A stretch of DNA of 45,565 nt, taken from assembly GCA_012522435.1 (NCBI GenBank), contig JAAYKK010000070.1, positions 1 to 45,565 on the forward strand, given 5' to 3'. Position 1 is the stretch's first letter. Each line of letters begins with the position of its first letter. A model generated the notes under the pieces. That model saw only the letters and a list, made by a program, of their open reading frames with translations. It was not told where the DNA came from and ran no database searches. The translations under genes and the position numbers were made by a program. The stretch is from Clostridiaceae bacterium (GTDB lineage: Bacteria; Bacillota; Clostridia; Saccharofermentanales; DTU023). This document shows positions 1-45,565 of this stretch, piece after piece.

Positions 1-161
1 CCAAATTGGATTTTGGATCTCTTCAATATTTGCTACATAATAAAACGAAGGTATTGTATTTATACAAGAGAAACGGGATGCTGCCAAGACATCCGAGTAT
101 ATTATATAATGATATGAGTATATACATTTAATTATTAATATTTCTATGAACAGGGGATAAT

Positions 162-617
162 ATGAAATTAATTTTAGTCAGACATGCAAAAGCAGAACAT
201 GTATATGGAAAATCTGATCGGGAACGCAGCTTGACACCTGAAGGAATAAAAAGATTTAAACCCAAAGCCAAAAAGCTGGCAGAACAATTGAATAATCAAG
301 ATAAAGTATTTGTCTGGGCAAGCACAGCAAATCGCGCACAGGAAACTGCAGATATTATTGTGGAGAACTTAGATATTGAAATTGTATCCAGCACTGAGCA
401 AGCTATATATTACGGTGATTTTGATGAACTGCTAGATAAGATGGAGTTATTAGAGACAGGAGATACGGTGATCCTTGTAGGACATCAACCCAGTCTAAGT
501 TATTGGTCTGGTTATCTCACCGGAGAATCCGTTCCTTTTCGTACCGGTGACATGGCTTGTTTCAGAATATTTGACTTAGATCCTTTAAGTGCTGACCTGC
601 TGTGGATGATTACCTAA
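162..617 (+). CDS. SixA-like phosphohistidine phosphatase (histidine phosphatase superfamily)
   Basis: N-terminal LILVRHAKAE (RHG-type motif), C-terminal VILVGHQPSLS; 151 aa; RBS-like aggggat upstream. Confidence 0.85.
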   Translation: MKLILVRHAKAEHVYGKSDRERSLTPEGIKRFKPKAKKLAEQLNNQDKVFVWASTANRAQETADIIVENLDIEIVSSTEQAIYYGDFDELLDKMELLETGDTVILVGHQPSLSYWSGYLTGESVPFRTGDMACFRIFDLDPLSADLLWMIT

Positions 618-634
618 TCTAGAAAGAGAGAAAA

Positions 635-2002
635 ATGACTGATCAGAAAAATTTTGGAATTATCAAAGCTTATGTGGTGCCTCATCCACCGATTGTTTTA
701 CCTGAGATCGGGCAAGGACGAGAATCTGAAATACAAGATACTTTGGATTCTATGAAGACGGTTGCGAAAGAGATAGCAGAAATTGCTCCGGATACAATAG
801 TTTTAACAACGCCACATGCACCACTTTATCGTGATGCATTTTTTGTTTCATTGGCAGACCGGGATAGCGGAAATCTGGCAGATTTCGGTTTTCCCCAAGT
901 TGGAGAAACTCTGGATAATGATTTAGCTTTAGCAGAATTGGTATTGAAGAAGTCTGCCAATCAAGATGTAGCCTTGGTCAAAGATCAAGCTGAGACTAAT
1001 AGTTTAGATCATGGCAGTCTTGTCCCTTTGCGTTTTATCTGTGCCGAATATCAAGATTTTAAGTTGTTGCGACTTGGATTGTCAGGTTTGAGTGCAAAAA
1101 CCCATTATCGATTGGGACAAATAATTAATGAAGCGCTCGTAGAGCTGGACAGACGAGCTGTTTTTGTTGCTTCCGGTGATTTGTCTCATGTATTAAAGTC
1201 GGACGGACCATATGGTTATCGTAAAGAAGGACCGGAATTTGACCGTAAAGTAACAGATATTTTAGCCAGAGCGGCTTTCGATGAGTTATTGGCTATGCCG
1301 GAAGAGTTAACAGAACCCGCTGCTCAATGTGGTTTACCTTCGTTCTGGATAATGGCAGGATCTCTTGACGGAAGGGATGTTACTGCAGAACTTTTATCAT
1401 ATCAAGGAAATTTTGGTGTTGGTTATGGTGTGTTAACTTTCGATCCCCGAACAGATAATCCGCAACGCAGATTTAATGCAGAAAAAAATAAAAACAATCC
1501 CTATGTAAACTTAGCTCGTCAAACCATTGAGGAGTTTATTAAAGACGGTGTTGTCAGCAAACTTGATTCAGATTTACCGGATGAATTACTTAAGCGTAAA
1601 GCGGCAACTTTTGTCACATTGCACCGCAATGGGAAACTCAGAGGTTGTATTGGAACCTTGGAACCGTATGCGGATTCACTTGCAACTGAGATTCAGCAAA
1701 ATGCTATTTCCGCAGCTATTAAAGATCCAAGATTTCCTCCTTTAAGAGAAGAAGAATTAGCAGATTTGGAAGTTAGTGTCGATGTGCTTTCTGAACCTGA
1801 AGTAATTGAAAGCTTTGCTGATTTGGATCCTTTGCGCTATGGAGTTATTGTCAGTAAGGGTAGAAATAGAGGTGTATTGTTACCCGATTTAGAGGGTGTG
1901 GATACAGCGGAAAAACAAGTTGAAATAGCTCTCTCTAAAGCCGGAATCGGTCAAACTGAGAATTACAAGTTGGAACGATTTGAGGTTATCAGGCATGAAT
2001 GA
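635..2002 (+). CDS. AmmeMemoRadiSam system fusion protein: N-terminal Memo-like (class III extradiol dioxygenase fold), C-terminal AMMECR1 domain
   Basis: VPHPPIVLPEIG, TTPHAPLYRD, DHGSLVPLRFI, SGDLSHVL (Memo); FVTLHRNGKLRGCIGTLEP, DPRFPPLREEEL, VSVDVLSEPE (AMMECR1). Confidence 0.92.
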   Translation: MTDQKNFGIIKAYVVPHPPIVLPEIGQGRESEIQDTLDSMKTVAKEIAEIAPDTIVLTTPHAPLYRDAFFVSLADRDSGNLADFGFPQVGETLDNDLALAELVLKKSANQDVALVKDQAETNSLDHGSLVPLRFICAEYQDFKLLRLGLSGLSAKTHYRLGQIINEALVELDRRAVFVASGDLSHVLKSDGPYGYRKEGPEFDRKVTDILARAAFDELLAMPEELTEPAAQCGLPSFWIMAGSLDGRDVTAELLSYQGNFGVGYGVLTFDPRTDNPQRRFNAEKNKNNPYVNLARQTIEEFIKDGVVSKLDSDLPDELLKRKAATFVTLHRNGKLRGCIGTLEPYADSLATEIQQNAISAAIKDPRFPPLREEELADLEVSVDVLSEPEVIESFADLDPLRYGVIVSKGRNRGVLLPDLEGVDTAEKQVEIALSKAGIGQTENYKLERFEVIRHE

Positions 2003-2825
2003 TAAGGTTACCTGTCAACTTTGTCCTCATTATTGTAAATTAGGCGAAAGTCAGATCGGATTTTGCGGTGCCCGAAAGGCAGTCCAAGGTGAAGTAAGAT
2101 CTCTGAATTACGGGAAAATCACTTCTTTGGCTCTGGACCCGATTGAGAAGAAGCCTCTTGCTTATTTCAGACCCGGCAGTTATATCTTGTCTGTGGGAAG
2201 CTTTGGTTGTAATATGGCTTGTCCTTTTTGTCAGAACTATGAGATTGCCAAAGGTAATTTGGACAGTGTGTACGTTAGAGACATGACGCCGGAAGAACTT
2301 GTTCAATTGGCAATAGCTGAAAAAAAACGAGGCAACATTGGTCTGGCATTTACCTATAATGAGCCCTTAATTGCCTTTGAGTTCATTTTAGACACTGCAA
2401 AAATTGCCAGACAAGTTGATCTGGAAATTGTAATTGTCAGTAACGGTCAAATTAACGAGCCTTATCTGGAACAACTTTTACCCTATGTTACAGCTTGGAA
2501 CGTCGATCTTAAATGTTTTTCCCAAGAAGGTTATCAAAGAATAGGTGGTCATTTTGAAACTGTCTTACGCACGATTGAATTAACACAAAAGTCTGCCCAC
2601 CTTGAAATTACGACCTTGATTGTACCCGGTTTGTCGGACGATCCAGACGAGATGAAAGCTGAGGCGGAATTTTTGGCAAAACTTGATCCGGATTTACCTT
2701 TGCATTTATCACGTTACTTTCCTTGTTATAAGTATTTTGAGCCGGCTACCGACAAAAATCTGATTAGAGAACTTAAGAAAATTGCAGAACAATCGTTGAA
2801 TCGGGTCAGCTTAGGAAATATGTAA
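1995..2825 (+). CDS. AmmeMemoRadiSam system radical SAM enzyme
   Basis: SVGSFGCNMACPFCQNYEIA (CxxxCxxC), N-terminal CQLCPHYCKLGESQIGFCGARK; ATG at 1995 overlaps the upstream stop by 8 nt (ORF track extends to 1980). Confidence 0.92.
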   Translation: MNDKVTCQLCPHYCKLGESQIGFCGARKAVQGEVRSLNYGKITSLALDPIEKKPLAYFRPGSYILSVGSFGCNMACPFCQNYEIAKGNLDSVYVRDMTPEELVQLAIAEKKRGNIGLAFTYNEPLIAFEFILDTAKIARQVDLEIVIVSNGQINEPYLEQLLPYVTAWNVDLKCFSQEGYQRIGGHFETVLRTIELTQKSAHLEITTLIVPGLSDDPDEMKAEAEFLAKLDPDLPLHLSRYFPCYKYFEPATDKNLIRELKKIAEQSLNRVSLGNM

Positions 2826-2876
2826 TCAGAAGTCCTGTATAATAGTTAATAGAATAAAAAAATATTGGAGTAAAAG

Positions 2877-3575
2877 ATGAAGAATATTGACCAGATTAAA
2901 TTTAAATGTCCTTTTTGCAATGCAGATATTACAAGTGAGTATGACTCAACGATTAATGTCACCCAGAATCCTGAATTAAAGGAAGAATTATTCAGTGGCA
3001 GAATTTTTCTGCGTGAGTGTTCTGAGTGTGAGAAGGATATTCAAATAATCTACGATTTTATTTATCATGATATGGATCGCAAGATTTTGCTCGGATTCAG
3101 CAGAAACCCTGAAAGTTTCGGGGAAGTTATTTCTGAACTGATGAATAGTACGGATAATGAGGACTTTAATTTTCAGACCTTTTATGCGGATTATAAAATA
3201 AGAGCAGTTGCAGATATCAATGATTTATTTGAAAAAATTTATATTTTTGACGATCAGCTTGATGATCGAGCAATTGAACTTTGTAAAGTTTTTATTCTAC
3301 AAGAATGGGTAGATGATCCGGAACGAAAAGATTTGAAGATAATTGGTCTCAAATATCTGCCTTTAGAAGTATTAAAACAAGAATATGCTGAGGCAAAAGA
3401 TGACCTGATCGGTTTCAATGCTTTGACGGATAATAAAAAATCTCTGATTATCCCACTACAAAGAGAGTTATATAAAAATTGTGAGGAGCATATTTTAAGC
3501 AACCTTAAATCTTCCGCAATTGAAGATAATTTGATAGTTAATGCGAAATGGTTGGGAAATAATCTCAACAATTAG
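2877..3575 (+). CDS. CpXC domain-containing protein
   Basis: FKCPFCNADITSEYDSTINVTQNPELKEELFSGRIFLRECSECEKDIQIIYDFIYHDMDRKILL matches CpXC-type paired CxxC architecture. Confidence 0.75.
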   Translation: MKNIDQIKFKCPFCNADITSEYDSTINVTQNPELKEELFSGRIFLRECSECEKDIQIIYDFIYHDMDRKILLGFSRNPESFGEVISELMNSTDNEDFNFQTFYADYKIRAVADINDLFEKIYIFDDQLDDRAIELCKVFILQEWVDDPERKDLKIIGLKYLPLEVLKQEYAEAKDDLIGFNALTDNKKSLIIPLQRELYKNCEEHILSNLKSSAIEDNLIVNAKWLGNNLNN

Positions 3576-3645
3576 CTCTCAAGTTTTCGTATTTTATCGA
3601 AGATAAGAATTCATAAATAACATTTCACATCAAAGGAGGCATATT

Positions 3646-5346
3646 TTGCTAATCGGAATTGATATGGGTGGTACACATATTGATGGTGTTGCCATTTCAA
3701 AAAACAAGATTGTAAAATCAGTCAAACATGTAGTAGATCATACTGATCTTTATCAAACAATTCTCCATGCTCTAAATGACTTGATTTCGGATTTGGATCA
3801 AAAAGATATTTCTCGAATCAACTTGAGTACCACGATTTCTACCAATTCAATTGTTGAGCAGAAAATTTCTGAAGTTGATCTAATTTTACAAAAAGGTCCG
3901 GGAATAAATTATGAATTTCCTGAAATTGATTCTAATTTGAAATATATTGACGGTTACGTTGATCATCGAGGCAAAATGGTCAAGGATCTGAACAAAAATG
4001 AATTGGAGGAAATAAAATCCAAATTGAAATCAGGAGCAAATAAAAACTTGGCGGTGGTAACCAAGTTTTCTACCAGGAATCCTGAACATGAACAAGCCTT
4101 AGCCGAATATTTTGCTGATAATTATTATCAGATTACTCAAGGACATACTTTATCCGGCAGATTGAATTTTCCGCGTAGAGTAAATACAGCTTATTTAAAT
4201 TCGGCAGTCTATAATACTTTTCAGAAATTTGCTTTGAATATAGAGAAAGCTCTGGCAGAGAAAGAGATCACGGCTCCAATTTATATTCTGAAAGCGGATG
4301 GGGGGACGATGCATTTAAAAGATGCTGTTGAGACTCCGGTCGAAACTATTTTATCAGGTCCTGCTGCAAGTTTTATGGGCATAAGTGCTTTATTCGACAA
4401 TCAAGCGGATAGCGTGCTTTTGGATATTGGCGGAACCACAACTGATATTTTCTTTTTAGTTGATGGCTTACCGGTTTTTGAACCTGCTGGTATTTCAATA
4501 GATCAACATAAAACTCTGGTTCGAGCAATTTACAGCGTATCAATCGGACTGGGTGGAGACAGTAAATTGTCCGTTTCGGAAAGCGGGTCAACAGATGATC
4601 CTGCTGACCTGATCAGAAAGATCAACGTTGGACCGGAACGTGAGGGCGCTCCTTTGGTATTTGGCGGTCCTGAACCGACTTTAACCGATGCAATGGTAAT
4701 TTTGGGCCAGCTGGAACAATATAGCTTGACCGAGGAACAGATCGAAAAATCTGAGATCGGAATAGGTCAATTGGCGGAAAAACTTAAGTTGTCAAAGGCA
4801 GAATTTTCTGAATTGGCCTTAAATAGAGCGGCACAGATTATAAAAGAAAAAGTAGATCAACTGTTAGAAATTATTAATAGCCAACCGGTCTATACGGTCA
4901 GGGAAGTTTTGGCGGACAGACAGATCAAGCCGATTGAAATTAAGGTGATCGGGGGACCGGCCGAGGTTTTCTCCTCTTATTTGGAACAAGCTTTTGACAT
5001 AGAGGTTAAGTATCCTAACCGGTATGAAATAGCTAATGCAATCGGAGCAGCGCTTGCTCAACCGACTCTGGAATTGAATTTACTTGCGGATACGCAACGC
5101 AAAATTTTGATTATTCCCGAATTAAACATTTATCAAAAAATTGGTTCGCGATATTCTTTGAGCGAAGGTCGGACTTTTATCCTGGACCAATTAAATCAAG
5201 CAGCTAAGCAATTGAGCGAGTCTGAATTGGAGACGGAAATCGTCGAAGAATCAAGTTTCAATATGGTAGATGGTTTTAAGAGCGGAAAAAACATTCGGAT
5301 TAAAGCTCAAATAAAACCCGGCTTAAGTACTGAAATTGAGCATTGA
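3646..5346 (+). CDS. hydantoinase/oxoprolinase family protein (HyuA-like, ASKHA fold)
   Basis: LIGIDMGGTHIDGVAI, TTISTNSIVE, ILSGPAASFMG, VLLDIGGTTTDIFFL; TTG start with AAAGGAGG RBS. Confidence 0.88.
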   Translation: MLIGIDMGGTHIDGVAISKNKIVKSVKHVVDHTDLYQTILHALNDLISDLDQKDISRINLSTTISTNSIVEQKISEVDLILQKGPGINYEFPEIDSNLKYIDGYVDHRGKMVKDLNKNELEEIKSKLKSGANKNLAVVTKFSTRNPEHEQALAEYFADNYYQITQGHTLSGRLNFPRRVNTAYLNSAVYNTFQKFALNIEKALAEKEITAPIYILKADGGTMHLKDAVETPVETILSGPAASFMGISALFDNQADSVLLDIGGTTTDIFFLVDGLPVFEPAGISIDQHKTLVRAIYSVSIGLGGDSKLSVSESGSTDDPADLIRKINVGPEREGAPLVFGGPEPTLTDAMVILGQLEQYSLTEEQIEKSEIGIGQLAEKLKLSKAEFSELALNRAAQIIKEKVDQLLEIINSQPVYTVREVLADRQIKPIEIKVIGGPAEVFSSYLEQAFDIEVKYPNRYEIANAIGAALAQPTLELNLLADTQRKILIIPELNIYQKIGSRYSLSEGRTFILDQLNQAAKQLSESELETEIVEESSFNMVDGFKSGKNIRIKAQIKPGLSTEIEH

Positions 5347-5378
5347 AATAATTATCAATACAATTAGAGGAGTTAATT

Positions 5379-6683
5379 ATGCAAGCTAAAAATAAATTAG
5401 GTTTAGTTTTTTTCCCGGCTTTTGATTGGGCAATCTCACCCAGTCATCCGGAAAGAGAAGAACGTTTATTATATACACAAGATCAAATCTTTGAAGAAGG
5501 AATTCAGGATATTGCCGGAATTGAAATGTATAATCCGGTACCGGCGACCGAAAAGGATGTGCAAAGAGTACATTTTGCTGTGCCGGATGTCAGAACCAGA
5601 TTCAGTGAGTCTCATATGGTCAGCATGGGTGGTGCTATTGAGGCTTTTGATCTGGTATTTTCCGGGAGAGCTGATAAGTCTTTTGCTTTGGTCAGACCGC
5701 CGGGACATCATGCTCATCGAGTAGTCTATGGAGATCGCGGTTTTTGCGTGGGAAATATTGAGGCGGTCGGTTTGGAAGCAATGCGTGCCAAATATGGAGA
5801 CCTACGGGTTGCCGTGATTGATACGGATTGTCATCATGGTGATGGTACGGAGGATATTTATTGGAATGATCCTGATACTTTGTTGATTTCTTTTCATCAG
5901 GATGGCAGAACTTTATATCCCGGAACTGGCTATATCGGTGATGCCGGTGGTCCCGGGGCATACGGCTATAATGTGAATATTCCACTTCCGCCCAGAACGG
6001 GTGAAGAAGGTTACCTCTATGTTTTAGAGAATGTGATAATGCCAATTTTAGATGAATATAAACCCGATCTGATCGTCAATTCAGCCGGGCAGGATAATCA
6101 TTATTCAGATCCAATAACCAATATGAATTTTACCGCACAAGGTTATGCTATTTTAAATGAAAGGCTTAATCCTGATATAGCTGTTCTAGAAGGCGGCTAT
6201 TCAATAGAGAGTGCATTGCCTTATATCAATATGGGAATTATTCTGGCTATGGCAGGTTTGGATTATTCAGGTATTAGGGAGCCGGATTATGATCCGGTCA
6301 GACTCAAGCAAGAATCCAGTATTACAGAATACGTCAAGGAAGTTTGTGATACCGTCAATGACAGATGGCACAGACGAGCAGAGCTTGCGCGAGATGAATA
6401 TGGTGATCAGAAATTGGTCAGTAGAAAGAAAAACATCTTTTATGATACTGACGGAATTATGGAAAACCAGACGCAAAACTTTAAAGTTTGTAAAGAATGC
6501 TCGGGCTTAAATTATATAGATTCAAATTCTGATCGAGGTTCCAGAATAAAGGCAATCACAATTCCTAGGGATGCTTGTTCCGTTTGTCAAAAAGAGGGTT
6601 ATGATATGTATGAGCAAGCGGGTCGAGGTTTAACTAATGTTTATTTGCAAGATAGGATCAACGATCAATATCATGCCAAATAG
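5379..6683 (+). CDS. histone deacetylase family protein (AcuC/acetylpolyamine amidohydrolase-like) with C-terminal Cys-rich segment
   Basis: VRPPGHHAH, DTDCHHGDGTEDIYW, SFHQDGRTLYPGTG, NSAGQDNHYSDP, LEGGYSIES; C-terminal CKEC...CSVC; RBS gaggag. Confidence 0.9.
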   Translation: MQAKNKLGLVFFPAFDWAISPSHPEREERLLYTQDQIFEEGIQDIAGIEMYNPVPATEKDVQRVHFAVPDVRTRFSESHMVSMGGAIEAFDLVFSGRADKSFALVRPPGHHAHRVVYGDRGFCVGNIEAVGLEAMRAKYGDLRVAVIDTDCHHGDGTEDIYWNDPDTLLISFHQDGRTLYPGTGYIGDAGGPGAYGYNVNIPLPPRTGEEGYLYVLENVIMPILDEYKPDLIVNSAGQDNHYSDPITNMNFTAQGYAILNERLNPDIAVLEGGYSIESALPYINMGIILAMAGLDYSGIREPDYDPVRLKQESSITEYVKEVCDTVNDRWHRRAELARDEYGDQKLVSRKKNIFYDTDGIMENQTQNFKVCKECSGLNYIDSNSDRGSRIKAITIPRDACSVCQKEGYDMYEQAGRGLTNVYLQDRINDQYHAK

Positions 6684-6687
6684 CAGG

Positions 6688-8172
6688 TTAAAGTGGAGGT
6701 ACGGGTAAAGGGCGCGCCTCATCCAGAACATCTTCGGCAACAATTAAATCATCGACTAATTCGGGATTGTGGTACAAACGATATCCGTCTAAATTGCGTC
6801 TGCCCTGTCTGACATGATCGGTATTAATGTGTGTAGTATAGTGTTTTGAGCCATCTACAGTACAAAAATAATCAAATCCTTTTTGTTTTAGATATGTAAA
6901 GCGAGGATTGTCGTGGGTATAGTCTGCCATACCGTCAACTATGTCAAAACCGAAAGGATAAATCATGATATCTGTTTCACCGATGATCGGGACTACATTT
7001 TTTTCCCAGAGGTCGGCATCCTTTTGAAAGTCTTCCAGTGCGACTGCTTTCAGATTGATATGGCCCCAAGAATGACTGGCGAATTCCCAACCGGTATCTC
7101 TAAGTACTTGAGCGACCTCAGTGGCTTGAATAATATCCTGTTCATAATTGGGATTTTCTTCTTTATATCTTTCGTCGGTTCGATAGCCGAGAACTCCTTC
7201 ATATCCGGTGAAAGCTAAAATTCCTTTTGCCCCTTGATAAGAAAAATCCGGGTGTTGATCGACAAATTTGTCCAGGATAGGAACTACATCATAATCTCCC
7301 AGTATAGTCATCCCTTGATCATTAACCATTGAACAGGTAGCATTGCCATCCTGATCTAAGACGATTCGATTGGCAAAACCATCTTCTTCCATATATTCAT
7401 AGTAATTCACATCGTCAACCGAAAGAATCAGTAACTTTTTATTTTCAGGCAGATAGATTTCTCCCGGAACCATTACTTGATTGCCATTTTCATCGGTTTC
7501 CCATTTGGCAAGATCATGCATTGAGATCAGAACAAAATCTCGCTGATAAAGTTCTTCCAGAATTCGATCGAATTCTAGACATGTGGTCATGAACTGATTA
7601 TAGCCATCAACTTTATGATCACCATCAAAGGCTTTCGATGTGTCATAAATCAAGGAATGAAAAAAGATATGCATAGTTTCTGCCGGGTTTTTTTGGACGC
7701 ATTTACTTTGAGCTGATTCAATTTCAGCTTTAAGTGCGATAGCTTCTTCAGAATCTTTTTCCGGATATTTTTCAAGTAGTTCCAATGCTTCATCATAAGC
7801 ATACATTTGAGATAAACGTTCAATATCACCAAGTTCTATCTTGCTTACCTCTTCAGCTTCAGAAATTTTTTCCTGAGCTGCTTGATCCTTTTCTTGAGCG
7901 GCCAGAATACTTGCTTGAATTGAATCGCCTTTCGAATCACCACTTTCAGCTAAATCGGCAGATGGATTGGGATACTCTTTGGCGCTCAAAGGATTCTTTA
8001 GATCGGCATCATTAGTTTCACTGACGTTTTCCGAGTTTGCAATCAAGATACTTTTTTTAGTTTTGGATTTCGAGAACAATCTTGAAAGACCCATGATTAA
8101 AATCAGAATTAATAATGTAGCTAAAATAACCAACAAAGGATGTAAAGAATGATATTTACGTTTTTGGTGCAT
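6688..8172 (-). CDS. membrane-anchored polysaccharide deacetylase (NodB-like) family protein
   Basis: N-terminal TM helix (LLVILATLLILILIMGL), LLILSVDDVNYY (variant of TFDDG), FASHSWGHINL (HxxxH motif), IMIYPFGF. Confidence 0.8.
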   Translation of the reverse strand: MHQKRKYHSLHPLLVILATLLILILIMGLSRLFSKSKTKKSILIANSENVSETNDADLKNPLSAKEYPNPSADLAESGDSKGDSIQASILAAQEKDQAAQEKISEAEEVSKIELGDIERLSQMYAYDEALELLEKYPEKDSEEAIALKAEIESAQSKCVQKNPAETMHIFFHSLIYDTSKAFDGDHKVDGYNQFMTTCLEFDRILEELYQRDFVLISMHDLAKWETDENGNQVMVPGEIYLPENKKLLILSVDDVNYYEYMEEDGFANRIVLDQDGNATCSMVNDQGMTILGDYDVVPILDKFVDQHPDFSYQGAKGILAFTGYEGVLGYRTDERYKEENPNYEQDIIQATEVAQVLRDTGWEFASHSWGHINLKAVALEDFQKDADLWEKNVVPIIGETDIMIYPFGFDIVDGMADYTHDNPRFTYLKQKGFDYFCTVDGSKHYTTHINTDHVRQGRRNLDGYRLYHNPELVDDLIVAEDVLDEARPLPVPPL

Positions 8173-8284
8173 AGATGATCCTTTATGCTTTATACTATAG
8201 GTTATATGGTACTATTCAGTATGCTGGATAACACTTCTAAAATCAATGTGTTATTGTCATTTTATTAGTCGAGGAGTTTTGCTT

Positions 8285-9328
8285 ATGAATCCTGTAGTCA
8301 GATTATTTTTAAAGTTACGGTCAAAACTAAATATAGATATGAAAAAAAATTACAAAACCGTGCGTAATATCCAGGATGTGATAACTCCTGATGTCAGCGA
8401 TCGCTATACCATGTTTGACCATAAAATATATTCTCCGAAGGGTGGTCATAATATTCCAATCCGGGTTTTTTTACCAAATAGTGATTTAAAACCGGGTGCT
8501 TTATTGTTCTTTCATGGTGGAGGCTGGGTAATTGGGAATATAGAGACTTATACTCCGACTTGTGCCCATATGGCAGATGTGACGGGGAAAATTGTTTATT
8601 CAGTTGATTATCGTTTGGCACCGGAACATCCTTTTCCTAAGGGCTTGGATGATTGTTATTACGCATGTACCTATTTAATGGACCATTATGAGAAGGTTAG
8701 AGACGAGCTGGTAGGCGAATTCACTCTGATCGGAGATTCTGCGGGAGCGAATTTAGCTGCAGCCGTATCTTTACGTTTGAGAGACAATCAACAAAAAATA
8801 CCGGCGAAGCAAATCTTGTTTTATCCTGCTACATACTGGGACCATGATGAAGAAACCAGCCCTTTTGAATCGATACGTACCAACGGTCAAGATTACGGTT
8901 TAACTTCAAAACAGATTCAGGAATATATGGAGCTATATGTTCCTGATCCCATTCTACGAAAAACACAAGATGTCTCTCCGCTGATGGCATCGGAGCTCAG
9001 CAATCAACCTGAGACCTTGATCTTAAGTACTGAATATGATCCTTTGCGCGATGAAGGTGAAGCATATGCACACATGCTAAAACAAGCCGGAAATAATGTA
9101 ACTCTGCGTAGAATTCTGGAAGCTCCGCATGGCTTTATTAATTATCCTGATGTAACCGGGGCGATCGAGGAAAGCTACCGCATTATTAATAATTTTTTAT
9201 CTGACCAATTATCTTCAGATAATCTTGCGGATCACAAAAAGGAGGAACATCAAAAGAGCCGTGAATTAACTGAGGAGGAAATAAATAAGCTGGAATATTT
9301 CTTGTCTCAAATTGAGGTTAAGACATGA
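8285..9328 (+). CDS. alpha/beta hydrolase (HSL-type esterase/lipase)
   Basis: LLFFHGGGWVIGN (HGGGW oxyanion motif), LIGDSAGANLAAAV (GDSAG), catalytic D/H near EYDPLRDEG and APHGFINY; ATG at 8285 preceded by gaggag. Confidence 0.88.
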   Translation: MNPVVRLFLKLRSKLNIDMKKNYKTVRNIQDVITPDVSDRYTMFDHKIYSPKGGHNIPIRVFLPNSDLKPGALLFFHGGGWVIGNIETYTPTCAHMADVTGKIVYSVDYRLAPEHPFPKGLDDCYYACTYLMDHYEKVRDELVGEFTLIGDSAGANLAAAVSLRLRDNQQKIPAKQILFYPATYWDHDEETSPFESIRTNGQDYGLTSKQIQEYMELYVPDPILRKTQDVSPLMASELSNQPETLILSTEYDPLRDEGEAYAHMLKQAGNNVTLRRILEAPHGFINYPDVTGAIEESYRIINNFLSDQLSSDNLADHKKEEHQKSRELTEEEINKLEYFLSQIEVKT

Positions 9329-10812
9329 ATTTGGATGAATTACAGAGCAAAACAAGTAGAAAAAGAACCGGTTTACGCTCTTTTATGAGATATTGGTTAA
9401 AACCGGGTCATTCTGTCCAAGATAAATCTCGTAGAAATTGGATGGATCTAGATAATGCTTCAACCATTTTTCCTTCCGTTTTGAATACTACTGATACTAA
9501 AGTTTTCCGTTTTACGGCAACCATTATCGACAATATAGATCCTATTTTATTGCAAAAGGCATTGGAGCAAACATATAATCATTTTCCACTTTATCACTCA
9601 GTAATTAGGCGGGGATTTTTTTGGTATTATTTTGAAGATAGTGATTTGATTCCGGTGGTCCAAAAAGAAACCACAGCACCTTGTATGCCTCTCTATCATT
9701 ATGATCAGAGGAATTTGCTCTTTCGAGTTTTATATTATCAGAATCGAATTCATTTAGAAGTGTTTCATGCACTTTCGGATGGAACCGGAGCTTTCTGGTT
9801 TTTGCAATTATTAGTTACAAATTATATTTTCTTACGTTATCCTGAAAGTTCAGCTCGTACCAGAAATCTAGGCGAGTTATTCAGTCTGCCGCATTACGAA
9901 CCGAACGAGCAAATCGACGACAGCTTCGCTCGTTATTTCAGTAAGAATAAAAGAGAAACTCCAGGAGTTTTTCCTAAACGAAAAAATGAGCCTGCAGATT
10001 ATAAACCTGAGACGAAAAAAACAAAAAATAAGAACAACAAAGAAAACAAGAAAATTTGGAAAAGAATATTTCAGATCCGTGGACGTAGAACTCAGGATAA
10101 TCGCATGCAGATTTTTGAAACCGAGATGCCGGTCAAATCTGTACTCAAACTTGCTAAAGAAAGAGGCGTGACATTATCTGTATTCTTGACCGCTCTTTTT
10201 ATTGAGTCAATTCACCGGACAATCAAAAGCAAACGCAAGAATCGCAGTGTAACGATTTCTGTGCCGATTAATTTACGTCAGTTTTATCCGTCAAATACGG
10301 CAAGAAACTTTTTTGCAACAACCTTGATCGGCTATCAGTTTGGCGAAGCGGGTCAAACTGACTCCTTTGAAAACATTTGTCAGGTCGTTGCAGATCAATA
10401 TGCAGAAGCCGTCAATTTGGAAAATATAGAAAAAAAATTACGTTCACTAATCAGGTTAGAAAAAAATGTTGCTATTCGTCCAATCTTCAGGCCTCTGAAA
10501 GATCTCATTCTTAAAATTGCTAATTTTTTCAACAATCAGGGGATTACTGCCGCTTTATCCAATATGGGCAAGATCACTTTTCCGGAGGCAGTTGAAGACT
10601 ATGTTGAGCAGATTTTTGTATACACTGCGGCAACCAGACCTCAGTTTGCCGCTATAACCCACAAAGATTATTTGACGATTAATTTCAGCTCGCCATATCA
10701 GAACACCGATATCCAGAAGAACTTTGTCAGACGCTTAACAGAGTTAAAAGTTCCGATAACTGTAGGTGCGAATCAAGTGAATCCTCCGGAGGAAGATAAT
10801 GAGATATTGTAA
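9325..10812 (+). CDS. alcohol-acetyltransferase / condensation-domain-like acyltransferase
   Basis: LEVFHALSDGTGAFWFLQLL (HxxxDG motif), two-lobe arrangement with SVPINLRQFYPSNTARNFF; ATGA overlap with upstream ORF. Confidence 0.75.
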   Translation: MNLDELQSKTSRKRTGLRSFMRYWLKPGHSVQDKSRRNWMDLDNASTIFPSVLNTTDTKVFRFTATIIDNIDPILLQKALEQTYNHFPLYHSVIRRGFFWYYFEDSDLIPVVQKETTAPCMPLYHYDQRNLLFRVLYYQNRIHLEVFHALSDGTGAFWFLQLLVTNYIFLRYPESSARTRNLGELFSLPHYEPNEQIDDSFARYFSKNKRETPGVFPKRKNEPADYKPETKKTKNKNNKENKKIWKRIFQIRGRRTQDNRMQIFETEMPVKSVLKLAKERGVTLSVFLTALFIESIHRTIKSKRKNRSVTISVPINLRQFYPSNTARNFFATTLIGYQFGEAGQTDSFENICQVVADQYAEAVNLENIEKKLRSLIRLEKNVAIRPIFRPLKDLILKIANFFNNQGITAALSNMGKITFPEAVEDYVEQIFVYTAATRPQFAAITHKDYLTINFSSPYQNTDIQKNFVRRLTELKVPITVGANQVNPPEEDNEIL

Positions 10813-11527
10813 AGAATGCTCTGTCAAGATAAAGGGTAATCCCACGAATTGTCCGCTCTGCAAACATCATACAAGTGAGCTCCCGCTTCATCTCGGTTCC
10901 TTGGAAAGTTCGGTTTTTTTTAATGGCCAAAAGTTTTTACCTAAAAATAGAGAATCGGATAAAGATCCTTTTCCGATTGTGCAGTTAAGGTATAAACAAT
11001 ATACTTTACTCAAAGTTTTACTTTTTGTTTCCTTTATTATTTACAGTATTTTATTATTAATTCATTTTTTGTTCCGAGATAGCGGCTTAAGAGCGAGTTA
11101 TATATTTGCCGGTTTGGGAAGTTTGTGGTTACTTGTCCTGACAATCGTGCGCAAAAGACGCAATGTCGGTAAAAGCATACTTTATCTGCTCAGTTTAATT
11201 TCCGGCTTGCTAGTCTTATGGGACAAGCTAACTATTTGGCACGGCTGGTCCTTGACTTATGCAATTCCTGCACTTGTCGGGATTGCTTTGCTTGCTATTC
11301 TAATTGCCGTTGGCTACATCCAACAGGAATTGGGGGATTATATTCTTTATATCGGTGCAGTGGCAATTATCGGTTTAGTACCGCTTTTGTTTATTATTTT
11401 CGGTTGGGTTTATGTCTTATGGCCGTCAATAGTTTCGATCAGTCTTAGTATTCTGATGTTAGTATACCTTTTGGCTTTCCGTCATCGTTTAATCGCTCAT
11501 GAGATAGTGAAGCGGATGCATATGTAA
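10799..11527 (+). CDS. DUF6320-like protein: N-terminal zinc ribbon plus multiple TM helices
   Basis: YCKECSVKIKGNPTNCPLCKH (two CxxC) followed by hydrophobic helices; overlaps upstream ORF by 14 nt. Confidence 0.65.
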   Translation: MRYCKECSVKIKGNPTNCPLCKHHTSELPLHLGSLESSVFFNGQKFLPKNRESDKDPFPIVQLRYKQYTLLKVLLFVSFIIYSILLLIHFLFRDSGLRASYIFAGLGSLWLLVLTIVRKRRNVGKSILYLLSLISGLLVLWDKLTIWHGWSLTYAIPALVGIALLAILIAVGYIQQELGDYILYIGAVAIIGLVPLLFIIFGWVYVLWPSIVSISLSILMLVYLLAFRHRLIAHEIVKRMHM

Positions 11528-11693
11528 GATTAAGAGCAGATCGATTAAAATCAGTCTGTTTGATTGTTCTTAATGGTCGGATTTTTATTTAAAGATTAAT
11601 GATAACTTAAGATAATACTTGTTAAATTATAACGAATTGCCTGGTTGATTTTGGTATACTACTAAAGGCTATTATTAGATTTTTGAGGAAACG

Positions 11694-14150
11694 ATGTCTA
11701 AGAAAAAAGATGAACCGATTAAACAACAGATCGAACAAATAAATCAAGCGGATATACTGAACACATCATTACAAGGCTTATCTACAGCAGAGGTTCAAAA
11801 ACGACGTGAGGCAGGACTTGGTAATGAGGAATCACAATCACCGGTCAAGTCAACTTTGCAAATTGTTTTAGACCATGTTTTAACTCCTTTTAATTTATTA
11901 AATTTAATTTTAGCATCAATAGTATTTTTTGTAGCATTGGGGCAACCTAAATATTTTCTAAATATTTTATTTTTTGGTGTTGCAATTATCAACACGGTCA
12001 GCGGACTGTTCCAAGAATTAAAAGCCAGAAAAGAAGTACAAAGACTTTCCTTGCTCAGTCAACCAAAGGTTTTAGTAATCAGAGACGGAATCACAAAAGA
12101 GATTAAGAGTGAAGAGTTGGTCATTGGTGATTTAATTAAGTTACATACTGAAGACCAGCTGACTGTAGACGCTACACTAGTTGAATCCGTTAACTTTGAA
12201 GTCGATGAATCTCTTCTGACCGGAGAATCTGACCCTATTCATAAAAGGATTGGTGATCAGCTTTTTTCCGGCTGCTTTGTTGTTTCAGGTCGTGGTTTAG
12301 CCGTCGTCGATCAAACCGGTTCCACAACGTACGCAGCTAAAATTATGACCGAAGCAAAACAGATACGTCAGATAAATTCAGAGATCATGCATTCTTTGAA
12401 TAAGATTGTTAAAGCATTGGGGCTTGTGATTGTAATTGTCGGCATTCTTATGTTGATTTCAAAATTATTGATCAATCCGTTGCCTGATTGGAGAGCGGTC
12501 TTGGTTTCAACAGTTGCCGCATTGGTTGGGATGATACCTGAAGGTTTGGTTTTACTGACGTCTGTTGCTTTTGTAGTAGGAGTTATTAAACTTTCAGCTC
12601 ATAATGTGCTTGTTCAAAAAATGAGTTCAATTGAAACTTTAGCAAGGATTGACACTCTGTGTGTTGATAAGACCGGAACAATAACTAGCGGTAAGATGAG
12701 AGTAATTGACGTTGATACTAAAAATGATCAGCCACTATCTGTGGAAGATCGACAGTCAATAGCTTATTGTTTAAAAGCACTTGATGATCGTAATACAACC
12801 TCAGAAGCAATCTTGGCTTATTTTCAACCCGATCCTCAATTTGCAGAAGAATATTCAGTAATTAACTATTATTCATTTTCTTCAGCTAAAAAATGGTCCG
12901 GTGTTCAATTTGAAAAACAAGGAACTTGGATTTTAGGTGCAACAGAAATAATTTTGAATGGTAGGTTAGAAGAAATTCCTACTGACTTGCTTAGCGAGAC
13001 AGCTGAGGATAAGAGAATTATTGCGGTTGCCAAAACCGATCATGGATTAACGGACAGTGAGCGATTACCTGATGATCTGGAAATTGTTTGTTTTATCGAG
13101 ATTGAAGAAGAACTTAGAGAAAATGCTCAGGATATTTTTGATTACTGTGCAGAGCAAGGTGTTGAAATAAAAATTATCTCCGGTGATAATCCGAAAACCG
13201 TACAGGCTATAGCCAGAACGGCAGGTATCAAGAATCTGGAAAAAGCGATTGATATGAGCACTTTAGCTGAAAATACAGATTATGAAGAGATAGTGGAAAA
13301 GTATCAATTGTTCGGTAGAGTAAGCCCCTTCCAGAAAAAAAAGTTGATCGGAGCATTACAAGCTAACGGACACAATGTAGCTATGGTTGGTGACGGAGTT
13401 AATGATGTCCCGGCATTGAAAAAAGCAGATGTCAGTGTAGCGATAGCTCAAGGCAGTGATGCGGCAAGAGTCAGTGCAGATCTTGTTTTGATGGAAAACG
13501 ATTTATCGATGATGATTCCAACTGTTTATGAAGGTAGAAGAGTAATCAATAATGTTGAACGAGCAGCCGTTTTGTTTTTGACAAAAACGGTATATATGTC
13601 ATTGTTAGCTTTGTTATTTATTTTCTTACCAAAGAGATTTCCTCTGTTTCCTATTCAAATGACCTTAATCGGAAGCTTTGTGATAGGGATGCCGGGATTC
13701 TTTCTCTCCTTAATTCCAAATCGGAATCGAGTTAGCGGAAGATTCTTAACCAAAATAACGCGCTTAGCCATACCTGCGGGAATTACCGCAACTTTATCGG
13801 TACTAATACACCAGGTCACTATGCATGTTTTACGTTTGCCAAAAGGATATCATAGTACTGTTTCATTAATTATTTTACTCGCTGTGAGTTTAATGGTGCT
13901 CTGGAAAGTATGTCAGCCGTTTAACAAATTTACTTTGCCGATCTGGCTGCTTTCTCTCACTTCAGTCTTGATACCAATCCTTTTTTTACCGGATCTATTT
14001 TTCTTGACTGCTCTGGATATGAACGGGATAATTTATGTTGCAATTTTCATTATTATTATTTTGTTGTTATTGCACTTAATTACCTTTCTCTCTGAAAAAT
14101 TATTTTATAGTAAATTAGACCTTAAAGATGATGAGGAAATTTCATGTTAA
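11694..14150 (+). CDS. cation-translocating P-type ATPase
   Basis: VDESLLTGESDPI, LCVDKTGTITSGKM, MVGDGVNDVPALKKADVSVAIAQGSDAA; multiple TM segments. Confidence 0.93.
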   Translation: MSKKKDEPIKQQIEQINQADILNTSLQGLSTAEVQKRREAGLGNEESQSPVKSTLQIVLDHVLTPFNLLNLILASIVFFVALGQPKYFLNILFFGVAIINTVSGLFQELKARKEVQRLSLLSQPKVLVIRDGITKEIKSEELVIGDLIKLHTEDQLTVDATLVESVNFEVDESLLTGESDPIHKRIGDQLFSGCFVVSGRGLAVVDQTGSTTYAAKIMTEAKQIRQINSEIMHSLNKIVKALGLVIVIVGILMLISKLLINPLPDWRAVLVSTVAALVGMIPEGLVLLTSVAFVVGVIKLSAHNVLVQKMSSIETLARIDTLCVDKTGTITSGKMRVIDVDTKNDQPLSVEDRQSIAYCLKALDDRNTTSEAILAYFQPDPQFAEEYSVINYYSFSSAKKWSGVQFEKQGTWILGATEIILNGRLEEIPTDLLSETAEDKRIIAVAKTDHGLTDSERLPDDLEIVCFIEIEEELRENAQDIFDYCAEQGVEIKIISGDNPKTVQAIARTAGIKNLEKAIDMSTLAENTDYEEIVEKYQLFGRVSPFQKKKLIGALQANGHNVAMVGDGVNDVPALKKADVSVAIAQGSDAARVSADLVLMENDLSMMIPTVYEGRRVINNVERAAVLFLTKTVYMSLLALLFIFLPKRFPLFPIQMTLIGSFVIGMPGFFLSLIPNRNRVSGRFLTKITRLAIPAGITATLSVLIHQVTMHVLRLPKGYHSTVSLIILLAVSLMVLWKVCQPFNKFTLPIWLLSLTSVLIPILFLPDLFFLTALDMNGIIYVAIFIIIILLLLHLITFLSEKLFYSKLDLKDDEEISC

Positions 14151-14929
14151 AAGTAAATCAAGTAACCAAAACATATGGTGATTTAAAAGCGAATGACAAT
14201 GTCAGTATAGAAATCGAGGAGAATTCCGTTGCTCTACTCGTAGGTCCAAATGGGGCGGGTAAGTCTACCTTGCTCAAGTGCATTATGGGCTTGTTGCGTT
14301 ATACGGGCGAGATTGAGATCAGGGGACAAAGGAATAAATCAACTGAGGCAAAACGGATTATGGGTTATGTTCCGGAAATACCGCACATGTATCCTCTGTT
14401 AACTATTGCTGAACATCTGGAATTTACTGCCAGAGCATATAAGCTTGATGATTCATGGTCTGAAAAGGCGGACTTTCTGCTCGAACGTTTTGAATTGGCT
14501 GACAAAAAAGATAAATTAGGCGGAACTCTGTCCAAAGGTATGCAACAGAAACTCAGTATCTGTGTTGCTCTATTGCCGGAACCTGATTTTATCTTATTTG
14601 ATGAACCGTTAATTGGCTTGGATCCCTATGCGATAAAACAATTAAAGAACATTTTTCGGGAATTGGCAGAAAAAGGACATTCACTCTTAATCAGTACGCA
14701 TATTTTAGATACGGTTGACCAATTGTGGGATCAGGTATTTATCATGGATCATGGTAAAGTTGTGGCAAATGGTAAAAAAGCCGAACTTGATCAGCTGGGT
14801 AAAACCTTAGAAGATTTTTTCTTTGATGTAACGGATCAGCAAAGAGGTGTTGTGCTGACTGAGACCGAATTGGCTGCGGCGGCAAATAGTCAACAAATGT
14901 CTGAACCTAACCAACAATCTGAGAAGTAG
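14144..14929 (+). CDS. ABC transporter ATP-binding protein
   Basis: LLVGPNGAGKSTLLKCI (Walker A), LSKGMQQKLSI (signature-like), FILFDEPLIGLDP (Walker B), STHILDT; overlaps P-type ATPase stop. Confidence 0.93.
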   Translation: MLKVNQVTKTYGDLKANDNVSIEIEENSVALLVGPNGAGKSTLLKCIMGLLRYTGEIEIRGQRNKSTEAKRIMGYVPEIPHMYPLLTIAEHLEFTARAYKLDDSWSEKADFLLERFELADKKDKLGGTLSKGMQQKLSICVALLPEPDFILFDEPLIGLDPYAIKQLKNIFRELAEKGHSLLISTHILDTVDQLWDQVFIMDHGKVVANGKKAELDQLGKTLEDFFFDVTDQQRGVVLTETELAAAANSQQMSEPNQQSEK

Positions 14930-14938
14930 AGCCGATAA

Positions 14939-16537
14939 ATGAGAGCATTATTTTATCTTAAAATCAGAACAATAATCAATAGTATTAAGCAGTTGAAAGA
15001 AAAACCGAGCAAATTGATTTCTGCTCTGTTTTATCTCGGATTCTTAACTTTTATTTTTGTGGTTCCATCTTCTAATACTCAAAGAAATCCTTTAGAAACA
15101 ATTGCCGGAGTAGAAGATTTCTCGCTCTTAGTGTTTTCAGCGATCTTATTCTTGATCATGATCTTTGTAAATACAATCGCGTGGCATACCGGAACCAAGC
15201 GGGGAGTTAGTATTTTCACCTTTCCAGATACACAATTTTTATTTACAGCTCCTCTTAAACCAGCTACTATTTTGCTTTACGGAATGCTGAGTCAAGTTAG
15301 AACTTCATTGATCAGTACAGCTTTTTTACTTTATCAAATTCCCAATCTGAAAAGATTAAATTTGAGCGGCAATCAGATTGTAGGAGTTTTTGCTATCTGG
15401 TTTTTGTTGGTGTTTTCTAATCATATTATTACGGCTTTTATTTATGCCATCAGTTTTCAATCTGAAAAAAGAAAAACACTTGTCTTAAGTGTTGTATATG
15501 GACTAATTACACTGACTGTGGTTTTATTTGCTTTTTTTGCAATCCGGGAAGGTTCCTTTTTTAACGGTTTTCTTAAATTCATTGAGACAAAATTATTATA
15601 TCTGATTCCGGGTGCCGGCTGGGCAAAAGGAATTTTGGACGGCTTGTTATTTGGCTTTGGCTGGTTGAACATAGTTTGTTTTGCAGCTTTTTTGATTGCG
15701 CCAATCATTTTGCTGCGTTTGATCTACAAGATCGATTTTGATTATTTTGAAGATGCATTATCAATGATCCAAATTGCACCCGGTACTGATCAGCAGGCAG
15801 AAGCAAATCAAGCAGCATTAACAAAGTATTTCAATCGAGTTAAAATTAGAAAAACCGGATTGAATCATGGTTATGGAGAATCAGCAATCTTTTATAAACA
15901 ACTACGAGAACACCGCAGATCCAGACCTCATTTGATCGGTTTAAGTATGTTGGTTTTGCTCTTAATCTTAGGAGCTATGGCGGTTTCTACGACAGGAAGT
16001 CCGACAATGAAAAATCCTCTAATCTTTTGGGGTGCCAGTGCTTTTATGTTGTTCTTTTTCTCCTTTAATTCGACAACTTTTAGAGCTCTGAATGAACATC
16101 AGTTTTTCACCCTGCCGGGCAAGTCAAGTTTAAAGATAATCTATGCAAGTTTGTTGGGAATATTACTTGCTATGCAAGATTTAGTTCCGGCATATTTATT
16201 TGTAATAATCTATCAGAAATTTAATCTATTATTGTTGATTGTGGGTCTTTTACTGAGTGGCAGTTTATTTATGGTTTTTAATACTTCACAGATAATAGTA
16301 TTCAGAATTTTCGGTGAAATAAAATCTGCATTTTCGACCATGGTTATGATTACTCTATCGTTAGTATGTAGCATTCCCGGTATTGCATTAATCGTGATTG
16401 GCGGTCTCGGTGCTTTTTCTAATCCGGCTGTATGGAGTTACCTGCTAATTGCTGTGGGTTTTATGGTGAATTGTCTGATCGGTCTGCTGGGGGTAGCTGT
16501 TGGGAAGAGATATTTAGAGGAAGGTCCAATTCGCTAA
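14939..16537 (+). CDS. ABC exporter permease (multi-TM)
   Basis: 532 aa with many hydrophobic helices, 9 nt after the ABC ATPase; FTFPDTQFLFTAPLKPATILLYG typical of clostridial ABC exporter permeases. Confidence 0.75.
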   Translation: MRALFYLKIRTIINSIKQLKEKPSKLISALFYLGFLTFIFVVPSSNTQRNPLETIAGVEDFSLLVFSAILFLIMIFVNTIAWHTGTKRGVSIFTFPDTQFLFTAPLKPATILLYGMLSQVRTSLISTAFLLYQIPNLKRLNLSGNQIVGVFAIWFLLVFSNHIITAFIYAISFQSEKRKTLVLSVVYGLITLTVVLFAFFAIREGSFFNGFLKFIETKLLYLIPGAGWAKGILDGLLFGFGWLNIVCFAAFLIAPIILLRLIYKIDFDYFEDALSMIQIAPGTDQQAEANQAALTKYFNRVKIRKTGLNHGYGESAIFYKQLREHRRSRPHLIGLSMLVLLLILGAMAVSTTGSPTMKNPLIFWGASAFMLFFFSFNSTTFRALNEHQFFTLPGKSSLKIIYASLLGILLAMQDLVPAYLFVIIYQKFNLLLLIVGLLLSGSLFMVFNTSQIIVFRIFGEIKSAFSTMVMITLSLVCSIPGIALIVIGGLGAFSNPAVWSYLLIAVGFMVNCLIGLLGVAVGKRYLEEGPIR

Positions 16538-16604
16538 TTACTTGAAAAAAGCAGGTGGAATATTCATAATATTAGCAAATGTTCGATTAAATTAAATTGA
16601 AATT

Positions 16605-16635
16605 AAAGGGAGTGCGCAACAGGACTCCCTTTTGT
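16605..16635 (+). terminator. intrinsic-terminator-like hairpin upstream of trkA
   Basis: AAAGGGAGT (16605-16613) pairs ACTCCCTTT (16624-16632), followed by short T-rich tract (tttgttt). Confidence 0.6.
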
Positions 16636-16658
16636 TTAAGAAACATAGAGGGAAGAGC

Positions 16659-18107
16659 ATGCAAATCGTAATTGGCGGTGCAGGGAAAATCGGTCAAGCT
16701 TTATGTCTTGAGTTAGCCGATGAAGGGCACGATATTATTCTGATTGAAAAAGATGAGAATACGATTGAGCGTATTATCGAACGTAGTGATATTTCCGGTA
16801 TTGCCGGCAGTGTTGTAGATTACGATATTCAAATTGAAGCAGGTGTTCCTGATTGCGATCTTTTTATCAGTGTGACCGGTAATGATGAAATCAACTTGAT
16901 TTCTGCCATATTAGCTGACCGTTTGGGAGCGGGCTATACGGTTGCCAGGGTAGGTGATCCGCAATATGGCACTCATATGGGTCTCATGCGACGAGCTTTG
17001 GGTGTTTCTCTGATGATTAATCCCAAGCTTGAAGCCGCTCGTGAGATTGCTAAAAGCATCAGTTCTCCCAGTTCCGTATCGGTTGAGAGTTTTGTGCATG
17101 GTAGAGTGAATATGCACGAAATGATCATTGATGAATGTAGCGGCTTATGTAAACTAAATCTGTCTGATTTTAGAAAGAGATTTACTTCCTTAATTGTCTG
17201 TGCCGTGCAAAGGGGGCAGGAGGTTGTGATCCCCGGAGGCTCATTTATTTTTGAAGCCGGGGATGTTGTTTTGCTAACCGGGTTTATCAGAGATCTCGAA
17301 CAATTCTGTATAAAAAATGGTATCGCCCAAAAACCTATCAAAGATATTCTGGTTATTGGTGGAGGAGAGATTACCGATTATTTGTGTCGGATTTTAGAAC
17401 GCAGCACCCGTAAATACAAGTTGACAGTGATTGAGCAAGATGAAGACATTGCTTGGGCTTTAGCGGCTGAACATTCAGATATTACAGTCTTGCACGGTGA
17501 CGGGACTGACCATGATGTTCTACAAGAAATAAATTATGATTTGTATGATGCTATTGTTGCTTTGACCGGAATTGATGAAGAAAATATCATGATCGGTCTC
17601 TTAGCAGCTCAAAAGTCAATTCGGAAGATCATCAGCAAAGTAAACCGTACCGAAATATTACCGATTGTACAAGACAATGGGTTGCAAACTATTATTACTC
17701 CAAAATCAATCGTGACCGAACATTTGGTCAGATTTGTTAGAGCACATCAAAATGCAATGGGTTCAAATGTTGAAGCCTTGCATAGAATATTTAACAATGC
17801 AGCTGAAGTATTAGAATTCTGTGTACGGCCTGACAGCAAAATTATTGATACACCTTTAAAGGAACTTAATCTCAAAGATAATATCCTGATCGTGTTTATT
17901 TTACGAATCAATCAAGTTATTTTTCCCACAGGGGATGATGTAATTAAAGCTGATGATCATATTGTAGTTGTTTCCAAAGAAAAAATGTTTGATGATGTGG
18001 ATGATATTTTGTCCGATCAAAAAAACAAACCTAAATTTCTAGATGATATAGCAGATGTAGAAGTTGAGCCATTGAGGGCAGACAAGGATCCAGCTGATGA
18101 ATATTAA
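16659..18107 (+). CDS. trkA: Trk potassium uptake system NAD-binding peripheral protein TrkA
   Basis: IVIGGAGKIGQALCLELADEGHDIILIEKD and second RCK domain ILVIGGGEITDYLCRILE; ATG 16659 with gggaag RBS preferred over the TTG at 16632. Confidence 0.9.
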   Translation: MQIVIGGAGKIGQALCLELADEGHDIILIEKDENTIERIIERSDISGIAGSVVDYDIQIEAGVPDCDLFISVTGNDEINLISAILADRLGAGYTVARVGDPQYGTHMGLMRRALGVSLMINPKLEAAREIAKSISSPSSVSVESFVHGRVNMHEMIIDECSGLCKLNLSDFRKRFTSLIVCAVQRGQEVVIPGGSFIFEAGDVVLLTGFIRDLEQFCIKNGIAQKPIKDILVIGGGEITDYLCRILERSTRKYKLTVIEQDEDIAWALAAEHSDITVLHGDGTDHDVLQEINYDLYDAIVALTGIDEENIMIGLLAAQKSIRKIISKVNRTEILPIVQDNGLQTIITPKSIVTEHLVRFVRAHQNAMGSNVEALHRIFNNAAEVLEFCVRPDSKIIDTPLKELNLKDNILIVFILRINQVIFPTGDDVIKADDHIVVVSKEKMFDDVDDILSDQKNKPKFLDDIADVEVEPLRADKDPADEY

Positions 18108-19554
18108 GATTGTTCGTTATTTTGTTAGCAAATTGATCCAGGTTGAAGCCGGTTTGATGCTCTTGCCTTGTTTGATCAGTTTGATTTATGGTGAACCTTT
18201 TTCAAATTTGCTCAGTTTTCTAATTGCTATGGGGATTATATTTTTGATCAGTTTTGTAATCACCACAAAAAAGCCTGAACTAAAAACATTGCATACTAAG
18301 GAAGGTATGCTTATCGTAGCTCTAACCTGGATAAGTTGGACTTGTTTCGGTGCATTACCTTTTGTTATCTCCGGTGAAATTCCTTTTTATATTGATGCTG
18401 TTTTTGAGATGGCAAGTGGATTTAGTACAACAGGTGCTTCAATTCTCAGGGATGTGGAAAGTTTGAGTCATTCTACATTGTTCTGGCGTTCGTTTTCGCA
18501 CTTGATTGGGGGGATGGGTGTTTTAGTTTTTGCCCTGGCTATTTTTCCTACCGGTGCATCGGAAACTGTTCATCTGATGCGAGCAGAGGTTCCCGGTCCG
18601 AGATTTGGCAAATTGGTTTCTAAACTAAAAGAGACTGCCTTGATTTTATATACGATTTATTTTGTCTTGACTTTGATTACAGTTATTTTGCTTATTTTTG
18701 GAGGTATGAATGTTTTCGATTCATTTTGCCATTCATTTGGAATTGCCGGAACCGGTGGTTTCAGTACCCGTAATGCCAGTATAGGATTTTATAACAGTGC
18801 CTATATTGAATGGGTTACAGGTATGATGATGCTGATGTTCGGCATGAATTTCAACTTATTCTATATGGTTATTTTAGGACAAGTGGTTTCCGTTTTTCGT
18901 AATGAAGAATTGCGAGTATATTTAAGTGTAATAATTAGTGCAACAGGTATTATTACCTTGACAAATCATCTGAACGGGATCTATACAGACTTAGCAACAA
19001 ATATTCGGCATACATTCTTTTCTGTTTCTTCGGTAATTACAACTACCGGCTATTTAACTGTTGATTTTTCCGACTGGGCATTAACCGCATTGACGATTTT
19101 TGCTTTATTAATGTTCATTGGAGGGATGGCAGGTTCTACCGGCGGCGGTTTCAAAGTTGCCAGGTTGACCATTGCCGGGAAATCAATGTTTAATGAATTT
19201 CGCTTAATGCAAAACCCGAGACGAGTAACCGTAACCAAGTTTAATCAGAGTCCTTTAACTGTAGATCAAGTCACAAGGATTCGTAATTATTCACTTGCTT
19301 ATATCTTTTGCTTAGTCTTAATTATTTTATTAATTACGCCGGACACACCGGACATGCAGACAGCGATCAGTGCGGGTATGAACACTTTTAATAATATTGG
19401 GGTCGGTTTTGCAACCGATGGTTCTTCGGTACCATTTACTGATTATAATGTCTTTTCAAAGATTGTTTTGATCTTTTCTATGATCGCGGGACGTTTGGAG
19501 ATTTATCCGTTGATAGTTCTTTTATCACCTAATACTTATCTGAGTAAAAGCTAA
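18097..19554 (+). CDS. trkH: Trk potassium uptake membrane protein TrkH
   Basis: ASGFSTTGASIL, GIAGTGGFSTRNASIG, SSVITTTGYLTVDF, AGSTGGGFKVAR selectivity/pore motifs; overlaps trkA. Confidence 0.92.
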   Translation: MNIKIVRYFVSKLIQVEAGLMLLPCLISLIYGEPFSNLLSFLIAMGIIFLISFVITTKKPELKTLHTKEGMLIVALTWISWTCFGALPFVISGEIPFYIDAVFEMASGFSTTGASILRDVESLSHSTLFWRSFSHLIGGMGVLVFALAIFPTGASETVHLMRAEVPGPRFGKLVSKLKETALILYTIYFVLTLITVILLIFGGMNVFDSFCHSFGIAGTGGFSTRNASIGFYNSAYIEWVTGMMMLMFGMNFNLFYMVILGQVVSVFRNEELRVYLSVIISATGIITLTNHLNGIYTDLATNIRHTFFSVSSVITTTGYLTVDFSDWALTALTIFALLMFIGGMAGSTGGGFKVARLTIAGKSMFNEFRLMQNPRRVTVTKFNQSPLTVDQVTRIRNYSLAYIFCLVLIILLITPDTPDMQTAISAGMNTFNNIGVGFATDGSSVPFTDYNVFSKIVLIFSMIAGRLEIYPLIVLLSPNTYLSKS

Positions 19555-20535
19555 TTAATCCCAAGCATCTTGAGTGTAAGTAGAAATAAATGTCCCGGGC
19601 AGATTTAATTTGTTTAATTCAGCTAAAGCACTGTCTCTTGCCACATATGAATCATAAATTGCATAGATTGTAGGACCGCTACCGGTTAAACGGACAAACG
19701 GTGCCCCGGTTTCAGAAAAAGCTGCGAAGACATCATTCAATTCAGGAAATTTATTAATTAAGGCAGGGGTAAAGTCATTTTTTAGTTGAGCATTCATCTC
19801 TTTTAAACCTTGATCAAACATTTGATTATACATAGTAGCAGTTCTTAAATTCTGAAATGCACTCTCGGTTAGCGGTGGGGCATTAAGCCATTGAAAAGCT
19901 TCTTTGGTTAAGGTTGTAAATTGAGGACTGAAGATTAGAACGGGCTTCGGAGTAAAACTACGCAAAGGACTGATCTTCTCTCCGATTCCTTCACAGAGTG
20001 CAGTTCCTCTATGCAAACTGAATGAGACATCTGCTCCAATTGTTGAAGCTAAGCTTAACAACTCCATTTTGGAAATAGGTTCCTGTCTTTTACCTTTGAA
20101 AAATGTACGTGTTCTTTGATCATTGAACAAGTCGCCTAATCCGCGCAAAACAGCTGCTGCATTGGCACTTCCACCAGCCAAACCGGCAGCCAAAGGTATT
20201 TTTTTGTTCAAGTAAATTTCTAAATCAGCTTGTAAAGCAAAATGATCAAGAAATGCTTGAGCGCTCCGATATGCTATATTTTCTTTAATATCTTTTATAA
20301 TAACTTTATCCGAAGTTAGGTTAATCTTAGTTTGGGGCTTTTCATTTTTCTTCGCAATCAGCAGGATAATATCGTGCAGAGCGAGAGATTGCATCACGCT
20401 ATGTAATTCATGGTAGCCGTCAGCTCTTTTACCCAGAATATCCAAGTTCAAATTGACTTTAGCTTGAGCAATTAATTTGAGCTTAGCCTGATTTTCAGTA
20501 ATTTTAATATTGTATTTTTCTTTAGAGGAAATCAT
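19555..20535 (-). CDS. ispE: 4-diphosphocytidyl-2-C-methyl-D-erythritol kinase
   Basis: AQAKVNLNLDILGKRADGYHELHSVMQSL, IPLAAGLAGGSANAAAVLRGL (GHMP kinase motif), VRLTGSGPTIYAI; internal ATG 20535 preferred. Confidence 0.95.
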   Translation of the reverse strand: MISSKEKYNIKITENQAKLKLIAQAKVNLNLDILGKRADGYHELHSVMQSLALHDIILLIAKKNEKPQTKINLTSDKVIIKDIKENIAYRSAQAFLDHFALQADLEIYLNKKIPLAAGLAGGSANAAAVLRGLGDLFNDQRTRTFFKGKRQEPISKMELLSLASTIGADVSFSLHRGTALCEGIGEKISPLRSFTPKPVLIFSPQFTTLTKEAFQWLNAPPLTESAFQNLRTATMYNQMFDQGLKEMNAQLKNDFTPALINKFPELNDVFAAFSETGAPFVRLTGSGPTIYAIYDSYVARDSALAELNKLNLPGTFISTYTQDAWD

Positions 20536-21490
20536 GCGAATCCTGTTCAAATCCTTCTCCTAATACTTCGCGAGCTTCTGTTACAATCACAAAAGCAGCA
20601 GGATCAATATCCTTAACGATTGCTTTGAGTTGAGGAACTTGTCTGCTCGACATCACGCAGAACACCATACCACGTTCTTGATTACTGAACATACCTTTTG
20701 CTTGTAAGCTCGTTGCACCTCGGTCTAATTCTACAAAAATCCTTGCGGCAATTTCATGTTTCTTATCGGAAATGATATAGGCAATCCTAGAGACTGCAAG
20801 ACCTTCCAAGGTAATATCTGTAAATTTCGAAGTAAGCCAAATTGCAACGAAAGAATACATAGTAATAATAAAAGTATCTGATTCAAGATCTTGATAAAAG
20901 AATAAACTGGAAATAACGATTACGAAATCAAGACTCAAAAGCACTCTGCCGATCGATATTGCAGGAAATCTACGATGAATAATTACGGCGAGAATATCCG
21001 TACCGCCCGTGGTGTAACCGCTACGTAAGATAAGTCCCATAGCAATTCCAAACATTACACCACCAAACAAACAAAAAATCAACAGATCAGGTTTTCCGTT
21101 GAGAGTAGATTTATTAATATATTTTTCAAACCAATTGGCCATTGGTTTTTCAGTCAAAGTTATTGCTAAAGAATAACAGGCAGAACCGATAATACTTTTA
21201 TAGACAAAACGCCAACTAACTTTGAGCCAACCTAGAATTAATAAAGGAATATTTAATAAAGCAATTATGATACCTAAGGGTAAAAAATTTCCGCGACCGG
21301 TCAGCTGAAAAATAATTGAAGCGACTCCGGTAACTCCACCGGTAGTCAACATGAGAGGGGTGTAGAAAACATTAATAGCAAAGGCAGATAAAAAAGAACC
21401 CAGAATTAGAAAAATAATGGAATTAAATTGTTGCCGAATTTTGTTGTTATCAGCTAAAACGGAATTATGATTATCCATCAAATCCTCCAC
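20522..21490 (-). CDS. YitT family membrane protein with DUF2179 domain
   Basis: TGGVTGVASI, RSGYTTGGTDILAVIIHR, C-terminal GMVFCVMSSRQVPQLKAIVKDIDPAAFVIVTEAREVLGEGF. Confidence 0.9.
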   Translation of the reverse strand: MEDLMDNHNSVLADNNKIRQQFNSIIFLILGSFLSAFAINVFYTPLMLTTGGVTGVASIIFQLTGRGNFLPLGIIIALLNIPLLILGWLKVSWRFVYKSIIGSACYSLAITLTEKPMANWFEKYINKSTLNGKPDLLIFCLFGGVMFGIAMGLILRSGYTTGGTDILAVIIHRRFPAISIGRVLLSLDFVIVISSLFFYQDLESDTFIITMYSFVAIWLTSKFTDITLEGLAVSRIAYIISDKKHEIAARIFVELDRGATSLQAKGMFSNQERGMVFCVMSSRQVPQLKAIVKDIDPAAFVIVTEAREVLGEGFEQDSHDFL

Positions 21491-21610
21491 TAATAGAGTT
21501 AATTATGCAATGCTGCATAACTGGTATCTTAACATATTAATCTTACTGAAAATAATAAACAATCAAACACAGAGAGTTTTCGGGACTTGCGGTTTTGATC
21601 TCGAACTCAG

Positions 21611-22672
21611 TTATAAAATCTCAGAAATAATGCCTCCTCCTATACAACGTTTTCCTTGAAAAAATGCTGCAGTTTGACCGGGAGTGATTGCACGTTGAGG
21701 CTCTAGTGTGTTAATTTCAACTATCTTTTCATTCCGTTTAGTGGATGGTTTGATAATTGACTTGGCAGGTTTTGCTTGATAACGATTGGCAATTTCAACT
21801 TCAAGCGGAAGATCCGGCTTTATTAAAGTATTCCAGCTGACATTTCTAACTAAGTATCTGTCGGACATTAAATCTTCAGTATCTCCTACAGTGATTTGAT
21901 TGGTTAAAGGATCTATTCGAGTAACAAAAACTTTCTTGCCGAAAGACATGCCCAAGTTTTTTCTTTGGCCAATAGTATAGTTTCCAATGCCTAAATGTTC
22001 GCCTAAGACATTTCCTTGTGGATCAACGAACTGGCCGGGACTGCCAATAGCATTGAATTGCTGTAATAAATCGCGGTATGTCTGATCGACCGAGATAAAA
22101 CAAATATCTTGACTATCACTTAATGATTGATTATCAAAACCCATCTGATCGGCAAGTGCACGGACTTGATCTTTGTGATAATCACCTAAAGGTAAAAGGG
22201 TGCGGGCTAACTGATCTTGAGTTAAATGATACAGATAATAACTTTGATCTTTAGCAGGATCTGCAGCTTGCCATAATTGAAATTCAGTTTGTTCTTGGAT
22301 AATTTTTGCATAATGACCGGTAGCTAAATAGTCAAAGCTGCCTGAAGTTGCTTGTTCAATACGATCAAATTTGAACTTTTGATTGCAAAGCACACAAGGA
22401 TTCGGTGTCAAACCTTGTTGATATTGCTTGACAAATTCTTCGACAATTTCGTTGAAAAAAGCTTGTTTTAAATCGAGAATTTGTAACGGGATCCCGATAA
22501 ATTCTGCCGCTTGTTTGACCTTTTCCAGCTCAGCTTTCTCTTTTTGAGGATCATTGCTATCTCGCCACAGTTGCATATATGCTCCTGTAACGGAATAACC
22601 TTGTTCTTTTAATAAGTATGCGGCAACAGTGCTATCTACGCCTCCGCTCATACCCAACAAAACTTTTTTCAT
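21611..22672 (-). CDS. mnmA: tRNA-specific 2-thiouridylase MnmA
   Basis: VLLGMSGGVDSTVAAYLLKEQGYSVTGAYMQLW, TPNPCVLCNQKFKF, ATGHYAKI, GIGNYTIGQRKNLGM. Confidence 0.96.
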   Translation of the reverse strand: MKKVLLGMSGGVDSTVAAYLLKEQGYSVTGAYMQLWRDSNDPQKEKAELEKVKQAAEFIGIPLQILDLKQAFFNEIVEEFVKQYQQGLTPNPCVLCNQKFKFDRIEQATSGSFDYLATGHYAKIIQEQTEFQLWQAADPAKDQSYYLYHLTQDQLARTLLPLGDYHKDQVRALADQMGFDNQSLSDSQDICFISVDQTYRDLLQQFNAIGSPGQFVDPQGNVLGEHLGIGNYTIGQRKNLGMSFGKKVFVTRIDPLTNQITVGDTEDLMSDRYLVRNVSWNTLIKPDLPLEVEIANRYQAKPAKSIIKPSTKRNEKIVEINTLEPQRAITPGQTAAFFQGKRCIGGGIISEIL

Positions 22673-22954
22673 TAATACTATACAGTCCCTTCTCTTGCAG
22701 AATAATTGTAAGCATTTTTATTTTTTTGAACAAGTAAAAGTTCAACGGTTAAGAATACGCTGTTTTAGTTAAATAATATGCACTGTATATTCATAAATTC
22801 AGGTCAGAGTCGTGCTAAATGTCATGACTATTGGGATAATATTAACAAAGATTGTCAAATTGTCAGTATAAAAGATTCACTTTAATGGTATAATTATTTA
22901 TTATTCTTTATAAAAATATGAATAATTTTATTTTTAAAAACTTTGGAGGGGAAA

Positions 22955-24172
22955 ATGAAAAAGAAAATTTTAAGTTTATTGGTAGCTTGTTTCATGATTT
23001 TTTCACTTGTAGCATGTGGTAGCAGTGACTCCGGTGCTAAAAATGAAGACAAATCTGATGAAAAGAGTGAAGACGTAGCAGATGAAAAAGATCAAGATGT
23101 AGCTGATAGCGGTGATACCATCAAACTTGGTGAAATCGGACCTCAAACCGGTAGTGTTGCTGTTTATGGAAATACTACATTAAACGGTATTAAATTAGCT
23201 GTACAAGAAATTAATGAAGCAGGTGGCGTCAACGGCAAACAAATTGAATTATTAGCTGAAGACGACAAGGGTGATCCTACTGAAGCGGTTACAGTTTATA
23301 ACAAACTGATTGAAGAAGGTGTTCAAGCAATCATCGGCGCCATTACTTCAAAACCTACCGATGCTATGGCTGCAAACTCTATGGAAGACGGAATTCCCAT
23401 TATTACCCCTACAGGTACAATGGCTTCGATTACAGTCGATAGACCGCATGTTTTCCGTACTTGTTTCACTGATCCGTATCAAGGACAAATTTTGGCAATC
23501 TTTGCTGCAGACTCATTGAATGCAAAAAAAGCCGCAGTTATGAGAAATACTTCCGATGACTACTCGAACGGTGTTGCGGATGCATTTATTCAATATGCTG
23601 AAGAAAAAGGTATTGAAATTGTTGCAGATGAAGGCTATGGCGTAGGTGATGTAGACTTTTCGGTACAATTAACCAATATTTCACAACAAGATCCGGATGT
23701 ATTATTAGTTCCTGAATATTATGAAACCGACGTTTTGATTGCAAAACAAGCTCGTGATTTAGGCATTGAAGCTACAATTGTCGGACCTGACGGATGGGAC
23801 GGAGTTTTGGACGTTGTTGACGATGATGCATTAGAAAACTTGGAAGGTGTATATTTCACTAATCACTATTCAGTAGATGATGAATCCGAAATTGTAAAAA
23901 CATTTGTTGAAAATTATAATGCGGAATTCGGTAGTGATCCTTCATCTTTCTCAGCATTAGGTTATGACTCTGTTTACATGTTAAAAGCAGCATGGGAAGC
24001 AGCGGGATCTACAGATTTCGAAGCGACCGTTGCAGCATTGGCAGAGATTGAACATGAAGGTGTCACCGGACACTTGATTTTTGGTGAGAATAATAATCCT
24101 ATTAAATCGGCCTCTATCATTACTATTGAAGATGGCAAGTATAAATTCCACGACAGTGTTTCAGCCGATTAA
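22955..24172 (+). CDS. livK: branched-chain amino acid-type ABC transporter substrate-binding lipoprotein
   Basis: Lipobox LVACGSS; TIKLGEIGPQTGSVAVYGNTTLNGIKLAVQEINEAGGVNGKQIELL typical of LivK family; followed by livHMGF homologues. Confidence 0.9.
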   Translation: MKKKILSLLVACFMIFSLVACGSSDSGAKNEDKSDEKSEDVADEKDQDVADSGDTIKLGEIGPQTGSVAVYGNTTLNGIKLAVQEINEAGGVNGKQIELLAEDDKGDPTEAVTVYNKLIEEGVQAIIGAITSKPTDAMAANSMEDGIPIITPTGTMASITVDRPHVFRTCFTDPYQGQILAIFAADSLNAKKAAVMRNTSDDYSNGVADAFIQYAEEKGIEIVADEGYGVGDVDFSVQLTNISQQDPDVLLVPEYYETDVLIAKQARDLGIEATIVGPDGWDGVLDVVDDDALENLEGVYFTNHYSVDDESEIVKTFVENYNAEFGSDPSSFSALGYDSVYMLKAAWEAAGSTDFEATVAALAEIEHEGVTGHLIFGENNNPIKSASIITIEDGKYKFHDSVSAD

Positions 24173-24269
24173 TGATTAACATCGATTGTTAAATCTATTT
24201 TGAATTTTTTAATAAATATACTTGAGTCTACGGTTCAATTTTATTAAAGTAGAATAATAATCAATTATC

Positions 24270-24310
24270 AGTAGTAAGCTAATTGTTAGCTTACTACTAA
24301 TTTATTTTTG
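24270..24310 (+). terminator. perfect 13-bp stem-loop in the livK-livH intergenic region (intra-operon attenuator/terminator-like)
   Basis: AGTAGTAAGCTAA-TTG-TTAGCTTACTACT (24270-24298) followed by aatttattttt. Confidence 0.65.
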
Positions 24311-24322
24311 AGGAGCGGAGAT

Positions 24323-25210
24323 TTGAACTTTTTATTGCAATTATTGAACGGTTTACAAATCGGCTCAATTTATGCTCTGGTTGCTCTTGGCTATACCATG
24401 GTTTATGGTATAGCTTTGTTAATTAATTTCGCACATGGCGAAATTATTATGCTAGGTGCATATACTACCGTTTTTACGATTCAATTGTTATTAGCTCAGA
24501 CTGATTTGCCTTATTTTGTAGCTATTATTCCGACGATAGTTATTTGCACTCTGATTGGCATTATTATTGAACGATTAGCCTACAAGCCCTTGCGTAACAG
24601 TCCTAGAATTTCCAATTTAATTACGGCAATTGGAGTTTCATTATTACTACAAAATACGATGATGAAGATTTTTGGAGCACAAGCACGATCCGTTCCCTCA
24701 ATTTTCCATGCAAAACCATTAGATTTCTTCGGTGCCAAAATTTCGGTTACAACAGTGGTGACCATTGCAGTAACTGCAGTGCTCACGATTCTATTGCAAC
24801 TTTTTATCAAAAAAACCAAATACGGTAAAGCGATGACAGCTACGAGTGAAGATTACGGAGCTGCTGAATTAGTCGGGATCAGTGTAGACAGAACCTTGAC
24901 TATGACTTTTGCTATCGGGTCGGCATTGGCGGGAGTTGCATCCTTGCTTTATGTATCAGCCTACCCCCAAGCCGAACCTATGATGGGCTCAATGCTCGGT
25001 ATTAAGGCTTTTACAGCTGCTGTTGTCGGAGGTATCGGTTTGATTCCGGGAGCCGTTCTGGGTGGTTTGATTTTGGGAATTGTAGAAGCATTGACCAGGG
25101 CATTTATATCCAGCAAACTCTCCGATGCAATTGTTTTTGGTTTGTTGATCTTGGTCTTGTTGATTAAGCCGAGTGGTTTATTAGGCGAAGATAGGAAAGA
25201 GAAAGTATAG
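24323..25210 (+). CDS. livH: branched-chain amino acid ABC transporter permease LivH
   Basis: QLLNGLQIGSIYALVALGYTMVYGIALLINFAHGEI; TTG start at 24323 with aggag RBS preferred over the track start at 24308. Confidence 0.92.
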   Translation: MNFLLQLLNGLQIGSIYALVALGYTMVYGIALLINFAHGEIIMLGAYTTVFTIQLLLAQTDLPYFVAIIPTIVICTLIGIIIERLAYKPLRNSPRISNLITAIGVSLLLQNTMMKIFGAQARSVPSIFHAKPLDFFGAKISVTTVVTIAVTAVLTILLQLFIKKTKYGKAMTATSEDYGAAELVGISVDRTLTMTFAIGSALAGVASLLYVSAYPQAEPMMGSMLGIKAFTAAVVGGIGLIPGAVLGGLILGIVEALTRAFISSKLSDAIVFGLLILVLLIKPSGLLGEDRKEKV

Positions 25211-25218
25211 GTGATTAA

Positions 25219-26202
25219 ATGTCTCGTAATAAAAGATTAATTTATTTAATTAATATAGGACTGGTGCTTATACTTTTTGCAATATTGACCATTTTAGAAG
25301 CAAGCGGAGTATTCACCCGTTATACTATGTCGATTCTGCGCTTAGTCTGTATTAATGTTGTTTTAGCAACCAGTCTCAATGTAACGGTAGGAAACTTAGG
25401 CCAGATTACTTTGGGCCATGCGGGATTTATGTCGATCGGAGCCTATACGGCCGGTTTGTTTGCCAAAGGAGTTGAAATAGGCGGTCAAAATGGTTATTTG
25501 ATAGGAATTCTCTTGGCAGGTATCTGTGCAGGGATTTTTGGAATAATTGTAGGTATACCGGTTTTACGACTTAAAGGTGACTACTTAGCTATTGTTACCT
25601 TGGCTTTTGGTGAAATTATTCGGGTCTTGATCGAATATTTTGATTTTACCGGTGGAGCGCAGGGTCTTAATGGAATTCCTAGAATGCAGAATTTCAGCGT
25701 CATGTTTTTCTTGGCTGTAATTTGTGTAACATTAATGTATTCAGTTATGACTTCAAGGCATGGTAGAGCGGTTTTAGCTATTCGTGAAGATGAAATTGCC
25801 GCTCAAAGCTCCGGAATTAATATTACATACTATAAAACTTTTGCTTTTACCTTATCTGCATTCTTCGCCGGAATTGCAGGAGCTATGTATGCTCATAATA
25901 TCGGTACAATAGGTGCCAGCGTCTTTAATTATAATAAATCATTTGATATTTTGGTCATGGTAGTTTTGGGTGGCATGGGATCCTTCACCGGTGCGGTTAT
26001 TTCGGCAACTGTCTTGACAATAGTACCCGAAACTCTGAGACAATTTAATGATTATCGCATGATAATCTACTCCTTGCTCTTGATAATGGTTATGCTCTTC
26101 CGTCCAGAAGGCTTATTAGGTAGAAAAGAATTTCATATCACTAAAGTCGTGGACAAAATAAAAACCAAATTTGGCAAGCACTCAGTCGAAGGGGGGAGTT
26201 AA
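25219..26202 (+). CDS. livM: branched-chain amino acid ABC transporter permease LivM
   Basis: NLGQITLGHAGFMSIGAYTAGL, GDYLAIVTLAFGEIIRVL, FTGGAQGLNGIPR. Confidence 0.93.
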   Translation: MSRNKRLIYLINIGLVLILFAILTILEASGVFTRYTMSILRLVCINVVLATSLNVTVGNLGQITLGHAGFMSIGAYTAGLFAKGVEIGGQNGYLIGILLAGICAGIFGIIVGIPVLRLKGDYLAIVTLAFGEIIRVLIEYFDFTGGAQGLNGIPRMQNFSVMFFLAVICVTLMYSVMTSRHGRAVLAIREDEIAAQSSGINITYYKTFAFTLSAFFAGIAGAMYAHNIGTIGASVFNYNKSFDILVMVVLGGMGSFTGAVISATVLTIVPETLRQFNDYRMIIYSLLLIMVMLFRPEGLLGRKEFHITKVVDKIKTKFGKHSVEGGS

Positions 26203-26204
26203 AG

Positions 26205-26975
26205 ATGAGCAATCATGTTTTGACTTGTAATAATGTAGGTATTAGATTCGGCGGTTTGCAAGCAGTACAAGATTTCAATTTACAGATTGAAGATGGTGAA
26301 CTGATTGGATTGATCGGTCCTAACGGTGCAGGCAAAACGACTGTTTTTAATTTGATTACAGGAGTTTATGAACCGACTGAAGGTGAGATCCTGTTGGCCG
26401 GCACAAATATTATCGGGAAAATGCCTCATCAAATTGTACGCTATGGAATTGCCAGAACATTCCAAAATATCCGTTTGTTTGATCATTTATCGGTTTTGGA
26501 CAACTTAAAAGTTGCAGCGAATAAAGATATGCGCTATTCCATCTTTAGTGGAATGTTTCGTTTAGGCAATTTTTGGCGCGAAGAGGATGAGATCAAGGAT
26601 AAAGCAATCGAGATATTAGATATATTCGGCATGAGTAAACATGCCAATAAACTTGCCAGATCATTACCTTACGGTGAACAGAGAAAACTTGAAATTGCCA
26701 GAGCGATGGCTACCGATCCGAAGTTGCTTCTCTTAGATGAACCTGCTGCGGGTATGAATCCGACAGAAACAGATGAGTTAATGGATACGATAATGTTGAT
26801 TCGAAATGAATTCGGCATAACTACTTTGTTGATTGAACATGATATGAGATTGGTCTTAGGAATCTGCGAACGATTGATGGTGCTCAATTATGGTAAAGTC
26901 TTAGCCGAAGGAAATCCACATGATATCGTAAACGATCAGTCGGTTATTGAAGCATATCTGGGCAAAGGAGAATAA
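26205..26975 (+). CDS. livG: branched-chain amino acid ABC transporter ATP-binding protein LivG
   Basis: IGPNGAGKTTVFNLITGVY, IARTFQNIRLF, LPYGEQRKLEIARAMA, LLLLDEPAAGMNP. Confidence 0.95.
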   Translation: MSNHVLTCNNVGIRFGGLQAVQDFNLQIEDGELIGLIGPNGAGKTTVFNLITGVYEPTEGEILLAGTNIIGKMPHQIVRYGIARTFQNIRLFDHLSVLDNLKVAANKDMRYSIFSGMFRLGNFWREEDEIKDKAIEILDIFGMSKHANKLARSLPYGEQRKLEIARAMATDPKLLLLDEPAAGMNPTETDELMDTIMLIRNEFGITTLLIEHDMRLVLGICERLMVLNYGKVLAEGNPHDIVNDQSVIEAYLGKGE

Positions 26976-26978
26976 AGC

Positions 26979-27689
26979 ATGATGTTAGAAGTTTCAAATC
27001 TGAATGTTTATTATGATAATATTCATGCCATTAAAGACTTGAGCATAGAGGTAGAAGAAGGTCGAATAGTTTGCTTAATTGGAGCAAACGGTGCGGGTAA
27101 AACTACTACCTTGCAGAGCATCTCCGGTCTATTACCGGTCCGTTCGGGAGAAGTTTCTTTTAAAGATCAATCTATTATCAAGAAAAAAGCTCATCTAATA
27201 ACTCAAATGGGCATTGCTCAAGTTCCGGAAGGACGTAGAGTTTTTACTAATTTAACTGTTTTAGATAACTTACGACTCGGATCTTTTGCTATAAAAGATT
27301 CAAATCAGAATAAAGAAAAAGAAATAAAAAGAATCTATGACCGTTTTCCAATTTTAAAAGAACGTTCTGCTCAAAGAGCGGGAACATTATCTGGCGGAGA
27401 ACAACAGATGTTGGCTATCGGTAGAGCCTTGATGAGTCGCCCGAAGTTACTCTTGCTGGACGAGCCTTCAATGGGTCTGTCTCCGATCTATGTCGAGACA
27501 ATTTTTGAAGTCATCCAGGATTTAATTGATGAAGGCGTTACAATCCTCCTGGTAGAACAAAATGCTAACATAGCCTTATCGATTTCCGATTATGCTTATG
27601 TTTTGGAGACGGGCAGAATCGTAAAATCCGGTACAGCAGAAGAATTGATGAATGATACGGATGTAAAGGTTGCTTATTTAGGAGCCTAA
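26979..27689 (+). CDS. livF: branched-chain amino acid ABC transporter ATP-binding protein LivF
   Basis: IGANGAGKTTTLQSISGL, QVPEGRRVFTNLTVLDNL, LSGGEQQMLAIGRALM, LLLLDEPSMGLSP. Confidence 0.95.
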   Translation: MMLEVSNLNVYYDNIHAIKDLSIEVEEGRIVCLIGANGAGKTTTLQSISGLLPVRSGEVSFKDQSIIKKKAHLITQMGIAQVPEGRRVFTNLTVLDNLRLGSFAIKDSNQNKEKEIKRIYDRFPILKERSAQRAGTLSGGEQQMLAIGRALMSRPKLLLLDEPSMGLSPIYVETIFEVIQDLIDEGVTILLVEQNANIALSISDYAYVLETGRIVKSGTAEELMNDTDVKVAYLGA

Positions 27690-27773
27690 CAATTTTCCGG
27701 TTCGATTATTATTTGTGTACAGTCAAAAATATTGATCATGTGACTTTGCACCTTTATTAACGTAAAAATTGTT

Positions 27774-29114
27774 CTATTTCTGGGCTAGGCTTTTTAGGAC
27801 TTCTAGAAGAGGTTTTCTTTTATTTTCCAGTTGTTCTGTTAGTACAAGTTCAAATATTTCTCCTAATGCCCGGCCGATTTCGGGTCCTTGTAACCCGAGT
27901 CTGATTGCATCATTACCGTCAATTTCCAAATCGGTTATTTGCAAAGCCGGTTTAGTTCGTACAATTTGATCAATCATTAAGGATATTTCATTTAAATAGG
28001 CAACTTGTTCTGTCTGAATAGTTTTAGCTTTGCCCATAGTGTCAGCTTTTTTTAGTGTGATTAATTTATCCAACATTTTTTCGCCAAATTTGTGTAAGCG
28101 TCGTTTTAGGATGGTTTTATCCAATTCCAATGGATAATCATGATAAAGTACTAAAGTTTCAACTGTATCAATCAATTTTTTTTCGAACTTTAATTCTTGC
28201 ATATTTGTGCGTGCTATTTGTGCTGATTTTTTCGGGTGATTGTAAAAGTGTCCGATACCTTGATCATCGATAGAAAAAGTATCAGGTTTACCAAGATCAT
28301 GATATAAAGCAGCTAATCTAAGATCCAACTGGGGCGGAGTATTGGAGATTACTTCAACTGTGTGGCGAAAAACATCGAAAGCATGATAGGGGTTTCTTTG
28401 CTCGAAATCAAAACTTTTTCTCAATTCCGGAATAAATACTGCAAACAGGTCACGATATTCAGTGAGTATAGAATTGATATTTGAAGAAACCATGATTTGA
28501 CTGAATTCTTGATTAATTCTTTCAACTGCGATATTTTTTAGCAATAGCTGATGCGACTTAATTGCAATTTTTGTATTTTGATCTATGGAAAAATTGAGGG
28601 AAGAGGCAAATCTCAAGGCACGTAAAATGCGCAAAGCATCTTCCGAAAAACGCTCTTCTGGCTGACCGACTGTTCGAATTATTTTGTTATTTAAGTCATG
28701 ATAACCGCTGAATGGATCAACTAAGCCTTCTTCCGGATGAAAAGCCAGCGCATTAATTGTAAAATCTCGTCTTGACAGATCTTGCTTCAAATCTGTCGAA
28801 AATTTAATTGTATCGGGATGGCGGTGATCAGAATAACCTTGTTCAACTCTATAGGTAGTAATTTCAACCGGCATTTGGTCAATGATTACCTTGATTGTAC
28901 CGTACTTTAACCCGACGGGAATTGTTTGATATTCACTAAACACTCTCATATTCTGTTCAGGTGTGGCAGAAGTTGTTAAATCAAAATCGGCAGGAATTTT
29001 AGCTTGCAACAAATCACGAACTGAACCTCCAACTAAATAGGCTTCATAATTATGCTCATTCAAAAGTCTAATCGCTTTGATGATTTGTTTAGGTATTTGT
29101 GCTGCGCGGATCAT
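27774..29114 (-). CDS. cca: CCA tRNA nucleotidyltransferase / poly(A) polymerase-family with HD domain
   Basis: YEAYLVGGSVRDLLQAKIPADFDLTTSATPE, RRDFTINALAFHP, DALRILRALRFASSL, LYHDLGKPDTF. Confidence 0.92.
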   Translation of the reverse strand: MIRAAQIPKQIIKAIRLLNEHNYEAYLVGGSVRDLLQAKIPADFDLTTSATPEQNMRVFSEYQTIPVGLKYGTIKVIIDQMPVEITTYRVEQGYSDHRHPDTIKFSTDLKQDLSRRDFTINALAFHPEEGLVDPFSGYHDLNNKIIRTVGQPEERFSEDALRILRALRFASSLNFSIDQNTKIAIKSHQLLLKNIAVERINQEFSQIMVSSNINSILTEYRDLFAVFIPELRKSFDFEQRNPYHAFDVFRHTVEVISNTPPQLDLRLAALYHDLGKPDTFSIDDQGIGHFYNHPKKSAQIARTNMQELKFEKKLIDTVETLVLYHDYPLELDKTILKRRLHKFGEKMLDKLITLKKADTMGKAKTIQTEQVAYLNEISLMIDQIVRTKPALQITDLEIDGNDAIRLGLQGPEIGRALGEIFELVLTEQLENKRKPLLEVLKSLAQK

Positions 29115-29181
29115 TGATTCACTTTTCTATTCTTAGTGTAGGCTAAGTGCCACATTTATTAGATATACTGTAAGCATTTTA

Positions 29182-29901
29182 TTATTCTTCAATTATCGGA
29201 ATACCTGCGAGATCTTGGATGACTTTAGCTGCACAGATTAGTCCGCTAACAGGAGGAACGTATGCTAAGGAAGCGATGATTTTCGAATTACTATACTGCG
29301 GTTTTTCAGGAGAAAACACAACCGCTTGCTCTGAGATATTATGTTTTCTTAATTCGATACGTATTCTTTTAGCTAACGGGTCATTATAGGTGTCGAATAT
29401 ATCGCAGATAATAAATGCTGTTGGATCGTATTTATTACCTGCTCCTAAAGCAGAAATCAGAGAAATTTTCTTTTCTTTAGCCTTAATTATTAAATCTATT
29501 TTTGCCTGCAGGGTATCAATTGCATCAACAATATAGGAAATATCTGTTGGTAAAAAATCCAAACCGGTTTGAGCATTATAAAAAATTTGATGAGTACTGA
29601 CAGAAGCGTCGGGGTTTATTTCGAGAATTCTATTTTTCATCACTTCAACCTTAGGTAGCCCTATTGTTGAGCGGGTTGCACAAAGTTGGCGATTTAGATT
29701 GCTCGGTTCGACAATATCTTTATCGATTAATTCAAAATTTCCTATTCCGGATCTGGCTAAGGCTTCAGCTGCATAAGAACCAACACCTCCTAGTCCGAAA
29801 ATAGCAACTCTTGCTTTTTGTAATGCAAGAGCACCTTGGGTTGATAATAGGGGCAAAGATCTTTGAAATAAGGGATTGCTGGTTAAATCTCGGTTTGTCA
29901 T
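29182..29901 (-). CDS. tcdA: ThiF/MoeB/HesA-family E1-like protein, tRNA threonylcarbamoyladenosine dehydratase
   Basis: VAIFGLGGVGSYAAEALARSGIGNFELIDKDIVEPSNLNRQLCATRSTIGLPKVEVMK; ATG at 29901 lies 1 nt after the yhaM stop (ORF track start at 29970). Confidence 0.9.
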   Translation of the reverse strand: MTNRDLTSNPLFQRSLPLLSTQGALALQKARVAIFGLGGVGSYAAEALARSGIGNFELIDKDIVEPSNLNRQLCATRSTIGLPKVEVMKNRILEINPDASVSTHQIFYNAQTGLDFLPTDISYIVDAIDTLQAKIDLIIKAKEKKISLISALGAGNKYDPTAFIICDIFDTYNDPLAKRIRIELRKHNISEQAVVFSPEKPQYSNSKIIASLAYVPPVSGLICAAKVIQDLAGIPIIEE

Positions 29902-29902
29902 T

Positions 29903-30892
29903 TTATTTTTCTGTGAAATATGCTTCAAGAGCTTCCGGTGAATCTTCGGGTATTGACTTAAAACGGTCAATCGGTAATGGTTCTAAAAATCCCCAATCAC
30001 CGAATCTGATTTGATCGGATTTGGTTTGCAGCATGCTTTGCAAAAGACCTGTGGTCTGACTTTCCAAGGTATCAATATAATGGACGATAGCAGCGGCAAT
30101 TGAAGTCGGTCTGTCTCCAAAATCTCCATGATGTCCGGAGATTACACTTTGCACTTGACGGTAAAAAGTTTCATCATATAAATCAATGATCGCATCTTTA
30201 AATAAAGCAATAAATTCAATGCCGCGTACTCTATGGTTTGCGTACCAGTATTTGGCAGGAGCTAAATCATCATATTCAAAAACTTTTCCGATATCGTGTA
30301 CGGTAACGGCAAAGGCTAATAAATCAGCACATTCCTGTAATTCAGGATTATTTTCTAAAATTGCAGCTAAGATATTTAAGGTTTTGGTGGTATGATTGAC
30401 CAAACCGCCAATTTTATTGTCATGATAATAAATTGCAGCTCCTTCAATCGTAAAACGACCTTCAAGTTCGGGTGCATTGAGAACAGTTTGAATTAATTGC
30501 CAACAAGCCTCAGTCGTTCCTAAATCACGCAATTTTGCCATTGCATTCCGCCAATTATTTTTGATCTGATCAGCTGGTATTTTAGGTAAAAAATCATGTT
30601 TGGAAATATTTTCATTTCTACTGACCTCAACTCTGCGCACTGTAAAATAAAAACCGTTATATTCTGAACCTATGACTTCAACATCATAAATTCCGCTTCC
30701 ATGAGCTTGAATTGTCGAATAGATTTCTTCTTCCCAGACTCTGAATTCAAATTGAGCGTCTTGAGATAAAAAGTTACCCACCATAAAATCATTTTTTTTA
30801 CCGGAACGAATTGAAGGGACCGCATTGATCAATACTGTACCTTCGGAAACTTTTCCTTTTACTGCTGCTTCGGTTAAATTTAAAATAGGCAT
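29903..30892 (-). CDS. OB-fold plus HD-domain protein, YhaM-type 3'-5' exoribonuclease
   Basis: Domain order OB-like N-terminus then HTKTLNILAAILENN...FAVTVHDIGKVFEYDD (HD) and VISGHHGDFG, as in YhaM. Confidence 0.82.
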   Translation of the reverse strand: MPILNLTEAAVKGKVSEGTVLINAVPSIRSGKKNDFMVGNFLSQDAQFEFRVWEEEIYSTIQAHGSGIYDVEVIGSEYNGFYFTVRRVEVSRNENISKHDFLPKIPADQIKNNWRNAMAKLRDLGTTEACWQLIQTVLNAPELEGRFTIEGAAIYYHDNKIGGLVNHTTKTLNILAAILENNPELQECADLLAFAVTVHDIGKVFEYDDLAPAKYWYANHRVRGIEFIALFKDAIIDLYDETFYRQVQSVISGHHGDFGDRPTSIAAAIVHYIDTLESQTTGLLQSMLQTKSDQIRFGDWGFLEPLPIDRFKSIPEDSPEALEAYFTEK

Positions 30893-30915
30893 AACCTATT
30901 CACTCCTTTTTAAAG

Positions 30916-30943
30916 AAATTCATCTTGCCGGCAAGATGAATTT
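30916..30943. repeat. perfect 28-bp palindrome between yhaM (-) and the OYE-like gene (+)
   Basis: AAATTCATCTTGCC|GGCAAGATGAATTT, zero spacer, about 24 bp upstream of the yhaM ATG. Confidence 0.9.
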
Positions 30944-31080
30944 TCTAAATTACAATATTTATCGCTATTATAACAAATTAGTGTTCGCTTGAATAATTGC
31001 GAATATGTTTATCCTTCTGCTTGTTTATTATAAAATTGTGTATAATTATCATAGTTAACAAATATTAAATAAGACTGATC

Positions 31081-33216
31081 TTGGAGGGAATAGTGGATTC
31101 AGATCAATATAAAACACAAAATTTAGATGATTATGCTGATTGGTTTCTAAACTCGGATATTTTAAAAAATAATGAATATTCAGTTGATTTGTATCCTTAC
31201 GAAAAACTGTTTTCCCAGTATAAATTAAATCAACTTGTACTGAAAAATAGAATAGTCTATCATTCTTCACCGGATTATAATTTGGCTGATCAAATGGGTC
31301 GTCCGGGTACTCCAATGCTCGACTATTATACTCGTTTGGCCAAAGGTGGTGTTGGCTTAATAACTACGGGATCAGTACCGGTATCGGGTTCTATTGATCC
31401 GACAGTAATTGACAAAAATGGCAGATCCGTTTATCCGCAAATAATAGATAATCAGTCTGCACTTGCAGGTTGGTCAGAATTAGCAGAAACTTGCCGAGTT
31501 TTTTCAGCAAGCTTGTTTATGACTTTATCAGCAGGCTTGGGTCAACAAGGTAAAATGGACGATCGATCTGATCAGAAAGGTTTGAAGTCTCTTTTTCGCA
31601 AGAGACCGGTTTCAGCTTCCGGTGGTAAATCTTTTTCACAAAATATAAAATGTCGCAGATTATCCGAGCGCGATTTAGAACAAATTATTGATAATTTTGG
31701 TGAGGCAGCAAAAACGGTTTCAGAGTTAGGTATGGCCGGAGTTTTAATTGAAGGTGGCAGAGACGAGTTACTTGCACAAATGTCTAATCCGATAATCAAT
31801 CAAAGAAAGTTCGGTTCTTTCACAAATTATCAAACTTTTGGTTTGGAGATTGTACGCAGAATAAGAAGAGTCAATGGCCCTAATTTTCCAATTTTATATA
31901 GCCTGGAATTGGATCCGCTTAATTTGGATTGGGATTTTGTTAAAAATCTCATTCAGGCAGGAATTGACGGATTATTGATTCGCTATGGAGTAAAAGATTA
32001 TTCGTGGTTAGCAAAAGGGGTTAGAACTTTGCCGGCAGGATATAATTTAAGAATTGCTGAAACTGTGCGTCAATATTTGTTAGCTGAAAACATTCTGAGC
32101 CACAACGGCTCCGAGATTGCTCTGATTCTTTCTGGGAAATTAGATTTCCCGGATGTGGCAGAACGAGCCTTAGCTAATGAGCTAGGAGATCTAGTCTGTT
32201 TGGATGATGCCTTATTAGCTGATCCCGAGTGGGCTAATAAGGTCTATTGCGGACAAATAGAGCAGATCAGACCTGCGATAGATTCGATACCTGCCAATCA
32301 AAAAAATAAGTCAAGTTCGGTTAATCCTTCAATCGATTACAGATCAGAAGCCTCAGGAACGTTGACCAACAATTTGTCGAAAAAGAAGATAGCTGTAGTA
32401 GGAGCAGGACTTGCCGGAATTGAATGTGCTGTTACTGCCTTTAACAAAGGACATGAAGTTTGGCTTTTTGAGCAAGAGAATAAAATAGGAGGCAGGCTAA
32501 ATAAAACCTTGATTCCTAATTTCAGGATGGATTTGAGCAATTATCTCTCGTGGCAACAAAGAAGAGTATATCGTTTAGCGGAAAGCTACCCTGACTTTCA
32601 TCTTGTTTTAAATGTGATCGCTACAATGTCAATGTTGGAGGAACGTAATTTTGACACGATTGTCTTAGCTAATGGTGGAAAACCGAAGCAGCTTGCTTTT
32701 GATAACTCGGCCGATCTGATTGATATTTTCGATTTAGATTTTTCAGATAAAACTGAATCCTCTTTGCTCGAACAATTGAACATCGTCGAGAAAAATAAAA
32801 TAATTATTTTTGGAGAACATCCTCTAGCATTGGATATTGCCTACAATTTGGTCTATGCTTACGACAAAAAAGTTTCTTTATTATTTGAAGGTGAAGAAAA
32901 AACCGACTTGGAATATAATTGGGAAAGCCAACATTTGTTGTTTTTCTTAAAACAAAAAAATGTGGATATTTACTATAATGTAACATTAAAAGAATTGAAT
33001 GAGGATCAGATCAGCTTTCAATCAACTGCCGGAAGATACACTTTGCTTTATGATTTCTTATTTAAAGCTACCGGACTTGAACCGAATCCTGACTTATTTG
33101 AATTATTATATCAATATAAAATTGCTCCACAAGTATATCAAGTTGGAGATTGTTCGAAGCCGGGCAGTATAGCAAATAATGTGAGATCCGGATATAGATT
33201 GGGGATAAATTTGTGA
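31081..33216 (+). CDS. Old Yellow Enzyme / 2,4-dienoyl-CoA reductase-like FMN-type TIM barrel fused to an FAD/NAD(P)-binding domain; key catalytic and Fe-S residues appear missing
   Basis: KNRIVY...TPMLDYYTRLAKGGVGLITTG, ALLADPEWANKVYCGQIEQIRPAI, then KKIAVVGAGLAGIECAVTAFNKGHEVWLFEQENKIGGRL; track start TTG at 31081, RBS ambiguous. Confidence 0.8.
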   Translation: MEGIVDSDQYKTQNLDDYADWFLNSDILKNNEYSVDLYPYEKLFSQYKLNQLVLKNRIVYHSSPDYNLADQMGRPGTPMLDYYTRLAKGGVGLITTGSVPVSGSIDPTVIDKNGRSVYPQIIDNQSALAGWSELAETCRVFSASLFMTLSAGLGQQGKMDDRSDQKGLKSLFRKRPVSASGGKSFSQNIKCRRLSERDLEQIIDNFGEAAKTVSELGMAGVLIEGGRDELLAQMSNPIINQRKFGSFTNYQTFGLEIVRRIRRVNGPNFPILYSLELDPLNLDWDFVKNLIQAGIDGLLIRYGVKDYSWLAKGVRTLPAGYNLRIAETVRQYLLAENILSHNGSEIALILSGKLDFPDVAERALANELGDLVCLDDALLADPEWANKVYCGQIEQIRPAIDSIPANQKNKSSSVNPSIDYRSEASGTLTNNLSKKKIAVVGAGLAGIECAVTAFNKGHEVWLFEQENKIGGRLNKTLIPNFRMDLSNYLSWQQRRVYRLAESYPDFHLVLNVIATMSMLEERNFDTIVLANGGKPKQLAFDNSADLIDIFDLDFSDKTESSLLEQLNIVEKNKIIIFGEHPLALDIAYNLVYAYDKKVSLLFEGEEKTDLEYNWESQHLLFFLKQKNVDIYYNVTLKELNEDQISFQSTAGRYTLLYDFLFKATGLEPNPDLFELLYQYKIAPQVYQVGDCSKPGSIANNVRSGYRLGINL

Positions 33217-34316
33217 GTAATCGTTTACCATTAAAAATAGCGCTTGTGGGTTGCGGTAGAGTCGCTGAAAAACATCTGCAAGCAATCAATTATCTGGCAA
33301 AAAAGAATAAAAATAGGGTTAAGAGAGTTGAACTCACAGCATTGGTTGACCCTTTCGCGGAAGCGCGACAACGGATTTTAGAAAAATATAAACATCGAAA
33401 TCAAGTTAACTTCTTTGACTCATTAGAGCAGATGTTCAGCAATTTAACTAATCACAAGAACAAACCTGATCTTGTGGCAATTACCACACCTTCAAGCCAG
33501 CATTATAAACAAGCAAAACTTGCTTTGCAAAATGATTGTCACCTTTTTATTGAAAAGCCGATAGCTTTAAAATTGGATCACGCAACAGAAATTCTAAATT
33601 TAGCAGAGAATAAAAATAAAAAAATAGCTGTCGGTCATATATTCAGATATTTTCCGGTTATCGGCTTAATTGCTGCAGACCTGGCCGAGGGGGTTTTCGG
33701 AAAGCCTCTTTATGGGAATGTTAGTGTGCGGTGGGGGCATGATCAAGCTTATTACGATCAAGCTAGCTGGCGAGGCACCAGAGAGCACGACGGAGGATCA
33801 ATCATGAATCAAAGCATCCATGCATTGGACCTGATGTATTGGCTTTTAGGTGAACCTGAATTATTATCTGCTAAAGGCAGCCTTAGCACCCAAATTCATC
33901 AAATGGAATCAGAAGATTTAGGCTTCGGCATTTTTGAATTTGCAGATGATCGCTGGTTATCCGTTGAAGGTACGACCAACACTGATCCTAATCGACCGGA
34001 AGCCTCATTTTTTCTCCGCTATACCAAAGGAGAGATTAGGGCGGGTATTTTAGCGGGCAAAATTTCATTTTCGATTCTTGATCAAAATGGTCAGCAGTTG
34101 AGGCTAAAATATCTGAAATGTGACATCTTACAACGCATCAAGCAAGAAGGATTTTCTTATTTATTACAGATCAGCAACCCGCATACCGGAATATATTTGG
34201 ATTTGATCAATGCCATTTCATTAGATCAAGAGCCATTGGCGGATGGATTAAGTGGTCTCAAGGCCTTGGAAATGGTTATAGCGTTATATGAAGATGCAGG
34301 TGTAGATAGTGTATAA
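33213..34316 (+). CDS. Gfo/Idh/MocA family oxidoreductase
   Basis: IALVGCGRVAEKHLQAI (Rossmann), CHLFIEKPIAL (EKP), HDGGSIMNQSIHALDLMYWLLGEP; GTG start overlapping upstream TGA. Confidence 0.92.
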   Translation: MSNRLPLKIALVGCGRVAEKHLQAINYLAKKNKNRVKRVELTALVDPFAEARQRILEKYKHRNQVNFFDSLEQMFSNLTNHKNKPDLVAITTPSSQHYKQAKLALQNDCHLFIEKPIALKLDHATEILNLAENKNKKIAVGHIFRYFPVIGLIAADLAEGVFGKPLYGNVSVRWGHDQAYYDQASWRGTREHDGGSIMNQSIHALDLMYWLLGEPELLSAKGSLSTQIHQMESEDLGFGIFEFADDRWLSVEGTTNTDPNRPEASFFLRYTKGEIRAGILAGKISFSILDQNGQQLRLKYLKCDILQRIKQEGFSYLLQISNPHTGIYLDLINAISLDQEPLADGLSGLKALEMVIALYEDAGVDSV

Positions 34317-34327
34317 TTAAAACATAT

Positions 34328-34404
34328 GTCTCCGTAGCTCAGCCGGATAGAGCATTCGCCTCCTAAGCGAAAGGCCGTGAGTTCGAATCTCGCCGGGGAC
34401 ACCA
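34328..34404 (+). tRNA. tRNA-Arg (anticodon CCU), CCA encoded
   Basis: Acceptor GTCTCCG/CGGGGAC, D-arm GCTCAGCCGGATAGAGC, anticodon stem TTCGC-CTCCTAA-GCGAA, T-arm GTGAG-TTCGAAT-CTCGC, terminal ACCA. Confidence 0.95.
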
Positions 34405-34428
34405 ATTTAATTATGATTAGGTGATTAT

Positions 34429-35352
34429 ATGAAATTAGCTATTAAAACTTGTACTTTAGATTTACCTTATCTTGAAATGTTAGATTTTTGTGTAGATCAA
34501 GATGTCGGGTTAATTGAACTCGGTACTGGGAATTGGTCAAGTGCACCACACCTTGATTTAGATCAGCTACTTTCATCAGAAGCTACCTTAAACCAATGGC
34601 TTTCAGAACAGGAAAAACGAAATATAAAAGTTTGTGCTTTGAATTGTTCGGGCAATCCTTTGGCTTATGAAGAGGATTTGGTGGTAACATATAAAACTTT
34701 TCAATTGGCCGAAAAGATAGGGGTCAAAAAGATAGTCATGATGAGCGGTCTTCCGCCCGGGCACAAAAATGATCGGACACCCGCTTGGATTACAACTAGT
34801 TGGCCACCGGAAACACAAGATATATTAGAGTATCAATGGAATGAAGTTGCAATTCCTGTATGGGGGGAAATTATTAAAAAGGCCAAAAACCATGGCATAG
34901 AAAAGATAGCTCTAGAGAATCATGGTATGCAATTGGTCTACAATCCTGAAACTTTATTCAAATTAAGATCTGAAATAGGCCCGATGGTCGGTATGAATCT
35001 TGACCCTTCACATTTATTCTGGATGGGCAGCAATCCGATAGATGCCGTAAGAATCTTGGGAGAGCAAAATGCAATTTATTTTGTTCATGGCAAAGATGCC
35101 AGAATAGAAGTAAGAAATAATGCGCCCAATGGTGTTTTGGATACAAAGCCAATTGAGCGTTTCAAAGAAAGATCTTGGAATTATGTTGCTGTCGGTGCCG
35201 GACATGACCAACAATGGTGGCATGAGTTTGTTTCAATACTTCGCATGTATGGCTATGATGATATCATCTCATTGGAGATGGAAGATTTAACGATGTCGTC
35301 CTATTCCGGACATTTGATTTCTTTAGAAACATTAAGAAAAGCAATAAGATAA
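34429..35352 (+). CDS. sugar phosphate isomerase/epimerase (xylose-isomerase-like TIM barrel)
   Basis: IALENHG, VGMNLDPSHLFWMGSNPIDAVRIL, IYFVHGKDA, VGAGHDQQWWHEFVSIL, ISLEMED. Confidence 0.88.
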   Translation: MKLAIKTCTLDLPYLEMLDFCVDQDVGLIELGTGNWSSAPHLDLDQLLSSEATLNQWLSEQEKRNIKVCALNCSGNPLAYEEDLVVTYKTFQLAEKIGVKKIVMMSGLPPGHKNDRTPAWITTSWPPETQDILEYQWNEVAIPVWGEIIKKAKNHGIEKIALENHGMQLVYNPETLFKLRSEIGPMVGMNLDPSHLFWMGSNPIDAVRILGEQNAIYFVHGKDARIEVRNNAPNGVLDTKPIERFKERSWNYVAVGAGHDQQWWHEFVSILRMYGYDDIISLEMEDLTMSSYSGHLISLETLRKAIR

Positions 35353-35374
35353 TGATAATAAATGGTGAGGATTT

Positions 35375-35689
35375 ATGGACAATTTTGAATTAATAAAAAA
35401 GATTAGTGAAATGGATGTTGAACAAGCTTTTGAGATCATAAAGTCGAAACAAGGTTTTTCTCAATATACGAAATCTGAAGCTCCTTATTTTATGCAACCT
35501 GAAGGTAGGATATATACATTATATGAACATGATTTCCTCTTTTCTTCGGGGGATATCATTACTTATACAGCCAAAGAAGGTACTCCGGCAGATGAAAAAG
35601 GCATATGGGACTGTTTTCGTCAAGCAGAGGATAAATGGTATCGTTGGCAAGATTCTCAATTTGTTTTGCACAATGCAAGTAAACCATAG
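35375..35689 (+). CDS. small protein of unknown function
   Basis: 104-aa ORF with ATG and ggtgagg RBS, 22 nt downstream of the isomerase gene, same strand; no family recognised. Confidence 0.65.
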   Translation: MDNFELIKKISEMDVEQAFEIIKSKQGFSQYTKSEAPYFMQPEGRIYTLYEHDFLFSSGDIITYTAKEGTPADEKGIWDCFRQAEDKWYRWQDSQFVLHNASKP

Positions 35690-35737
35690 TGATTGATTTG
35701 AGCTTGTAAAATGATTAATTTGTTGAAAGAGCACTAA

Positions 35738-37012
35738 TTGCTTAATACAATTTACTTACCGACTCTGCTTGGAATAGAAGCGATGACTTCTCAGGAGCTT
35801 ATAGGCTTAGGTTATCAAAAATCTCAAATTACAGTTGATGACGGTGAACTTACTCTTAAGTTATCCTCTGAGCAGAATATGCCTGACTCCATCGCTGAAC
35901 TTAACCTAAATTTGCGTACCGCCGAGAGAGTTCTTTTAGGCTTAGCAGAATTTAAAGCGTATAACTTCGATCAATTATATGATCAGACTTTTGCTTTACC
36001 GTGGCATGAATGGATTGATTATCAATATTTTTTAGAAATTATCGGTTATTCTCGAAAATCTAAATTACATAGTGTTCCCGCATGCCAAAGTATTATTAAA
36101 AAGGCACTGACTGATAAATTGAATTTAGTCTATGGCTATCCTGACAATCAGGTACCCGAGGATTCTTCTGTGGGAAATAACAGAATTCAGTTCTCGATTA
36201 TCGATGATTTGGTTAAGATTAGACTCGATACTAGCGGTGAACCGCTGCATAAAAGGGGTTATCGTCCTATAGTTCACGAAGCGCCCTTACGAGAAACTCT
36301 GGCAGCCGCTATTTTGATGATTTCTTTTTATCAACGCAATTTAAAAAATGCAGAAGTATTATTTGATCCTTTTTGCGGCAGTGGTACATTTTTGATTGAA
36401 GCAGCGTTAATTGCAAGTGATACTGCTCCCGGAATATTAAGGAGTTTTGCAGCGGAAGACTATCGATTAGTAGGCAAAACTGCTTTTGATCAGGCTAGGG
36501 TGCAAGCTGAACATAAATCTTTGGTTTACAACTTAGATTTAATAAAAGAGCGTAGGACAGAAGATCGAATATCCGGAAAAACTCCTTCTGTAATATATCC
36601 CGGTCAGTCAGTCAGAATTTATGGCTCGGATATTTCTGGTAAATCAATTACTTTAGCTCGAGAAAATGCAGCCAGAGCTAAAGTTGAACAACTGATAGAT
36701 TTTGAGACGAAAGATATTTTTCAAATAACCAGATCGGATTTGCTGCAAAAATTGCAAACCGATCGAATCCTAATTACTACAAATCCCCCATATGGTGAGA
36801 GGATGGCTAATCTTGAACAAGCAGAACGTCTAGAAAATCAGGTAAGGCAATTGTGTCTGACAGAAGACGGCAAATTGGCACGTGGGATGAGGCTATCTCT
36901 TCTAACAGCGGATGATGAGTTTGAAACTTTGATGGGATTCAAAGCTGATCGCCGGAGGAAACTTTATAATGGCGGAATTCGCTGTACTTTGTATCATTAC
37001 TTCAAGTTTTGA
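35738..37012 (+). CDS. THUMP-domain class I SAM-dependent rRNA methyltransferase (RlmL/YpsC-like)
   Basis: LPTLLGIEAMTSQELIGLGYQ, PLHKRGYRPIVHEAPLRETLAAAIL, LFDPFCGSGTFLIEAALIA, ITTNPPYGERM; TTG start. Confidence 0.92.
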   Translation: MLNTIYLPTLLGIEAMTSQELIGLGYQKSQITVDDGELTLKLSSEQNMPDSIAELNLNLRTAERVLLGLAEFKAYNFDQLYDQTFALPWHEWIDYQYFLEIIGYSRKSKLHSVPACQSIIKKALTDKLNLVYGYPDNQVPEDSSVGNNRIQFSIIDDLVKIRLDTSGEPLHKRGYRPIVHEAPLRETLAAAILMISFYQRNLKNAEVLFDPFCGSGTFLIEAALIASDTAPGILRSFAAEDYRLVGKTAFDQARVQAEHKSLVYNLDLIKERRTEDRISGKTPSVIYPGQSVRIYGSDISGKSITLARENAARAKVEQLIDFETKDIFQITRSDLLQKLQTDRILITTNPPYGERMANLEQAERLENQVRQLCLTEDGKLARGMRLSLLTADDEFETLMGFKADRRRKLYNGGIRCTLYHYFKF

Positions 37013-37471
37013 TAGTTAAGGTCCTACTTTTTTGACAATCTTGTTGCTAGATATTTGTAAAAGCAGTGAGAACAGCATTCCGCTCACTGTATCAAAAGCA
37101 TTTCGAAAATGTTTCAATTACGTTACAAAATCAACAATTAAGATGTTAAGATGACCCTTTCTGTTGTACGTGTGCTGTGGACATCTCTAATGAATTAATA
37201 AAATAATAATTCGCTAAGTGCTTGTTAATATCGAGTTATTGCCTAAATGAAAATATATGTTTGTTTTTAGAAAAACCAATTGTATAAAAAATTATTGAGT
37301 AATAGCAATACTTTGAGAATTAATAAAACTTGAAAGGGTTGTCTTAGTAGTTATACACAAAGTTATTAACATTATTAACATTTTGGGGAGTTATTAACTT
37401 TTTATACTAACTATACACTTAGTCTGTGTTCAACTTGTTTATGGATAATAATTTCGTTAGAATATCAAAAG
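37013..37471. other. about 460-bp AT-rich intergenic region with clustered DnaA-box-like motifs near its right end
   Basis: TTATACACA (37351-37359), TTATTAACA (37363-37371, 37372-37380), TTATTAACT (37391-37399), reverse-complement TTATCCATA (37440-37448). Confidence 0.4.
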
Positions 37472-37495
37472 ATGAACTACTGCAAGGAGGCTAAG

Positions 37496-38125
37496 ATGGA
37501 AAACGTCTTTATTTTTGATCATCCCTTAATCCAACATAAAATTACTTTAATGCGAGATAAAAATACCCCAACCAAGGATTTCAGAGATCTGGTTACAGAG
37601 GTCTCACGATTGATGGCTTATGAGGTTACGCGTGATCTGCCTTTGAAAACTATTGAGATTGAAACTCCGATTGCTTGGGCAAAAGCAAAAGTAATCGCCG
37701 GAAAAAACTTGGCATTAGTTCCGATTCTAAGAGCCGGTCTAGGTATGGTTGATGGAATGTTAGATCTGATTCCTATGGCAAAAGTTGGGCATATCGGTCT
37801 ATATCGTGACCCTGAAACATTGGAAGCTGTTGAATACTATTGTAAATTACCTGATGATGTTGAAAGCAGAGACGTAATACTCTTAGATCCGATGTTAGCA
37901 ACGGGTGTGTCGGCAGTAGATGCTGTTAATCAATTAAAAAAGCGTAAGATTACCTCAATCAAATTCATGTGTATTATCGCCGCTCCTGAAGGAATTGCTA
38001 ATTTGCATGAAGCCCATCCTGATGTGCCTATTTTCTGTGCCGCAAGAGATGACAGTCTTAATGAACATGCTTATATTGTTCCCGGTCTAGGTGATGCAGG
38101 AGATCGTCTATTTGGTACAAAATAG
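37496..38125 (+). CDS. upp: uracil phosphoribosyltransferase
   Basis: [56 protein letters not shown] (PRPP loop); ATG 37496 with aaggagg RBS. Confidence 0.96.
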
Positions 38126-38157
38126 TATCTTACGATAGATAAAGAAATAGCATCTAG

Positions 38158-39252
38158 CTATTCTACATAAAAGTAAAAAGTCCGCTCGGCAAACTTCAAA
38201 CGGCATTGGTCAGGCAACAACTGGGTTTGATGTTTGTTGAGCTTTTTTCCGTCTAATGTAGTTCCATTGGCTGATCCGAGATCTTCTAAGAAATAATGGC
38301 TACCATGGCGAGAAATTCTGGCATGAAGTCTGCCCACAGATTTCTCAGGTAAAACTAAGTCACAAATTAATTTATCTCTTCCTATCAAAAATTCATCAAC
38401 CAGAATGAAAGCTCTCAATCCTTCATTTTCAGCTACTGTTCCTGGAGGGCCTTCCGAAATCATCGCTAAACGAAATAAATCATCTTGAGGATTAAGGGGT
38501 ACTGTGGTTTCAGTGGGTATGACAGTTCGAATTCTTTTGGTAAAAAACAATTGTTTTATTCTGGAGAATATATTCAACTGATTTTTCTTTTTTCTATCTT
38601 TATCAAATCTATTTCGAGAATGATTTGCTTTTGGTTTTGAATTTTTCATAGGTAATATTTGTTCGTTTAGATTCTTAGTTTCGGGTTCAATTTTTTGATA
38701 TATATTATGCAAATAATATAATGCTTCCTGATAATGAGCTTGTTTAATAAATTCATAATGAGTTGTACTAGCTTTTTTCAACTCAGGCTCTTTCTTTGCG
38801 ATATATTGCCAGAGATTAATTGCTTGATTATTTTTTCCTGCACCGGTTTGATTGATCATGCAATTCTCCGGCAAGGTTAACCATTTGATTTTTTCGATTT
38901 CGAATTTTTGATGATAACAAATAATTAATTCAGGTTTGATTAATTGAAGATTTGGTTTAAGCATCAAACTTTGTAAAGTTAACAAATTATCTGTTAAGAG
39001 CATTAATAATTTTAGAAAAAATCTATGTTTATGTATGACGCTTATTTCTTGAAATTGATTATCTAGCAGGATGTTTGTCAAGAAAAGTTGTTGTTCAGAT
39101 ACATTAATTAAGAGATAATTTTTGTTTTGTTGTTGATCAAAAATTTTTATTTGTTCCAAGGAAAAATCTAAGTTCAGCTCAATCAAGTGCAAAAGATTTG
39201 ACTCTTGCACTTGATTGAGATCTGAAAGTTTCAGTTGGAGATATTTGATCAT
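38158..39252 (-). CDS. FHA domain-containing protein, DUF6382-like N-terminus
   Basis: C-terminal FLIGRDKLICDLVLPEKSVGRLHARISRHGSHYFLEDLGSANGTTLDGKKL (FHA); adjacent to Tad genes. Confidence 0.85.
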   Translation of the reverse strand: MIKYLQLKLSDLNQVQESNLLHLIELNLDFSLEQIKIFDQQQNKNYLLINVSEQQLFLTNILLDNQFQEISVIHKHRFFLKLLMLLTDNLLTLQSLMLKPNLQLIKPELIICYHQKFEIEKIKWLTLPENCMINQTGAGKNNQAINLWQYIAKKEPELKKASTTHYEFIKQAHYQEALYYLHNIYQKIEPETKNLNEQILPMKNSKPKANHSRNRFDKDRKKKNQLNIFSRIKQLFFTKRIRTVIPTETTVPLNPQDDLFRLAMISEGPPGTVAENEGLRAFILVDEFLIGRDKLICDLVLPEKSVGRLHARISRHGSHYFLEDLGSANGTTLDGKKLNKHQTQLLPDQCRLKFAERTFYFYVE

Positions 39253-39259
39253 CTTTATC

Positions 39260-39442
39260 CTAATAGCTTATACCGTCAATTATTGAATAGTCGAATACTT
39301 TGTTAATTAGACTTTGAGCAAAACTTGATAATTGTGCTCTGAAGATTAAGGCCACAGTGACTAAGACAGCGATTATTAAAACAATTTCTAATGTACCTAG
39401 ACCGCTTTCATCAGTGATCTTTTTTTTGATGTTTTTTAACAT
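39260..39442 (-). CDS. Flp-type (type IVb) prepilin
   Basis: KKKITDESG|LGTLEIVLIIAVLVTVALIF: type IV prepilin-like G|xxxxE followed by hydrophobic helix; about 60 aa; internal ATG preferred. Confidence 0.8.
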   Translation of the reverse strand: MLKNIKKKITDESGLGTLEIVLIIAVLVTVALIFRAQLSSFAQSLINKVFDYSIIDGISY

Positions 39443-39487
39443 TGTGATTAAACCTCTCTTTCGTATTAATTCCATAAATTTTCGTTG

Positions 39488-40999
39488 CTATATTTGCATG
39501 CTACTTAGACTAGCGATAGCAGGTAGCATTGCCATTATGATTACGATGAACAAATCAATTGCCATCGGAAACAGTAAACCCATATTCTGTGTTTGTAACC
39601 GACGTCGCATGGCATTACGATACAATTGCCAGCTGGCGTTCGCCTGTAAATCTAGAATGTCCAATATTTCTTGTCCGCCATCTCTGTCATAGCGGGCCAT
39701 TAGTTGTAGCACGGAGGCAATTTCTTCCTGAGGTAGATTATCCGTAATTTGCAATAAGGCAAATGAAGCAGTTTCTCCTAAACTTAACATCTGTTTTATG
39801 TTGTCCAAATCGGATTTTAATTGAGAATTAATATTATGGCGATATGACTCGATCATTAATCTGAGACTACGATCAAGACTGATACCACTACGTAATAGAA
39901 TGACCATTGAATTTAAGAAATTAGGATATTCAATTCTGATTTGTTGTTTTAATTTATTTTCTCGCTGTATGAGATCAAGATCCGGAATAAACCAGGTAAA
40001 TAATAGGATTACAGATAATAAAGACCAAGCTATGATTTCTAAAATACATAGTATTCCACTAATCAAGCCAACTATTATTATCAAAATGATCTTACGTTTA
40101 ATATAAAGTAACCATGCGTTAGGCTTATCATGAGATAGAATTCTTAAAGTGTTGGCCAGGCGATAACCAAAAAAGCTCGGTGTATGTATTAAAGTAAATT
40201 GAGCACAAGCTGAAATGATTTTCGATTTCGGTTTTTGCCCCTTTAATTTAAGAAAAACATCTTTTTCTTTGAAGTTTTCCGGATTTTGAGCAAGAACAAT
40301 TAAGGTCCAAGCAATTGCTACCTGAGAGACTACAAAAATGATTGCTAAGAGTGGTTTACTCCAGCTTACATCGGCTAATGAACCGGCATAAGAGGAACTG
40401 TTTTTGATTAAAACCAATGAAAATAAAAAAGGCAAAAACATTAAAACTATTGCTTCGCTGTTTTGTGCGTTTTGTTCGGCAGAGATATCTTTTTGCATTT
40501 GGATCTCTGCATTCAAAGTTCGATGTGTTTGTTTTACATAAATATCTAAACGACCTCCGTAATGATTAAGATAAGGCAATACATCAAAAAAAGATTCACT
40601 TGTTTTGCAGTTGAATTGTTCTTTTAAGATTCTGAGGCATCGTTCTAAATTAAGTTGAGCCTGCATGCCTTGGTTTAATTGTTTTAAACATTTTGCCAAA
40701 GTGCTTTTTCGTCCGAGTTCGTCTGCTAAACGCTCAGAAGCTTCAAGCAACGATGATTCTAGAGTGTGTCCGGCTGACAAACGACTGCTCAAATATTCTA
40801 AAAGAATTTTATATTGTTCTATTTTGACTGAAGCTGTTCGACCACTCATAAATTTGCTCAGACCGAAACCGATAATTATTGTTGAGATCCCTAAAATAAT
40901 AATTTCAAGATTTTCCAGATTGATCCAAGTCAGAGAAGTTAAATATACAAAGAACAAGGTAGGAATCAGATGTTTGATAAAATGTTTTAGCTTAGACAT
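39488..40999 (-). CDS. type II secretion system F family protein, apparent tandem TadB-TadC fusion
   Basis: Two T2SSF-like blocks: ILLEYLSSRLSAGHTLESSLLEASERL... and YPNFLNSMVILLRSGISLDRSLRLMIESY..., each followed by TM helices. Confidence 0.82.
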   Translation of the reverse strand: MSKLKHFIKHLIPTLFFVYLTSLTWINLENLEIIILGISTIIIGFGLSKFMSGRTASVKIEQYKILLEYLSSRLSAGHTLESSLLEASERLADELGRKSTLAKCLKQLNQGMQAQLNLERCLRILKEQFNCKTSESFFDVLPYLNHYGGRLDIYVKQTHRTLNAEIQMQKDISAEQNAQNSEAIVLMFLPFLFSLVLIKNSSSYAGSLADVSWSKPLLAIIFVVSQVAIAWTLIVLAQNPENFKEKDVFLKLKGQKPKSKIISACAQFTLIHTPSFFGYRLANTLRILSHDKPNAWLLYIKRKIILIIIVGLISGILCILEIIAWSLLSVILLFTWFIPDLDLIQRENKLKQQIRIEYPNFLNSMVILLRSGISLDRSLRLMIESYRHNINSQLKSDLDNIKQMLSLGETASFALLQITDNLPQEEIASVLQLMARYDRDGGQEILDILDLQANASWQLYRNAMRRRLQTQNMGLLFPMAIDLFIVIIMAMLPAIASLSSMQI

Positions 41000-42132
41000 C
41001 TTAACTCAGCTCCTTCACGAACGAATAAAGGCTCAAGCTGAAACTGCTGATTTTGATATCCTTTTATAGCAGATATTTCCTGAACGATTCTTCTTCCATC
41101 GGGTAATCTGGTCAAATGAATATTGATATCTAAAGCCGATGCAACCAGTCGTTTGATGGCATCCCAGGGTAAACTTGAGCTCATCAAAATCATTAAACTA
41201 ATTCGATCAAGCATCTCCAGACTATTGTTGCCATGACCGGTTGACATTGAACCGGGATGTCCGGTACTCATAGCTTGAATCATATCAAAAGCTTCGGCTC
41301 CTCTTATTTCTCCGACCAGAATTCGATCCGGCCTAAGTCTTAAGGATGAACGGATTAACTGTTCAAGTGTAATGGCTCCTTTGCCGTCAGGTCCGGGTTC
41401 TCTTGCTTCTAAACGAACCAAATTTGGGATATCTTGTAAATCTAATTCAATATTATCTTCAATCGTGACAACTCTTTCCTGTCGACCGATGTATGCCGAT
41501 AATGCATTAAGAAATGTAGTTTTTCCTGTACCGGTTCCTCCGGAAATAAAAACATTTCGTTTTTCGGTTACCGTTTCGATCAAAAATTCAGCAGCTTGTT
41601 GATTTATAGTTTTATGCTCGATCAAAGATTCTAAACGTGGTCTAATTCCGGTAAATCTTCTGATACTTACAACAGGTCCTTCAGGAGCGGAGGGAGGAAG
41701 TATAGCATGAATACGTGATCCATCCTCTAAACGCATTCCGTTAATTGGATTTTGTTCATTAATTAAACGATTAGACCTACCAAAAAATCTGGTTATTACA
41801 TAAGTCAGATGTTCGGGATGATCAAAGACAACCGGGGTTTTATAGATTTGACCTTCTCGTTCAATAAATACATGATTTGCTCCGTTGACCATTATTTCCG
41901 TAATTGAAGAGTCATCCAGAAAAGGTTGCAGTAAATCTAAACCGCGCATTGTGTTAAATAATTGAATGATCAAGATTCTGCGTTCGGACATGGTAAGATC
42001 TGACAGATCTTTATACTGTGCAATTAATTTTGCTAATAATTGCTTCAACTCTTTATCTGATAAACAATCAATATCGTTATGTTTGGCAACTAAATCTTCT
42101 ATAATATTTTGTCTAGCTTGATGATTTAACAT
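40987..42132 (-). CDS. CpaF/TadA-type pilus assembly ATPase
   Basis: FISGGTGTGKTTFLNALSAYI (Walker A), RLRPDRILVGEIRGAEAFDMIQAMSTGHPGSMSTGHGN; start MLNHQARQN preferred. Confidence 0.93.
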   Translation of the reverse strand: MLNHQARQNIIEDLVAKHNDIDCLSDKELKQLLAKLIAQYKDLSDLTMSERRILIIQLFNTMRGLDLLQPFLDDSSITEIMVNGANHVFIEREGQIYKTPVVFDHPEHLTYVITRFFGRSNRLINEQNPINGMRLEDGSRIHAILPPSAPEGPVVSIRRFTGIRPRLESLIEHKTINQQAAEFLIETVTEKRNVFISGGTGTGKTTFLNALSAYIGRQERVVTIEDNIELDLQDIPNLVRLEAREPGPDGKGAITLEQLIRSSLRLRPDRILVGEIRGAEAFDMIQAMSTGHPGSMSTGHGNNSLEMLDRISLMILMSSSLPWDAIKRLVASALDINIHLTRLPDGRRIVQEISAIKGYQNQQFQLEPLFVREGAELRCLS

Positions 42133-42145
42133 ACTAATTATCCTT

Positions 42146-43075
42146 TTAACCTGAAATATCGATCGGTACAAATTGCACATGCGGACTTTTAGTTGCGAGA
42201 AAAGTTGCAACTTCTTCTTTGGCTCTGCGATTACCAAAATTATTTTCGTCCACTAAATCCATATGAAATTTGTCACAAAGAGCAGCTATTTCTTTAACTA
42301 AAGTAAACGATCTGGCTTCAACATCAATCAGTCCGATACTTTCTTTTTCCTGATTCAAAATAAAATCACGAAACAAACGACATGTTTTCAAAATATTATG
42401 CTTGCCATAAGCAAAGATATCTTCAGAAAAGTTACCTGGACGTGGGACAAACATACCGTCTTTTTGGATTTCGAAAATCTGACCAAGATCTTGTTCGGTT
42501 AATGTAAGATCTTGCTCAATTTGCAGTATTAAATCAGATAAATCCGGTCCTTGATGAAAATTAACCCGGTAATTCCAAAAATAGAGAGGCTTTAAAGGTA
42601 GAACAAATATCTTTCTGCCATAAGTCTTTTGTTCAATTAACCATTTCTGAAAAAAGATATGACGCTTTTTTTGATTGAAAGTGAAGAGCAACTGAACTTG
42701 ATTTTGCTTGTGCTCAGCTTTAGGTTGGTTTTCAGCTAAGACTGATAATATAGATTGTACCCAGTCTTTAAGTTTAGTTGTCCGAGAAAGTGATAGATAA
42801 CTTTTGTTGTTTTGATCAGCTATTTTCTTAGCTTGGAAATCATTTTCAAAAATAATAATAAATTTTTTCTGATATTCCTTCGGTATTTGCACTTTGTTAG
42901 TGTTATCCATGATGAGATGGCTTTCATGAATAATTAGTAAGTCCGCATGATTACTACGCGGAATAAATTCAGTTGCTACTGTGATTTCAGCCATCGGTTT
43001 CAATGCATGATTTAGTTTTTCTTTTAATTTTTTGGCGTAGATCGTATTTGGATCTATCAATAATATTGTTTTCAT
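42146..43075 (-). CDS. TadZ/CpaE-like protein (receiver-like N-terminus plus degenerate MinD-like domain)
   Basis: N-terminal MKTILLIDPNTIYAKKLKEKL; position directly upstream of cpaF; GLIDVEARSFTLVKEIAALCDKFHMDLVDEN; no canonical Walker A. Confidence 0.55.
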   Translation of the reverse strand: MKTILLIDPNTIYAKKLKEKLNHALKPMAEITVATEFIPRSNHADLLIIHESHLIMDNTNKVQIPKEYQKKFIIIFENDFQAKKIADQNNKSYLSLSRTTKLKDWVQSILSVLAENQPKAEHKQNQVQLLFTFNQKKRHIFFQKWLIEQKTYGRKIFVLPLKPLYFWNYRVNFHQGPDLSDLILQIEQDLTLTEQDLGQIFEIQKDGMFVPRPGNFSEDIFAYGKHNILKTCRLFRDFILNQEKESIGLIDVEARSFTLVKEIAALCDKFHMDLVDENNFGNRRAKEEVATFLATKSPHVQFVPIDISG

Positions 43076-43236
43076 TCGACTGACCTTTTCTATAGTTATG
43101 ACTTTTAGTTTAACTTTTAGGCCGATTCTGAAAGAATATTGTTTTTGGAAAGATAGATAATAATAAGAAAAATAACAAAATGATCAATCTATCAGATCGT
43201 TAATCCGGACACATGTTGTTACGGGATAGGAAAGCT

Positions 43237-43265
43237 TGACAGATAAGAAAGCAAATGATAATTTA
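43237..43265 (+). promoter_or_regulatory. sigma-70/sigmaA-like promoter driving the SAM riboswitch/metK
   Basis: TTGACA (43237-43242), 17-nt spacer, TAATTT (43260-43265). Confidence 0.6.
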
Positions 43266-43290
43266 ACTAGCAAGTTAATAGTAATTTACC

Positions 43291-43381
43291 TTATCTAGAG
43301 TGGTGGAGGGAACGGCCCGATGAAACCCGGCAACCATAAGACGGTGCCAATTCCGACAGGTGTAACCTGAGAGATGAGTTT
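43291..43381 (+). ncRNA. SAM-I (S-box) riboswitch aptamer
   Basis: cttatctagagtggtggagggaacggcccgatgaaacccggcaacc...ggtgccaattccgacag...cctgagagatgag; P1 cttatct/agatgag pairs. Confidence 0.97.
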
Positions 43382-43388
43382 TTAGAGG

Positions 43389-43412
43389 CCTCTCCGGTGA
43401 GAGGTTTTTTTA
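43389..43412 (+). terminator. intrinsic terminator of the SAM riboswitch expression platform
   Basis: CCTCTC-CGGT-GAGAGG followed by TTTTTTT. Confidence 0.92.
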
Positions 43413-43442
43413 TTGTTTGAGTATTGTTTGGAGGAAGTTTTT

Positions 43443-44639
43443 ATGGCAAAGAATTTATTTTTTACATCTGAATCCGTGACCGAGGGACATCCCGATAAAA
43501 TTTGTGACCAGATCTCGGATGCAATTTTAGATGCTGCATTAACGGATGATCCAAGTGCGCGAGTTGCATGTGAAGTCATGGTCAGTACAGGTTTGGTTAT
43601 GGTTGCAGGAGAAATTACTACTGATTCATATATAGATATTCCTCAAGTTGTAAGAGAGACAATCCAAGAGATTGGTTATACAGATCGTAAATTAGGATTT
43701 GATGCCGACTCGTGTGCTGTTTTAACATCAATAGACGAGCAATCGCCCGATATAGCCCAAGGAGTTGACCTAGGCTATGAAAAAAGAATCGGTGAAGCAG
43801 AAGATGAACTTTTCGGCGGGGCGGGTGATCAGGGGATTATGTTCGGTTATGCTAATCGAGATACAGCAGAATTGATGCCATTGCCGATTGCTTTAGCTCA
43901 TAAATTAGCGAAACAATTATCAATTGCCAGAAAATCCGGGCAAGCAAAAACGTTTTTGCCGGATGGTAAATCTCAAGTCACGATTGAATACGAGAATGGT
44001 AAACCTGTGCATATAGACACTGTGGTCATTTCAACCCAACATACCGAGACAAGCGATTTAGAAGAAGTGAAACAAGAAGTTTTAGAATATGTTTTAAAAC
44101 CTGTTTTGCCAAACGACTTATACGATGAGCAGACCAGAATATTAATTAATCCGACCGGACGTTTTGTCTTGGGTGGACCTGAAGGAGATACGGGCCTTAC
44201 CGGAAGAAAAATTGTGGTTGATACTTATGGCGGATTTGCCAGACATGGTGGAGGAGCTCTTTCCGGGAAAGATCCGACTAAAGTCGATCGTTCAGCTGCC
44301 TATGCTGCAAGATATGTGGCTAAAAACATAGTAGCTGCTGAATTAGCCGATGCCTGCGAAGTACAGATCGCATATGCAATAGGTGTGGCTAAGCCGGTTG
44401 CAATTTTTGTGAATACTTTTGGAACAGCTAAGATTGCAGATCATGATTTGGAGAAAATGATTCTGAATATTTTCGATTTGAGACCGCAAGCTATTATCAA
44501 AAATTTTGATTTATTGCGTCCTATTTACAAACAAACTGCAGCTTATGGACATTTTGGCCGTACAGATCTTGATTTACCTTGGGAGAAAACAGATAAAGTT
44601 GAACAGCTAAGATCAGCTGCTGAAGAATTCGAGATATAA
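43443..44639 (+). CDS. metK: S-adenosylmethionine synthetase
   Basis: [86 protein letters not shown] 43443 with ggaggaa RBS. Confidence 0.98.
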
Positions 44640-44655
44640 AAACAGGTTTTACAAA

Positions 44656-45459
44656 ATGAATCAGATTTGCAAGCAAAAAATGCGAACCGAACTGCTAAAT
44701 TTTCTGAGGACAGAGACATGTATCATTTGTGGTTTATCCGCAGGTGATACATTTTATTGTCGGAGTGAGTTATTACGTTTAGGTGTTTTGCAAAATAATG
44801 AATGTAATCTGCATTTGAATTTCTTGAGAAAAAATACCTGTCGCAGTTGTCTTGCAAGATTGCCTTTTTTATTTCCGGAAAACACATGGAATTTTGAGCA
44901 ATCAAGTTTAAAATTTAAGTCTTTGTTCAGTTATCGTGAACCGATTAACCACTTACTCTTAAACTATAAATTTCATCATAGAAAAGATTTGGCAGAGTGG
45001 TTTGCTCGTCTAATCTATATAGCATGGCATCAATATTGGCTTAAAAATAAGAATGAAATAGTCCTGATTCCGATTCCATTAGGAGCTAAACGACTAAGAC
45101 AGAGAGGTTTTAATCAAGCTGCTGAAATCGCAAGCTTATTGGCTGATTTTGCAGACGTGAAATATTTGCCCGAATTGCTAATTCGTCAGCGTGAAACAAA
45201 ACGACAAACTGAAACTAAAACTAGAGCAAATAGAATAGCAAACTTGAAAGGAGCCTTTATGATAAATCCTCAACAAATACACCTTTTGCAAAACGAAAGA
45301 ATGAAAGATAAAACAATTATTATCATCGATGATGTTGCAACTACAGGGATTACTCTGATCGAAGCTGCTAAATTAATTTCTAAAATAAATCTCAAAGTCG
45401 AGGCTATGGTTATAGCAACAGAACATGAGCTAATTAAACCGAAATGGATGTTTTCTTGA
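44656..45459 (+). CDS. ComF family protein (zinc finger plus phosphoribosyltransferase domain)
   Basis: CIICG...CRSCLAR, LIPIPLGAKRLRQRGFNQAAEIA, IIIIDDVATTGITLIEAAKL (PRTase). Confidence 0.88.
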   Translation: MNQICKQKMRTELLNFLRTETCIICGLSAGDTFYCRSELLRLGVLQNNECNLHLNFLRKNTCRSCLARLPFLFPENTWNFEQSSLKFKSLFSYREPINHLLLNYKFHHRKDLAEWFARLIYIAWHQYWLKNKNEIVLIPIPLGAKRLRQRGFNQAAEIASLLADFADVKYLPELLIRQRETKRQTETKTRANRIANLKGAFMINPQQIHLLQNERMKDKTIIIIDDVATTGITLIEAAKLISKINLKVEAMVIATEHELIKPKWMFS

Positions 45460-45565
45460 ACAGTTGAGCAGAATTTTGTATATTATAGATACCCTTGAAT
45501 TTAAGTCGCTTCATATTTGAACCTTCAAGATATTTAAGGGAGTCCGGAGTTGAAGCAGAATGCGA

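Follow-up and report, generated by a model that had tools for sequence, protein, structure and literature searches.

Gene Organization of the Locus

The window, i.e., the whole stretch of 45,565 nucleotides analyzed here, contains a gene for a protein that resembles Old Yellow Enzyme (OYE) and 2,4-dienoyl-CoA reductase (DCR), followed by a gene for a Gfo/Idh/MocA dehydrogenase, hereafter MocA (Table 1). The initial annotation described the open reading frame at 31081-33216 as open over 711 codons. The frame is indeed open, but the TTG codon at 31081 is probably 12 bases too early. The downstream GTG codon, giving 707 residues, is preferred as the probable true start because a GGAGGG motif precedes it and the N-termini of the orthologues align with it.

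Upstream and divergent from this gene pair, an HD-domain protein with weak likeness to the YhaM exoribonuclease (29903-30892) is a neighbor conserved in the genus. Downstream, a gene of the AP-endonuclease-2 fold (sugar isomerase-like, 34429-35352) lies between MocA and a gene for a 104-residue protein. It was considered as a member of the system and rejected, since it comes after MocA in the window but at none of the other genus loci read. A secretion/pilus-type cluster encoding an FHA protein, T2SSF, and a T2SSE ATPase occupies the minus strand at 38158-43075, and a Pfam search at E 0.001 returned no match for the 495-residue open reading frame at 9325-10812.

Table 1. Features of the OYE-like gene and its neighbor in the window.
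Feature	Position	Strand	Evidence
Likely ribosome-binding site GGAGGG of the OYE-like gene	31083..31088	+	sequence
Putative OYE/2,4-dienoyl-CoA-reductase-like pseudoenzyme, 707 aa, GTG start	31093..33216	+	sequence, Pfam, orthologue alignment
Degenerate FMN-binding TIM barrel, residues 38-388; T144, E220, G222, E225, S270, and D372 replace Q, H, H, Y, R, and R	31204..32256	+	
Former [4Fe-4S] linker, residues 389-415, cysteine-free in the window protein	32257..32337	+	
FAD-binding GxGxxG kept (VVGAGLAG), about residues 431-443	32383..32422	+	
Former NAD(P)H subdomain, residues 506-660; GxGxxG lost (FGEHPLALD); most conserved and most genus-specific part	32608..33072	+	
Gfo/Idh/MocA dehydrogenase; start overlaps the OYE-like stop (GTGA); K115 and H203 kept	33213..34316	+	

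Family Assignment and Overall Fold

The window protein shows the layout of OYE/2,4-dienoyl-CoA reductase-like enzymes, an Oxidored_FMN barrel (Pfam E=3.9e-21) and an FAD/NAD(P) module (Pyr_redox_2, E=2.4e-18), and Pfam, AlphaFold, and Foldseek agree on a full-length fold. The AlphaFold model is confident over its whole length (pLDDT 86, pTM 0.88), and its best Foldseek matches, which also span the full length, are 2-naphthoyl-CoA reductase (NCR, PDB 6qkg) and E. coli FadH, the DCR; these are also the best solved relatives of the protein. The score of the protein exceeds the Pfam threshold for the active family, so automatic annotation would probably label it an active reductase.

Loss of Catalytic and Cofactor-Binding Residues

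The initial annotation listed three altered motifs, namely VLIEGGRDELLAQMSNP in the His segment, CLDDALLADP at the FMN phosphate, and IRPAIDSIPANQKNKSSSVNP in the Fe-S segment, all of which were recovered exactly. The residues were compared with 49 complete or near-complete intact members of the long-OYE subfamily and with FadH of E. coli MG1655, whose published numbering runs one residue behind that of the translation. Both references align with the protein column by column; mere divergence from a reference was therefore rejected as an explanation of the losses. A search for orthologues with the same substitutions showed that four other genomes of the genus share the losses, and their presence in five separate genomes argues against chance.

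Relative to the intact members, which hardly vary at the mapped redox sites, the five genus proteins carry Q144T, H220E, H222G, Y225E/A/G, R270S, and R372D/N. The position of the proton-donating Tyr, 225, is thus E, E, E, A, and G across the five copies, and the FMN contacts at 144 and 270 are replaced in all of them, as is the FMN-phosphate Arg, in agreement with the initial annotation. The CxxCxxxC...C ligand set is likewise broken: Cys395, Cys398, and Cys402 are replaced in every copy (A/V, S/A, and N/Y/F, respectively), whereas Cys408 (S/C) is lost in only two of the five. The argument from the two missing His residues is weaker. Their loss is real when measured against the intact subfamily, all members of which have both, but its diagnostic value is low because the corresponding residues of E. 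coli FadH are M and S.

Losses also extend beyond these three sites, to Tyr225, Gln144, Arg270, the NAD(P)H-binding GxGxxG, and three loops that are common to intact relatives and deleted in the genus copies. The DCR-type NAD(P)H motif reads FGEHPLALD at residues 573-581, with G576H and G579A in all five. By comparison, the FAD-binding GxGxxG and the C-terminal GD are kept, with G437, G439, G442, G685, and D686 invariant. The 49 intact members define 201 columns with an invariance of 95% or more; of these, 85 have changed in every one of the five genus proteins and 87 are kept.

FadH Q100, Y166, R214, and the phosphate Arg (R311) correspond to T144, E/A/G225, S270, and D/N372, and in a pairwise alignment NCR R245 and Y197 fall at positions 270 and 225. 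We take FadH Y166, H252, Q100, and R214 to have catalytic or FMN-contact roles. Judged from these alignments, the decisive losses are those of Tyr225 (FadH Tyr166, NCR Tyr197), Arg270 (FadH R214, NCR R245), Gln144, Arg372, and the Cys ligands, and it is from such residues that the window protein is judged to have lost FMN. Loss of the NAD(P)H motif alone is not decisive, since NCR likewise lacks an NADPH site (PMC6502838).

Distribution of Intact and Degenerate Forms

The gene is present in five of the seven genomes of the genus and is degenerate in all five; the four other orthologues are 59-61% identical to the window protein. In the sister genera g3 and g4, the orthologues are about 755 residues long, 32-37% identical, intact, and adjoin a Gfo/Idh/MocA gene, and about 38 further, more distant members that were checked are also intact. 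Long OYE genes were found in 21 of 188 genomes of the order, and every copy with readable motifs outside the genus is intact. Among 391 sampled genomes of the class, a genus-only profile yielded one other strong match, again intact. Across the 188 genomes of the order and the 391-genome class sample, the degenerate form is thus seen in one genus alone. When genome contigs were scanned, a single sequence recovered no relatives, whereas an alignment used as the query did.

Long OYE is absent in several lineages of the family. In the two genus genomes without it (G002 and G006), MocA comes immediately after the HD gene, a search for gene remnants gave no significant match, and both genomes branch outside the five carriers. 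These absences indicate that the OYE-like gene is accessory.

Scanning public genomes added about 45 long-OYE loci (L066-L110) in Clostridia, Spirochaetes, Chloroflexi, Thermodesulfobacteriota, and others. Here the long OYE gene (about 755 residues) is recurrently followed by genes for the large and small subunits of aconitase X (15 and 12 loci, respectively; e.g., L074:3971-8015, L103:3986-7984, and L110), an arrangement that looks like a dehydratase plus ene-reductase pathway.

Selection and Shifted Conservation

For pairs among the four closest degenerate copies, the dN/dS of the OYE-like gene is 0.09-0.12 (0.094-0.118) at dS 0.37-0.81; pairs with the window were left out because their dS is saturated. 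In the same comparison, the neighbors gave 0.077-0.136 (MocA), 0.10-0.15 (CCA), and a tighter 0.04-0.065 (HD). The values are comparable with those of most neighbors, which argues against a decaying pseudogene. In the tree, the genus forms one clade on a stem of 3.3 (mixture model) or 1.31 (LG) substitutions per site, a length at which stems are poorly estimated, versus 0.30 for g4; the corresponding MocA stem is only 0.55. A long stem was therefore followed by slow evolution under constraint. Two marks of a pseudoenzyme are observed: catalytic residues of an enzyme fold are lost across orthologues, and selection maintains the gene, as seen from dN/dS within this shallow clade.

The pattern of conservation is also reversed. 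In all 1176 pairs of intact members, conservation of the barrel exceeds that of the NAD(P)H subdomain, by a mean of 23 points. Between the window protein and each other degenerate copy, identity is 56-58% in the barrel versus 71-73% in the former NAD(P)H part, i.e., 15 points in the opposite direction. Residues 506-660, 22% of the length, hold 52 of the 118 genus-specific invariant residues (hypergeometric p 2e-9, a guide only, as it ignores shared descent). Conservation in the degenerate copies is lowest in the Fe-S linker, and the drift at its ligand positions fits disuse. In the barrel, E220, R223, S270, D274, and R297 are new polar residues that have become fixed and could form a new active site.

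The Neighboring Gfo/Idh/MocA Dehydrogenase

In the three genera, each long-OYE locus whose contig extends far enough has MocA as the next gene downstream, and the other surroundings differ between them. Within the genus, HD, ThiF-like, and CCA genes lie upstream in the five genomes. In g3, the intact OYE-MocA pair is found near transketolase halves, an aminotransferase, a TetR regulator, and a DeoC-type aldolase, a neighborhood that hints at carbohydrate metabolism.

Of the 38 genomes in the family, 34 have MocA-like genes, with all seven genera represented, and K115, N199, and H203 are invariant across the 34 aligned copies. Many of these genomes, including two of the genus, have MocA without any long OYE, so MocA is independent of it. 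A loop insertion of 6-7 residues is found in MocA of the five OYE-bearing genus members and is absent in the two without OYE; this difference goes back to one event in evolution, and genus g2 has a comparable insertion without OYE. As a separate observation, MocA of G005 (L036:10222-11562) carries a repeat-like expansion of QYVDKNxG units in a loop of the NAD domain, which is shorter in G004 and G001. The window MocA and its relatives also share a family-wide conserved NQSIH, with Asn before the catalytic His, a position usually occupied by Asp in the Gfo/Idh/MocA superfamily.

Interpretation and Alternative Explanations

The OYE-like protein is very probably redox-dead as an ene-reductase. 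With the sites described above gone, the electron route that leads from NAD(P)H to a substrate by way of FAD, Fe-S, and FMN would be broken. We consider it fairly likely that the protein is a pseudoenzyme that descends from a functional OYE/2,4-dienoyl-CoA reductase-like flavoenzyme of the long form (about 755 residues) and is kept by selection as an accessory that binds through the former NAD(P)H/FAD module. FAD would probably still be held as a structural ligand, and the module would offer a binding surface. A structural or regulatory accessory, or a scaffold, seems reasonably probable in preference to new catalysis. The balance tips slightly toward the conversion of a redox multi-cofactor enzyme within one genus, in which the former NAD(P)H subdomain became the functional part and binds a new partner or ligand. 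The likeliest partner may be the co-transcribed MocA dehydrogenase, whose conserved Lys and His are still in place, although this pairing is proposed only tentatively.

From the sequence and a predicted fold, on which all functional statements made here are based, the pseudoenzyme reading is moderately favored, with new chemistry in the barrel as its main rival. A barrel that lost FMN and gained a non-redox or FAD-only active site is rather unlikely. It would account for T144, E220, G222, R223, S270, D274, and R297 being identical in all five copies where relatives differ, and the pocket would be more open now that the lid loop following residue 274 is deleted. Yet the lost family-invariant columns are conserved within the genus no more than the average column (35 of 66, 53%, versus 53% overall), and conservation is lower in both the barrel and the Fe-S linker than in the former NAD(P)H part. 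An unusual ene-reductase that still binds FMN and uses substitute residues is very improbable: the fold and several barrel glycines are retained, and E. coli DCR and NCR show that the two His may be missing, but the proton-donor site is E/A/G, the FMN-ring Arg and Gln have become Ser and Thr, the phosphate Arg is Asp/Asn, the Fe-S ligand set is incomplete, and the NAD(P)H motif is absent.

It is less credible still that the gene is a decaying pseudogene or relic whose frame is open by accident. Many sites are lost and two genus genomes cleanly lack the gene, but a dN/dS of about 0.1, as in housekeeping neighbors, five full-length frames, and 118 genus-specific invariant residues point the other way. 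The suggestion in the initial annotation of a repurposed or pseudo-enzyme form, and not random decay, is thus borne out by the five degenerate orthologues, the dN/dS, the long stem followed by constraint, and the shifted conservation. An assembly or alignment artefact hardly deserves credence: the genomes are fragmented drafts of 50-160 contigs, but five independent ones show the same flanks and gradual divergence, and the intact sister-genus copies align over their full length.

Intact and degenerate orthologues anchored by synteny, a long stem, and reversed conservation make the pseudoenzyme reading a clean, testable case of bacterial enzyme repurposing; if it is true, the intact sister-genus orthologues at the same locus offer a natural before-and-after pair. 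A limited literature search found no pseudoenzyme of this flavoprotein kind, which does not prove absence.

Comparison with Related Enzymes

NCR shares the three-domain fold over its full length with the window protein (Foldseek TM 0.78/0.83, 23% identity). Whereas NCR has FMN, FAD, [4Fe-4S], R245, and Y197 (PMC6502838), the window protein has S270 and E225 at the two residue positions and lacks the cluster ligands. E. coli FadH has the same domain order and scaffold, but its Y166, H252, R214, Q100, R311, and [4Fe-4S] Cys residues have no equivalent in the window protein. Trimethylamine and histamine dehydrogenases also have this fold, and the replacement of FAD by ADP in them is a precedent for a vestigial nucleotide site (PMC6502838). 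They retain catalysis and Fe-S, whereas the window protein has lost the FMN side and kept the FAD motif. Full-length similarity to the NCBIfam models of BaiCD, bilirubin reductase, and mycofactocin OYE is detectable, but the scores of 125-163 bits are far under the curated cut-offs of 750-825.

The uncharacterised long OYE family (about 755 residues, with HGHEGYL; L038-L048 and L068-L110) includes the g3 and g4 orthologues, which share the MocA neighbor and the N-terminal extension with the window protein. Unlike the window protein, its members are intact and keep the three extra loops, and the distant ones often adjoin aconitase X genes.
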